A stretch of 64,000 bases of DNA from Coniochaeta sp. PMI_546 (lineage: Eukaryota; Ascomycota; Sordariomycetes; Coniochaetales; Coniochaetaceae), in contig MU271145.1 of NCBI GenBank assembly GCA_021432605.1, positions 2,728,001 through 2,792,000 of the forward strand, in the 5' to 3' direction. The translations under genes were made by a program, and so were the position numbers. The notes beneath the pieces are model-generated. The model was not told the origin of the DNA and made no database searches. It saw only the letters and a list, made by a program, of their open reading frames with translations. Within the stretch, counting starts at the first letter, position 1. Each line of letters starts with the position of its first letter. Positions 1 to 64,000 of this stretch are shown piece by piece.

Positions 1-919
1 ACAGGCACCATCTCACAGGCTGAGCCCCAGACAAGGTCCCCTACCTGTCTCGGCAGCCTCGCGTCAAAGGTACGTGCTTTTCACCCCTCCACTCCTGCTT
101 CATCAACAGCTTGGCTTCACCCATGTACCTTTTTCTTTCTGCTCTTCTTACCTCTGGGACACCTTTACCTTACCTTTCATTTCCTCTACACACTGTATGC
201 CGGATTCCTCCAGAAGCATGGTCGGAATATCTGTCCTAGTATGAAGCTCGTTTGCTTGTCTCCGGGATCAGGCCGCTGAATCCATGTACGTCCTTGCTTG
301 ATTCATGATATGCCTGCGTTTCTCAAAACCATAACGCTGCCTGATGCTACCCGTTAGGTTCATATATTCCATGCTCGGTCTTCTTCTGACGTTGCTACTA
401 AGACGCAAGACGGAAGACGGAAGCTACCTTACCTTACCTTCATGTACTCTCCCAACTTCAAAAAGCCACAAGCATGCACTCGCAAACAGACAAACTCCCC
501 CACTTCAAGACGCAGCCACACCCGAACACCGAGCTATCAACCTACCTTATTGCAATTCTAGCATCTTCGGGAGTGTCTGTCTCTCATCCTGCTTGCACTG
601 TATCACTTGTCTGGTCCTTCACTGCCTCGGTTGCTTCGCATCCCTACAGTACCTTAGCGGATGAATGTGAGGCTTGCCTGTTATCCAGGACAAGCTTCTC
701 GGGGCTGGCTGCCTTGGCTTCCTTCCATCCTGACTTTTCCCATTGTGCACTTACGTTTCCTTCCTCATCACAAGTCCTTTTGACTCTCGCATATGACACG
801 AATACGCAAATGCTAAATCCTAGGAGTTTTCACAGCTGCCGCCGAGCTCACTCGAGCGAAGGTAGCTCTATCCCCAGAGCTACAGTATCATCTCCGTCTT
901 TTCGATTTGTACCAACCAG
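1..919. other. Leader/promoter of the USP gene, no supported gene
   Basis: The stretch is pyrimidine-rich, with repeated ACCTT/TACCTT units (about 168-178 and 424-442). This fits a promoter or long 5' leader for the protease gene starting at 920. Two overlapping open frames (344-664 and 474-1124) have low-complexity Ser/Leu/Cys-rich translations with no recognisable domain, and the second runs into the real gene in another frame. If the transcript starts far upstream they would act as upstream ORFs. The first 80 bases could be the end of another transcript, but nothing in them shows it. Confidence 0.5.
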
Positions 920-3900
920 ATGGACCCACAAGCTGCTAACAGCGTCGAGTCGAGAGAACGTGCTGTCTCTTCTGAGCCTTGCTCGACCCGCCCGAATCCC
1001 TTCGACGACGGCGACATCTCCTCCCGAAAGCGCCGACGCACCTCGCTCTCCGGGGCCTCTCGGAGCAGGTCCGTGGACAGCGTCACGTCCTCTCAAGGCG
1101 AGCAGCCTACTAGCGACGACCTGAGTTTGGGAACGGACTCCACTACCATGAAGGACGACACCGATCCTGTCACCCCGCAGACTCCAGACCGCAAGTCCGC
1201 AGCGGTCCAGCCTACTCCCAGATCGAGTCGAGTGACAATTAATGTACGCACTCCCTCACGACCTCTAGAAACAATACCGTCCTCCCCACCAGTGTCGGAA
1301 AAAGAGCTGGAGCACGACTCGACTGCGGATATGCTGCTGGACGACGACGTGAAGATCAGTGTGGAGGAGACGGAGGTAAATATGGCCAACGCTGATACGC
1401 CGGAACGGCATCTTGCATCGTCTGGTTCAGAAACGAGCAGCCCACCCGTCGAGATCGTAACGATCGACCAGGACGACGATCCTGAATATGAATCTGCCCA
1501 GCCGCAAGTCACTCTCCTGCATGGTGCGCAGGATCCTACCAACGAATTTCCGTTCCACGATGCTGCTGAGTCCCTCCCGGAGACTGTTTCTCGACTGACA
1601 AGCTTCATGTCTTCTCGTATGTCCACCAGCCTATCATACAACAGTCGCCGTCCGCTGACTCAACATTCTACGTGTCTAGACGAGAGCGTTGCCAAACATG
1701 TGTCCGACTGGATTCAGAGCTACATCACATTTGCCAAGGTCACCGACCACTACACACTTTGGGACTCTTATCAAGATAACCGCGAGTTCTGGCACAGCAT
1801 CCCAGAGCTTGTAAATTGCATGCTAGTCCGCAGGTAAGTGCTTGTTGCCCGTGAATTCCTGGCGGCGATGCTTATCATTCCATAGAGATAAGCCCACTTA
1901 CCCTCGGAACCGAGCATTGCGGCGGGAGATATTCCAGTTCTACGGCTCCTTTGCCATGCTGACAGCGTTCTTCATCGGCTTTGACATACGTACGATACGC
2001 CATACGTTGCCTATGGACCAGTCGCACATCCCTGACTTAGTGTCGCCACTCTACATACATGCCCTCGGCACTCTTTCGCGGAGGGAAGAGATTCAATTTC
2101 AACAAGCTCAAGCTCAGAATCTTGACGCAGACTTCAGCTACGGTGACGAGATGACCGAGGTTATGGCAGTGTTTCAGACCTTCCACTCGAACCAGGGCGG
2201 GTCGATGGCCTATCTGGCCAAGTTTGGGCAGATGCTCAGTGAGCTCATCAGCCGTTTCCCCAAACTCTGCGAGAGTCTTGGCTACATCAGTTGCCTCATG
2301 GCCAATCTCACACGTGAGAGTTCAGAGGTGATCAAGAATGGGGCCCGGTACAGTATCCAAGAGGTCGAGCAGTGCAAGGGAAGCATCGCCCGGGCATATC
2401 AGTATTTTGAAACCATGTCGGCCACGATGTCGACCATGATTGACAAACACGTCAATTATCTTTCGCAAGAGTGCGCCACCTACCAAATCGTTGCCCTGAC
2501 CGAGATATACCAGACATGTCTTGCAACGGAGCGGATAGTGCCGGCGGATATCATTCAAGAACACCGAAAGACGCACCTGCCGATTGCCAATCACAGTGTC
2601 CCGGAAGCCATGGCATATCACTGGCGGTTTACCATGTACAGCAGGCTGATCATGTCGAGTCAGATGCAGTTGCGAGTCATGGCTGCCAGCTCCATGTGTA
2701 ACGATTTGGTCAGTTTCTGGAGGCGGTATAACGGTCATTCGGACGAGTCCAACGCCTTTTTAAGCTACCTTGCTGACTTTCTGTTGCGTACCGGTCTTGT
2801 GGGATACATTCTTGGCCCAACATGCCACCCCGAGATAACTGTCGAGAGCAGCAACATAGTGGGCTTCCTCTTGGTCTCTGAGACTTACACCAATGAGCAC
2901 ACGGACCTGCTTTGGCAAACGATCACCTCGACACAGGATCCCCGCGTATCCGAGGCGTTGATAAGGATGACGTGTCGCATAACGAACCTCTACCCCTATG
3001 AGAGCTTGATTTACCTGTGCCAGAAGCTGAACACGTTGGCTATCGAAGCATTCACTCCTACTATCCGAGAATTCTGCTCGCAGATCCTCAGTGTTCTGAG
3101 GCAAAAAGTAGTGGATGGGTCCGCCTTGGACATTTCGCCGTACGTGCTGTGCTTGCGTCTTGCCCGCCAGTCTTCAGTCTTCGGCTCCCGATCACCCGTG
3201 GCGTACCCAGACCTGCTTGAGTTCTCGACCCAGCATTTTAAGGATCTCTTGACTTGTGGTCCTGATGCGGATGGCCGCCGTCGCATTTTCCTGGAGTGCT
3301 TGCGGGATATTGGAAGCAAATCGGCGACCTCACTTGGCAGTCTTGCTGTGATGTCGCACATGTTTACGATGCGGTCGCTACAGAGGGAAATGCAGCTACT
3401 GGCCTCGGAACATGACTTTGCCAGACTCTTAATCGACGAGATCGAGGCAGCAATCCCCGCGGGACGTGCAGTTGGCTTCCCCGCTGTCATTAGCGGTGCA
3501 CATAATGCACCCCGCAAGGACATGATTATGGTTATCGTCTACAGTGACACCTCGTCCATCACCACGGATCTGGGACACAAATTGTGGAACCTGCTCGTTG
3601 GAAGCGGTGCCGCATGCCGAGAGGACAGAGACACTGGATGGCAAATCCTGAACTATCGATTCACACGGCCACAGGGCGCAAATGCGTTTATGAATGCGTT
3701 CATCTCGACTTGTTTCACCGATTATCTTCCAACGCTCCCACCTGAATGCTTCTGCGCTGGTGCACTCGAATTCGTCCGCGCGGTCGTTCTACCACTAGTC
3801 AACGACGTCAATAGCGTTGTGCTGGACGATAATGAGGGTAACGGGCAAGCCGGTATCGAGCAGCTGTGGCGCATGGTTTTGACTGCTCCGTCACACACAA

Positions 3901-6900
3901 TCGAGCACCAAGCCATACATACCCTTGTCAACGACGTCTATGTCGAAAGTAGATCGATCACATCATTTCCACCATATCGAGCACGGAAGGTCCACTTGGC
4001 TGTAGCGGATCGCTGCTTGAGGCAGTTGTCTTCCTCAGCGATCAAGTTGAGGGAGTTCAGCGATGGCACAGCCAGCGGCGATGACCTGGAGCCCATGGTG
4101 ATCGTCGCGTCCGAGCAACAGGTGCAGGAACAAGAGCTTCTGTTTATTCGATCATTGGCTGTCCTTCGGGAGCTTCATCAGCTCCATCAGGCAAAGACTC
4201 ATTTTACAGTACCGGACCTGAGCTCCTTGATCCTGGAGTCGCCAGCGGAGATCGAAGGCGACTCTGCTGAGCTGAAGTACCAGGCTTTCGACTGGGATAC
4301 CGAAACAGATGTTGAACCTCTACAAATTGGACGACAAAATACGATGGGGTCCCTTCTAGCTAGTTTGCGGGAAGCCACAGGTTTCAGCAACTATCGGATC
4401 TACTTTCGTGGACAACAGTTCCTGCCACAAGAGAGTGATGTTTCCAGAACCCTCGAGGAGTTGCAGGTTGAGAACGGCTTGATGCTGGTCAAGCGTGAAC
4501 CGGATTCGCCTGCCTCACCTAAACCTCTCCGGCCTGGAGCCTCGCCGCTCGAGAACGAGATTCTAGCGCATTTTGAGGAACTGTGGGCTTTCCTTACCAT
4601 GGAGGAAAAGCTTGCAAAGGAGATTTACACCTTTCTGGTCAAGCTGCCACCCGAGCAGAACATCGTTCAAGCAATAAAGACAGTCGATGTACCTTACACC
4701 GAGCTTTTCCCCATCTGCGAGCCTTTCAAGTCGTTATATGCTGTATATGCGCTTCGGCAGTATCTTTATTCACGGCGAGAACAGAAGTTGAGTACTCAGA
4801 TGGCCACTGACTGGAAGATTGTTCGACCAGGAGGGGAGCGTGGAGAGTATTCTGCAGCGCTGAGCCGTGGGATGTCACTCATAGTGGCAGCCATCACCGA
4901 CGAGGACGTTCTCAGCCAGTGTTCCAGTCCAGAATTACGGATATCCCTCGGTTCAGCTCTCGTACAGTGCTTTGTTGACATTATCAAGGATCCATCATTG
5001 CCAGAGTCCGCTTCTAAATTCTTCGATGCTCCGTTGTTGGAACGCCTCGTGACCATCTGCGTGTCGCCCTCGCCGTCAAGCAGCTCTGACAACCGAATAG
5101 AGCACATTTGTCTTTGCCTCCAAGGCATTTTTGAATGCTGTTCAAGGAGTGTCGTTTTCTGGGCCGCTTTCCAGAACCATCAGGCCGTGATAAACTTGGT
5201 CAAGACCTCGCTGCTTCATGACCCGAGACCATCAATCCGGCAACACACAGCGAGCATCATCCGCCAGAAGGCTACCGCGACTGATCATTTGGGTATGATT
5301 ACGGCTGATGAATTCTCCACTTTCTTCTGGCCTATGGTTTCTACGCTCATTGAACCCGCAATGGAGCACGCCCCTGGTGCCTCTGAGCTCTTCGAGACAT
5401 GCTTCGCGATCCTGAAGCAGCTAGTCGTCACTAAATCTGAGGCACTGCAACCAGATGACATTTTTTCGTTCCTGAGCACTCGCTTACTCGCGTATACGAC
5501 TTACGAGGATATGACCCGGCCTGATGTCGTGGACCATGTGGCGAGAGGCTTGATCCAACTGATGCACGGGATCGTCATCTTCACAGATGCCCCAATAAAC
5601 CAGCCTAAGCTCCCCAGGAGAATATTTTGGAAGCTTCTGTTTCCTCCTTTCGAGACCTATCCGCGCCTCGCGTCTGACAATGCGGATCACATTGAGATGC
5701 CTAAGCCGATTCTTTGCACCGCTTCTCGACAGATGTTGATTGATATCATCTTCAAGCTCGTTGATGACTCACCTGATCAGATGCAGGATCTCTTGGATGA
5801 TCTGGGTGACCTCGTCCCCTACTATGGCGACGATGGTTTGTCGCTCCGCCCCAAGCGAGTTCGGCCTTTGCTTACATCTACTCTAGGAGAGCCTTATGCT
5901 TATGATCTTTCGCCTCAGTTCGAGCGCTCGAAGGCAATTCGTGCGCCTTGTGGCTACGCGGGGATGAGGAACCTGTCCAACACCTGCTATTTGAACTCGC
6001 TTTTCACTCAGCTCTTCATGAATGTGTCATTTCGCAGATTCATGCTGAGTGCTCGGGTCCAAGATGTATTCTCGCAGTCTCTGCTATTTCAGACCCAGAA
6101 ACTCTTCGCCTTCATGCAGGAGAGTCTTCGGCGGTCTGTAGATCCTGAGGATTGCGTCGCCGCGATTAAGACATATGAAGACAGTCAAATCGACATCCAC
6201 AATCAGATGGACGTCGACGAGTTTTACAATCTGCTGTTCGACCGCTGGGAGTCTCAGCTCAATACGGCAGACGCTAGAAGGGAGTTCCGTGCTTTCTACG
6301 GCGGACAACTGGTTCAACAAGTACGCTCCAAAGAGTGCGAACACATCTCGGAGCGATTGGAGCCCTTTTCTGCTATCCAATGCGACATCAAGGGAAAGAC
6401 CTGTCTCCAGGAGAGTCTGCAGGCGTATGTCGACGGCGAGATTATGGAAGGTGACAACAAGTACAAGTGCTCGACTTGTGATCGGCACGTCGATGCTGTC
6501 AAGCGAGCATGTCTCAAAGACATACCGGACAATCTCATCTTCCACTTGAAGCGGTTTGACTTCAACTTGAGAACACTTCAACGCAGTAAGATCAACGATC
6601 ACTTTGCGTTTCCCACGCAGATCGATATGCGGCCGTATACCATTGAGCACCTGAGTAACCCCGCCGGGAATATTGAAGAGGACATTTTCGAGTTAGTCGG
6701 TGTACTTGTGCATTCAGGCACTGCTGAGTCTGGCCACTACTACTCATATGTGCGAGAGCGTCCTGGGAGCCAGAACTCGGACGTCTGGGTGGAGTTCAAT
6801 GATGATGTTGTCACCTCGTGGGATCCGGCGCAGTTGGAGAATGCCTGCTTTGGAGGCCTCGACTACCGGCCGCCATTTGACGGCAGCGTGGTTTATGATA

Positions 6901-8940
6901 AATCGTACAGCGCTTACATGTTGTTCTATCAGAGAGCCTCGTCGCTTCAAGCAGATCAGAAGGCAGTCAACGACAACAACCTTCCGGTCCCGGTTCGTGC
7001 CCCGATTCCGCCTGAAATGGACCGGTTCATTCAGAGGGAGAACATCTCGCTCCTTCGACGACACTGCCTTTACGATCCGTCACAGATAGAGTTCGTTATC
7101 ACTGCTCTTGATCACCTGGATCGTTTCGGTGCCGGACATCCTTCACACCTTCATAAGATGGAGGACGCGGCTATTGATATGGCCCTTGGTCATCTGGATC
7201 AGGTCGCGTCGAGGACAAAAGAGATTCCAGACTTTGAACGTCTAATCAAGAAAATCGAGACATTGGTCCAAACACGCCCTATGTGCGGTCTCCGTGTCTA
7301 CGAATATTTCAGTGTGTGTCATCAATCATTACGCGCGCTGATACAAAGGAATCCAGAGCCGATCGTCCGCTCGGCTTCGTCCAGCCTGGTCATTCAAGCA
7401 GTACGTCAGATCAAGAGCCACTTCCCGGACCGTTACGGTGAAGCGTCGGACATGGAAGATGGATATACGGACCGCAATCTGGTTCTACACGGGATGATGC
7501 GCATATTCAGGGTCTTATTCGACTTTTTCCACGTGAGCATCCGGGCCTGGTACGAGGTCTTTGGGTTCATGGTGGACTACCTCAAGATAGGACCCGATGA
7601 GCTTGCAACTTTCCTGAAGCATCCCTTCTTCAGAAGCCTTCTGTACATCATAGCTGCCGACTCGTCGGTGGACTTGCCCCAGCAATTCGCTCGGATGGCC
7701 GCGACAATCTCCCGCAGACTCCCGACTCGTCCTCCGTCGTACGAGAACATTATTGAGCTCCTGGACATGGTCATGTCGGTTACAAGCAACGAGACTAACG
7801 AGAGAGGAGAACTTGTCTTCGTTGACCATCCGGAACATCGCTTAGACGGTGCTGACGTGCGCGGGCCGTTCCCGCTCTGGAAGCAAGAGTATAAAATACT
7901 CTTACAAGACTGGCCCGGGCGTAACTCACCCAATATCTTCCTTGAGAAGCTGATCACAATCAATCAGAACCACACAGCGACATTTTCGGTTATCGCCAAT
8001 TATATGCGCTTAGGTCGTCTTTTTGAGGAGAAAGTCTACCGGACGCTGAAGGGACTGATCAATGGCGCGGTGAACAATCCGCCAGCCCTTCACTTCAACA
8101 CTCCTTTTCTCCGTGTCGCTGCTCTAGTCTATTGTCGATGGGCGCACAACACCAGCAATATTCACAGTCTCATTGAGCGTGTCACCGATGCATGCCAGAC
8201 TCTGGAGAACGCAGAAGGCAGGGCCTTTTTTGAGTTCCAGCGCGATGTCTTTGACGAACCGCGTGAAAACTCAGGAGAGTCTGTGGATGACGTTGTGGTT
8301 CAAGGACTCAGGAACCTTCCTGAATGGGCACCTTCCCTCCTTGGATACTTTGACGCGACCGTCGGACGCGAGGTGGAGGCGTTCCTATACGAGAAACTCT
8401 TTTCTCCGGAGACGTCTTCCGACTTGGAAGACAGGGATGAGGTAAGGCTTGCCCAGGCAAGGCTGAAGTGTGCGCGAACTCTGGGATGTCGATGCCTGTC
8501 GCACTTGAAGGAGCAGTACGTGTCGACCCGGGCAAACGCGCCAGCACAGCTCGTCGCGCGGTTTGAGCGTGTTATCAATGAGTGCAGCAAGTTCTTCAGC
8601 CTCGACGAGGAGGGTGAGGACCGCATAACGACTGAATTCTTCAGACTCTGTCGATGTAGGTGAAGCCCTGAGACAGTGCTACCAAGCGGACACAGTGCTA
8701 ACCTTCATCCAGCTGTTCTCGAACCCCTGCGCAGGCTGGCAGTCGAGGACATGGAGGAAGATGGGTCCGGTATGTTTTATAGCGACTCGTCGAGCGTTAC
8801 GTCAAGTGTCACGGCAGGCTGATTACGATGAGCGCTGCGCAGAGTGGGAGAATGAAAACTCTTCAGTTAGTCCTTCTGAACAGGAACAGATCGACAATTT
8901 CATGGGTGTGCCAGGTGCTGGGGTTCTCGACAGGACTTGA
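920..8940 (+). CDS. Giant ubiquitin-specific protease (USP9X/USP34-like, peptidase C19)
   Basis: This is a deubiquitinating cysteine protease of about 2,600 residues. Exon 1 is 920-1833. Intron 1 is 1834-1885 (GTAAGT...ATAG, 52 nt) and restores frame exactly. Exon 2 runs to about 8613. The USP core has the Cys box NLSNTCYLNSL, with catalytic Cys at about residue 1672 (codon 5985), a finger region with a clear CSTC pair, LIFHLKRFDF, and the His box SGHYYSYV, with His at about 1922. A ubiquitin-like segment precedes the core near residues 1120-1190. The N-terminal 300 residues are Ser/Thr/Pro/Asp-rich and probably disordered; the rest is helical scaffold as in USP9X/USP34. The 3' end is unsettled: frame 0 stops at 8663, and an intron at 8614-8659 would carry the frame on to a stop at 8940. 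Ubiquitin substrates cannot be read from sequence. Confidence 0.93.
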
Positions 8941-10492
8941 CACCAATAGACGACCTACGTTGATGGCTCTCGGCCGGGTGGCGGAGTAGCGTTGGCAATC
9001 CGAACGGGGGAAAGGAGCTACAGCGATTGAACAATCGGACATGCTGGCAGATACGAGTGTGAATTGTGCCTTAGTCGTCTCTCATGATTTGGTAGCGTCG
9101 GCGTCTTGGTTGAACAGGCTGGTCCGCGTTTTTGCTTTTCTCTTTTCTACTGGCTGGTATGGACACATCACGGTTATGGTTTTAGGAGGGATACGACATG
9201 ACTACAGACGGACGGAAAGGAGTGATTTGCTGGCTCTGTCTCTGTGGAGATTTTCTCATTACTGTTAGACTGCATCATGGACATTTGGACGCAACAAATG
9301 ACGATAGACGGCCGACACAAGGCGGTTGTGTTCAACCTTGAATGAAGGATAGGCAGGTAGGAGGACTGCCTACCAGTTAGCGACCAAAGGTTATGGCTTT
9401 GAAATCACGTCTCTTACTCTTGCCCTGTTGTGATGTGAATGAAGAATAGTATGGAAGGCAAGATTCTTGTGTTGATCGGTCAGTTGGTGACTCAAGGTCG
9501 ATTCTGTCGAAATGTTGGCGATGATAATGATCAACCCATTCCCAAGACACTCACCTCATACTCAGAGCCAGGAGGTTCATCATTCTCCTTCGATCACCCC
9601 ATAGTGGGCGGCTTCATGATCGCATTCGCATGGCTCTTTAATCATCTGCAGTAGGATGACGAAGCCTAGGTATCGCCAAGGCATTCATATCTGTTTTGCA
9701 GGCTTGACTATAGGGCACCTGTGTCAGGTCTGCGGGTTCGGCATGTTATTGATCCCTGGGGTCCGATCCGTGGGGAATTTCTGGCTGTTGATGGAATTAT
9801 ATCAACATCTCGTCTGTGATTCGCCGACGTGGACTTGACGTCTTGACACCAAGGAATTTGGGTTGAGGCTCAGCCCGCTGATGGCCAGAGAGCTTGTCAG
9901 TCTTGTGTACCTAACATGCGTCCAGTGAGAAGTGTACTACATACCATGACTACGCGACCTCGCTTGACGCACGGACCAGGGAGAGGTTCATTTAGGAAAC
10001 TTAAGCGAGTGCGAGCTGAATGCGTAAGTCACTCCCTCCCTCAACTAGGAACACTCTGGTTCCTGACGCAAACAGAATGTGGCCAATAATCCTGCCGCTA
10101 GAGTGGATGTATTATTCTTTCAATCGGTGGCTTGGGGCTTAGCTATGGTTCCCTAGGGTAGACGTCACCTACTTGATGGGCAGGTAAGCGGAATACTGGC
10201 AGAGAGCCTCCCGAGAACGAGTGCGACGTGCATGCTCGACTTTACAACCCGTGTTGTCTATGTCCGATATCTTGGCTGTAGGATCAAAATGTCATGGTCA
10301 TTCATTTAGTCTTGGAATGGATATGAGCCCATGGTTATAAGATGAAGGTCTCCTCGAGGCCAGTTATTGTTTGCGTGTGTCTGCAGTCTTCAGGTTCAAC
10401 TCAAGAAACGCGATCTCTCCTCACCAAAGACTCTTGAGCCTTCTATTTGCTACCCCATCAGTGTTCAACATACCTGCTTATTGACTATCAAG
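8941..10492. other. Intergenic, USP 3' region and RTA1 promoter
   Basis: There are about 1.5 kb without a supported gene. Short open frames (9041-9268, 9439-9654, 9656-9838) have no family resemblance, no plausible splice partners and no coding-like composition. The last 100 bases before 10493 are a plausible leader, CA/CT-rich just ahead of the start codon. No repeat, TIR or RNA gene was seen. Confidence 0.5.
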
Positions 10493-11600
10493 ATGTCTCA
10501 GGAGGGACTGCATTACGTCGGCTTCGGCCCAGACGCCAACTGCACCCTTGAAGTCTGCTCGATCGAGCACTCCGTGTACCGGTACCGTCCCTCGCTCGCC
10601 GCCAACGTGGTCTTCATTGCCCTCTTTGCCATCGCCATGGCAATTCAAATCGTCCTCGGCATGCGCTGGAAGACCTGGTGGTTTATGTGGTGCATCATCA
10701 CCGGCTGCGTGGCCGAGATAATCGGATACGCTGGCCGTGTCATGTTGTACTATAACCCCTTCAAGTTTTCTGCCTTCATGATCCAGATCGGTATGCTATC
10801 CAACCTCACCCATCCCTTTCTATGCACCTGGTCATATACTAATCGACGGGAACAGTCTGCGTCACAACAGCACCAGTCTTCTTCTGCGCAGCAATCTATG
10901 TGACTCTGGCCCTAACGTTCGTCCTCCTTCCCGCTGTTCGCTTCTTTCCCCCCTGTTTTCTCCTCCCCCCTAATCCACCAGCTAACACCGCCGCCGCAGT
11001 GTGACCAACCTGTCTCCCCAGATAGCACGCTTCCCACCAAAATACTTCTACTGGGTCTTTATCACCTCGGACCTGACCTCTCTCGTCCTACAAGCCGTAG
11101 GCGGAGCTCTGTCCACCCAATCCTCCGGCAGCAGCCAGACGGCCGTCAACCTCGCGCTAGGCGGCCTGGGGCTCCAAGTCTTCACGCTGGTCATCTTTTC
11201 CGGGTTGATGGTCGATTACCTCGTCCGCTTCGCCAGGACCCCACAGGCCCAGACGGCCCTGGATAGGAGGATGAAGACATTCCTGGGCGCGCTGTCGGCG
11301 GCGATCCTGTTGATCCTGGCGAGGTGTGCATTTAGGGTTGATGAGTTGAGCGAGGGGTATGGTGGCCCGTTGGTCGCGAACGAAGGCTTGTTCATTGGGC
11401 TTGAGGGAGTGTGAGTCTTCTTGAACACTGAGAAAACGGTTTGATCATGGTTGCTGACAGTGTGATGCAGGCTTATTGCTGTTGCGACGTTCCTTCTGTG
11501 TGTAGGACATCCTGGATTTGCATTCAAGGACTACTATAACAAGGGGTCCATGTCGGATACGGAGAATGTTGACATTCAGGCTGTCCAGGAGGGGAAGTGA
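10493..11600 (+). CDS. RTA1-family seven-TM membrane protein (lipid-translocating exporter family)
   Basis: This is a fungal RTA1-like integral membrane protein of 299 residues. Related yeast proteins (Rta1, Rsb1) are linked to 7-aminocholesterol resistance and sphingoid base release at the plasma membrane. Exons are 10493-10790, 10856-10916, 11000-11410 and 11471-11600; all three introns end in AG and every junction keeps phase. Hydrophobic segments include one near residues 35-55 (VVFIALFAIAMAIQIVLG), WFMWCIITGCVAEIIGY, the VCVTTAPVFFCAAIYVTLAL segment built across intron 1, and the YWVFITSDLTSLVLQAVGG signature of the family. The C-terminal tail is short, acidic and cytosolic-looking. The start is the ATG before SQEGLHY, because upstream in-frame sequence looks like leader. 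The donor of intron 2 (GTTCGT) is weak but is needed to join the TM segments. Confidence 0.9.
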
Positions 11601-11902
11601 TTTTTGAAGATATGAATTGTGGCGTCAAAGGATTGGATCAGTTTGTTTGGGTTGGAGACGGTCCGAAACGGTGTCACTTGCAGATGCGATGATGGATACC
11701 CTAAGCATGCTATAGATTCATCAACATAGACTCAAGTTTGTTCTATGCAGCCATGCTCAAAATCATACGTCTAACCGCGATGCTATGCCTGGCTGTACCA
11801 GCTAATGAGATCACGCAAGGCAAGCAAAATCATGAACCAATTCCCCGTCAACGCTTAACTCCACGCAATATGATACATCATGACCAGGCATCATTTGAAA
11901 CT
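11601..11902. other. Convergent intergenic gap
   Basis: Three hundred bases lie between the stop codons of the RTA1-family gene and the lipase gene, which converge. They probably hold both 3' UTRs. No terminator hairpin, repeat or small gene was seen. Confidence 0.5.
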
Positions 11903-14356
11903 CTAATGTGATATCTCCTTGATCTTTCCGGCGGGAATTCGCAACCTGATGCCCTCGACGCCACTATCCTCACCCGCTAGCACAGACCTCTCGCTCCCCT
12001 CATGATGCTCATGCTCCCCATCCGTACTGTCATCCCCTGTCTCCGTCGCGCTCCCCTCCACCCCTTGACCTCGAAGGAGATTCCTCAAGTCGTCCTCGCT
12101 GATGATAGTCTCGATACTGCCCCTCCGCACGAACGGCCTCGTCTCGCGTCTGCCCTGCTCCACCAGCCTCTCCACCTTCAGCCGGTTCGCGACGAACTTC
12201 AGCTTCGGGAAGGCGCTCTGCTGCCCCTCGTGTATCATCCGCGCCAGTCGCGCATTGTCCGGGTCGTCCAGGATGTGGATGAAGTCCGACAGCACGCTGC
12301 GGGGCCAAATGGTGATGGTGCCGACGAACTGCTGCAGCCAGATCTGGCTCCAGTCCTGGCCCAAGGGTCGGGGAAGCAGCTCTAGATGCCGCAGGACCTT
12401 GAGCCACTTGTTCAGGTCGAGCTTGAGGTACTGCTCCGTCGCAGAGCCTAGGTACCCGCCGCGCCAGCCGCGGCCCCGGCGGTGCGTCACCGGTGAACCC
12501 ACGCTACCCCGACTAGAGAAGAAGAACAGGTTGATGTGCGGGTTGACCTGGCTCACGATGGTAAAGTTGACGTTGAAATGCATGTTTAATGCCTTGATTG
12601 GGATGTCGGTCCTCAAACTGCCGTCCTTCCACTTGTGACCGAAGGAATACGGCACCAGCTGACCCGTGCGCGTCTTCATCATGAGCACGACGGGATTCAG
12701 TATGCCCGGCACGGCCGCAGACGCCAGCACGGCGGACCAGATGACGCAGTCGGGACTGGTCAGGTAGTTGCACAGTATGGTGGGCGAGTGCGGATCGGCG
12801 GGCACACACGAGACGTTGAGTATGCGCCCCGTCCGCTCGTAGGCTTCGCGGAAGGTCATGGACCCCCGCGTCCACCAGCTGCATTGCTTGGCCCAGTCGA
12901 CCGAGTCGAAGCGAGCGCCCGTCTTCCACCAGCGTCGGAACCAGACTGTGATGGGCTCCCGACAGGCTGTTATTTTGTGCGAGAGGGCGGGCACGAGGAG
13001 CTCCTTCAGCTCGTCGTTGGTGCGGGTAGCCACCAGACCGGCTACCAGGGCGCCGCCGCTAGTGCCTGTGATGACGTCTGGTAGGAGATTTGCTTCGAGG
13101 AGTGCCTTGACCACGCCGAAGTGGTAGTAGGCGAAGGATGCTCCGCCGGACAGGCAGAGGGCCGTGCGACCGTAGTTTGCGTGTATGCTCTTGAACAGGG
13201 ACCGCTTCTCGTCCTTGGTGAGCTGCTTCGTGTTCAGCAGAAACTTGAGGCTTTTCTCAACTGCAAGCGAATATTATCAGCCATCTGTATATCATTCCCG
13301 AGAACACTTGAAAGACTTACCTTCATCCACAAAGTTCTGCACCAGGTTCTTCGTCCCGTAGTATGTCTGGCTGTACAACCTCGGATTTTCGACCCCGACG
13401 AAGTTATTCTTCACGCACGCCTCAATCAGGGCCTTCAGGTCTTCCACATCCTTGCGATCTCTGTCCTCGCCCGCACCATTCGTCACACCGAGCGTTTGCT
13501 CTACCCTCTCCGCCTTGGCCCTACACTTCCTCATCTGCTCCCACACCCGCCGCACCGTCACGCTGTCGTAATACGCAAACTCGTTCTCCTCCTTCCACCC
13601 TTCATTCCCGAGGAACTCATCCATCCGTTTCGCAGCAGCGACCCACTCCTCGTAGTTACTCGTAGCCCTCATCGCTCGGCGCAGCTTATCCCTCGTGCCC
13701 CTCCACGCGATAAAGTGCTCGTAGAGCCAGATGTACAGCCGAGTAGCCATATACGCCACTCCCAACCCCAGTATCCAGGTCCCCACGATCAGCAGAAAGG
13801 GCCATTTGAGCAAGCCGTATAGATACCCCTCCCTCGTCTCGTCTTTACTCCGCGTCCCCACCACAGCCTCGACCGTCTTCCTCGCCCTCCCGCTCCGCCG
13901 CCCCCTCTTCCTACCCTTCCCCTTCACCTTCTCATGCACGGGCGCCCAGTCGTTCGCCGCCGTGATGAACAAATTCCCACCCCCGCTGGACCTGTGCTGC
14001 GGGCCCTGAGGCCTCGGCTGGTTCGGCGCAGTCACGTCCGCCGCCGCCGCGGCGGCCTGCGCGGCCACGGTCTGCGGATCGAGGTCTTCCTCGCCTCCAT
14101 GACTGGAGGCAGGGGCTTGGGAGTTGCGTTTCGTGACGTCGAAGGAGGAGCGGCTGTGCAGACCAGTCGGACTGCCGGGGGAGGCGCCGTCTTCGGTCGC
14201 GGTCTGGATGGGGTCCGGGGCGGAGAGGGCTTGGATGAAGGCCTCGAGGTGTTCGGGGGGGAGGAAGTTGGTGTCGACGTCGGGGAGGCGGGAGTAGTCG
14301 AAGGCTTCCGGTGGGAAGCCGTAGGTCTTTGAGGGGATGTCTATTGGTTTGGACAT
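11903..14356 (-). CDS. Patatin-like triacylglycerol lipase (Tgl3/Tgl4/Tgl5 group, DUF3336-patatin)
   Basis: This is a lipid-droplet-type lipase of 797 residues that would hydrolyse triacylglycerol, possibly with acyltransferase side activity as in yeast Tgl3-5. Exons on the minus strand are 14356-13321 and 13260-11903, joined over a 60-nt intron (GTAAGT...GCAG). The N-terminal 170 residues are Ser/Pro/Gln-rich. A hydrophobic hairpin near residues 183-212 could anchor the protein on a droplet or the ER. A DUF3336-like helical part follows. The patatin core has the oxyanion motif LSGGASFAYYHFG across the region after the intron, the nucleophile elbow GTSGG (Ser about 413) and a DGS motif (Asp about 558) completing the Ser-Asp dyad. 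The C-terminal tail is acidic. It runs in the same direction as SAR1. Confidence 0.93.
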
Positions 14357-15177
14357 GATTTTTGTGGCGGAATGTCATGGATGTTTTGGTAACATGGTTT
14401 AGTAGTCAGAGTAAGGTGTGTGTTGCGGTGAGAGTTAGGCAAGGCTGTGTCGCAATGTTGTGCGGTATTGTACAGGCAAAGAGGCAATGTGAACCACGAG
14501 ACTGTTTAGACTCTACCGAGGTTCCTTGCCAGAAGTACCGTGACGCGTTGGCTGCAGGTACCAAAGTACGTTTTCCTTTTGCCGTTACTGTGCCACAGAG
14601 TGAGGTGATGTTGGTGAGCAGTTCAGACCACCGTCGCAATGACGTCGCCGGCATGTGCTCAAGTCTGTTGGGCCGTTAGCGGCGGGAAGTCCGCCCCACC
14701 CCACTGATGGAACCTTCCCGCAGAACACCTGGCGAAACCGTGGCGACTGCGCGGATGTGATGCTTCCTCGAGGTCGCCGACTACCAGAGCAGTGCTGTGA
14801 GCTTCATCTTCAACGCTTTCTCCGGTCACAACTTCGCAGCATGAACAATCGGAAGTCAGGGTCGAGCATAATATCGTAGAGGTTCATATCGTACGTAGTA
14901 GTATATTGCAGACGACCCTCCGTCTCCGAACACCAAGAGCAAAGAACAAACTTGGCACTCTGTGCAGACGGAGACAAACAATGAAAAGAAAAAAAAAACC
15001 ATCATGCAAGGGTTCAAGTTACTCCCACGACAGTGCCGTCTAAACCAGCCAAAAGCAGATACATGCACACGCTCTCCCGGCCTCCAGCTCTTCTTGTCTT
15101 CTTCCCCCTTTGAGCCCAACATGGCCGTATTACCTCCTACCACCCAGCATTCCTTTCTACCCTCTATGCTGCCGAGT
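14357..15177. other. Intergenic, lipase promoter and SAR1 3' region
   Basis: About 820 bases lie upstream of the lipase start and downstream of the SAR1 stop. An A-rich run (14983-14998) sits in the SAR1 3' side. Open frames here, on either strand, have no recognisable product and overlap SAR1 antisense. No RNA gene or repeat was seen. Confidence 0.45.
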
Positions 15178-15971
15178 TTAGACATACTGACTCAACCACC
15201 GGATGCCCTCGCCGTATCCCTGCCTCATGACAACGCTGCACATGAATACCTCGATCGGCCGGATCCCTTCGAGGGGCACCTTGCCCTTGCCGGTAGTCTG
15301 GTACAGGCCGAGTTGGTGACGCAGCTCGTCTTCCGACACTGCGTCTGGGTGGTCGATCTTGTTGCCGAGAACTACGAAAGGTACCTTGGCCAGCTCCTCC
15401 ATGGAGAGCAGCGCGTCAAGCTCGGCTTTCGCCTCGGGGAAGCGCTCGTGGTCCTTGGCGTCGACGAGGAAGACGATGCCGTTTACTTCAGGGAAGTAGT
15501 CCTTCCAGAGGCGGCGGGCTGCGATTATTTGTTAGTTTATTTCGCCCTGCTCACAGCTCTTCGAGAGGTGGTGTGTAGCGTAGCGTACCTTGCTGATGGC
15601 CACCGAGATCGAATGTCGTGAACCGCACGTTGCCAATGGCAAGCTCTTCCGATGCTTTTCGAGTCGTCAGTACCCTAAACGTAACGAACACCTATACATC
15701 TTCGTGACTCGAGCCCTCGCGGGTACTAACTGGGATGGAGTGTGGGTTGCAGAATAGCGACACGGTCATTCTTGAGCATGTGTAGCAGCGTCGTCTTTCC
15801 CGCATTGTCGAGGCCGAGGAATAGAAGCTTGGCGTGCTTGTTCAGAAGGCCAAGGTTGGAGAGAACATCGTAGACTGTATTGCGCGAGAGACGGGTCAGT
15901 ACCTAAGGCCAAGGGAATCGATGATGGTAGAGGACTTGGGAAAATGCCATACACCAGTTGATAATCCACAT
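15178..15971 (-). CDS. sar1: Small GTPase Sar1 (COPII coat assembly)
   Basis: Sar1 starts COPII vesicle budding at ER exit sites by GTP-dependent insertion of its N-terminal amphipathic helix and recruitment of Sec23/24. Four exons on the minus strand (15971-15953, 15874-15731, 15654-15589, 15518-15178) give exactly 189 residues, the usual length. The first coding exon is only 19 nt (MWIINW). Visible motifs are the Sar1 N-terminus MWIINWFYDVL, P-loop GLDNAGKTT, switch I Thr in HPTSEE, DLGGHQQ (G3, with His at the catalytic position), NKID (G4) and CSV (G5). There is no myristoylation Gly at position 2, which separates it from ARF. Introns of 78, 76 and 70 nt all keep phase. Confidence 0.97.
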
Positions 15972-16842
15972 TGTGATGTTTGATGCGCTCGCAAATACTT
16001 ATGAAAGTCGTCAGTCGTGAGCTTCGTGGCCTTGGAACTAAATCTCGCTCCTCTTTATCTGAGATGTGGTGTGGTAGATGGGAAGTCTGGAGTCGAAAGT
16101 CGTTGTGGATATGGAGTACGGCAATATCCAGGCTGGCCAGAAGAAGGTGCCATGACATTTGGCGCGTGCTTCTGAAGACCTGGGCTTTCAGGCACGAATC
16201 ACCTGACCCGCACCCATCAAATCCTTACCTTATCTGACTAACACAACTGTGCCTTAGGTACCCTTGGTACCTAAGAAAGTGGCCACGATTGCACGGTTAT
16301 GCTTCCACTCGATCGGATTGAACGCAAGACTAGAATTGTGAGGTTTGTTTCAAGGCATCATGGATTATCAAGTATATGGTGGCAGGAATTGAAAATGGTA
16401 GTCGTATAGCTCAGCAACTAGTTCGCAGTGTCTTTGCATGGATGTCGGATACTCGGTCATTCACAACTTCACTTCAGAATTGCTCTGGGAGAATGTGTTC
16501 TTGCTTGTATAAACATGCCATTCAATATGGCTTCATTGTGGTAAAACGAAGGTAAACTATATACCAAGTGGGCAAATATAGACCCAGGGGTTCCAGCTCA
16601 TCGCTAGCCAACCCCCTTCAGAAGTGAACCATTACCAAAAAAAGATAGTAAAAACGGAATAATGAAGCCAAACATGGGTATGCCTTGGCCAAGGTAATAG
16701 GAAAAAACGCCAGGATCATTTAGTCGTCATGATGCCCTTGCAATACTGGATGCCGCCCTTGTGCCTATGCCCTGAACCATGCTGGTGTCCGTACCCTTGA
16801 GCCGTTGATAATGCCTCGAGAAAAAAATGCCGCCCTTATTCA
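15972..16842. other. SAR1 promoter and 3' flank of the DUF2457-like gene
   Basis: The SAR1 side (15972-16160, read on the minus strand) is CT-rich and looks like a 5' leader. Around 16253-16276 there is a palindromic cluster of CTTAGGTACC/GGTACCTAAG motifs that recurs elsewhere in the window. The remainder is unremarkable AT-richer sequence and probably holds the 3' UTR of the gene at 16843. No gene is supported. Confidence 0.45.
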
Positions 16843-19137
16843 CTAGACAGAAAGAACAAAATTGCCCTGGCCCAACTTTCCGGCCATTGTCAATCCGACC
16901 TCTCTCATGCGTTGCGCACCCTGACCTGGTACAGGCCGTTTCGTCTGAGCCGGATTCTTCCGTGCTCTGGTGCAGTATTTCTGGTAGAACTTCTCCTTTC
17001 TCCTCTGTCTCTTCTGTTCCAATCCTTTGACTATATCGATGGCACCCCGGACGTGGTTCTCCTGAGTGATGGTGCCGGATCGACCGCGGCGGGCCTTGGC
17101 TGGTCCAAACACGGCTGGTGTCCTAGGCAGTGACTTGGTGAAGACTAGCCCAGGCCGAGATGCTAGAGGCTTGAACCCGATGCCTTGTCCAGCCAGCACG
17201 GGAGATGCAGCCGGAGACCTCGACACTTGAGGTGGCGGAGACCTGAGCTGCCTCGGTGAGTGTCCGTCGAATAGCCGGCGAGGCGACCGGCCCCTTGCCT
17301 TGGGTGCAGGCGAGTGATGGCGTTTCGGCGCCGGTGAGTGATGGCGCTTCGGAGGCGGTGAGTGATAACGCTTCGGCGAGATATTCTTGTGTCGTCGGTC
17401 CTTGCGCTCGACTCCATCAGAAACGTCCTCCATAGCACCGAACATCTGATCGTCGCTACCGTGGTGGCCGTGATTGTAGAGCTCTTCGGCTTCATCCTCA
17501 GGCTCGGAAGTGGGGAAGCTCGGGTCGATATCCTGGGGGATAGGATGGAGCTTCTCCTTTCTCCTTGCTACCATGCGCGACACGTAAGCCTCCTCCAACG
17601 GCTTGTCTTCGTCAAGAGTACCGCAGACAAAATCGGTACTGTCAGGCAACTCCGGAGTTTCAGGACGTGGCATTCGCTTGGCCCTTGTCCGGCGCTTGTT
17701 CTTGCCATATACTGAAGAGTCCGAGTGAACCTCGCCAGCGAACGATGAGCGACGACGGACGGGTGTTGCGCCAGAGAGTGACAAATGAGTAACAAGCCCG
17801 GTAGTCCAAAGATCAAGACCGTCGTCCTCCTCTTCTGACTCGGCGAAGCCAACCTCATTATCGGTGTTGTAGCCATCTGAACCGCCATCAGCATCAGAGC
17901 CGTCGGCAGAATGATCATCGTCCAACTCTTCCTGATCACGGTCTTCGTCGACATCAACTTCCTCATCCTCTTCTTCATCGTCATTGTCGCGCGCGTCCTC
18001 ATCGTCCTCATTGTCTGCTTCGTCTTCAAGCTGCTCCTCCAGCTCTTCCTCTTCCTCTACCTCCTCTCCCAGTTTCCGGATCGCGTTCTCCTTCTTTAGA
18101 GTATCGTCAATGGTTATTCTTCCACTGCCTGTCTTCTGGTCGCGCCGAATCCAATCGTCTTCTTCCATCTCGTCACTGGCAAATGCATGGAACCGGGAGC
18201 ATTCGCTCTCGAGGTCCTTGGAGTCGGCAGTGAGCCACTTTTTCGATGTGGTGCGAACCGCGACTGGGCTCTTAGATGACCGACGTAAAGCCAAGGGACG
18301 GGCGAGTCGGAACGTGGATGGAGAACGCTGCTTGACGGCGGTCGGCATTGACTCCTTCATTTGTAATGGCGTAGCAATGGGTGTCGTTGCTACTGCTTCT
18401 TCGACATGCTCCGGCGGCGTGCTCTTGGCCGGCTTAGTAGGGCAGGCGAATCGTATGCAACTGCGCCTCGGCGGTAGTTGTTCTGTCGGCTTCGAAACAG
18501 TGACACTTGGTTTTGGGACCTGAGGTCTCGCGTCCGGTTTCGGCTTTGCGGCGCAGGCGAAAGAAATACACCGTTTCTTCTCCAATGCCTGGACAGCAGG
18601 GTCTTTCTCTCCAGGCTGCCGAGCCGTTGTCTGTGCATCCGCGGCGGGCACAATAGTCTGTTTGGCTACATGGCAATTTTGGCCAAAGGGACCATCAGGT
18701 AGTCGCGGGCTCGGCGTGCTCGTGCGAGCTGGAGTTGTGATCCCAGTATCGCATGTCATGTCCGTCGTGGAGGCAAGACTGGTATTGCTTGTCATCGAAC
18801 GACGTCTGAGATTAATAACAGATGTACTCTCGGACTGGTCATCATCGGAATGGCTCTGAAGTGCCTTGGTCAACAACGACTCGTGGTGTTCGCTTCCACG
18901 GCGGAGTGAGGTGCGCCTGAATTGATCCGATGAGGGAGACATGGTGGCGTAGAGATCGGGTGGCTCATCGGTGTCTGCTGCCTCTTCTTCTATAGATGAT
19001 TCCAACTTGGCCGTATGTGATGTCCACGCCAGAACGTTTGAGGTCATGGTGTATCGGTGAGAACGGTCGTCCATTGTCGCCATATTCATGGATTGTCTTG
19101 TTGTGTTGTTGCGGTAGAATGTGAGAAGTATCGTCAA
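16843..19137 (-). CDS. Acidic, largely disordered fungal protein, DUF2457-like
   Basis: This is a single open frame of 764 residues with no intron needed. It resembles the fungal family known as DUF2457; the assignment is from memory of its acidic centre and C-terminal block and has not been searched. From N to C there are Ser/Thr-rich sequence with RRGSEHHESLLTKALQ; two similar short blocks, KKRCISFACAAKP and RRSCIRFACPTKP, about 50 residues apart; a very long Glu/Asp tract (about residues 360-420); YNTDNEVGFAESEEED; basic KRRTRAKRMPRPETPELP; tandem KRHHSPAPK-type repeats (about 590-615); and a conserved-looking C-terminus with RMREVGLTMAGK ending in FVLSV. Alternating acidic and basic low complexity suggests a nuclear or chromatin role, but that is inference. 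The start could be at M17 or M20 rather than M1. Confidence 0.8.
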   Translation of the reverse strand: MTILLTFYRNNTTRQSMNMATMDDRSHRYTMTSNVLAWTSHTAKLESSIEEEAADTDEPPDLYATMSPSSDQFRRTSLRRGSEHHESLLTKALQSHSDDDQSESTSVINLRRRSMTSNTSLASTTDMTCDTGITTPARTSTPSPRLPDGPFGQNCHVAKQTIVPAADAQTTARQPGEKDPAVQALEKKRCISFACAAKPKPDARPQVPKPSVTVSKPTEQLPPRRSCIRFACPTKPAKSTPPEHVEEAVATTPIATPLQMKESMPTAVKQRSPSTFRLARPLALRRSSKSPVAVRTTSKKWLTADSKDLESECSRFHAFASDEMEEDDWIRRDQKTGSGRITIDDTLKKENAIRKLGEEVEEEEELEEQLEDEADNEDDEDARDNDDEEEDEEVDVDEDRDQEELDDDHSADGSDADGGSDGYNTDNEVGFAESEEEDDGLDLWTTGLVTHLSLSGATPVRRRSSFAGEVHSDSSVYGKNKRRTRAKRMPRPETPELPDSTDFVCGTLDEDKPLEEAYVSRMVARRKEKLHPIPQDIDPSFPTSEPEDEAEELYNHGHHGSDDQMFGAMEDVSDGVERKDRRHKNISPKRYHSPPPKRHHSPAPKRHHSPAPKARGRSPRRLFDGHSPRQLRSPPPQVSRSPAASPVLAGQGIGFKPLASRPGLVFTKSLPRTPAVFGPAKARRGRSGTITQENHVRGAIDIVKGLEQKRQRRKEKFYQKYCTRARKNPAQTKRPVPGQGAQRMREVGLTMAGKLGQGNFVLSV

Positions 19138-22100
19138 TACAGAGATTGCGTTCTGATATAGACAGCGGGTATCCTCCCAGAGGGTGAATACAGATGCGCG
19201 AGCGTAGCCTGCACACCCGCGGTTAGGGTTGGCTGTTCGGTCGTGTCCCTAAGGACCGTATTGCTATAAGCGGAAAGCCATCGTATGTGGTTGCTAGGGC
19301 AAGAGCAAGATGCTTGTTTGAGAGAGAGGTTTTGTTTCAAGGTGAGGCCGTTGTCGGTGGCCTGGATAAGGCGAGCGGTGGATGGTTGCGTCGTTGCCGA
19401 GCCTTGTACAGCCTCAGTAGATCTGTAAGCAATATCGCGCCTCCCGCGTGGAACAAAGGATGACGTTTAACCAAGAGCGGCGCAGCGTGCGCTTTTGACA
19501 AACAGAAACGAGAAACCGATGCGCAAGCAAGCTTCCAAATGGCAGAGCCGACACAGGAAAGTGTGGCCAGCAAGAGGAAGGAAGGTGATTTCAAGTTTTT
19601 GTGCGAATGACGATGGGGGTTGTTGCGGGTTGTTATTCAGACTTGCGAGTGATTGAGAGGGGATTGAGAGGGTCCGAGTGGGACAAAGCTTTGGCTTATG
19701 CTGGGGATCGTCAAAAACGGCGGGAGGCCAAGCCAGGGCAAGCCGGCATGGGTGTCTCCATTGCGGCGGTCTGAGAGGTACGGACCTATTTTGTGGGCAC
19801 ACAGCACAGCGGCAACCAGTCGCCTTCTAGCGCTGAAATTCATAGTTTCCAGGGCAGGAAAATTTGGGTTCTTTGCGCGCCTTGCGCCATGGCAAATTTG
19901 AATCGGCGACAAAACGGACATGGAGAGGTACCGTGTGTGTTATTGCTCCATCTCGTTTGTGCACTGTGTTTTCAATGTGGATGCAGCATTCAGATACAGT
20001 GCGAGAAGACTCGACCGCTACATCTCTCGTCGGCCATTTTCGTGCTCTCTCCGGTGGCTTCACGTAATGAAAGTCAAACACCACTGTAAAGCAATTCCAC
20101 TCCCTCTTTTCATAGTGGGATTGAAGTCTCGAACCGCAAGACCGACATACCTGGTAGTCTACCTCTTCTGACGAATCCACACGAGCGGTATTTTTTCGTG
20201 CACGACGAAAAATTATCCTCTGCCTTACTCGTGAAAAGTTAGACATCCCATACACACCAAGATGACCGGGGGACAGGCGTTCCAATTTGAGTTCAAGAGT
20301 GATTTCAGTACGTTCTTTCGAGAATCAGCAAAACGGCATCGGCGGCTCGATACAGTTCGAAGGTCCCTTTGGTATCGTTGGCTACCGTGTGATCCTTGGA
20401 ATGAGCCTTCTTCTAGAAGCCACTGCACAACACCACAGCTGACGCCATCTTATGCAGCAGCAAGAAGTTCTATGCAGTAATTCGTCCCTTGCTGGTCAGC
20501 CAATTAGTGGAAGGTGTCTGAAGGAACTGGAATGTCCACTATAGCGACGTAGTCAACGTTGCGGTTGCTGCGGTTTTTGTTCCGACCCTGCATGATGGAT
20601 GCAAAGGGACGTGCATTTCACTAGTGTACACGTGTGTACATGTCCTGCATGTGTACTGTGGTACGTACTGCTTTCTTGGTTTCGCGCTCAAAACTGATCC
20701 CGGAATGTCCCTATCGTGATAAATCGGAAGCGAACCGGACATTCGGGGTCTGATCAGCACTGACATCAAAGATTGGAAATCTGGAAACAAGGAAACCTCA
20801 AACATGCGGTGGCCTGACGTTCCGTCCTACCGCACAAATGGAGAGAGCCACTTGCAATTACACCCGTGGACGTGTACTAGCACCTCGACGTCGGCGCATA
20901 CGTGTAGTTCTAACAAGAAGTTTATTGGGACTGTGATATTGATGGGTTAGGTATCCTTCAGCTCAGAGCACCAGCAGGCCACTCACATAAACACGTATCT
21001 GTCGTACTCCATCCACTTTTAAGCTGGACTGCCACGTCCCTGGCCAGTGGGAGTCTCTGAGATGGTCAAGTATGTATATCTGCAGACCTTCGGATCACAC
21101 GTGTAGTCTTTCTAAAGTGGCAGACCTGGTGACCCAAAGACTGGATGTGAAGATGCTTAGTGTTGGTCTCCTGTTTTACGAAACGACCTGTCATATTGAG
21201 AACAGCTGGAAATCGCGTGAGCCAAACAGCTCCTCGAGTTCCCGGCAGTCATCGTCGAAGCGAGTTGCTCATGTCTATTTTACACAGTACTGTACGTGGA
21301 CGAAACGTTTTGGACTTTCACAAGCTATCGGTTGTCGCAAACTGTAACCTACTAGACTAGGCCCCGCATTCAAGATGAACATGGATTGCTTGAAACATCA
21401 ACGACCCCGCATCCTCTAGCTGTTCATCCCGCAGGTTGCCAATCGCAATAGCGCAGATCATACTCGCGGTCGTATGGCGGATTGGATTGAAATGCCAGCA
21501 TGCCAGCAGACTGACTGCGGAAGTGGCGCGTATCCTTAATTACACGGTTGACACGAGTGTTACAACGCCTTTTGCTTGGATATCAATCCGGATGTTGTGA
21601 CCACGAGGTCTACTGTGTAGAGGTGCACTAACTCCAAGTTGGCTGTCGCCTGCATCTGGCGGTCAACAATCATCAGCCCCTCCTCGTGCTTCCTTTTCGG
21701 CCCATCTTTGGATCTGATGTTGAGAGTGGCACTTGGCGGTGAGATTCGTTGAGAGCTTCATCTCCACTACCATATCCAGAGCCCGCATCAGTCTGAAAAT
21801 AAGCTATATCTTACTGTGTAGTTGACCATTTGATGTTTCCGAGGTACTACGTGTCACATGCGGGTGGCATTTTGGCCGGTTATATTGAGCTGCCAAGTGC
21901 TGCAGCTACCTACTGCTTGTTCAACTGTGGTCCACAAGATTGCAGCCATGTGGGAGGGACGCCATCACCTGTCGTCACGCACTCTCGTGTGTTCCATGTT
22001 CGGGTCTGGCGGCACGGGGCAAACTGGAAACGTCCCACGAACGTGGCCGCGTTTCATGAAACTGATTCCCCCATCGGAGATTGCCAAGAATAAAAGCAAG

Positions 22101-22508
22101 CCTGAAGAGTCAACCAGGTCGGCCTCGAGGATGGGGGTGGCGGTTGGCCACCACCTTGGCCACCTTACCTTTCGGTGCCAATGGTGCTCACATGATGAGC
22201 GCTGTGGCTTCCCCTTGCGGTCGAAGGTAGTGCTGGCACTTGTTGATCAGGGACTGATCGTCAAGGGCCACGCACATCGCTTTTGGAAAGCGACGTCGGG
22301 ATTTGTCGAGAATGCCATTCTACTTGTCAAGTGTGTACATCAGAAACCCATCTACAAGTTGTGGACGTAACAGCTTGGAGTTATTGCCGCTGCTAAGCCC
22401 TTGCTCGAGAGCTCTACCGAGTGTAACAGATCCGAGTTCGTGGCTCCATATTCGCTGCCGTATTGACTATCCTCAAACATAGTAGAGCTCAGTGATCATG
22501 GACCATCT
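19138..22508. other. Gene-poor stretch with ACGTGTAG motifs
   Basis: About 3.4 kb without a supported gene. The first 600 bases are the likely promoter and leader of the acidic-protein gene. A short frame at 20262 starts well (MTGGQAFQFEFKSDFS, followed by a GTACGT donor-like site) but I find no second exon. ACGTG-containing motifs recur (about 20629, 20873, 20900, 21100, 21287, 21850), several as CACGTGTAG or TACGTGTAG. No TIR, LTR or coding remnant could be recognised by eye. Confidence 0.4.
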
Positions 22509-23203
22509 TCAACAGATAACAGCGTAGCAATAATGATGTAACATACAGGATATGTTTTCAGTCTTTCTCATCTTGTTGAACAAGAGTATCAGGATTACGG
22601 CCATGTATAACGTTATTACCAAGGCTGCTCCTTGAGGAGATCGACAGAGTTGTTCAATCACCTCTTCAGTCGGCGCGGGAAGACGCGGCTCTTCACTCTG
22701 AAATACTCCCGTAACGACTGTGATCTCGGGATACCGGAATGCCCTCCCACCGCCAGGTACACTCGTGACAGTTCTTGCATATGCGTACTCACCCATCCGT
22801 GCCTTCGAAGATTGTTGAACACATTGGGATCGGAATCCGAATGCACATCCAAGTCAGAGTCGGCACAGATGATGATCTCACGGACCATGGAATAGGCTTG
22901 GGGAAGTGAGTGTCCAGTAAACCAGTCCTCCTTATGCCACAGTATAATTCCGACCAAAAGCTTCACACACGCTGTCGCTCTCAGGAGTAGGGAAAAGGAC
23001 GGCACCAATGTCAGCAGTGTAGAGGCAGCGCGTACCCTTTTCAGACATCGGGGTTTCTCTTCCTCATGAGTGCATGGCCGGCGCCGAGGAGCCGCCAGGA
23101 TCCTCGGCCAGGAGTAATGTTCCCAGAAAACGAGGCGTTCTAAAAGTATGCTGAGCCGCAGCAAGGCTGGCAAGTTGGAAAACTGCATTGCACATGTTCG
23201 CAC
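22509..23203 (-). CDS. Doubtful small membrane protein gene
   Basis: I do not recognise this one. On the minus strand a frame from 23203 gives about 137 residues with a hydrophobic stretch (LLLRATACVKLLVGIILW) and acidic DSDLDVHSDSDPN. It then reaches a consensus donor GTGAGT at 22792. Acceptor choice decides the end. One site at 22718 keeps the same frame and stops at 22658. Another near 22726 leads into a frame with a clear membrane segment (ALVITLYMAVILILLF) ending at 22509. Codon use is unremarkable and no family is evident. It may be an orphan gene, a decayed gene or chance. Confidence 0.25.
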
Positions 23204-23599
23204 GAGACTTCCACCTTAGCTTATGCTAGTTGAAGAAGCAGTCAACGAACCTGGAGTACTTTGACGATGTTGGATTGAAAGAGCTAGCCAACGACTGACA
23301 CAAGACGAGGCACCTCGTGCTAGCTATTATCAGCGTAGCCAAATGTGCCTTGCCGGTTCACGGCGGGCTCATCTCACAGTAGAGAAGTCCCAAGTAAAAT
23401 ATATCTCTTTAGCAGGGTAGTGCATAGTGATGAGGTTGATCGAGTAGCTTTGCGGTTTCCCTGCCCCAATTTCGAAGCCGAATAAGCGACCCATGATTCA
23501 GAAGAAAAGGATGGTTCTTCTCGTCTGACACTCTCCGTTACTTCTTACCGCCATACGCAGTACTTAAAGAATGGCGTACCTTGATTACTTTCACAGCTC

Positions 23600-24283
23600 T
23601 CAACTCTGCGGGGACGGCGCGTATGTGATCTGTACGGTCCAACCGCGGTCCCGAATATTCTTCATCAAGGGACCTTTGTTTACGTCGACTTCCGGATTCT
23701 TGATCTTATCAAACAGCAGAAGTTCGATAACGATATTCTCCAGTGACGGAATCTCCCTAAGGTGCGGTGCGACCAGGTCCAAGAGATTTGCCGCAATAGG
23801 CCACCCGGCGAAGAGGATGTTCACGTACATGGGCATTGTCAACTGGATAGTGCTGAGTGAAGTGCAAGCGTCTCGTATGAGTTCCAGGTTTCTGATGAGC
23901 CCTGCCGGAAGGTGAAAGAAACCCGATGAGTCTCTTTCGGCAACATTAGGAGGGCACGGCAGGGTAATGTGACGAATAAGGCTCGCATTAGAACCGATCT
24001 GAGTGAGAAAGACGCCCGTATGGACCATCGTCTTATTCCCAATATTTCTCAACAGATCGGGAAAACGAAAGGTGTTTTGAGAGTATAGCATTGGGCTGGC
24101 TTCATCATGCGTTTTCCTATTTAAGCGGAGGAGTGCTGGACAGAGTCCATCACCTCGATGACGCCGTCGTACTGCCCGCCACGAAGTGCCATACTCCACC
24201 GCGAGAGCTATAGGTTCTTCGAGAACGAGCAAATCTGCGTAGATTTTGAGCCGTATCTCGGCAGGAAGATCAAAGAAATGCAT
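23600..24283 (-). CDS. F-box-like/2EXR-type hypothetical protein
   Basis: This is an intronless frame of 227 residues. The N-terminus FFDLPAEIRLKIYADLLV is the LPxEIRxxIY motif of the fungal F-box-like (2EXR/DUF-type) families, which are expanded in filamentous ascomycetes and typically begin within the first ten residues as here. Next come a basic segment with RAVRRRHRGDG, LLRLNRKTHDEASPMLYSQN (the usual second conserved block, with Asn-Arg and the LYxxNTF motif), and a C-terminal region with LIRHITLPCP. The family is presumed to act as adaptors or substrate-recognition proteins, but individual functions are mostly unknown. It stands alone in a gene-poor region. Confidence 0.75.
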   Translation of the reverse strand: MHFFDLPAEIRLKIYADLLVLEEPIALAVEYGTSWRAVRRRHRGDGLCPALLRLNRKTHDEASPMLYSQNTFRFPDLLRNIGNKTMVHTGVFLTQIGSNASLIRHITLPCPPNVAERDSSGFFHLPAGLIRNLELIRDACTSLSTIQLTMPMYVNILFAGWPIAANLLDLVAPHLREIPSLENIVIELLLFDKIKNPEVDVNKGPLMKNIRDRGWTVQITYAPSPQS

Positions 24284-24546
24284 CGCTATTGCTGCCAGAT
24301 CGCACTTTTACCATTCACAGTCGGGGTTTCAACCTTGTGAGGTTGGTGATCTGATAAGTGATAAGCATCAGAGTGGAGACCCCACGCAACGGGTTCGTAC
24401 CAACAATTTTCCGGCCATTGTAATTCGAACAAGCCACGTGACTAAGCTCGGCTCTGCGGCTAGCGGAAGACGGGGTGAAGCAATTCTTGTTGACGACGTC
24501 CACGAGCTGTTTCATCGCATTCCGTCAATTGACCACGCACACCACA

Positions 24547-25325
24547 ATGAACTCCTTCCGTGTCGCTCGTGCGGCTCTCCGAGCTCGTCCTTCAGCAATC
24601 CGGGCTCCTCTGCAGCGTCGTGGCTATGCTGAGGCTGTTTCCGACAAGGCATGTTATCTCGACTGGAGCTCAACAGGAAGACCATCCTGCTAACTATAGA
24701 TCCAGATCAAGCTGAGCTTGACCCTCCCACATCAGGTATGCGATCGAAGTGGCTTACGGACCGCCTTACGAACAATCGATTGCCGTGACTACAACGTTGA
24801 AGCTTGAAGACGGAACTAAAGATGCTAATTCGCGCAACAACGCAGGCCATCTTCAAGTCGACAGATGTTGTCCAGGTCAACATTCCCGCCGAATCCGGAG
24901 AGATGGGTGTCCTCGCGCACCACGTTCCTTCGATTGAGCAGCTGAAGCCCGGTCTTGTGGAGGTCATTGAAGAGGGTGGCAGCAGCAAGCAGTTCTTCCG
25001 TACGTGTTCTCTGCGAAGCCGAATGACAAGAGGATATCTGACATACTTTGATGCCTGTAGTTTCCGGAGGATTTGCCATTGTCCAACCCAACTCGGTATT
25101 GAGCATCAACGCCGTTGAGGGTTTCCCGCTTGAGGACTTCAGCGCCGACAACGTTCGGGCTCAAATCTCAGAGGCACAGAAGGTGGCAAATGGTAACGGC
25201 AGCGAGCAGGACATTGCTGAGGCTAAGATTGAGTTGGAGGTATGTTGTGCAATCCCCCCTGCTTATTTACCATATTCTGACGGGTATTCCAGGTTCTTGA
25301 GAGCCTCCAAGCTGTCCTGAAATAG
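24547..25325 (+). CDS. atp16: Mitochondrial F1 ATP synthase delta subunit (bacterial epsilon homologue)
   Basis: This central-stalk subunit of F1 couples the gamma shaft to the c-ring. Exons 24547-24648, 24700-24735, 24846-24999, 25061-25239 and 25293-25325 give 167 residues, the family's usual size. The N-terminus MNSFRVARAALRARPSAI is Arg/Ala-rich without acids and ends at RRGYAEA, a clean mitochondrial presequence. Then come KLSLTLPHQ, VQVNIPAESGEMGVLAHHVPS (the beta-sandwich signature with the EGxxGVLxxHxP core), SGGFAIVQ, and the C-terminal helix pair with EQDIAEAKIELEVLESLQ. Intron 1 has a GC donor (AAG|GCATGT) and a TAG acceptor; only this junction joins SDK to IQIKLSL in frame. The second exon is just 12 codons. 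Confidence 0.95.
24649..24699 (+). other. GC-AG intron in the ATP synthase delta gene
   Basis: This 51-nt intron begins GCATGT, not GT, follows exon-final AAG, has a branch-like GCTAAC at 24689-24694 and ends in TAG. It lies in phase 0. Moving to the nearest GT (24653) puts the next exon out of frame and destroys the conserved KLSLTLPHQ block. Confidence 0.8.
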
Positions 25326-25858
25326 ATGTATAGCACCGACACCTCCTTGTAGTATACTCCCTCCAATACCTCACCACCCAAGCAAATATTATAAGCAGCC
25401 GGTCAGGACATGATCATAAGCTTGCGTGCCACGATACTTCGGAAATGTCAAATGTCCCTATGTTACCTGACATGCGCCGCAAAACAATAGGTGGTTGTGA
25501 CTTCTTGATATGAATCGTGAAGGCGCGGTTCAAGGCTTCGCTGAGTAGGAGCAGGACTAAGAGCTCTGTTTCGAGGTAGGCGCATCTCGTCAGCTGATTC
25601 CTTCCAGGGAACTGGAAACTCGAAGCATCCCTTCTCCTGATTGACAAGGTCATGCCTCGCCATCGCTATGGCCTTGAACCTTTTCCGCCATAACAACCTA
25701 TGTTCGTTCTAGTCCTCTTCACACTTTAATTCGATATGCTATCGTTATTCGCCCTCCTAGACGATACTTCAGACCTCTTTCACTTGATTTAGCCATTCCT
25801 TGGAGCAGCAATTCCTATTTCTTATGGCACCGGAAGGTGGTGACCACTAAGGCCGTCC
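25326..25858. other. Intergenic, ATP synthase 3' flank and promoter of the double-TAG gene
   Basis: About 530 bases. AT content rises after the ATP synthase stop (3' UTR). The last 150 bases ahead of the next ATG are pyrimidine-rich, as in other leaders in this window. No other gene or repeat is supported. Confidence 0.45.
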
Positions 25859-28324
25859 ATGACATCTGTGTACGGTGATGAATACCTCCCGCCAACTCCA
25901 TACCTTTCTCGCCGACAGACGCCCGTTGTACTCGATGAGCTTGATGCTGACCGTGTCCCGGGAGGAACAGTCGCCGCTCGTGTTGTGCGACTGCAGCAAC
26001 TAGCTAGTCAAGATCCAAATACTACACCTCCGCCATTCTTGACACGAGACCGTGATGGTGAGAGCTCTGGCTGGGGCCGTCGTATCGAAGGAGCAGTCCG
26101 CCTGGTTCAGCCAGCATCTCACATAAACTCGATCGACGTGAATCACAGTATTCCAAGGAGAGCTGTGTCGAGCTATCTTCGACGACCGAAAGCTCTTTCG
26201 GCCATACCCGAAGTCAAGACTGCCTCATCCGTCCACTATAGACCTTCGGCGGCTGCGCATCAACCGCGATCAAGGATGGATTCCGACTCATTGCCTGAGT
26301 CACCACCATCGACTGCCAGCAGCCGCCGTGAAGATGCACGGCAGATACTCCAAGAACACCGGATCTCATTACCTCCCGGCTAGTTGTCCGATGATGAGGC
26401 CGAGTCCGACCTTATTGGTGATGGGAAACAGGGTATACGCACAGGCTGGAGACTATGCCACGTCTGCTTGGCTAAAGTTCGGCCACAGAACGCTTGCCCT
26501 GCTTGTGGACATGCCCTTTGTCCGACGTGTACTTGCAAACCGCCAACTTATGCTCCCCCCGAAAGTCGCGCCAACGCAACAACGGGGATCGCGCATGGGG
26601 AAGTTCGTCCTGCTTCTGTAGCTCCCTCACGTACCCTCAAACGCCAGCCTTCCAGGCTTGACATGAATCCGTTTGTGATCGCAGATCGACTCACTGCAGC
26701 GGAGGCTCGGCAGCGCGTTGTCAGTCCAAACATTACCGAACCAAGGACTTATTCACGCATGTCAACATGTGTTCCGACGCACCAGGATCTATGGCTCGAT
26801 TTGGAACAACCAGTTCCCAACAAGACGGGGCACAGGGCCATTGCAGATAGGACTCCAAATTGGTCTTCTGGCAGACAAAATCGTAAGGATACCGGTCGGC
26901 AAAACCCTGCACAAAACAGGCTCCTTAGGAGAAGATCGACTTTCGACCGACGTGGTGACTTTCGGACGCCGGACACTTTTTCAAGGCCAGAGATCGGTCC
27001 AGCGGTGCGGTCGAGGCAAGGTGAAGACATGGCCATGAATAAGGCGTACCAGCATGCAGGGGAACTTCCTGGCGCACAACAGATACGGAATTACATGGCT
27101 GTAGAGCTGGAGCTGAATCCCGACGATCATCGTATCATACAACATGAAGGGAACCAGGAGACGTTGGCCAAGCCTTCCGAGCGCTCCACGCCATTCAGAA
27201 GACCCAGCACGAAGCAGTCATCGCCAGGACTAGACGCACTCAAAGCACCTGATCAGTTGACTTTGAAGCAGCCGGAGAGGATGGGCAGCGGAGCACTCAA
27301 CACCGAGGAGGGCCGGACTGTATATGAGAGCCGCACACTCAGTCCGCTGATGGCGTGCCGACAAGAGCAGAGTGGACTACTCAATAGCACAAATGACAGG
27401 CTGACTAAAGCTAGTACGAGAAGTTCTCCATACCTCGCACAAGCGAATCGGAAGGACGAGGCACTTCAAGATTATGCACCCGATCACAGGTCTGATACCG
27501 CCAGTATGGATCAAGGCTCTCTCCTCCAACAGTCTTGTTCCCGGCCTTACGAAAGATACACTCCGAAACAGACATCGCAGATCGACTACCCTGCGGGCTT
27601 GAGGCACTATATCCCCACAGGCGCAGGGTTGTTGAAGAAGATACAGTCGAGTTCGGCACTCATGCGGAAAGCTCCTCCCTTCGCCAATCTCCACAGCAGA
27701 CACCGATCTCCTAATCTTCTGGACGACTGTGGCTACTGTGAGCTGGAGGAAGTCCAGGGTATTATGCCCGCCTCTCATGTTGTCATTCCTGACGTACCAC
27801 CAAGCAGCAACGAGTCTCCCCGTGAGTCATACCACACAGCCGAGTCCTCCACGAGTTCGAGAATTCTCCGGCGAATACGCGAGAGCAAAGAAAATCTGCG
27901 CAGCTCCGAAACGACAAGCGCGCAGAGTTCTGAGGCTGCGACGGCTCGGCCTTCAGTGGCACCATCGAGTTCAGGGACGGCCGTACCCTTGGGAAACATA
28001 GCCGGCATGTCTCCCCATCCCGACGTCCAGCAGGCCGTGCCCGTCCGCCATTCTGACCATGACTGTGAGTAGAAAGCGCAGTACCGGGACCTCGCGAGCG
28101 AGGTACGGGATCTGAAGGCCGCGATAGCCACGAAGCAGGATGCGGTTGAGAGTAAGGTTGGTGCCAGCAGCGATCACGAGAGTGAGGCACTCAATGCCGG
28201 GATCCAGACTGACGGCACGCTAGTTCTTATCAGGGGTATTACTATCACGCTGCACATGAAAGACGAGCAGGATGATTTGGTGATGAGGGCTGATCTTTCT
28301 GGGGAAGGGTTGGAGGCAGAATGA
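25859..28324 (+). CDS. Zinc-finger/coiled-coil protein with two in-frame TAG codons (candidate edited or pseudogene)
   Basis: One reading frame stays open from ATG 25859 to TGA 28322-28324, except for TAG at 26381-26383 and TAG at 28070-28072: 174, 562 and 83 sense codons, 821 if both TAGs are read. No family name is recognised. The first part is Ser/Pro-rich and ends REDARQILQEHRISLPPG before the TAG. Directly after it come LSDDEAESD and a Cys-rich cluster, CHVC-x8-CPAC-x4-CPTC, that would bind zinc. A long Ser/Arg/Gln-rich middle follows. The third part is a heptad-like helix (KAQYRDLASEVRDLKAAI), then a hydrophobic block LVLIRGITITLHM. Coding character is continuous across both TAGs. Each would be Trp if the middle A read as G. 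An in-frame 63-nt intron (GTGAGT at 28065, TAG ending 28127) could remove the second TAG but would also delete the helix. Readings: mRNA editing, read-through, recent inactivation or base error. Confidence 0.7.
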
Positions 28325-28630
28325 AAAAGGGCGGGTGTAGATAATGGAAATTGTTGGAAGGGGTTCGAGGCTTTGAGTATCCTAGGAAGTCTCCCTTAGA
28401 TTAGAGTTTAATCATACCGAAATTATCTTGTACAAAGACATATCGACATCTGCGTAGAACCTCTAAATTAACGAAGTGTGGTGAGTTGCCCAGACTTTAG
28501 CTTGCTGTGGTGGTTCAACAAATATCGCGTCACATCACATCACGAATTCTCCACTCAAACATAAAGCTCAATATCCACTCACCTCGGACAGATTCCCAGG
28601 CCGTCCATCGGATACCAATAACACCTCACC
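28325..28630. other. THI6 promoter region
   Basis: About 300 bases between the preceding gene and THI6. The last 60 bases are a CA/CT-rich leader. I looked for the CUGAGA and ACCUGA conserved elements of a TPP riboswitch and did not find them. No small gene is supported. Confidence 0.5.
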
Positions 28631-30453
28631 ATGAAGAAGCAGGACGTTGATTACACGCTCTATCTGGTAACGGACTCGAGGCCGGAAATCCTTCGAGGAA
28701 GAAACATCTGTGATGTCGTCGAATCAGCGTTGAAAGGTGGCGTCACCTGCGTCCAGTTAAGGGACAAGACCAGCGACACCGGGGAGCTCATACGGATCGC
28801 CAGAGAGCTGCATGGTATCACCAAGCGCTACAAGGTCCCCCTTATCATCAACGACAGGGTCGATGTTGCCCTTGCTGTCGGATGTGAAGGCTGCCATGTC
28901 GGACAGGATGACATGAGTAGGTGCCAGTGTGGAGCCCAAAGCAGATGCAAAGTCACTAACGAAAGTGCAGAGCTTGAGGATGCCCGACGATTACTTGGGC
29001 CGGACGCGATCATTGGCGTCAGTGCCAGCACTCTAGAGCAGGCTGTCGAAGCCTGCAGAGGCGGAGCAGATTATCTAGGCATCGGTGCTGTCTACGCGAC
29101 ACCTACGTGAGACTTCAGACATGTCCGTACATTCTGCGCCGTATACTGACACAGCGCAGTAAAACGAACACCAAGAACATATTGGGACCGGAGGGAGTGA
29201 GAGATATACTCGAAGGCCTCGCTGGCTTGCGGTGCTCCGTCCCGAGCGTCTGCATTGGCGGCATTAACACCACAAATGCTCAATCAGTCGTAACCGAGTC
29301 TGGAGGTACCAGCTTTGGCTTGAACGGCATCGCCGTTGTAAGTGTCATTATGGGTGCTGATGATCCGGAATCCGCTGCCAGGCAATTGTTGGAGCTTTTG
29401 AAACCTGTGTTGCCCTCGAAGAAGGCAGCCGAAGCCAAGAAACCGTTGAGCACCCAGGATGTCGCTCGATTTTCCGACACCATCAAGGCTGTTCATGAAG
29501 CCACGCCTCTTTCCCACAACATGACGAACTTGGTAAGTATTTTCTGTCGAGGAGCTTGAGTGAGATCCTTGTATGCGGAATTTACGCTGATACTTCAGCA
29601 CTCCAGGTCGTACAGAATTTCGCGGCGAATGTTGCTTTGGCCGTTGGCGCCTCCCCCATCATGTCCAATAACGGCGAGGAGGCTGCCGACCTGGCCAAAC
29701 TCGGCGGTGCACTCGTGATAAACATGGGAACGGTCACGCCGGATAGCATGCGGAACTACCTCGCGGCATTAGGGGCTTACAACAGCGCCGGGCGGCCGGT
29801 GGTATATGATCCTGTTGGGTAAAGATTTCAACTTCTTCTACGTCGACCACGGCTGACACAGGTACAGGGCAGGAGCAACTTTAGTTCGACGTTCGGCACT
29901 AAAGACTATTCTGAACCATGGACATGTCACCGTAATCAAAGGAAACGAGGGCGAGATCATGACAGTCTATAACGAGACGAGTGAAAGCGGCACGACATCC
30001 CACACTGTCCAACAGCGTGGCGTCGACAGCACAAGCGTCCTCTCTGAAGAAGAAAAGATCAGAGTCGTAGCAGGTTTAGCCGCGCGTTTCCAGAACGTCG
30101 TGGTCATGACAGGCAAAACGGACTTTGTCAGCGACGGCCGGGCCACATACGCCATTGAAAATGGGCACGAGTTTCTCGGCATGGTGACTGGTACGGGGTG
30201 CGTCCTGGGCACGACGATCTCGGCTATGGTATCGGCCTCCAAGAACGCAGATACGGTCCTTACCGTGATTGCTGGCCTCCTATTATTTGAGATCGCCGCA
30301 GAGGTGGCCGCCGAGAGAGCCGATGTGCAAGGTCCGGGCACGTTCGTGCCAGCCTTTATCGACGAGCTGGCTAGGTTGCGAAAATTGGCTGCGAAGGGCG
30401 ACTCGGCCTGGCTGCAGAGAGCGAAGATCCGGGATGTGTCGAAGTCTGAATGA
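28631..30453 (+). CDS. thi6: Bifunctional thiamine-phosphate synthase / hydroxyethylthiazole kinase
   Basis: This enzyme makes thiamine phosphate. The N-terminal half joins HMP-PP to thiazole phosphate, and the C-terminal half phosphorylates hydroxyethylthiazole. Exons 28631-28916, 28971-29106, 29160-29532, 29607-29818 and 29868-30453 give 530 residues, close to yeast Thi6 (540). The synthase TIM barrel shows YLVTDSRPEIL, GVTCVQLRDK (diphosphate and Mg site), INDRVDVALAVGCEGCHVGQDD, DAIIGVSAS, ADYLGIGAVYATPTK and CIGGINTTN. The kinase half starts near residue 245 with HNMTNLVVQNFAANVALAVGASPIMS, then DPVGAGAT, VIKGNEGEI and the phosphate-binding VTGTGCVLGTT. All four introns (54, 53, 74, 49 nt) keep phase. 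No thiamine riboswitch is visible in the leader or introns. Confidence 0.97.
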
Positions 30454-30832
30454 TAGACGCAGCACTGTCCTACTCCCACGATCGAGTGATACATAAGGGT
30501 CTGGAAAAAATAAACTGTTGTACATGGATCCTCGATGTCTTCCTGCAGCTCCAGGAGGTAGTGTACAGGGGCTGTTCCGGTCCGCCGGCCCAAAGTCGGG
30601 ATCACGCCGGCTACTTTACCCCACATCTCGGCTCCCCCGCATTCATCTCATCCGGCAACACAGTTGACACACCCGGCATCTTCGAGTTTCACTCGACATC
30701 AACCGATCTCACTCTGCCTCTAGTGTAGAGCTTCTAGCATTTCTGATTTAGCATTTGGGGTGACAAAAAAAAGCTCACATCTACCTACCTATACTTCTTC
30801 TACTTGCCTCACTCATATCGTAATTGCCCACC
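30454..30832. other. Promoter of the isochorismatase-family gene
   Basis: About 380 bases, including the THI6 3' flank and a leader with an A-run (30763-30770), CTACCTACCTA repeats (about 30782-30791) and pyrimidine-rich sequence up to the ATG. No further gene is supported. Confidence 0.45.
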
Positions 30833-31787
30833 ATGGCCGCACCTTTACGCCGGATGCGTAAGTCCTGCTCCTTCATCGCTGCTTAGAGGAGACTGAAGTG
30901 AGCTTGGGCGAGCCATGATTCCATCTTCTTACTAACAAAACATCCCCAATCGCAGAGAACCCGGTTGTCTTGTCAGTGTCTCATCATTCCAGCTGATGAT
31001 GTGTATCCATCACGAGCACCCGTGACCACAACCATCGTCTAACTCACCTGGGCCACTTACAGCGTCTGCGATCTGCAAGAGAAGTTCCGCAACGCCATCT
31101 GGCAGTTCGACAAGGTGTAAGTCTTCCCCCAAAGTGTGTTTTCTTCACCCATACTGGCGTACACGCCAGTCACACCCCCACGATACAACACATACACCAA
31201 ACACCACAAAGTCCAACCACCAAATGCTAAAGCCCCCCACCACCAGCATCCTTACAACCACCAAGCTCCTCAAAGCCGCCCACGCCCTCTCCCTCCCCAT
31301 CTACGTGACGACCCAGAACCGCGCCCGGCTCGGCCCCACCGTCCAGGAACTCCAGCCCTACCTGACAGGCCCCCTCCTCAAGGCAGACGAGGACAAGACC
31401 CGCTTCAGCATGTGGCTGCCCCCGATCGCAGCGCAGTTCTCTTCCTCCTCGTCGTCCCCTGCCGCCAAGGCGCAGATCGCCATAGTCGGGATAGAGAGCC
31501 ACATCTGCGTGACGCAGACGGCCCTCGACGCCCTGGCGGCCGGCCACGACGTCTACGTCATCGCCGACGGGGTGAGCAGCTGCAACAGGGAGGAGGTCCC
31601 CGTCGCGCTGGCGAGGCTGAGGGCCGCGGGCGCCACGGTCACGACGAGCGAGAGCTGGATCTACGAGTGCATGGGCGACGCGGGCCTGGCGGAGTTTAGG
31701 GAGATTGTCAAGCTTGTCAAGGAGACGGGCGGGACGACCAAGGAGGCGCTGGGGGGGTTGTTGGGGGGTGTTACGTCGAAGATGTAG
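30833..31787 (+). CDS. Isochorismatase-family cysteine hydrolase (ISOC1/2-like)
   Basis: This is a 211-residue hydrolase of the isochorismatase superfamily, ISOC-like rather than nicotinamidase. The natural substrate is unknown. Four exons are needed: 30833-30857, 30956-30971, 31063-31116 and 31247-31787. The second is a 16-nt internal microexon encoding NPVV. Spliced, the start reads MAAPLRRMQNPVVFVCDLQEKFRNAIWQF. The catalytic triad fits Asp in VCDLQEKF, Lys in DEDKTRF and Cys in ESHICVTQTAL. LPIYVTTQNRARLGPT and VYVIADGVSSCN are also family blocks. The region downstream of 31300 is very GC-rich with strongly biased third positions, unlike the AT-richer introns. It follows THI6 in the same direction but shares no obvious pathway with it. 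Confidence 0.92.
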
Positions 31788-32011
31788 GGGGTTTTCATGG
31801 TGGTGAGGGGTCGTACACATGTCCCCTGAACAAGAAATCGGCGTGGAAACAACACGAGTTCAACCTGTGGATAGCTTGAAGTTTTGTTTCTTTGTACTAG
31901 ACTTGCTAATTAAGGTCACTGAGGACCATTGTCTACCGTGCTGGCGCATTCCGGCTCTTGACAGACACAGGAAAAAAGGGGCTGACATCCCCTCTTGATT
32001 TATCAACCGCT
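31788..32011. other. Convergent gap
   Basis: There are 224 bases between the stops of the isochorismatase-family gene (+) and the unknown gene (-). It is AT-richer around 31870-31920 and probably shared 3' UTR sequence. Confidence 0.45.
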
Positions 32012-34018
32012 TCACTCCGCAGCCGATGTAGCAGTCTTCGGCTTCCCCATAAGGAAGGAGAAAGCAGACGCGCTGCCCAACGGATTCGCGGCCGACCGAG
32101 GCGCAGACGACCCCGGCTTCCCTCCCGGATCATTGCTGGATTGTCCCTTCACTGACCCGCCGGTTCCGCCGCTCCCGGTGCTCGGCGTGCCGACACTCCC
32201 GCTCACGTTCCTTTTGGACTCCCACCTGATCGTTCCGGGACCGCTAGAGGTTGCACCCGTAGTCCCAGTTCCATTCTCCGCGGCAGTTGTGCCGCCGCTT
32301 TTCCGTCGCTGCTCGCCGCTGGTACGTGGAGGATGAGGAGGCTCATATGCCGGTCCCGTCCGTGCTGATGACGAAGATGACGACAGTCCGCCGGACTTGG
32401 ATGGCTTCAGGACCTTCATTGACCGACTGCTCCTGCTTGCCGGTTGATACCCGCTCAGCAAACCGCTTTCCTTGCTCCCGTCACTGCCGTTCGCCGATGT
32501 GCCCTGGCGCCAAGGTCCCCATATGGCGGTGCTGGAGTCGCGGCGAGTGCTAGCTTCGCCCGACGTGCCAGCGATGTCCTTGCCTGACGGCGTCTCCGGA
32601 ACTCGTGCTTCGGCAGGCTTGCCGCTGTCGAGGCCATTCTCCGACGCGACGGTACTTGGTGGAATTGTCTTCTCGGCGTGGCTGACCTGGCTCGCGGTCG
32701 GCGACAAGAGCAGGTGGGAGTCGTCCTGTGCGTTTTGGTTCTGCGACGCGAGGGCATCATCCTCGTGTGACGTAGGTTTCGACGGCTTTTCGCTGGTAAC
32801 AAACTCGGGTGCAGCAGCATTCAGCTTCGGTGCCTCTGCTACCACGTTGGTTGTCACGAGATGTTTGAACAAAGCATCATCGTCCGGGCGCACGAACGGG
32901 ACGGACAGCTTGTCTCTGTCGTTGCCATATAGCGTCATGAGATTGCGTGAAAGCAGCAGGTCCGCGCTGTGCATGCGCAACGTGTCGCTCCCGATGAAGA
33001 GGCGGATTGTCTTCTTAGCATCTGGCTTATCGGGCTGGTCCAATCCGGTGACCTCAAAAGTAGCGGTTATGCTAGGCAGCTGAGGGGCTGGACTCGGAGC
33101 CCGCGAGTTAGACTGAGTGACCCTCGCCTCAGCCAGGTAGACAGGGAGACTAATTCGGTAGGCTCCATCAGCGTCTCTACGAATATCGGCCGTAAGATCG
33201 AGCTCTCTGATCAGCGAGAAATCCACCGTGGATTTCTGAGACCCGGTGCAGACTACAGCGAAGAGCAACGTGCTTGAGGTGAAACTCGTATTAAGCCAAC
33301 AGCGAATGATTGAAGGTACCGAGCCGAGGTAGAGGAGTCCTGGCGGGGGTAGGGGCATGTCCACGGGCGAATCCTCGTCATGGCCCCCGATCACAAAGTT
33401 GGTGTCGAGGCCGAGACTGCTAGCCCGCCCAGACACGCCCGAGTGCATGGAGTGGACAGAGTGTCCGGCTGAGCTATGTCTCCCGTCGGACTTGTGCGAA
33501 AGGGACCGCTCCATCATTGCATGGCCCCCCATGCCGCTGGTAGGCCGAGTAGGACCGAAGTCTCCAGAGTGTCGCCCGTTGTGCCCTGCCCAGTTGGCAC
33601 CTTGAAGTGCGCTCTCGTCGAAGCGGACACTGTTTGCTCGCGATGCGGCACCCCGTCTAATGGGCTCGTAATCCGCGTCGAGGTGTAGAGATCCAAGCAG
33701 ATTCTGTCCCTGTTCATCCGCATCGATGTCATCAAACACGTCATTTGGCGGCATAACAGGTCCTGAAACGAATAGGTTAGCACCAGGTACAACAGGAAAC
33801 GACGCCTCATGATACCCAAGCTTACCGTGTTGGGGAGTGCCGCCTAGGACACTAGGAAACGGCGAGTTCCATACCGACTTCAAGGCGGCGTCGTCTGCCT
33901 GGCGTTTCTCCAGCCGTAGCAGCCTCTCGGCGTGACTGTGCTGGATGAACTGGACCTGCTTCACGTCCATCTGGACATCGTGGAATTCGTCTCGACTGAC
34001 GACGAAGCGCGGATCCAT
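32012..34018 (-). CDS. Conserved-looking unknown protein with a central beta-rich domain
   Basis: The product is 647 residues after removing one intron (33763-33825 on the minus strand, GTAAGC...TCAG, 63 nt). Exons are 34018-33826 and 33762-32012. The intron is a multiple of three without a stop, so the unspliced frame is also open. Splicing restores GTPQHGPVMPPNDVFDD. The N-terminus has a short coiled region (HAERLLRLEKRQADDAALKS), then Ser/His/Gly-rich linker. A hydrophobic core domain at about residues 205-350 (IRCWLNTSFTSSTLLFAVVC, ADIRRDADGAYRISLPVYL) ends in SVPFVRPDDDALFKHLVT. The last 260 residues are Ser/Gly/Thr-rich and disordered. The core has the feel of a retropepsin-like or other small beta fold, but I cannot name it and claim no function. 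Confidence 0.8.
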   Translation of the reverse strand: MDPRFVVSRDEFHDVQMDVKQVQFIQHSHAERLLRLEKRQADDAALKSVWNSPFPSVLGGTPQHGKLGYHEASFPVVPGANLFVSGPVMPPNDVFDDIDADEQGQNLLGSLHLDADYEPIRRGAASRANSVRFDESALQGANWAGHNGRHSGDFGPTRPTSGMGGHAMMERSLSHKSDGRHSSAGHSVHSMHSGVSGRASSLGLDTNFVIGGHDEDSPVDMPLPPPGLLYLGSVPSIIRCWLNTSFTSSTLLFAVVCTGSQKSTVDFSLIRELDLTADIRRDADGAYRISLPVYLAEARVTQSNSRAPSPAPQLPSITATFEVTGLDQPDKPDAKKTIRLFIGSDTLRMHSADLLLSRNLMTLYGNDRDKLSVPFVRPDDDALFKHLVTTNVVAEAPKLNAAAPEFVTSEKPSKPTSHEDDALASQNQNAQDDSHLLLSPTASQVSHAEKTIPPSTVASENGLDSGKPAEARVPETPSGKDIAGTSGEASTRRDSSTAIWGPWRQGTSANGSDGSKESGLLSGYQPASRSSRSMKVLKPSKSGGLSSSSSSARTGPAYEPPHPPRTSGEQRRKSGGTTAAENGTGTTGATSSGPGTIRWESKRNVSGSVGTPSTGSGGTGGSVKGQSSNDPGGKPGSSAPRSAANPLGSASAFSFLMGKPKTATSAAE

Positions 34019-35055
34019 GCCCCAAAGTCAAGCTGCAGTATCCCAACTGGTTTGGCGCAACACAGGGATAGGAGTCCTGGCCCGGAAAACGATGCTCAAG
34101 TTGATATGAAGCGGTGACCAGGTGTCCACACTTTCCACCGGCAGCAGCCCCCTTTTAGTCTCAGTAGAAGTGTGACCGATTACTGGACACCGGCCTCAGT
34201 CTGTCACTATCAGATCTCCAAATATACGACGCCCCTCATCGCACGCGAAGACCAAAGGGTCTGGCGGCACCGCTCCCCGCTACCAATGTCTGTAGCTTTC
34301 GGTCTGGCGGTGTGGGCAATACAGAAGGTGCTGGTCGATGTGTGCAACGGTGACTTTGTTTTATACCTGGTATAGAGGTGCCTTTGGCCGGCCGACACAA
34401 GTATATTCGACGATCGTTTGTTTACTGGGATGCGGCTTGTCTTCGATGTATGGAGGTGGGCTCGAGGGTCGAAGATCTGATGTAGGTGCGCTTGCTTAGA
34501 CAGCGGCAGGCCAGCGACAGAATGAAAATGGAACGACACTCGCTTCTCAGCTATTTTAGCGCGAAGAGTAGAGTGATAAAGCGAGAGGATATGCAGCGGG
34601 CGACCAGTTGATGGTGGCCTAGAGCAGCGTGGCTCGTCGTTGGCGATTGCTGACAAAGGCGTCGGTGATGCAATGTGAAGACTTAGATGCTCGCGTAGCA
34701 ATGGTCCAGGTCAGGTAGTGTTGATTACAATCTCGTCAAGGGACCACAATGAAATCCGTAAAGTGTAAACGAGGACCCGGAATTCGAGAAGCGGAAGGAA
34801 TGAGGTTGGAAGTTGCTGGAGTTAAGTTGGAGAGTCTCGTCTCGGTCTTGGACGTGGGATCGAGACACGGCACGGCTTGAAACAATGGGATACCTTAGTA
34901 AGGTGCTCGTATCGAGCACGGACAGGTTTTCTTAACGACTGTATACAACAGAGAGGATCCCAGGCAAACAGAGTTCAGCTAATTATGGAGGTGCTTCAAG
35001 GCAGAATGTCGAGCCAAAGTTTTGGTTTTCCAGGTTGAAGCGGTCGTTGGAGAAG

Positions 35056-35095
35056 CCACACCACACACCACACACCACACACGCACACACACAAC
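35056..35095. repeat. CA/CCACA microsatellite
   Basis: An imperfect run of CCACA and CA units about 40 nt long. Confidence 0.85.
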
Positions 35096-35983
35096 GATAT
35101 CCATGTGGACCGTGCGTTGTCCGGATATGCGACACTGCCAACTGCGTCGCGACTGCCTGTGTCGAACATGACCGGATACCAAAAGAGTGAACCCCACTAA
35201 CAGTGGGTAGGAACCACCCTCAGTCAGCGTGACGTCTTGTCTGGAAATCAAGTCTAATGTACAGACCTAAGGTACTGTAGGAAGTGAGATAGGTCTAGCA
35301 GGTAGACATAAGGTATATTAGCATGTGTGAAAGATTGACCTAAAGGTAGATTCAGGTAAGATAGTCTCTGTTTCTCGTAGAGTCACAATTTCCTGCGCAT
35401 TCGTCACCGAAAAAGACACAGCTAAGGTACCCTACCTCTACTGCATAGCAAGGTACCTGACCTCATACAACCTGGAAGTTAATGCAGGGGTGTGAGCAAA
35501 CAAACAAGGGGTCGCATGTGCGGACGTTATCGCTAGCGGACAACAGGAACCCCCCAAAACAGCCAACGGTTGACGGCACAGGACTCGGCGATAGCTGCCA
35601 GTTGATGCACAGTTCGACCTGGAACCTGGAACGTGCTCACCTTCAACTTCCACGTGCATGCTTTTTTTCCCAGACGACAAGCATCGAATCAAGATTGAGA
35701 CGGTCGGCTGTGTCTCTCATTTGGATTCATCATTCATTCATGCTTCCATCTTTCCTTCACATGCCAAACAAAAAATAACACCGCGAAATACCGCCGCAAA
35801 CCGCAGATTTCACAGGATAATGATAAATCCCAACCGCAGATCCAAGAATGCAGCTTTGAGGCAGGCTGCAGCAGCCACAAGCCGGAATCCCAAGTGATTC
35901 CTTGGAATCGCACCCCCAACGAAATCTTGCCGTTAACCCGTCGGCCGGCCCTCAATCTGATGGATTCACAGCCAATCCTCTTC

Positions 35984-35984
<1 letters not shown>

Positions 35985-36022
<38 letters not shown>
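35985..36022. repeat. Poly-C homopolymer (38 nt)
   Basis: Thirty-eight uninterrupted C residues in the 3' flank of the minus-strand esterase gene. On that gene's mRNA it would read as a 38-nt poly-G. Read length errors are likely, so the true count may differ. Confidence 0.9.
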
Positions 36023-36025
<3 letters not shown>

Positions 36026-36040
36026 CCAATCGGACACCAG

Positions 36041-37107
36041 CTAGCGCCCCCTCACCAACTCTAAATCCTCCAGCTTCGGCGCCGTCCGCCAGTCGGGCAG
36101 GACATATCCCACCCTGTCCTCCTCCTCCGTGCCCGCCCACTCGGACCCGACGTGGCCCTTGACCAGCTCGAAGAAGACCCGGTAGCTCTCCCCGCTCATG
36201 TGCAGTCCGTCCGGGAGCAGGTGCTCCAGGTAACCCCTGACCCCGCTGTCGGGGTCGCCCAGCGTCCCGCCCGCGCCGCTCGGGTCGAAGCCGGGCGTCT
36301 TCTCCACGGCCCGGTCCATGATCCCCTTCCAGAGATCGATCAGCGTCGTCGACTCCGGGTGCTCGGCGGCCACCTGCCGCACGGCCTCGGAGTAGGAGGC
36401 GCTTATCTTTGCGCGCCTGGTCGCGGCCGGGTGGCCCCAAGCCAGGTCCAGCTTGGTGATGTTGATCTCGTCCAGGGGAGGGGGGGTCACCAGCAGGATC
36501 TTGGGCTTGTGCGAGGTTATGTTGGGGTGGCTGATTATCTTGATCAGGTTCTGCTTGAACTGATCCAGGGGCACGTGCTGGTCGTTTGTGGGGAGGGGGA
36601 CGCAGGCGTCGTTTGCGCCGAAGAGCACGAGCTGAGAGGTCAGGGGCGGTGAGTACGAGTCAGTGCTGTGCATGAGGTTGGTTGGGGGAGTCGTCTTACG
36701 AGGTACTGGATCTTGGGGCCGCCTTCTTTGGCAGGTGTGAAGATCTGGGGCAGCGCCTTGAGGGCCTGGGAGGTGTTGTAGCCGGATAGACCGCGGTTGA
36801 CGACGTCGAAGCGGCGGCTGACGTCTGTTGCGGACGGGCTGTCAGTGGCAGCTCACCTACGGAGGGTTCTCGCTGGGGACGGGGTAAGCTGAGCCAGGGG
36901 CAGTATGCGTACGGTTTTGGAGAGCAGCGTGGAATGCGAATCCATCAAGGATTTGTGTCGAAGCTTGGAAGAGCGAGTCTCCGAACAGGACAACTTGTGG
37001 CCAGGGGACCTGTGGTAAGAACAAACTTTGTGAGCGTTCGCGCTCAGGCATAGGAGCTGACGTGGATAGAGGTCGTCCAGCAGGAGAGCCCTCAGACTTA
37101 CAGCCAT
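36041..37107 (-). CDS. iah1: SGNH/GDSL esterase, isoamyl acetate hydrolase-like
   Basis: This is a 272-residue SGNH hydrolase like yeast Iah1, which cleaves acetate esters. The four minus-strand exons are 37107-37102, 37009-36913, 36824-36700 and 36631-36041, with introns of 92, 88 and 68 nt. The first coding exon is only ATG GCT. Spliced, the start reads MAVPWPQVVLFGDSLFQ, where Ser in GDS is the nucleophile (block I). Block II is NRGLSGYNTS (Gly), block III LVLFGANDAC (Asn), and block V DGLHMS holds the Asp-x-x-His dyad. The protein is slightly longer than Iah1 owing to a C-terminal acidic extension. No signal peptide is seen, so it is probably cytosolic. Confidence 0.93.
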
Positions 37108-38688
37108 GATATCGTAGGATCAGTGTCGGAATTTGGGGGCCAGTCCAATGGTGTAACGCCTGATCTTTTGCAGGTCGAGGTTTGCACTTGAGCTTCACAG
37201 TAAAGCTTATCACAGTAAAACCGTGAGAGGACATCATGACATCAAATATATAAGGTTTCCCCTGGCCTAGCGTGCTGGAGGCGGTACTAGTGAGGCCGTC
37301 CAAGTAAACCAGCCTACTCTTGGGGTACCCCATGTGCTATGTGCCACCCACATCCTGGTCACTCTCGAGACCCCGCCATGGCAAACACACACGACGGGAA
37401 GCGTGGGACAAGCTTCAAGAACCCGCGTCATTATCGGACACCCACAAGTCCGCCTGCCTGCTCCCGTCGGTTTATTACGGCTCAGGGGATGGCGGCAGCC
37501 GTCTTGTGTCAGGGACGAACGTCGAAATGCTATCTTTTGACATTTTATGTGGAGGTTGGAGCGGCTGATATGGAATGAGTCCGGACACTGGGACCCACGT
37601 TTGCACAGTTACTATGTAGATGCATCTTTCCGGATTTCGGGAACTCTGCTCAAGCATTTAACCGTCGGTGGTCCCGACTGGCGCAACAACTTCCATGAAC
37701 AAACAGTTTGTGTTTCATGGTTGACAGGAGGCGGGCAGCGCGGGAGTAGCCACTGAAACTTTGGTGAGAAGGGTGCCTACTACCGACTTACCGACCTACC
37801 GACCTACCGACCTGCCGGTAGTTATCTCCTGAGCCTGGATTTGGTCTTGAATCTTTTCGAATGAATTTATTCATCTCGGCCTTCTCTACACCGAGGCGCA
37901 GCTTCCTGGAAGTCGGTCAACACAGAGGTAGATGGCCCAGATCATACATGTACCCAGAACCGCCTTCGCTCGTCCTACTCCGGATAGGATCGTCAGACTG
38001 TCTAGCAGAAGACTTCCGTGACGGGGAGATAAGGATCGAGTCTTTCACGGGTTGTCGTTGTCTAACGTCATGTCACCTCGCCTTCCTTCTCGGGCAGCCG
38101 TATGTAGCTACCGTGGTATACACAGGCACGACGAGGAAAAGTGGCACCCGGCATCTAGGATTGCGCAATACCGCATAGCGAGCTTTCACCTTCTCGAGTC
38201 TGGACCGCAAGCAGCGAGCATCGCCAGGACACATGCAGGTTAATCCTCTCACTCAATGCGTCCTGTACGTGACGGTTTTTGACGGCCACATCAGAGGCAG
38301 AGCACGTGTATCGTAACGCATCTTGTAGCATGGTACGAGTGGGGGGCAGTAAGCACCGCAGCTGCAGCTGTCGAATGATTGCTTTGCTAATGATCTGTGT
38401 AATGATGTGCTAATTTTGAAAGCCAACCCTTTTGTGAGGAAGGGATCTGATATTGTTCATGTCTGCAAATACGCTCTATCTAGGATTTCGGAGAAGCGGA
38501 TGTTTGGATTGTGGCTGAAGCGCAATCCAGGTGGCCCGTCCGTTCGATACGCGTCGAAAAGGAAGAACGTAGCGCCGATCTCAAGCATGTGCCAATCCAA
38601 TTCAGCGACCATCTGAGTCTCAGCCAGCTCCAAACACCACGACCCTCGAACCACGAAGAAGTCAGAAGCTTAGCGTAGAGGAAGCAAC
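37108..38688. other. Divergent promoter region with short tandem repeat
   Basis: About 1.6 kb between the esterase (-) and polyprenol reductase (+) start codons. An 8-nt tandem repeat (TACCGACC) lies at 37781-37815. Open frames at 37320-37578 and 38407-38616 have no recognisable domain. No TATA or operator can be named with confidence. Confidence 0.45.
37781..37815. repeat. TACCGACC tandem repeat
   Basis: Four copies of an 8-nt unit (first copy TACCGACT, then three TACCGACC), followed by a diverged TGCCGG. Confidence 0.85.
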
Positions 38689-39934
38689 ATGTCGTTGTCA
38701 GGGCTTCGATTGCCAGATTCGATTGGTGCCATGGTCTCTTCGACGTTGCTCTCGGCTTTGCGTTTAGTACCAGACTGGTCGCCAGCGCAATGGGTCCAAG
38801 CATTCTACATCGTGGCCACCGGTCTTGTTCTGGGGGTCGCGATTCTACCCAAGAGAGCACGCGGTTACCTGCTGACCTACGGAGCTCGCGGTGCGAAGCC
38901 GGCCGCGGAAGAGGGAGACGAAGAGCCGGGCCAAGACCGGTTGGGTGAGCATTACAGAGATGACGATCAAGTCGGAGATGATGCCCAAGACAGGGAGGAG
39001 GGTGTTCAGCAGGGCGAGGGTAGACAAGACGCTGAGGAGGAACAAGACACCGCGGATGGACAAGGCGGCGATGATGTCCAGGACAGAGAGAACGGTCAAG
39101 ACTCGGAGAGTGGTCAAGATGACTGGTTCGCCAAGTTCGTGGCCTTCGTTACGTCTTGCGGTCAGATACCTCACTCGTGGTTCGGCGGATTCTATATGGT
39201 GTCTGTGGCCTGTTCCGTCTTCTGGCTGGTCCAATACGTCACGGACGGCAGGATCTTGCATTTCTTCACGACCCGGCAAGCTTCTGCGGCGGCAGCTGGA
39301 ATGGAACCGGGACAAGTCGTGCTACTATGGTCTATGATGTTCCTCCAAGGAGGTAGACGCCTCTTTGAAAGCCTCGTGCTCGTCAAACCCGGCTCGAAAT
39401 CGACAATGTGGATTGTCCATTGGCTCCTTGGCAATGTCTTCTACATCGTCATGAGCCTGTCCGTCTGGATAGAAGGATCTGGTAAGACATCTCACGTTCT
39501 CTCCGAAACGAACCATCGCAGACTGATAACACCGACGTGCAGAGGCCATCCTCCAGCGGAGGCTGTTTTCCGATTTCACCGGATTAGTCACACCAAAGAC
39601 CGTTTCAGCTACCTTGGTCTACCTTTTCGCCGCCATCAGCCAATACCGATGCCATAAGCACCTTGCCAGCCTGAAGAAGTACTCGCTTCCCAACAGAGGA
39701 GCCTTCCGCTTCCTCGTATGCCCCCACTACGCATTTGAGTCTCTTCTGTACTTGTCAATGGCTGTGGCTGGTGCGCCGAAGGGCACCCTGTGCAACACAA
39801 CGCTCATTTGCGGGTTACTGTTCGTCGTGACCAATCTTGGTGTTACGGCAGGGACGACGAGGAAGTGGTACACGGAAAAGTTCGGCGCCGATGCGGTCAA
39901 GAAGAGGTGGAATATTATACCACTGCTGTATTGA
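38689..39934 (+). CDS. Polyprenol reductase (SRD5A3/Dfg10-type steroid 5-alpha-reductase family)
   Basis: This ER membrane enzyme of the SRD5A3/Dfg10 family acts in making dolichol from polyprenol for N-glycosylation. Exons 38689-39481 and 39543-39934, joined over a 61-nt intron (GTAAGA...GCAG), give 394 residues. Hydrophobic segments are WVQAFYIVATGLVLGVAIL near residue 38, FYMVSVACSVFWLVQYV, VLLWSMMFLQGGRRLFESL (the family's QxxRRLxE motif), WLLGNVFYIVMSLSVW, and two more at the C-terminus. The C-terminal reductase domain shows CHKHLASLKKY, FRFLVCPHYAFESLLY and the final KKRWNIIPLLY. Between TM1 and TM2 sits a strongly acidic insert of about 75 residues (about 73-148) made of DxQDRE-like units. 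Its stop lies 20 bases from that of the converging dioxygenase gene. Confidence 0.92.
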
Positions 39935-39954
39935 CACGCCAAAGGCACATAGCA

Positions 39955-40787
39955 TCAGCGCTTAAGGAACATGCCCAGCTTGTTACCAAGCTTGGACACT
40001 TTGAGAACATCGCGATACGTCAAGCTGGTGCGTGTCTGTCTCTGGCTCGAGCCACTCTCAAAGTCCGTTCTACTGCGGAGAAGGTCCCAGTTCGCGATCG
40101 TTTCTGCGGAGAGGTCCTCGTCTTTCTCAATGTCCGCTATCCCATGGAGGTAATCGGTGTACAAATCTGTAGTCGTGATAAGAAGGCTTCGGGGTTCTTG
40201 TAATATTCTCCAAGCTGGCTTGGGGTCCAGAGTACCGTCCTCTTTGGGCTGGTAGAGGTTGAGACACAGGCTTGCGCCGAGGCTCACTGTGCAGACTACG
40301 GGGTGATATGCCGCTCCATCCTGTGACACCGATCAGCTCTCTCCCCATGTACTCACCTGCCAATCTAACAAACCTTGTGAGGCATGATGCCCACTCCAGG
40401 CGGATACTCGTTGATGAGAACGTGGTTCGGACGGTGATGCGGGCTGGCAGTAAATATGTTAACGTCGCCATCCGCGACCGAAAGTGGAATCGAGAGCAGG
40501 CGAGAGACGACCGGTTCTTCTAGCCACTGCGGCAGGGGAGAGTCAATCAGTGTGTCCTTGACCAGGTCAGACGGCCATGTCTGAAGTCGCCGATGGGTGA
40601 GCTGCTTCCACCTCGGTTTTGGCGCGTTTGCAACTTTGTCTAGAATAACTCTCTCTTCTTCTGCGCTGAGAAAGTCCGGGATGTAGAAGGCGGACGACGG
40701 CAGGTTCTGCACCTTGGCTTGCTCCAGCGACGAAGGCAGCAACACATCGGGAGACGAGGCTGGTTGTGAACTTGACGGCTGCTCCAT
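39955..40787 (-). CDS. ALKBH6-like 2-oxoglutarate/Fe(II) dioxygenase
   Basis: This is an AlkB-family oxygenase of 259 residues, closest in shape to ALKBH6. Exons on the minus strand are 40787-40374 and 40320-39955, with a 53-nt intron (GTTTGT...ACAG) in phase 0. The core reads FYIPDFLSAEEERVILDKV, RRLQTWP, NHVLINEYPPGVGIMPHKD (first Fe ligands His137 and Asp139, the Asp lying just after the intron), VVCTVSLGASLCLNLY, LLITTTDLYTDYLHGI (distal His) and RTSLTYRDV (2OG-binding Arg). The intron splits the HxD motif. The family demethylates nucleic acids or proteins, but the ALKBH6 substrate is not settled. A 20-bp palindrome lies about 140 bases upstream of the start. Confidence 0.92.
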
Positions 40788-42598
40788 TGCGCAATAAGTA
40801 GCGAGACCAAGTCCGCTGCCCCGACGGGGAATACGGATACGGCAGCGGTACCAAATAAGGTCCAGAAACCTGTGTTACCGGTAATTTGGACACTGAAATG
40901 CGGAAGAGTTGACTTCGTTGTTGCCTACACTACACGTGTAGTGTACCGTAGGTACGTGAAGTAGGCTGCCGACGGCCAAGCCGGAAGAGGAGAGATCAGC
41001 TCAAGTCGGACAAATGGCCTCGTGACTATTATTGAGAGAGGGTTGCAGGGGGCTCCGCCACAAGGACCTTGAAGAGCCAGGGTGATATTGCAGCTCCTGT
41101 AATAAGACTTTTCCGTTGCCTGAACGGCTAGGGTGTCACAAAATTCATGAGCTCGTCGCTTCCAACCAAACGCGATGGTGGCAATTGAGGTGCAGTGAAG
41201 ATTCGTTCGATGCGTAATGTGAGCGTGTGGACGGAAAGAGTTGCTGGGGAAGAAATGCTGGCAACTGGTCGGAGTTCATGTCAAGGCACATCTTTTGGTA
41301 TACCGTGTAAGGTACGTACGTCAGGGTGATTGATTGATTACACATGTTAGCGTTGTACCTCGGAGAGCACACCTTACTGCAGAAGGTATGTATAGTAGAT
41401 ATCTTCGGCAGGCCTATGACGCACGGGAGCTCTTTAGGATTAAAGGAATGAAATGTCGATGAACAAGAAAGATCGCAAAATACGAAATCAAATAATCAGA
41501 CAATCAGGCGACAAGAGGAACAAACGACTAGACCTTTACCCCTGTTAAATACTGGAAGGATGTCATGGTTTTAGCATGTGGAATCCTCCTCATACCTTAG
41601 GTACCTTAGTGTAGGTAGTGCTTTTGTGTGTCTGCCTTATGGTGTGCATAAGTACGGTGGTAGTGTACACCTATGCTGGACACAGGGAAACGAGATGTGG
41701 CGGTCGTGCGGGCAAAGATGGAAAATGGAGGGGGCTTTGCTCGCTTTTGATTTGCGAAGGCTCCACAGCCAGCATTGACGACCGGGCTGAAGAGGCCAAT
41801 CAGAAATTAGTACATCTTTGAGATAATGGAGTGGGAGTGGCCCGTTCTTCTTGGCAAATCACCTTGGCTTGGGACGATAGCTGCAGTTGTCCTGAGGCGA
41901 ACCAATGAGCCAAAACTTGAGGCCGCTAGCGTGAGCAACGATCAGACTTTTGAATCTGGGAATCTCCAAGTTGCTTGTCTCGAAGTCGTCCATCCACTCA
42001 GGAGCATCCACTTTTGACACTGGCAAAGCCTGGAAGTTCAGCCAAATCAAGGAGCGCAGAGGAAAGAGATACGTCGCAACATACCGGACTGAACACGCTC
42101 TGTTTCACCTGTTTTCGAAGCCTCGAACATCTACCTGCAATCGGCCAAAATTCCACGGAATACACGCTTGTCCGCGAACAACATTCTCATTGGTGCCAGT
42201 CGCAAACCTCCTTTTGCCCTGCATCTCTGTCGCACATCTGTATCTGTGGCTTTGGGCTCTTGTATTTGCCTCTGAATCGATACCGGTACCTGGTGCAGAG
42301 GACACAGAAGAGCGAACACCCCCCCTGGCATTCTCTCCTTGCCACACGGACCACTTTGACTCCTCCTGTTCTCCACGCTCAGCGCTCAGCGCTCACCTCT
42401 TCACCAAAACACCCACCACGCTTGGCGCTCCGTCCACCACTGCCCTACCCGAGAGTGCACTGCCGTCTGTTTCGGTCGCGCATTCTCTCTCTCATCGACA
42501 CCATTCAATCCACAAACATCTCTCCCCTTTCGTACAAACCGTGGCCAGCAGCGCACCAGGATGGTGCACAGCGACACTTCGGTTTGGAATTAAATGTC
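40788..42598. other. Divergent promoter region with palindrome
   Basis: The region is 1.8 kb between the dioxygenase (-) and Hos4-like (+) start codons. It holds the 20-bp palindrome at 40926-40945 and a GGTACCTTAG-type motif near 41595-41610. From about 42070 it is CT-rich and open in the frame of the downstream gene, so an N-terminal extension up to 41975 is possible. The composition (CT/CA-rich, no domain) looks like 5' leader instead. Confidence 0.5.
40926..40945. promoter_or_regulatory. 20-bp perfect palindrome centred on CACGTG
   Basis: The left half TACACTACAC is followed exactly by its reverse complement. The centre is CACGTG, the E-box/bZIP core. It lies about 140 bases upstream of the dioxygenase start on the minus strand. 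A homodimeric bHLH or bZIP site is inferred. Confidence 0.55.
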
Positions 42599-45500
42599 AT
42601 GGATGCGCAGAATGCTGTCGGGCCCGCCTCCACGAAGCCCGCTGCTTCTCTGAAGCGCCCAGGCAGCGATCCTGATCAGCATCACAGCTCCTCAATCGCC
42701 AGCAAGTCGCCCGAAATCACCACAAGGCCGTCCATGCCCAAGGACTCTAGGCCGATTCCACCGCTTAATCAGGATGACGCTGGCCAGGATGGAAATTCGG
42801 ACGCCGAGACCATCGTCCTCCCTGGCAAGGACGGCCTCCATTCTCCCTCCAAAGTGCGCAAGATAAAAAAAGAGGATAGCGAGACGGGCGACCGTCCGGA
42901 TCATTCAGCACAACGTAGGCACCTGGCTAACCCGAAGCACGACCGCGATGTCGAACGGAAAGACCGTGATCGCAGCGATAGGACCGACAAGCCTTCCGTG
43001 GCCTTGTCGTCTAACGGACCGAACGACGGGAAGAGGAAGAAGTTACTCGATAGATCAGACAAACCGCACAGCAAGGACGGCTCCAGCGGCCTCAGCTCAG
43101 CACCCGCGTCTCCTCCGCCGCAACGTCGTCGCCGTCCATCGAAGGCGCAGTCCGATACCGATTCCGAACGCGCTCGTGGAATGCCCGCTATGAAGCCGTC
43201 AATGAGTGAAAAGGCAAACGTGCTTGATAAGCTGATTCCCCACAAGAGAAAGGCCTCGAAGGCCGAATCCGATGATGAGGCTGAGAACCGGAAAGTGCGT
43301 CGTCAGCGAATCTCTGGTTCGGGCTTGACTGCCTCGAGGAGCAATCGAGATCCAAAACAGGCGTCCAAGTTACACAACGATGGCCATACCGCGCCACGGA
43401 ACAGATCAGCATCCCCCCCGGCTCGACCACATCGACGCAGCGTCTCCACCCAGTTGCCGGCGCAGTCTGCGAATGGTTTGAGCCAGAAGAAGAAGCGGAT
43501 ACCTGCGCCGTTGCAATCGACAGAGTATCACTCGGACGAATCGTCAGCAAGTGGGAGCCCGCACCCGCGTAGCTCCAAATTGCGTAGTCTCACCACTCCA
43601 GCAACGACCGAGTCGGCCATGTCTCCTGCCAAAATGGCTCCTCATAAGAAGCACCTGGATGCTCATGGTCAGACCTTCCTCGCCAGGGCTTGTGCCAGAG
43701 GGGAGTACGATGTAGCCAAGACGAGACTGCAGGAACGGCCTGAGGACATCAACGTTGCTGACTTTGCCGGCAACACTCCGCTCCAAATCGCCGCACTTAA
43801 CGGGTACGAAGATATTGTACAGCTGTTGATCGATGCTGGTTGCAGTCTTGACTGTGTCAACTATGACAAAGATACGCCATTACTGGACGCGGTCGACAAC
43901 GGTCATCTCGGTGTCGTCAAGCTGCTCCTCGCGGCCGGCGTCAACCCACGGAAACCAAATGCTTACGGCGAGGAGCCGCTGGACAGGGTCACAGATGAGA
44001 CGGACAACGCCGTAGAGATACGCCAAGCGCTGACAGAAGCGAAACAGAGGATGGGCGAGCGTCGGCGGACGTCCGAGGAGCATCATCCTCAAGACCGTAC
44101 CGACTCTCGGTCTTCTCATGGGCCAGAAAGCAGCCGGCGGTCCCCTGGAGCAGGTCATGGTGGCTCGCTGTCACGAAGAGCCGGAACTGTTCGCTCGGAA
44201 AAGACCAGCAACCATTTACTCTACATGCCGATGGACGACAGGACACTTCGTGCTGCAGCGGCCAAGGGCGATGAGGAGACTGTTACGCGCATTCTCCAAG
44301 TACGTGAGAGCTTCGATGACCCGGAATCCATGGTCGCAGCTGCAAGGGGAGGCCACGAAATGGTGATGAATCTCCTGCTAGCTCTCGGCGGAGCGAACCC
44401 GGATCCGAAGCCGCTGGACGCGAATAACGAGTATTCCACACCCATGCTCGCGGCGATTGGACAAGAAAACATCAAAGTTGTACGTCTCTTACTCGATCAG
44501 AGCAACTTTGATCCCACTACCACCTTCAAGGGGGAAACGTACTATGAGATCGCGAGGAGAAGGAAAGGTCCGAACTGGATCGAAGAAGAGGAGATGCTGA
44601 AGAAAGCTTATGACGAATATCGGAAAACGCATAAGGAGTCATTCAAAACTAAATCGCCGGGCAAGCGTGACCACGACCAGCGGAGCCGTGCCGAATCAAA
44701 GGAAGGTGTTCCCAGGAGTCACAAGCGAAAAGCTTCAAGTCCGACCCGCGAAACCAAAAAATCAAACTCCGGCAAGCCTCTTACCAGCAGCCCGAAAGAG
44801 AAGCGGCGGGCCAACTCCTTCAGCGTCGACCGAGAGGATCAGACGTCGCCGAAGCGCGGTCCCGGACGGCCAAAGAAAGATGATCGCATCCCCACAATCG
44901 CAGTTTCTGACCATGAGGGGTCACCAGCTCCTGCGAAACAAGCGATGAAAGCGAAACGCACTGAATCAGAAATAGCCGCTTCGTCCGAAGGTGAAGCCGT
45001 GAAACCCCGACGGAAACTTGTCTCGGGCCGAGAACTCAAAGGCGAGAGGGAGAAGCAGCACCGGCGTGCGAGCCTGACATCCAACGCGTCGTCGCTGAGA
45101 GAACCTCAAAGTCCTCACGATCTCAAACGCGACGAACCTACCGACAAGCAACAAAAGTCAGAGAAATACCACGATCGAACCAAGGCTCTGAAGCGAGACG
45201 AATCTCGTGACAGGCTGTCGGTGTCAGGCGAGAACTCGGCCAAGCGACATCGTGCTAGTGCGACCCCCCCGCGCCACGGTTCAAGTGACAAAGACGGGAG
45301 CGAGGCACCTTCTAAGCGGAGAAGGCTCGACGTCGACGGGAAGGAGAAACGTCAGAAACTTAGCTCTTCTCCAGACGATCGTCCTCATAAACCGTCCTCG
45401 AGCCGTGAACCTCAGACCTCCTCCGTCTCATCTTCCAAACAAAGTCAGAAGCCTCGGGAGGAGGGTGAGCGGAAGCTCTCGAACAAACCGAAGAAACCAG

Positions 45501-47460
45501 ACTCTGCCGCTGATGCGAGCCAGAAAGATGCTCCGAAGCCCAAGGTCTCAGACAAGAGCATACATGTCAAGGCCGAGGACCCAGACGTTCAGATGCGCGA
45601 TATAGATGCGCCTGCTGACGAACCACAAGTTCGCGCTCAACAAGATATAGCAAAGGCAGACGATAAATCACGCAGCACGAAGCAAGAAGCACTTAACCTG
45701 GGACAGGAAGTCAGGAAGAAGGCAGACGAGCGGGATCGAAAGCGCCAGGGAGAAGAGGAGAGAGAGAAGGAGAAGGAGAAGGAGCGCAGGCGAAAGGAAG
45801 AGGAAGAGCTGAAGCGCCGGGCGGAGGAAGAGAAGCGACAACGCGAAGAGGAGGAGCAGCGTAAACGTAAGGAGGAGGAAGAACGTAAAGCCAAGGAAGA
45901 AGAGGAGAAGAGGCTGCAGGAGGAAGAGGCCCAACAAAGGCGCCAGCGAGAGGCAGAAGAGGTCAGGAAACGCGAAGAGGCCGAGAGGAAGAAGCGGGAG
46001 GGAGAGGAAAGAAAGCAGCGTGAAGAGGAGGAGAGAAAGGTGCGCGAGGAGGAAGAGCGGAAGAAGCGTATCGAGCAGGAGAAGCGCCGCAAGGAGGAAG
46101 AGGAGCGGAGGAAGCTCGAAGAGGAAGAACGTCTTCGCAGAGAACAACTCGAGCGTGAAGCCGCAGAAGAGGCTCGGCGGAAGAGAGAGGAGGAGGAACG
46201 GAGACTCCGCGAGGAAGCCGAGCGCAAGCAACGTGAGGAGATGGAGCGCCGGCGTGCTGCGCGAGAAGCGGAGCGCCTGGCCGAGCTCCGCCGGATACAG
46301 CTGGAGCAGGAGAGGCTTAGGTTGTCCAAACTGCCTCCATTGCTGCGATGGCTGGATGCCTCGCCGAACCCCAAGCTCGCCGAGGTGGCGAGAAAGTTCA
46401 GCCCGATGCAAGGAGTCCGTTATGATTGCATCCGTCCCGAGGCCACCGGCACAGCGGATGGCCGGGAGCAGTGGCTGCTCAACACTCAGGTCGCTCTGCT
46501 TTTGGGAGAGAAAGATCTAACTCTTTCGCGATGTAAGCTCCTACGCCATCGATTGTGCACCCTTAGAATGAGCTCATGACTGACCTTGGTACAGACACCG
46601 CCTGGGAGCATGTGCCCGTCTCGGACGTCGCAAAGCAAACAATCTGGAGGCTCGAGTCGGACCGTTATGCCCTAACGTCACCTAACCTTTATGAACTCGG
46701 GCGCCAGTTACCAGGTTACTATGGAGAGGATCCAGAAGCCATGAGCTACCGCGTTGTAGAGAGACTTCGCCGCGAAGCCTGGCATAAATTCGCTGCAATG
46801 GACATGTTCTTTGTCAAGGTACGCCCCAACCACACTTGTGCTCTCTGGACGTTGTAGCTAACCGTGACCTGAAAGGCTTCTGACTTGATGTTCATTGTAC
46901 CGACTATACCACATCTCCGCTCACTCGAACTTGCCATCACCTATCGAGAGCTACCGGAGCACGAGTCTCAACTCCGCACTTGGGCACCTCTTCAGAAGTG
47001 GAAGAGCGATCCAAACTCCAACCGATTCTACGGCTTTGCGCCAAGGAACAGGTACTATGTCAACGGGCAATTAGTGCGCGAGGATGTACCCGGCATGGCA
47101 GCCGTCAGCAAATCCCCTTTTCCCGAGAAACGAGTTCCCCGAAGAGGTCTTCAAGCAGTGTCGCCGGACGATCCGGAGTACACCCGTCTCTGCAGAGAAC
47201 AGGGACTCGAACACTTGCTGTCCGAAGCTGGATCGCCGCTCTTACCGAACGGCTTCCACTCGTCTCCTGCGAGCGCAGTGTCAAACTTACCTCCTCGGAC
47301 CTTCAGTGGGCCGACTTCGCCCACATCCGCACACAGAACTACCGCTATCAACGGCCATGGAACACACAGGCCCATGTCGCCGTCGTCCGATCCTGGTGCT
47401 GCTAAGCCTAGACCGCTGGTCAATGGGGTCAATGGCACTTCTCATCAAGGTAGGGAGTAG
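42599..47460 (+). CDS. Ankyrin-repeat/coiled-coil nuclear protein, Hos4-like (Set3 complex type)
   Basis: The product is 1,580 residues, from exons 42599-46532, 46595-46818 and 46876-47460 (introns 62 and 57 nt, phases kept). The N-terminal 350 residues are basic and Ser/Pro-rich with many KR-type nuclear signals. Ankyrin repeats lie at about 354-467 (NTPLQIAALNGYEDIVQLLI, then DTPLLDAVDNGHLGVVKLLL) and about 543-657 (ESMVAAARGGHEMVMNLLL, TPMLAAIGQENIKVVRLLL). A charged linker contains GPGRPKKDD, an AT-hook-like motif. Residues about 1030-1240 are an almost pure Glu/Arg/Lys helix, a very long coiled coil or single alpha helix. A folded C-terminal domain follows (WRLESDRYALTSPNLYELGR, FIVPTIPHLRSLEL). 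Domain order matches fungal Hos4-like subunits of histone deacetylase complexes; this assignment is from memory. The start at 42599 follows a leader-like region. Confidence 0.88.
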
Positions 47461-48288
47461 TGACCTTTGCCCTCCTCTCTAACCGACTGTATCAGTACCG
47501 TCATCCTGTGATGGACCTCCATGGGGAGGATGAACAATTCCGCGAGATTTCCTTTGTTAGACGATGGGAAAAACCAAGTATATAAAACTATGGGTTTCTG
47601 GGTTTGGGAGGTGGGAAGCGCATCGGGCAATGGAATACAGTGGTTACCGGCCATGCTTTATGGCTATTCGGAATGCGCTGCTTTGGAAGGGGACTTGGGC
47701 GCTGGAGTGACGCTGTCGCTCGTGGGTTACGATACTCTGAACACTCTGCTGGCTAGCTATCAACATGAGAGCATGGGATGAAGCATACGGCGCTGAAGTC
47801 GAGGCCTGGCACACATTTTTCCTTTGGTTTTTGATGAGAGATGGAATCCGGCGAGGAGTTACGGATTGGGTTTTCTTCAATGCTAGGCAGGTCAAGGCCC
47901 GGGCTTAAAGGGGACATACTTAGCTCTGAATCCGTACATATTATTGACCACACCACACTTTCTACAAGGCACCGAAGTGAGATTCCATCTGTCAAGCGTG
48001 CTCTGTGGTCGGTTCTGTCTCAACCTAGCATCCGGCATGTGGCAACACAGTAAGTGACATCAAGGCACTGACACGGAATCTTCGCCGCAGCTCCACAACT
48101 TTTTCTACCCCACCATCAAAATTCCCCGGTCTGTCTCCGCCACCGCGACGACATACTAGACTACTCTACGACTTTCGACTCTGTATTCAACTCCAGACAC
48201 TTCTGAATCGACGCGACAAACCTGATATTCGAGTGCGACGCTCAGTACACTCAGCCGCTTTAAGGCATAACGACACCAAACCGCAATC
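47461..48288. other. Intergenic, DRG1 promoter
   Basis: About 830 bases between tandem genes. The last 200 bases are a C/A-rich leader typical of highly expressed genes here. Frames at 47521-47781 and on the opposite strand show nothing recognisable. Confidence 0.45.
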
Positions 48289-50213
48289 ATGGCTACGACA
48301 GTAGACAAGGTATGTCCCCCGTTTGCCCCTCTCCCCTTCGCTGGCCCTCCTCTCTATCTTCATCCTAACCGTCATGTCTCTCCCCTATAGATCAAAGACA
48401 TCGAGGCCGAGATGGCCAAGACGCAAAAGAACAAGGCCACGTCCTTCCATTTGGGACAGCTAAAGGCGAAGTTAGCGAAGCTCAAGCGCGAGCTCTTGAC
48501 CCCGTCCTCCTCCGGAGGCGGCGGTGGTGGCGCGGGCTTCGACGTCGCGAGGACCGGTGTAGCCAGTGTCGGGTTCATCGGCTTTCCGTCCGTGGGAAAG
48601 AGTACGCTCATGAGTCGCATTACGGGACAGCATAGCGAGGCGGCGGCGTATGAGTTTACGACCCTGACGAGTGTGCCGGGGCAGGTACTTTATAATGGTG
48701 AGTTACAGGTCTCCGCGCTGGTTAGGCGATGTTGGGAGGCGGGTCTTGGACGGGCGGCGATGCCACGTCGTTGTCATAATGCAATATTCTGACTTGGAAC
48801 AGGTGCTCCACTCCAGATGATCGATTTGCCCGGTATTATCGAAGGAGCAAAAGACGGTAGAGGTCGTGGTCGGCAGGTCATTGCAGTAGCAAAGACATGC
48901 CACCTGATCTTTATCGTGCTTGACGTCAACAAGCCTCTCACAGACAAGCGAGTTATCGAGGCCGAGTTGGAAGGGTTCGGCATCCGCATCAACAAACAGC
49001 CGCCAAACATCACGTTCAAGAAGAAAGACAAGGGCGGCTTGAACATCAGCTCGACGGTGCCGCTAACGCACATCGATAACGACGAGATCAGGGCGGTCAT
49101 GAGCGAGTACAAGATTAGCTCGGCCGATATCGCTATACGGTGCGACGCGACTATTGACGACTTGATTGATGTTCTCGAGGCCAAGAGCAGGAGTTACATT
49201 CCGGTCATTTACGTCCTCAATAAGATCGACAGTATCTCTATCGAAGAGCTCGACTTGCTTTATCGTATTCCGAATGCTGTGCCAATCAGCTCTGAGCATG
49301 GGTGGAATATTGATGAACTTATGGAGGCCATGTAAGTGTTTGCCACATTTTCTTTGCCTTTTCTTTTTCTCTCACTTCCGAGCCTTGTCTGTGGCTTCAA
49401 GCGAGGCGCGTTCTCGCATCGTTGAGGCTTGCGCAAGCCTTGAGCGGACGAACCGGGGCATTTCGGAATGTCTTCATCTCCACAGAATGCATACTCTGCA
49501 TGCACTGTACGCCTTCATGTGAGGACCGGTAGAAATTGCCTGTTTCGAGACCACTCTGAGAGAGCGGTAATGGTGGACTTCAAATCTACCTAAGCCTTCG
49601 GGCCGTGGCTGTCGACAACGCTTCGAGTTACGCCCGGTTTGCATCAATGACACACGACTCACGGGCCGTTGGCTGCGGGGAAAGATATGACGCTTTGCCA
49701 TCCGGTCGCACAACAGCTCATACGCATCGGACCTCATCTGCTTCAAGAGCCTCACCGACTTTGTCAGGTTGCTAACCGTGTATACAGGTGGGAGAAATTG
49801 AACCTTGTCCGGGTCTACACTAAGCCCAAGGGCAAGATGCCCGACTACTCTTCGCCTGTTGTGTTACGCTCCAACAAGTGCACTGTCGAAGACTTTGTAA
49901 GTGCAGCCCGATATCTTCTGTCGATATCTTTCCGATGCTTGGTAAAAACCAAGGTTCTAACATGCCCAGTGTAACGCCATCCATCGCAGCATTACAGAGC
50001 AGTTCAAGACTGCCATTGTCTACGGCAAGTCGGTCAAGCATCAACCACAACGAGTTGGTCTCTCACACGAGCTCGCCGACGAGGATATCGGTACGTATTT
50101 CCAGGGCTGAGTCGGGGGCGCTGATGCGCTTTCTGTTCGATCCTCTTCCAGTTTCGTTTTGAAGCATTGTTGCTAATTTTGTTGCCTCCACAGTCACAAT
50201 TGTCAAACGATGA
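48289..50213 (+). CDS. rbg1: Developmentally regulated GTP-binding protein DRG1 (yeast Rbg1)
   Basis: This ribosome-associated OBG/HflX-class GTPase helps translation on difficult stretches, in yeast with Tma46 (human partner DFRP1). Exons 48289-48309, 48391-48697, 48803-49331, 49788-49896, 49970-50090 and 50194-50213 give 368 residues, essentially the family length. The N-terminal helical part is [17 protein letters not shown]. The GTPase shows G1 GFPSVGKST, switch residues in [10 protein letters not shown]3 [11 protein letters not shown]4 LNKID and G5 PISSEHGW. The S5D2L insert lies between. The C-terminal TGS domain includes [13 protein letters not shown], then FCNAIHRSI and the terminal VTIVKR. 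Intron 3 (49332-49787) is 456 nt, far longer than the other introns of this gene (73-105 nt). Confidence 0.97.
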
Positions 50214-53200
50214 TGAACCAAGCAGGGACGCTTATCACAATTGTCCCCACCGGGACTGTCAATGCGGAATACCTCTTCAGGAACAATCCTCTTGAGCATC
50301 TTGTGACAAGTTTTCGGTGATTGAGATAGGTCGATCTTTTAGCGAAGATATCCCGAAATAGAGCGGACGGAGGATGAAGGCATCTATTCGCCCATGCCAC
50401 TTCTACGCTAGGCTTCCTCTCGATGTCCTCTGGAGGGCCGAGAGCTCTGGGCTCATTCCGTCCTAAGACATTGAGAAAGGGTTCGAATGGGCTTTCGGCT
50501 TCGTGATGGAATCACTGGCTCCATCTCGACGATGACGACGGACATAGATCCTCATTGATCGGACTCAATGGTCTGGTCCAAAACGGCGCGCTGTGCATGC
50601 TTGACAGCGCCCTGTGGGGAAATACCTGGCCCTCCCGAGAATGGCATAGGTTCTGGCGGCTGAGCATGGCGTTTTTCGAGATTATCGTCGTCGTCCCCTG
50701 TCTGTTTGTCGGACTGTTGGCGTCTATCGAATCAGGGATTTATTTTATCCAAGAGCGGGAAGAATAAACTAATTTTGCCTATGATTTTGTTCTCGTGTTC
50801 TGTCTCCACCGCGTGATTACCACAGTATGCCTTCTGGTAGGTAGGACGTGAGGTTTCCCCGCTACGCCACATTTGAAATGTCCCTTCGCGGTCACGAATT
50901 ACAGCTGTTAGGATGTGGAAGGGTGGTAGGCAGCAGAGGTTGGTGATGCAGATCGTGACCACGGAAAAGTTGGGATGATGTCGTTGAGGCAAAGCTCTCC
51001 CGCTTGGTGCCCGCATAGCCGAAGCATCGCTTCCAGGCCTCGCCATCTGCGGCCGTAAAGTGCAGATGCCCGTGCAGCAGTGCGAAACAAGCGTGGAAAA
51101 TCGATACCTAGCCAAGTGCATGCAAGGTTTTGACATGGAAAGAACGGCGCTTAATGCACGGCTACCATGGTGGTCTCCGCACGACGACGTCGTTCGTCCG
51201 AAGTTGGGATGTGAAGCTGCTGCCGCTTGTGGGCACCATCCTTTACCCCAATGCGCGAATGCCAACCAGCATCTATGCTGCAGAAATCGAAAGGGTCGAA
51301 TGACAGCATATACGGGTGTACGGCTCCTAGCATCGAACTCGTTAATCGACCCTTGAACTTGAAGTGGTTAGTCTGGGCACTCCTCTTTTTAGAGTTCGAG
51401 ATCAAGGGTCATGTTCAAGACAAGGAAGGAACGGTGCGCTCCTTGGCTTTGATCGTGCCTTCCAACATGGAAAGGTGGAGAGTGCCCTGAGTGCCTCGGA
51501 GCTCGACAGCGGAGCAGAGGCACGCGAATCTGGCGTTTCATTCCGCGGCGGGTTTCTCACTATACGTGTAGTGGTGTAGGTACTGTATCCAAGGTACCTC
51601 ACCCACCTTAGGTTCCATCCACCTATTGTCCGAACGGTTTCGACATTTCCTTCCCACACATCATAGAAGCACGAGACTGCCGACGAATGTCCCCCAAATC
51701 AGGGTTACGGCTCCGCCGACCAGTGAGATGGCGACGCCACCGACCCTCAGAGGCTAGAACCACAGAATGTGACCCGGATGAAGTTGCGAAAAAGGGGATG
51801 GACTCGATGGATGAAGTAGCTGCTGACATGGACGCCGCTACCGGTCTCTAAGTGGAGGGTGTGTCGATGTCCGACCTTTCACAGCGCGCCTCTTGCCGCC
51901 GAATGGCCGTTAGTTGGCGTCGTCCCCTGAAACTCTTATTCGATTACCGTTGCTGAGTGCACACATGGACGATAGCGATCAATCCCCACAAACGAACCAC
52001 GAGATTTACTCCGAAGTCTGCGTTGTGGCTTCTGGATGGATACGCAGTTACGAGAGACCTTGCCTACAGATGCTGCGGCTCCAGTCTGGGGAAGGCCACA
52101 GCAGCACCGATCGGGTTTGCAGGGCTGCTCCTCAGTCGAAAACGAACAATACTGAGTAGCTCCCTGAAGCCGCGATTCCACGAGCTGAACGGCTATCAGA
52201 CACTATTGTGTATAGATGTCAGAATCTCATACCGGAAACCGACGTTTCCTTTTCACGACCCTTGCTCTCATTCCAGGGCTGGAGGCGTCCACTCGCAACC
52301 AACACGCCAGATGGAAGTGGAACCCTCGAGGATTCGACCGGGCTTCGTTCCGATAACCGTGAGCGCTACACGGCCGTATCCGCGACCAAGGTCAGGGAGG
52401 ATCGCGGAGTGCATTTAAGGATTTGCCAGGCGGACTACGTTGTACCTAAGATACAAGGCTTCGCAGGCCTTGTGCTGGTCTTCTAGTCTTGTTTCGTCCG
52501 CCAGATCGATCAGATACGTCCAAGATCCGCCAGGGTTTGGACTGTCAACCTTGACTCGACTAACTGCCTATTCAGCTGCCCGCGAATGCGGTGCTTGGTG
52601 GACCATGTCGATGTCGATCCTCTGGCCATTGATACCCTCAATACCGTTGGTAGCTCGTGTCCGGCCTTTCTTGTTTCACACAATGACCGACACTGGCCAA
52701 GCTATTGAAGCTAAAGGCTGCAAATCCTCTGCAACTCCTTTGGTTGGCTGCCTTTGAAAACTAACTGACGTCCAATGCGAGAGACGATTAGCCGTAGATG
52801 GTCACTCGGAGAGCTGATGCTGCGGTCGGTTGGTCGGCTCTTTGCCGTGTCTTTTGAGGCGTCAAGCCTTACGAGCATATTGTCGCGCCTGGAGTCGATA
52901 GCTTCGATGCGTGGACTGAGGCGACACAATCTCAACCAATATCATTGAGGTTGCTATCGTTCTTCCTCGCCGTATCCGCTATCTCCTCCCAACTTAAGGC
53001 CCATCCAGACAGCAGCGCTCCCGCCGCAGGACCATGTCTATTGAGGAGAGACTGGCAGCGACTCCATTTTCAAATCATTAGCAGTCGCCAGGTGCACGTG
53101 CCACTCTGAGCAGAACGAAAAGTCTAGCGCTAAACCCCATAGGAGTTAACATGCAGCAGCCTTCCGTGGTTCACGCGACAAGGTTGTGACCCATCAACCA

Positions 53201-56200
53201 GTGGGATCTCAGCCGGGTGACCTGAGAGGTACGGTGGTACATGTAGAATACATGCACACCGTCGCATGTCCTCCCATGGAGGGTCCAAGCGACACCCGCG
53301 CTTGTCGTTGGTGCAAACCACGACTCACTTTCTGGCCAATCTGGCTTCGCCGCAAACTTCCTTCAACCTGGAATTCTGGGCCAATCATAACGCTGAAGTC
53401 GACTCTTGAATGACTTCTTTCGCGTGGTTGGTTCAACACGCCGAAGGCTGGAATTTCGGATTGGTTGGCATGGTCTTAAACTAAGTCACGCTGGTGCGTC
53501 TTGAACAAGCTATCCTTCTCTGAGAAGTTGCAAGCCTCAGGTGTGATCGGTGTCCCCGTTTGTGGAAAAGAAACTGAAGGGACGGGGCGTTTCCGTGAGT
53601 GATCAGCGAAGGTCAACGGTGAAGAGTCTAGGCCGAGGCGTGGAAGGGAGGGCCGGCCCTTAGCCGAGTCTACTCACCTAGCGCCATCACCGATGAGAGC
53701 GAAAGGGGAAGGGGGGAAATGCTTCTGACGTATTCTCAGCGGCTTCTTGTTACGTACATCCCATCCAACGGCGCTGTCGATGCTACCCACAAGAAAGACT
53801 TGTTTGTGCCCTCCTGTATATTATTCCCCTGGTCGCCGCCTGATACTGGCGTCATGGAAAAAAACAAAACCAGTACCGGCCTGGGCATTGAAGGATTTGT
53901 AAGACACTCACAAGATGGAAACGGGATATCTCCTTGTTTGATAGCCCTCTTTTTATTTTTGGTCATTGTACCATGGGGGTCAAACGACAGAAATGTCTTC
54001 GCGCCCACGTCCTCAAAGCCCGACCACAAATGAATTCCCGGTCAGCATTGCATTGATCTCCGCCGTGAATGCCGCGTCCCTGTCATCTGGACACCAGAGC
54101 TGCCGGTAGTCGTTCGACGCTCGAGGACATAGGTGATCAATGAGAAACAGGGTGCATTAACGCTTTCAGGGCAACCCCTGGAACCGATGTCATCGTTTGA
54201 ACCCGCAACGACTCGTTCCGGTGCCCATCATAATCCCCCGACAATGGCACCCTGAGGTTTGTTTCGACGCATGGCTTGCGTACGACTTGATGGAGTTCAA
54301 CAAGGCCTCCTGGGCCTTTGCTAGCGATATGACCCCAACATAGCAGCTGTGGTTGGATAAGAAGACGTAGCAGCGGTCCTGTGCTCTGCGGGGTCTTGTT
54401 TTCTAGAGCCCAATGACAAACTGACTCCGTCGAGATCCAGAGTCCTTGCTGGATCCAGATCGATAAGCCGAAAGTATTGCAATACTAAACCCGGTCCAAC
54501 CATGCTGTCGACTTAAAGCTGGAGCTTGTAAATGGTCAGCGACGGTGGCTCCGGGTTCGGCTCCTCTGATCTCGCCGGGATGCCTCAAAGAGAAGTAATC
54601 GTTGCCCATCACAATGTTGTAGCAACTTGAAAAGAGGCACTGGTCCGGCATTCGCCCTACGAAACGGGGCATGGCCTGGAGGTACCGTTTTTCCAGGTCT
54701 GAGCGTCCGGATCGAAATGAAGCACCCCCCAGGTCGTTGCCAAGCCCTCCCCCCTCGATAGGACGGCAACGACTCAATTTGGAAACGCGCCAGGGCATTT
54801 TACCACTGTTCCCTCTCTCTCGTTGTTTCCGGGGTTTACCATTTCGCGCGTTACGGGAATGTTCATTCACCGGCGGTCCCGATAATTGGCGTACTTTGAT
54901 CGAGGATTTTTATCGAAAGAGATGCGGGTGAAGAGCTCCAGGGAACAAACAAGTACGCTAATCACGACCGTAGGCACAGAGAAGGAACCGTGAGAGATCG
55001 ATGGATCAGAACCGCGTACAGAGACGGCAAGTCACCAAATACATGAGAGATGGTCGGAAGCCATCTGGTTTCTATCGCATCTCATTTTGATTGATGCTTT
55101 CTTTTTTGTAGCGTCTTACTTATCCTTCGTCCTAAGGATGCCACCCTCTAGCCCATGCGACCCCATCCAGCACTCGCAGATGGCCGGCCTAACAGCAGGA
55201 CGGAAAAGCAATTATCAATACGATACGTCGATAACCCGGAGGGCCAATGTCTTAATTATCGGTTGCCCATTCGGTGCCGCGTTTGACACGCGCTCATGGC
55301 TTGCTTGCTTGCTCTCTCTCTCTCTCGCTCTTTTTTATTCTCTCTTGTGGAAAACGCCATCATTGAGGGCATTTCATCCATCCGTCTGCTTCTCCACTCG
55401 CCTCGCTTCCTTTCCCACCCTAGTCGTTATGGCTGGTACGTCGATTCGACGTTGTGGTTGACCCTTGCAAGTCTTGTTGACGAGCTAGCATTGCTTTTCT
55501 CTTTCCAAATCCCCCCCAGTCTCTCACCCCATTCTGGACAGCCATCCTGTTGTCAGCGTACTACATAATACGTTAGCTTCCCGGCTACCCTTACTTCATC
55601 TGTGCCCCTGCACACATCAGTGTGTACTAAGGTACCCTGCGTCTACACAGGACTTGTCCTCGTCGATACCCGTTGACTCCCTTACCTCTATCTCTCTCAT
55701 CCGCACTCCACTGTCATACCATTCGAGCCCCCCATCCTTGGGCCTCTCACCCCGGTCAAGCACCCCTGGACCCTTACCAGAAGTCTCAACGTACCGTGCA
55801 TACACAGGACATCTGTAGCCCAGTGCGGCCCACACCTGCTGCTCGTCGTGCGTCTCCGATTTATCTCTATCAGAGGCCGGTCAGCTTTTGCAGCGCCTGT
55901 GTTGCAGCAACTATCACTCCTCTTACTGGCAGAGTAGGCCGCTCTCGTTCGGATCTCATGTATGTTGCTAGTTCGCCGCACACTTCGGAACGAACGATAC
56001 ATCAAGCCTCTGTATGTCTCGGCCAGCCGGCGCGCTTCTTCTCTCCGCTACAGATCTGGCCTGGCGAGTAGGGCCAAGAACTAGCCTGGAAAAAGTAACT
56101 AATTCGGCAGCGGCTCGTGTATCAGCGGCCGACCAACGCGCAAGGCACGTTGTTGACACTGAGACCGGTCTACGGCCAGGCTGGCAAGAGTGGCTGTCCA

Positions 56201-56680
56201 CAACTACCTCCCGGTGGCTTGCTCGGGAAAGGAGAGACGGTATCTCTGCCTTGTACATCCTTGTGCGGTAGAAGCAAGGCGTGCTTGAAGCAAGGGTGTT
56301 TGGGTCTCTTCAGCTGCCTTAGTAGACCTGCCGGCCGGCCTTGAATACCACCACGCCCCCCCAACACAACGCTTCTGCAGCTCCAACATACAAGCAAGCT
56401 TCCTGACCTACGCGGCGACCACCAGCAGCTGTCTTGCTGCATCCTGTATAGAACAACCAATTGCGCACCCCTTGTCATGCATGCGGTGCTCCGTTCATGA
56501 AGACCATCGCGCTCACATCACCACCAGGCTGACCCCCTCACTCGGCCAGACTTTAGTCGCCCGCGGACACACTGGCGTCAGTGCTCATCGCGATTGCGGA
56601 CCACGGACGGCCTCATCTCCAGTCCACCTGCGCGTCTCCGTAACAGCCTGCACGGACATTGACAACTCGAGGAGGTCAAG
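50214..56680. other. 6.4-kb gene-poor stretch
   Basis: No gene can be supported. The best short frame, 50555-50767, has one hydrophobic helix (AFFEIIVVVPCLFVGLLASI) and might be the remnant or terminal exon of a membrane protein. Frames at 51957-52418, 53719-54033 and 55087-55461 carry no recognisable domain. A GGTACCT/CCTTAGGT cluster lies at about 51585-51615. A CT microsatellite is at 55311-55326. From about 55500 the sequence is pyrimidine-rich and probably forms a long leader for the HTH gene at 56681. No TIRs or LTRs were seen by eye. Confidence 0.45.
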
Positions 56681-58496
56681 ATGCATCACCAAATCCTAGG
56701 AACGAGTGACCAGGAGAGTCATACGGCTCAGGACGATAATAACACATATGGGCATGATGGTTCATGGGTCGACATGCACGGTTTCCACAACCACCACCAG
56801 ACCACAATGCCCGAGTACAACGGGAACAGCTTTAGCTTCATGCCTTCAATAAGCCACGGCCTACCATCCGAATCTCTGAACAGGATGCCGCCTCCACCGC
56901 CTCCACATTCCATGGCCCAAGCTCAGACGACACTGCCACAGCTCCCTCCGCAGCTTCCCATGCTCGTGATGCCCTCGCACGCGACATGGCCAAGCATGTT
57001 GACGAACCCGAACAGCTACAGCTCACACTCGGCGCCGCCGATGTCCATACCTCCCATACAGGTGACACCTCGACTCCAGGCCAACCTGAAGACAAAGCTT
57101 CCGGCCCTGCATACTCAGCCGGTTCCACGGAAGACCCTGACGGACGACGACCGGAAGAGGATGTGCCAATATGCCGAGGATCATCCACATGCCAAACAGA
57201 CCGACATCGGTGCACGATTCGGGGTTGAGCGAAGGTTGGTTGATGTTGACGGTGACCCCACGTGCTGTGTTTGGTCGAGCACCTTTCTAACCTGATATTA
57301 GTACCGTGTCCAAAGTGCTGCGTAATAAAGAGAAGTATCTGTATCCAGAGCAAAAGGATAGCGCGGCCAGCTCTCCGGTGAAGCGGAAAACGAAGGGAGG
57401 GGTCGATATCGAGAGGGCATTGACCAACTATGTGCGGAACGCACAGAAGTCCGGCGTTACAGTAACAGACGCCGACATCAAGGAGAAGGCTCGTCTGTTT
57501 TCGGCGACGATGGGTAAGTCGGACGACGGACTGATCAAGGCCAGCAGCTCGAGCTGGCTGGAGAAGTTCAAGCAGAAGAATGGAATCGGCCACGGGAGGC
57601 TGATGAGGAGAGCTTCGGAGACGAACATACCGGACAGCATTCGCGGCTCGCCATCTCTGAGCGCGTCGCAACCGTCGAGTGCCATCTCTCCCAACTCCGC
57701 GTCTGGACATCTCTCGCCATCGCCCCTCTCCGCAAACCAGAGCGAGGACGGCAAGGAGAACATGAACCACTTTATGGACTTCAACACGGAGCCTGGAGCG
57801 TACAAACACTCTAATTCCCAGAGCACGACGTCTCTGTCCAGTGCCTTCACCGACGGCGGGGGATCATCCTTCTCAGGAAGCGCATTGAGCCCGTCCGCCA
57901 CACCGTTCACCTTCTCCCCAGACTCGAACGTTGGTGCGTTTTTGGACCACAGCAGGCAACTTCCGGGCGGTGTTGGCTCCAACTTCCAGCGGCCTCGAAG
58001 CCAGACCTTCCCGACTCTGGACCTAGAATACATGAACCAGCAGCAGAACACGGAACCCCTGACGCCAAGGTACCACGTCTCCTCCACCGCTCCGTCCTCG
58101 GCACTCGAGTCACCAGCAAACGAGATCTCGCAGCCGACATACGGGATGGACCAGGCCATCTCCTCGCCTCAGCTCCGCCACAGCAGCAGCAACAACAGCC
58201 TGACAGGCCGCTCGACGGCCACCAGCGCGGTAGCCTCGTCTCCAAACTCGCCGACGCAGGAAGACGCGCGCAGGGCAGCAGACACGCTCCTGTCGTTCAT
58301 CTCGCACGTTGGCGGCTTCGTCGACCAGAGCGAGTACATGACGGTCGTGAGGCTGACGGAGAAGCTCCGCCTGCACATGAGCCAGCTGGGCAAGGGCACG
58401 GGACAGCAGGGGATGGGAGGGCTGGACCGGATTCCGGAGCAGGACAGCGAGATGAGCAACGCTTCGCCTGATGCGTTGGGGATCAAGGCAGAGTAA
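56681..58496 (+). CDS. CENP-B-type HTH DNA-binding protein
   Basis: The product is 582 residues, from exons 56681-57234 and 57302-58496 with a 67-nt intron (GTTGGT...TTAG). The N-terminal 125 residues are His/Pro/Ser/Met-rich. The first helix-turn-helix, residues about 145-195, reads KTLTDDDRKRMCQYAEDHP, then QTDIGARFGVERSTVSKVL, with the intron inside the recognition-helix region; this is the Psq/CENP-B N domain. A second HTH of Tc5/CENP-B type follows at about 217-280 (IERALTNYVRNAQKSG, SSSWLEKFKQKNGI). The rest is Ser/Asn/Gln/Pro-rich and ends in a helical region (DTLLSFISHVGGFVDQSEYMTVVRLTEKLR). The DDE nuclease of pogo-type transposases is absent, so this is a domesticated-type regulator or centromere/ARS-binding protein, not a transposase. 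Its targets are unknown. Confidence 0.88.
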
Positions 58497-60180
58497 CAGA
58501 AAGACACAGGTGGGATTTCCGAGCATCGGATGCAAACGATCGGTAGCAGGTCGATCCAGCACACAAGGCGACAACTTCTTTACCTTACGGCGTACAAGGC
58601 GTTTGATGCGAATATCTTTTCTCTCTTATCGACTTTCATCATTTTTCCTCTTGCGACCAGCAACACCACCCGCTCTCACGAGCCGGAAAGGTCGCCCAGC
58701 GTTTACGACTTTATTTTACGACAGATTCCTCGGTGCCGCCAACTCTCTCACTCTCTCTCTCGATCATCCCCCCAACAAAGAACAAAACGAGGAAAGCAAC
58801 TTTCCATCGTCTCGCGACGTTTTCTTCCGCCCGCCCCAGGACTGGACCTTGTATTTAGTCCATGGCAAAGGAGGACAAAAAGACTTAACTTTCTCACGAA
58901 AACCCAGACATCCCAAAAAATCACCACCGAGGCTTCTTATTTATACACATATATACAACCCAGCAACTTTTATTCTTTCTTCAGTCTTGCAACAGCATCA
59001 TTATACCCGACCAAACACCCAACCTCTTCTTACTCCGGCCACCGGAAGAATTTCCTCGCTCACGCGACTAGGCAACATCGAAGAGCCCACGTTATCAGGG
59101 GGGGGTTTTCAACCCTCCAGCTTTTTCAAAGATTTTGGTCTACTGTTACTATTCATTCCATTTTTTGGACCTTGGCATCAGCGCCTTTGGACCTGTTGCT
59201 GTTCAAGTTTCCAGCTTTTCCGACTATTCCATTTTGCTCATTTTCCAGGAACCGATGTCAGCTCACTCACGTCGCAACGGCCGGTCTCCCCCCTTTTTTT
59301 TTTCCAACGTTATCTGTACAAGTCCCGGGGATTTTACCATTATTATTATTATTTTCCTCCCCTATTGGTTAAGTTTTTTTTTTTTTTTTTTTTTGTTTTG
59401 GCACGCACTTTTCCCCACAGGAGCCAGAGGGGAGGTGAGGGAAGAACGCCTCCGGGGGTACAAGGAAGTACATATCAGATGGGAAATACAGGACACACAT
59501 GGGAGGAATCAAGAGGTCTTTGGCTGTCACTCCTTTTTTCCCGGGGGGGGTAAGGGGGGGGGCGACGGTTGGCGAACGGAAGGCGGTACGAAATGCCTTT
59601 GTGGTCCTGCGAAAATCTATGCTCAGGCGGTTTTGCAATTTTCATAAGTTCGTGTCTCTTTGGATCTCTGCGTTGGGGGCTGCTTCTCTAGGGGCTATTT
59701 TGGACCTTTAATCGGGGCGAAAGGNNNNNNNNNNGGGGGGGGGGGGGGGGTAAACGCACGAAAGTAATGGATGAGACCAACGAGAATGGTTACGAAGCAA
59801 GTCGGGCGGTCTTGAAACTTACAGACCGCCAACCGCGATCCTCCTTCTCCTTAATTGGTCTCTCTGGGTGTGTATACTACGAAGGGAGGGGGGAAATGCC
59901 CAAAAACCAGTCACTTAGTGATCGGGTGGTCTCAGGCTGGTGAGAAAGGATTGATGGTCAAGGTTGCAAACGTCTGGGGGTAGTCCTGCGCGTTTCGAAA
60001 TCAAGAACACGAATGAGAATTAAGCCCCTGTTTTTCGATCACCAGTGCCGCCAATGTCACTTTGGGGTATTAATGGAGAGCACTGTGTACACTGCTTCTT
60101 CGTAGTGGCTTGACATTGAACGGGTATTGATCACCTTGCTCCAAGGAAAAGTTTGCCTGTTGCTACGGCTACTTGCATAC
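58497..60180. other. Strongly strand-asymmetric 3' region with assembly gap
   Basis: From about 58600 to 59400 the plus strand is pyrimidine-rich, with CT runs, ATT repeats at about 59338-59353 and 21 T at 59374-59394. Long open frames across it (58471-59553, 58530-59372, 59135-59647) are low-complexity Ser/Phe/Leu/Pro translations that I take as consequences of composition. From 59400 it flips to G-rich (runs at 59541-59548 and 59552-59560). The gap of 10 N at 59725-59734 is followed by 16 G. Probably a long 3' UTR of the HTH gene plus the 3' flank of the PXA gene. Confidence 0.5.
59725..59734. other. Assembly gap (10 N)
   Basis: Ten N of probably nominal length, immediately followed by 16 G (59735-59750). 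The join across the G-rich stretch is unresolved. Confidence 0.99.
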
Positions 60181-63100
60181 TCAATTGAGCCGCTCCTCCA
60201 AAAGCTCAATGACCCCCCTCTCAGCCAGCTCGGGCATCAGTCGCACAAGCACCAGCTCGACAATACCGTACACAAGATGCTTGTTACAGTACGCATCGCT
60301 AAAGACATCGAGCACGCCGGTCTCGATTTCGGAGAGGATGCGTTCGTCCCCGTCGTGATCTGTACCACCACCCCGACCAACCGGCGCGCGTGCCGCCGCG
60401 TCCTCACCGTTCAGTGTGTTGGCGGTCTGCTGCTGTTGGGCAGCAGCGGTCTGGCCAACGCTAACGACAGCGCCACCAGGGCTACTCTGGGCTAGGCTGC
60501 TGCGATCAACACTGCTAGTGTCCGTAGCGATATCGCTGTCCGTCGGACCGGACCGTGGTAAACTGCTAGCTAACGGACCAGAAGGCCCAGGCACGAGCTG
60601 AGTCCGTGCCCCTCGACCCTGCCCCACACCCAGGCCGGGATCCCTGTCGCCGGCGACGCTGCGCTGATATTGGGATACCCACGGCCATGCGGTGGTGCGA
60701 CCAAAGTAGATATTGCCTAGGGACTTCGGGACAAGCGCCCAAAGAGCGCTAGCGCACCTGCGCCTGAGGGCGTGGAGTTCGACGTCCGAGGAGGGCGGTT
60801 TTAGGGAGGATGTGCCCGGGGCGTTGTTGGGGAAGAGGGCGCCGCGGATCGAGCGGAGAAGTGGGGGCAGGGTGGCGGCGTCGAGGATGTGGTGCTGGAT
60901 CATGGAGTGGGAGATGTACCTGTGCGTAAATGAAATGGATTATTAGCAGATCGGTTGAGGCGGAGATTGGGTATTGAGATGAAGGGCAATGCTGGGGTGG
61001 TTCGCGTTTCAATGGAGCCTTGGAGAGCAAGCAGCACTTGCTGTCTCCTCGATACTCTGCATCCTGCTAGTATAGCTGGCGGATATACACATGACGTGAT
61101 GGGACGAAAGAAAGGAGATTAAGTTCTGGTATAGGTTATAGGAGGGTATAGCCTGGATGCAGCGCTGTGGAGACCTGCAGACACATGCCAATAAGACGGC
61201 GTTCGTGCATCCCATGCGTGGGGGAACGACGAGGCGTCTGGAGTCGGTGAAACCGTGCGATATAGGAGTAGCGACAGAAGCGCTGGTTGTGGTGGTGGGA
61301 CAGATCCTTCAATTGAAGGAACATAATGGGGGTCGACTAGGAGGGTATGAACCGTGGGGCGTCAAGCAGCTGGAAACGACGCCGTTGCAGAGACCACATT
61401 ATATGTGATAATTGCCCGTATAATAACAGGCATCTCGAAGTTGGGGCTTGCTGTCCGCATTAACCAGGGCAATGACGTGAAGGCAAAACGGTGGCAGGTT
61501 GTTTGGTCATGAAAGGGCGAAGCTGCTTTGCTTGTTCCGGTGGAAGGCTCGGCATTGATGGAATGAAATGAGAAGGCAGAACAGCCCCGGAAATCTGGTG
61601 ATGAGGCTTGCTGAAGCCATGCGGTGGAGGGGCAAACTGCAGCGAGGCCAGAGCTCCTTGCTTCAATGCGGGGGACCTGGGAGGCAGGGATAGGAGCTAG
61701 GATCCTGGACAGGCCCTATCGGACCTAAGCTCGAAGAAGTGATGGCGCTCGCAGGCCATGACGAGCTTGACCTCTTCTGTGAATCCTGTCTTGACCGGTC
61801 AAACCCCTTGGCAATCAGCTGCGCTGAGCGCGGCGTTCGACAGCCATGTTGCGATGTGTGCGTAAGCAGCCGGGTAGCCACCCCTCGACTCGACACGGGA
61901 TGATGTCGGAAAGGAAAGTGACCGATATTGGTAGTCTGCTGAAGCCCTGACAGCCCAGATGGAGTCTAGTGACCGAGTGACCAGTCATCAGGATGTCACG
62001 ATATGTCCACACAGGTGCAAGACACTCGAGGCAGATTGAGCTCAGTTTCCGCCGTCGGAACTTTGTTGTTGAGTCCAAGACATGCTTGAAGGCCACGGGA
62101 CGAAGCGAATACGGACAGAACGACGAGGTCGAATAGGCTCCTTCTCAACAAAATCGGCAATCAATATGACGAGAAGGCGATCCCTGTATGTCTCTCTTTT
62201 TGCACAATGGGCGCCTAGAAGACGGTTTGTCTGCGGTTGTCTCGATGCAAGCTGCAGAGGCTCTTCGTGCAATCGGAGACGAGCAGCGACACCCGGCACC
62301 ACTAATTGGCTCAAACTCTTGGGCTTCAGACAGCAGTAAAGACTGTTGTTGCAGCGAAGCTGGCGAGTAAAATCCGCTAAAGCGGGCAGCAGGTCGCTCT
62401 TTTGGCCGCAGCCACGGCTCTTGGTGTGTACCACCGCAGGCTGATTTAGCCCGTAGCCTTGTCCCAGCACAGTATTGGCGGCTTCCCAGCACACCACCTG
62501 TCATGTTTCCACGCCGGATAACAACTTGCAGGCTCCTGCACACTGCAGGACCGTCTGGAATGGTAATGGCCCGCAAACAACCTGCCATGTGCACTTGCGC
62601 AGCAGACCATATTTGTATGCTGACTGGACAGGTTGTATGGTCCAGTGACTCGTGGCTCATGCAGTGGAACGGGCTGGAGTAAATTGAAGGAAACAAAAGG
62701 GTTGCGCAGGAGGTAAAGGACAAAAAGGTCTCCTACCTGTCAAGAACGCCATCTACATCTGCGATCCGTCCTGGGCCGGTCATGGCAATCCACTGGAGAA
62801 AGGACAATGTGCCGCTAAGCCATGGCATCCGCAGGTCTATTTCGATCAAATCCGATATTAGCGACCAGATACGAAACGCGAGCACGGGGACCTTGACTCG
62901 CTCCGCACGTGCATCGAACAGGCTGGCAGGGTCTGTGGCCAGAGTTTCCGCCTTCTGACGAGTCATTTCATCGGCATGGCTACCGTCACGGGTCCGAGGA
63001 GGGATGGACCTCAATGAGACGACGGTGGTGAATGTGAGTCGGATCAAGTTGGCCGCGAGGAAGCACCACTGCAATAGCGTAAGAAATAGGCCGTGGATGG

Positions 63101-64000
63101 AGAACGATCTCGTTGCGCTGGTTGGCTGAATATTCGTGCTGATGGGACTTGTCAAAGGATCGCTTGCTCGCCGCCGAATCAGACCGGAGAGAATGATGAG
63201 ACCTTCCCATATTAGCCAGGGCTCCGCGAGTCTATTGGCCACAACGTTGCCAATGATAAGCTCCGAAAATATCTGGCCAACCAAGGCCGTGAGACAGTCA
63301 TTTTCGAGGTCCTCGGTGGGGAGGAGGAGAGCCAGGACGCCTTGAACCAGGAGCTGCCGGTATGCCGCCTCGTTCTCAGCTTGCTCGGTGATGGCGGATG
63401 GCGCGTCTGTTTTCGGAACAGGAGACAACGCCGGCAGGGGCCACATGGAATGGTAGATCTCGCGAGCATCGGTGTGGACTGGAGGCCGGGCAACCTGACT
63501 GTGGGATGCTCGGTAAGCTGAAGAGGGAAAGTCAGTTACATATCCTGGCAGAGGCAGAGAGGCAGACAGGCCAGCCGTGGCACACACTATTGACATGCTT
63601 GTCGAGGAGGTCGGGGATCTCGTCGAATAGCAAGCTCTCCAAGTCCACCTTTCGGAGCCTCTGCTCGAGGGCACGGGTGCAGTGGGCGATGATCTGGACC
63701 GTCTCGGCCACAAATGTCTCGTCCGGGGTGATCTTGTTGTACCATTTTTGGACGTACTCCCTCAGGATAATAGCGATAAGCGCGTAGAGCTGGAGATCGA
63801 CATCGTTGCGGCTGGTCAATGGCGGCAGCAAGTCTTCGATCGACGTAGAAGTATCTCTGCCCTTGTCGAGCTGTTGTTCGGGACAGAGAACACGACGGAT
63901 GAGGGAGGCGGTTGCTCGATCCGACAGAGGGTCGGCGACAGCAGCACGAGGGCCACGGCGTGCTCCAAGCTGTGATGGGGCGCGTGTTGCGGGTGTGCCA
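60181..64000 (-). CDS. PXA/nexin-C domain protein, 5' end beyond the window
   Basis: This is a membrane-associated protein of the sorting-nexin-linked PXA family (fungal relatives of S. pombe Pxa1, Snx13 and Mdm1). Minus-strand exons are 64000-63588 (partial), 63517-62737 and 60919-60181. Intron 1 is 70 nt. Intron 2 is 60920-62736, 1,817 nt, with consensus GTAGGA...ACAG ends; it joins DGVLDR to YISHSMIQHHILDAATLPPLLR in phase. The PXA part reads DLQLYALIAIILREYVQKWYNKITPDETF, LESLLFDEIPDLLDKHVN, VQGVLALLLPTEDLENDCLTAL and IFSELIIGNVVANRLAEPW. Membrane-leaning helices follow (LFLTLLQWCFLAANLIRLTF). The C-terminal nexin-C-like part has LRSIRGALFPNNAPG and ends HLVYGIVELVLVRLMPEL. No PX or RGS domain lies in the visible part. 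Organelle contact or endosomal function is inferred from the family. Confidence 0.88.
60920..62736 (-). other. 1.8-kb intron of the PXA gene
   Basis: The donor CAG|GTAGGA and acceptor ACGCACAG join conserved protein segments in frame, so the intron itself is well supported. Its content is not recognised. The longest frame inside is 62145-62723 (minus, 192 codons) with no domain. No TIRs, poly-A tail or target duplication could be seen by eye. Confidence 0.7.

Follow-up and report, generated by a model that had tools for sequence, protein, structure and literature searches.

Two in-frame UAG codons in a conserved gene of Coniochaeta sp. PMI_546, a candidate target of stop-correcting A-to-I mRNA editing

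In the 64-kb stretch of Coniochaeta sp. PMI_546 DNA analysed here (the window), an ATG at position 25859 opens a frame of 821 codons (25859-28321, + strand) with three in-frame stops, including the terminal one. The first stop (TAG1, 26381-26383, +) occupies codon 175 and the second (TAG2, 28070-28072, +) codon 738, at a distance of 563 codons, and the terminal TGA (28322-28324, +) is codon 822; no other lesion was found across the 821 codons, and both internal stops proved to be TAG, as a preliminary description of the locus had stated. The frame is thereby divided into an open N part of 174 codons (25859-26380, +), corresponding to the product expected if TAG1 terminates translation, an open middle part of 562 codons (26384-28069, +), and a C-terminal part of 83 codons (28073-28321, +) that contains a conserved module at about 28196-28297 and is followed by the TGA. 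The candidate editing sites are A26382 within TAG1 and A28071 within TAG2. A Cys-rich cluster, CHVC..CPACGH..CPTCTC (26456-26536, +), perhaps zinc-binding, follows TAG1, and a heptad-like stretch lies 3' of TAG2; the coding character initially noticed beyond both stops is borne out by these features and by the conservation of the downstream parts in other proteins. The first 93 codons after TAG1 (codons 176-268), which include the Cys cluster, hold zero in-frame ATG, so the Cys-rich region has no in-frame AUG from which it could be translated independently and does not resemble a gene in its own right. The downstream neighbour is a THI6-like gene (TMP-TENI and HK domains), and an ATP synthase delta gene, recognized by eye only, lies upstream. 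Sequence searches against Pfam, NCBIfam and PDB assigned no family to the gene, every match being below cut-off or no better than chance, and neither the three pieces nor the Cys-rich segment contained a zinc finger above the Pfam cut-off. A paralogue search of its own genome with the related protein P0003 returned a single match, the gene itself.

A split frame is by itself not rare in this DNA: with open stretches of at least 100 and 80 codons as the threshold, there are 23 places in the 64 kb where one stop separates two open stretches (9 TAG, 8 TGA and 6 TAA), without marked TAG excess (9/23). Stop trinucleotides in the window are 54% TGA, 26% TAG and 20% TAA, and the probability that both stops would be TAG by chance alone is about 0.07. 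A codon-usage score favoured the gene's frame in the C-terminal part and, to a slight degree, in the middle part, and favoured it neither in the N part nor in the first 93 codons after TAG1, the test being uninformative overall. Further single-TAG splits in the window are located at 13082 (+, 164/245 codons), 13820 (+, 245/169) and 62733 (-, 342/195), and these may represent chance, introns or true gene ends. At 57306-58496 (+), continuing to about 59370, a frame with a Tc5-type transposase DNA-binding domain is ended by TAA and followed by 291 more open codons in the same frame, perhaps a decayed transposon.

The position of the first stop is shared by every relative found. A protein search with the 174-residue N part, whose length gate of about 96-304 residues favours short proteins, yielded relatives ending at exactly the residue before TAG1 in 9/9 cases; these relatives are known from proteins only, with the stop position read from the protein ends. 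Eight of them are 55-71% identical to the window's N part and 52-67% identical to one another, and the ninth, at 99% identity, probably belongs to this species or to a very closely related one; their tree has a length of 2.9 changes per site. Seven are exactly 174 residues in length, one has 167, and one, from Coniochaeta sp. 2T2.1, reaches 248 owing to a gene model with a start farther upstream. The truncated 174-residue product that had been proposed for termination at TAG1 is matched by nine proteins with the same end. Scans for the relatives' DNA gave 19 pattern matches in viral contigs and 25 in genome contigs, with 0 confirmed in either set.

The sequence beyond the stops is conserved as well. 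The whole-frame search (gate of about 451-1437 residues, scoring only the 8000 candidates that shared most words) identified three middle-part relatives besides the window's own protein, namely P0003, P0004 and P0005; none of the whole-frame matches spans both the N part and the middle part, lengths of 305-450 residues lying between the two gates. In Coniochaeta sp. 2T2.1, a member of the class Sordariomycetes and the only named relative of the gene, the N part and the middle part are separate gene models on contigs that are both 2673199 long, and such splitting is one of three annotation mishandlings described for genes of this kind (PMC11169179). Two of the three relatives that cover TAG2 (P0003 and P0004) have their last residue immediately before it, and the third (P0005, from Coniochaeta sp. 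2T2.1) has Gln at that site and continues into the conserved C-terminus, with 50/83 residues of the C-terminal part identical and a BLASTP alignment including the TAG2 site of 57/96 identities. The Cys-rich segment shares 46/76 identities with P0003; the P0005 model does not include the cluster (8/32 aligned positions identical at 193-230), being marked partial with a start that lies after it. Alignable sequence is present after both stops (P0003, P0005), in agreement with what the preliminary description expected of an edited gene, and on its question of whether orthologues carry Trp or a conserved TAG, the proteins show a stop of unspecified codon in 9/9 at site 1, and at site 2 a stop in 2/3 and Gln in 1/3. 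Judging from identity with Coniochaeta sp. 2T2.1, which reaches 61% in the N part versus 45/160 in the middle part (positions 401-560), the N part appears better conserved than the middle part, as though the short product had an importance of its own.

With regard to RNA context, A26382 and A28071 were both placed in predicted hairpin loops at 6/6 flank sizes, with sampled probabilities of 0.89-1.0. The hairpin predicted by folding at site 1 (26378-26388, +) is small, with a 3-bp stem and the 5-nt loop UAGUU, whereas that at site 2 (28062-28082, +) has a 6-bp stem and a 9-nt loop. Among 600 control TAGs sampled from the 1031 in the window, 31-59% also lay in hairpin loops depending on flank size (31% for flanks of 30 nt on either side), compared with 62.4% published for edited sites (PMC4817773), and the joint chance of both sites being in loops is about 0.1. 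Compared with shuffled sequences, the site-1 hairpin, whose loop has only one closing pair at the two smallest flank sizes, is no more stable (z 0.08 at 31 nt and -0.30 at 61 nt), and that at site 2 surpasses them in stability at 31 nt (z -2.0) but not at 61 nt (z 0.21). The loop placement predicted for both adenosines thus lends editing mild backing. The favoured U at -1 is found at both sites, as it is given by any UAG; site 1 has U at +3, where A or G is favoured at edited sites (PMC11156358).

We also looked for the editing machinery in the same genome (33.5 Mb, 24 contigs), in which a PF00383 profile search gave 9 matches. One of these, on contig C5 (C5:726424-726864), is a Tad2-like deaminase whose exon pair carries HAE and PCVMC, as Tad2 does. 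Another (C6:2180521-2180805) carries PCVMC and has HSV in place of HxE, an E-to-V change that marks Tad3 (PMC12754623). DUF726, the Ame1 domain, gave 5 matches in three genes, one of which, at C11:79431-80548, carries MV at the position occupied by KN in the C7 paralogue, within an ungapped stretch of the alignment; according to PMC11087585, MV500-501 of Ame1 is essential for editing and KN is ancestral. The C11 pair lies 30 and 29 residues before the serine of GYSLG, versus 31 and 30 if that serine corresponds to S531 of Fusarium Ame1, and, being one residue off by this distance, its position assignment rests on the paralogue alignment. By these sequence hallmarks, the genome would encode Tad2, Tad3 and an editing-type Ame1.

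As an internal control, a kinase at C2:1760874-1761062 reads YDARCD-UAG-UGG-SIGVILYE, a stretch of kinase subdomain IX. The PUK1 stops lie in the ninth subdomain, and UAGUGG is found in N. crassa NCU03242 (stk-21), which is edited in perithecia (PMC4817773). On the strength of the UAG-UGG match, the kinase is probably the PUK1/stk-21 orthologue with a conserved candidate editing site, and the A of its UAG is unpaired in the predicted fold at 5/5 flank sizes. Kinase matches in the genome number 141, of which 21 contain an internal stop; among the 8 of these 21 that were inspected, one (C2:1760874) has a TAG within the match at the PUK1 site and the other 7 resemble introns or intron ends by eye. 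No internal stop was present in 4/4 DNA methyltransferase (RID-type) matches, which therefore offered no second control. A narrow literature search for Coniochaeta and RNA editing turned up a classification review but no paper on editing.

A conserved stop with conserved coding sequence behind it requires a way past the stop, and among editing, readthrough and splicing, editing best fits a member of the Sordariomycetes. Taken together, stop-correcting A-to-I editing at both sites is in our judgement the probable explanation. A single gene would encode an 821-residue protein with the Cys-rich cluster and the conserved C-terminal module; on unedited mRNA, translation would end at UAG1 and give the conserved 174-residue product, and the Tad2-Tad3-Ame1 complex would deaminate the A in each UAG, probably in fruiting bodies, creating sense codons and allowing synthesis of the long protein, which may function in sexual development. 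If only site 1 were edited, the product would have 737 residues. We infer that editing occurs, the stage at which it does so, and that UAG is the stop in the relatives. An otherwise continuous coding frame with an internal UAG, a criterion of stop-correcting edited Sordariomycetes genes, is what the locus displays, and the two-site editing put forward in the preliminary description agrees with the conserved stop positions, the conserved downstream protein, the editing proteins recognized by sequence and the PUK1-type stop; Trp would be the restored residue in its proposal, and one relative has Gln at site 2. This Gln, which also fits readthrough, and the overlap of site 2 with the GTGAGT donor count against editing, as do the U at +3 of site 1, the loop placement shared by 31-59% of the sampled TAGs, the uninformative codon-usage score, the one-residue offset of the MV pair and the negative literature search for Coniochaeta.

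Programmed ribosomal readthrough at either UAG or at both, which would yield small amounts of longer protein and is a live rival at either site, accounts for a conserved stop followed by conserved coding as well as editing does, and UAG readthrough can insert Gln, the residue present at site 2 in Coniochaeta sp. 2T2.1. The fungal context described in PMC4207609, however, is UGA CU(A), with reduced readthrough at UAG, while the bases here are UAG UUG at one stop and UAG AAA at the other; moreover, two successive events would be expected to leave very little full-length protein, and we regard readthrough as unlikely. Removal of the stops from some transcripts through a retained or alternative intron is less likely still, and is live at site 2 only. 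As the preliminary description had pointed out, TAG2 does lie inside a 63-nt in-frame GT-AG stretch (28065-28127, +) with the donor GTGAGT, a conserved donor could account for where P0003 and P0004 end, because such frame calls ignore introns, and in FgBUD14 a single stop is subject to both editing and alternative splicing (PMC11156358). Nevertheless, this would-be intron is conserved as protein with P0005 (9/21 residues identical at 739-759) and is kept in the 2T2.1 model. At site 1, removing the stretch before the stop would delete the most conserved N-part residues, and all in-frame intron candidates over TAG1 have poor donors, which upholds the earlier assessment of an intron there as weak.

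Two separate genes, that is, a 174-residue protein with a normal stop and a downstream protein from its own start, would explain why the N part and its stop are conserved in 9/9 relatives, as an ordinary C-terminus would be, and the downstream protein could have a non-AUG or spliced start; but the absence of ATG from codons 176-268 with their conserved Cys cluster, and a downstream frame that begins right after the stop in the same phase, make this highly improbable. The in-frame stops themselves are what would suggest a pseudogene, an RIP remnant or base errors, to which we attach a negligible probability: relatives at 45-71% identity have the same stop positions, which refutes a pseudogene or base errors at site 1 and all but does so at site 2, the 821 codons carry no further lesion, and RIP left no signature (TA/AT 0.61 vs 0.66 for the window). 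Reassignment of UAG to sense was rejected, as the isochorismatase, DUF2457 and PXA-domain frames in the window end in TAG.

Compared with known systems, the gene shares with PUK1/stk-21 and the 69 PUK1-like genes of F. graminearum (PMC4817773) a UAG in a continuous frame with U before the A, the A in a predicted hairpin loop and, as in many of them, the lack of a known domain. It differs from PUK1 in that its two sites are 563 codons apart instead of tandem, and in that its editing is predicted from sequence; furthermore, PUK1 stops vary between species (PMC4817773), whereas stop 1 is kept in 9/9 relatives found here. The UAG-corrected CHE1/ZAO genes (PMC11169179, PMC12754623) likewise have the stop at the same place in related species, are split by annotation and encode zinc-type residues after the stop, but they carry C2H2 fingers, and ZAO adjoins an OLD deaminase gene, neither of which holds for this gene. 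FgBUD14 (PMC11156358) resembles site 2 in having a stop within a possible intron, where editing and splicing could both act. Fungal UGA CUA readthrough genes (PMC4207609) share a longer protein past the stop and differ in the stop and its following bases, UGA-CU(A) being found at neither site here.

There is debate over whether fungal stop-correcting editing is an adaptation or a tolerated accident, and in a published comparison individual editing sites were not conserved between distant species (PMC5381528). A gene with a stop at the same codon in 9/9 relatives, lost in none of the Coniochaeta-related lineages sampled, is a good case in which to test the adaptive question. Tentatively, and with somewhat less than even confidence, we propose that the two stops constitute an old, selected two-gate switch, in which short and long products would both be functional and two distant edits would set a length of 174, 737 or 821 residues; if so, selection would have maintained stop correction across deep divergence, in contrast to the turnover usual for such sites.

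An OLD-ZAO antiviral module was considered for the locus and rejected, as none of the 5 PF14441 matches in the genome falls in the window, the nearest on the same contig (C3:15298) being about 2.7 Mb off, and no C2H2 zinc finger over the Pfam cut-off follows the stop. Elsewhere in the genome, 2/5 OLD loci (OTT_1508-like deaminase; C15 near 25749 and C3 near 15298) resemble OLD-ZAO pairs, with a C2H2-type motif frame 2-3 kb away, and at both of them the frame before the finger exon holds, by eye, an in-frame TGA where published ZAO genes have UAG.
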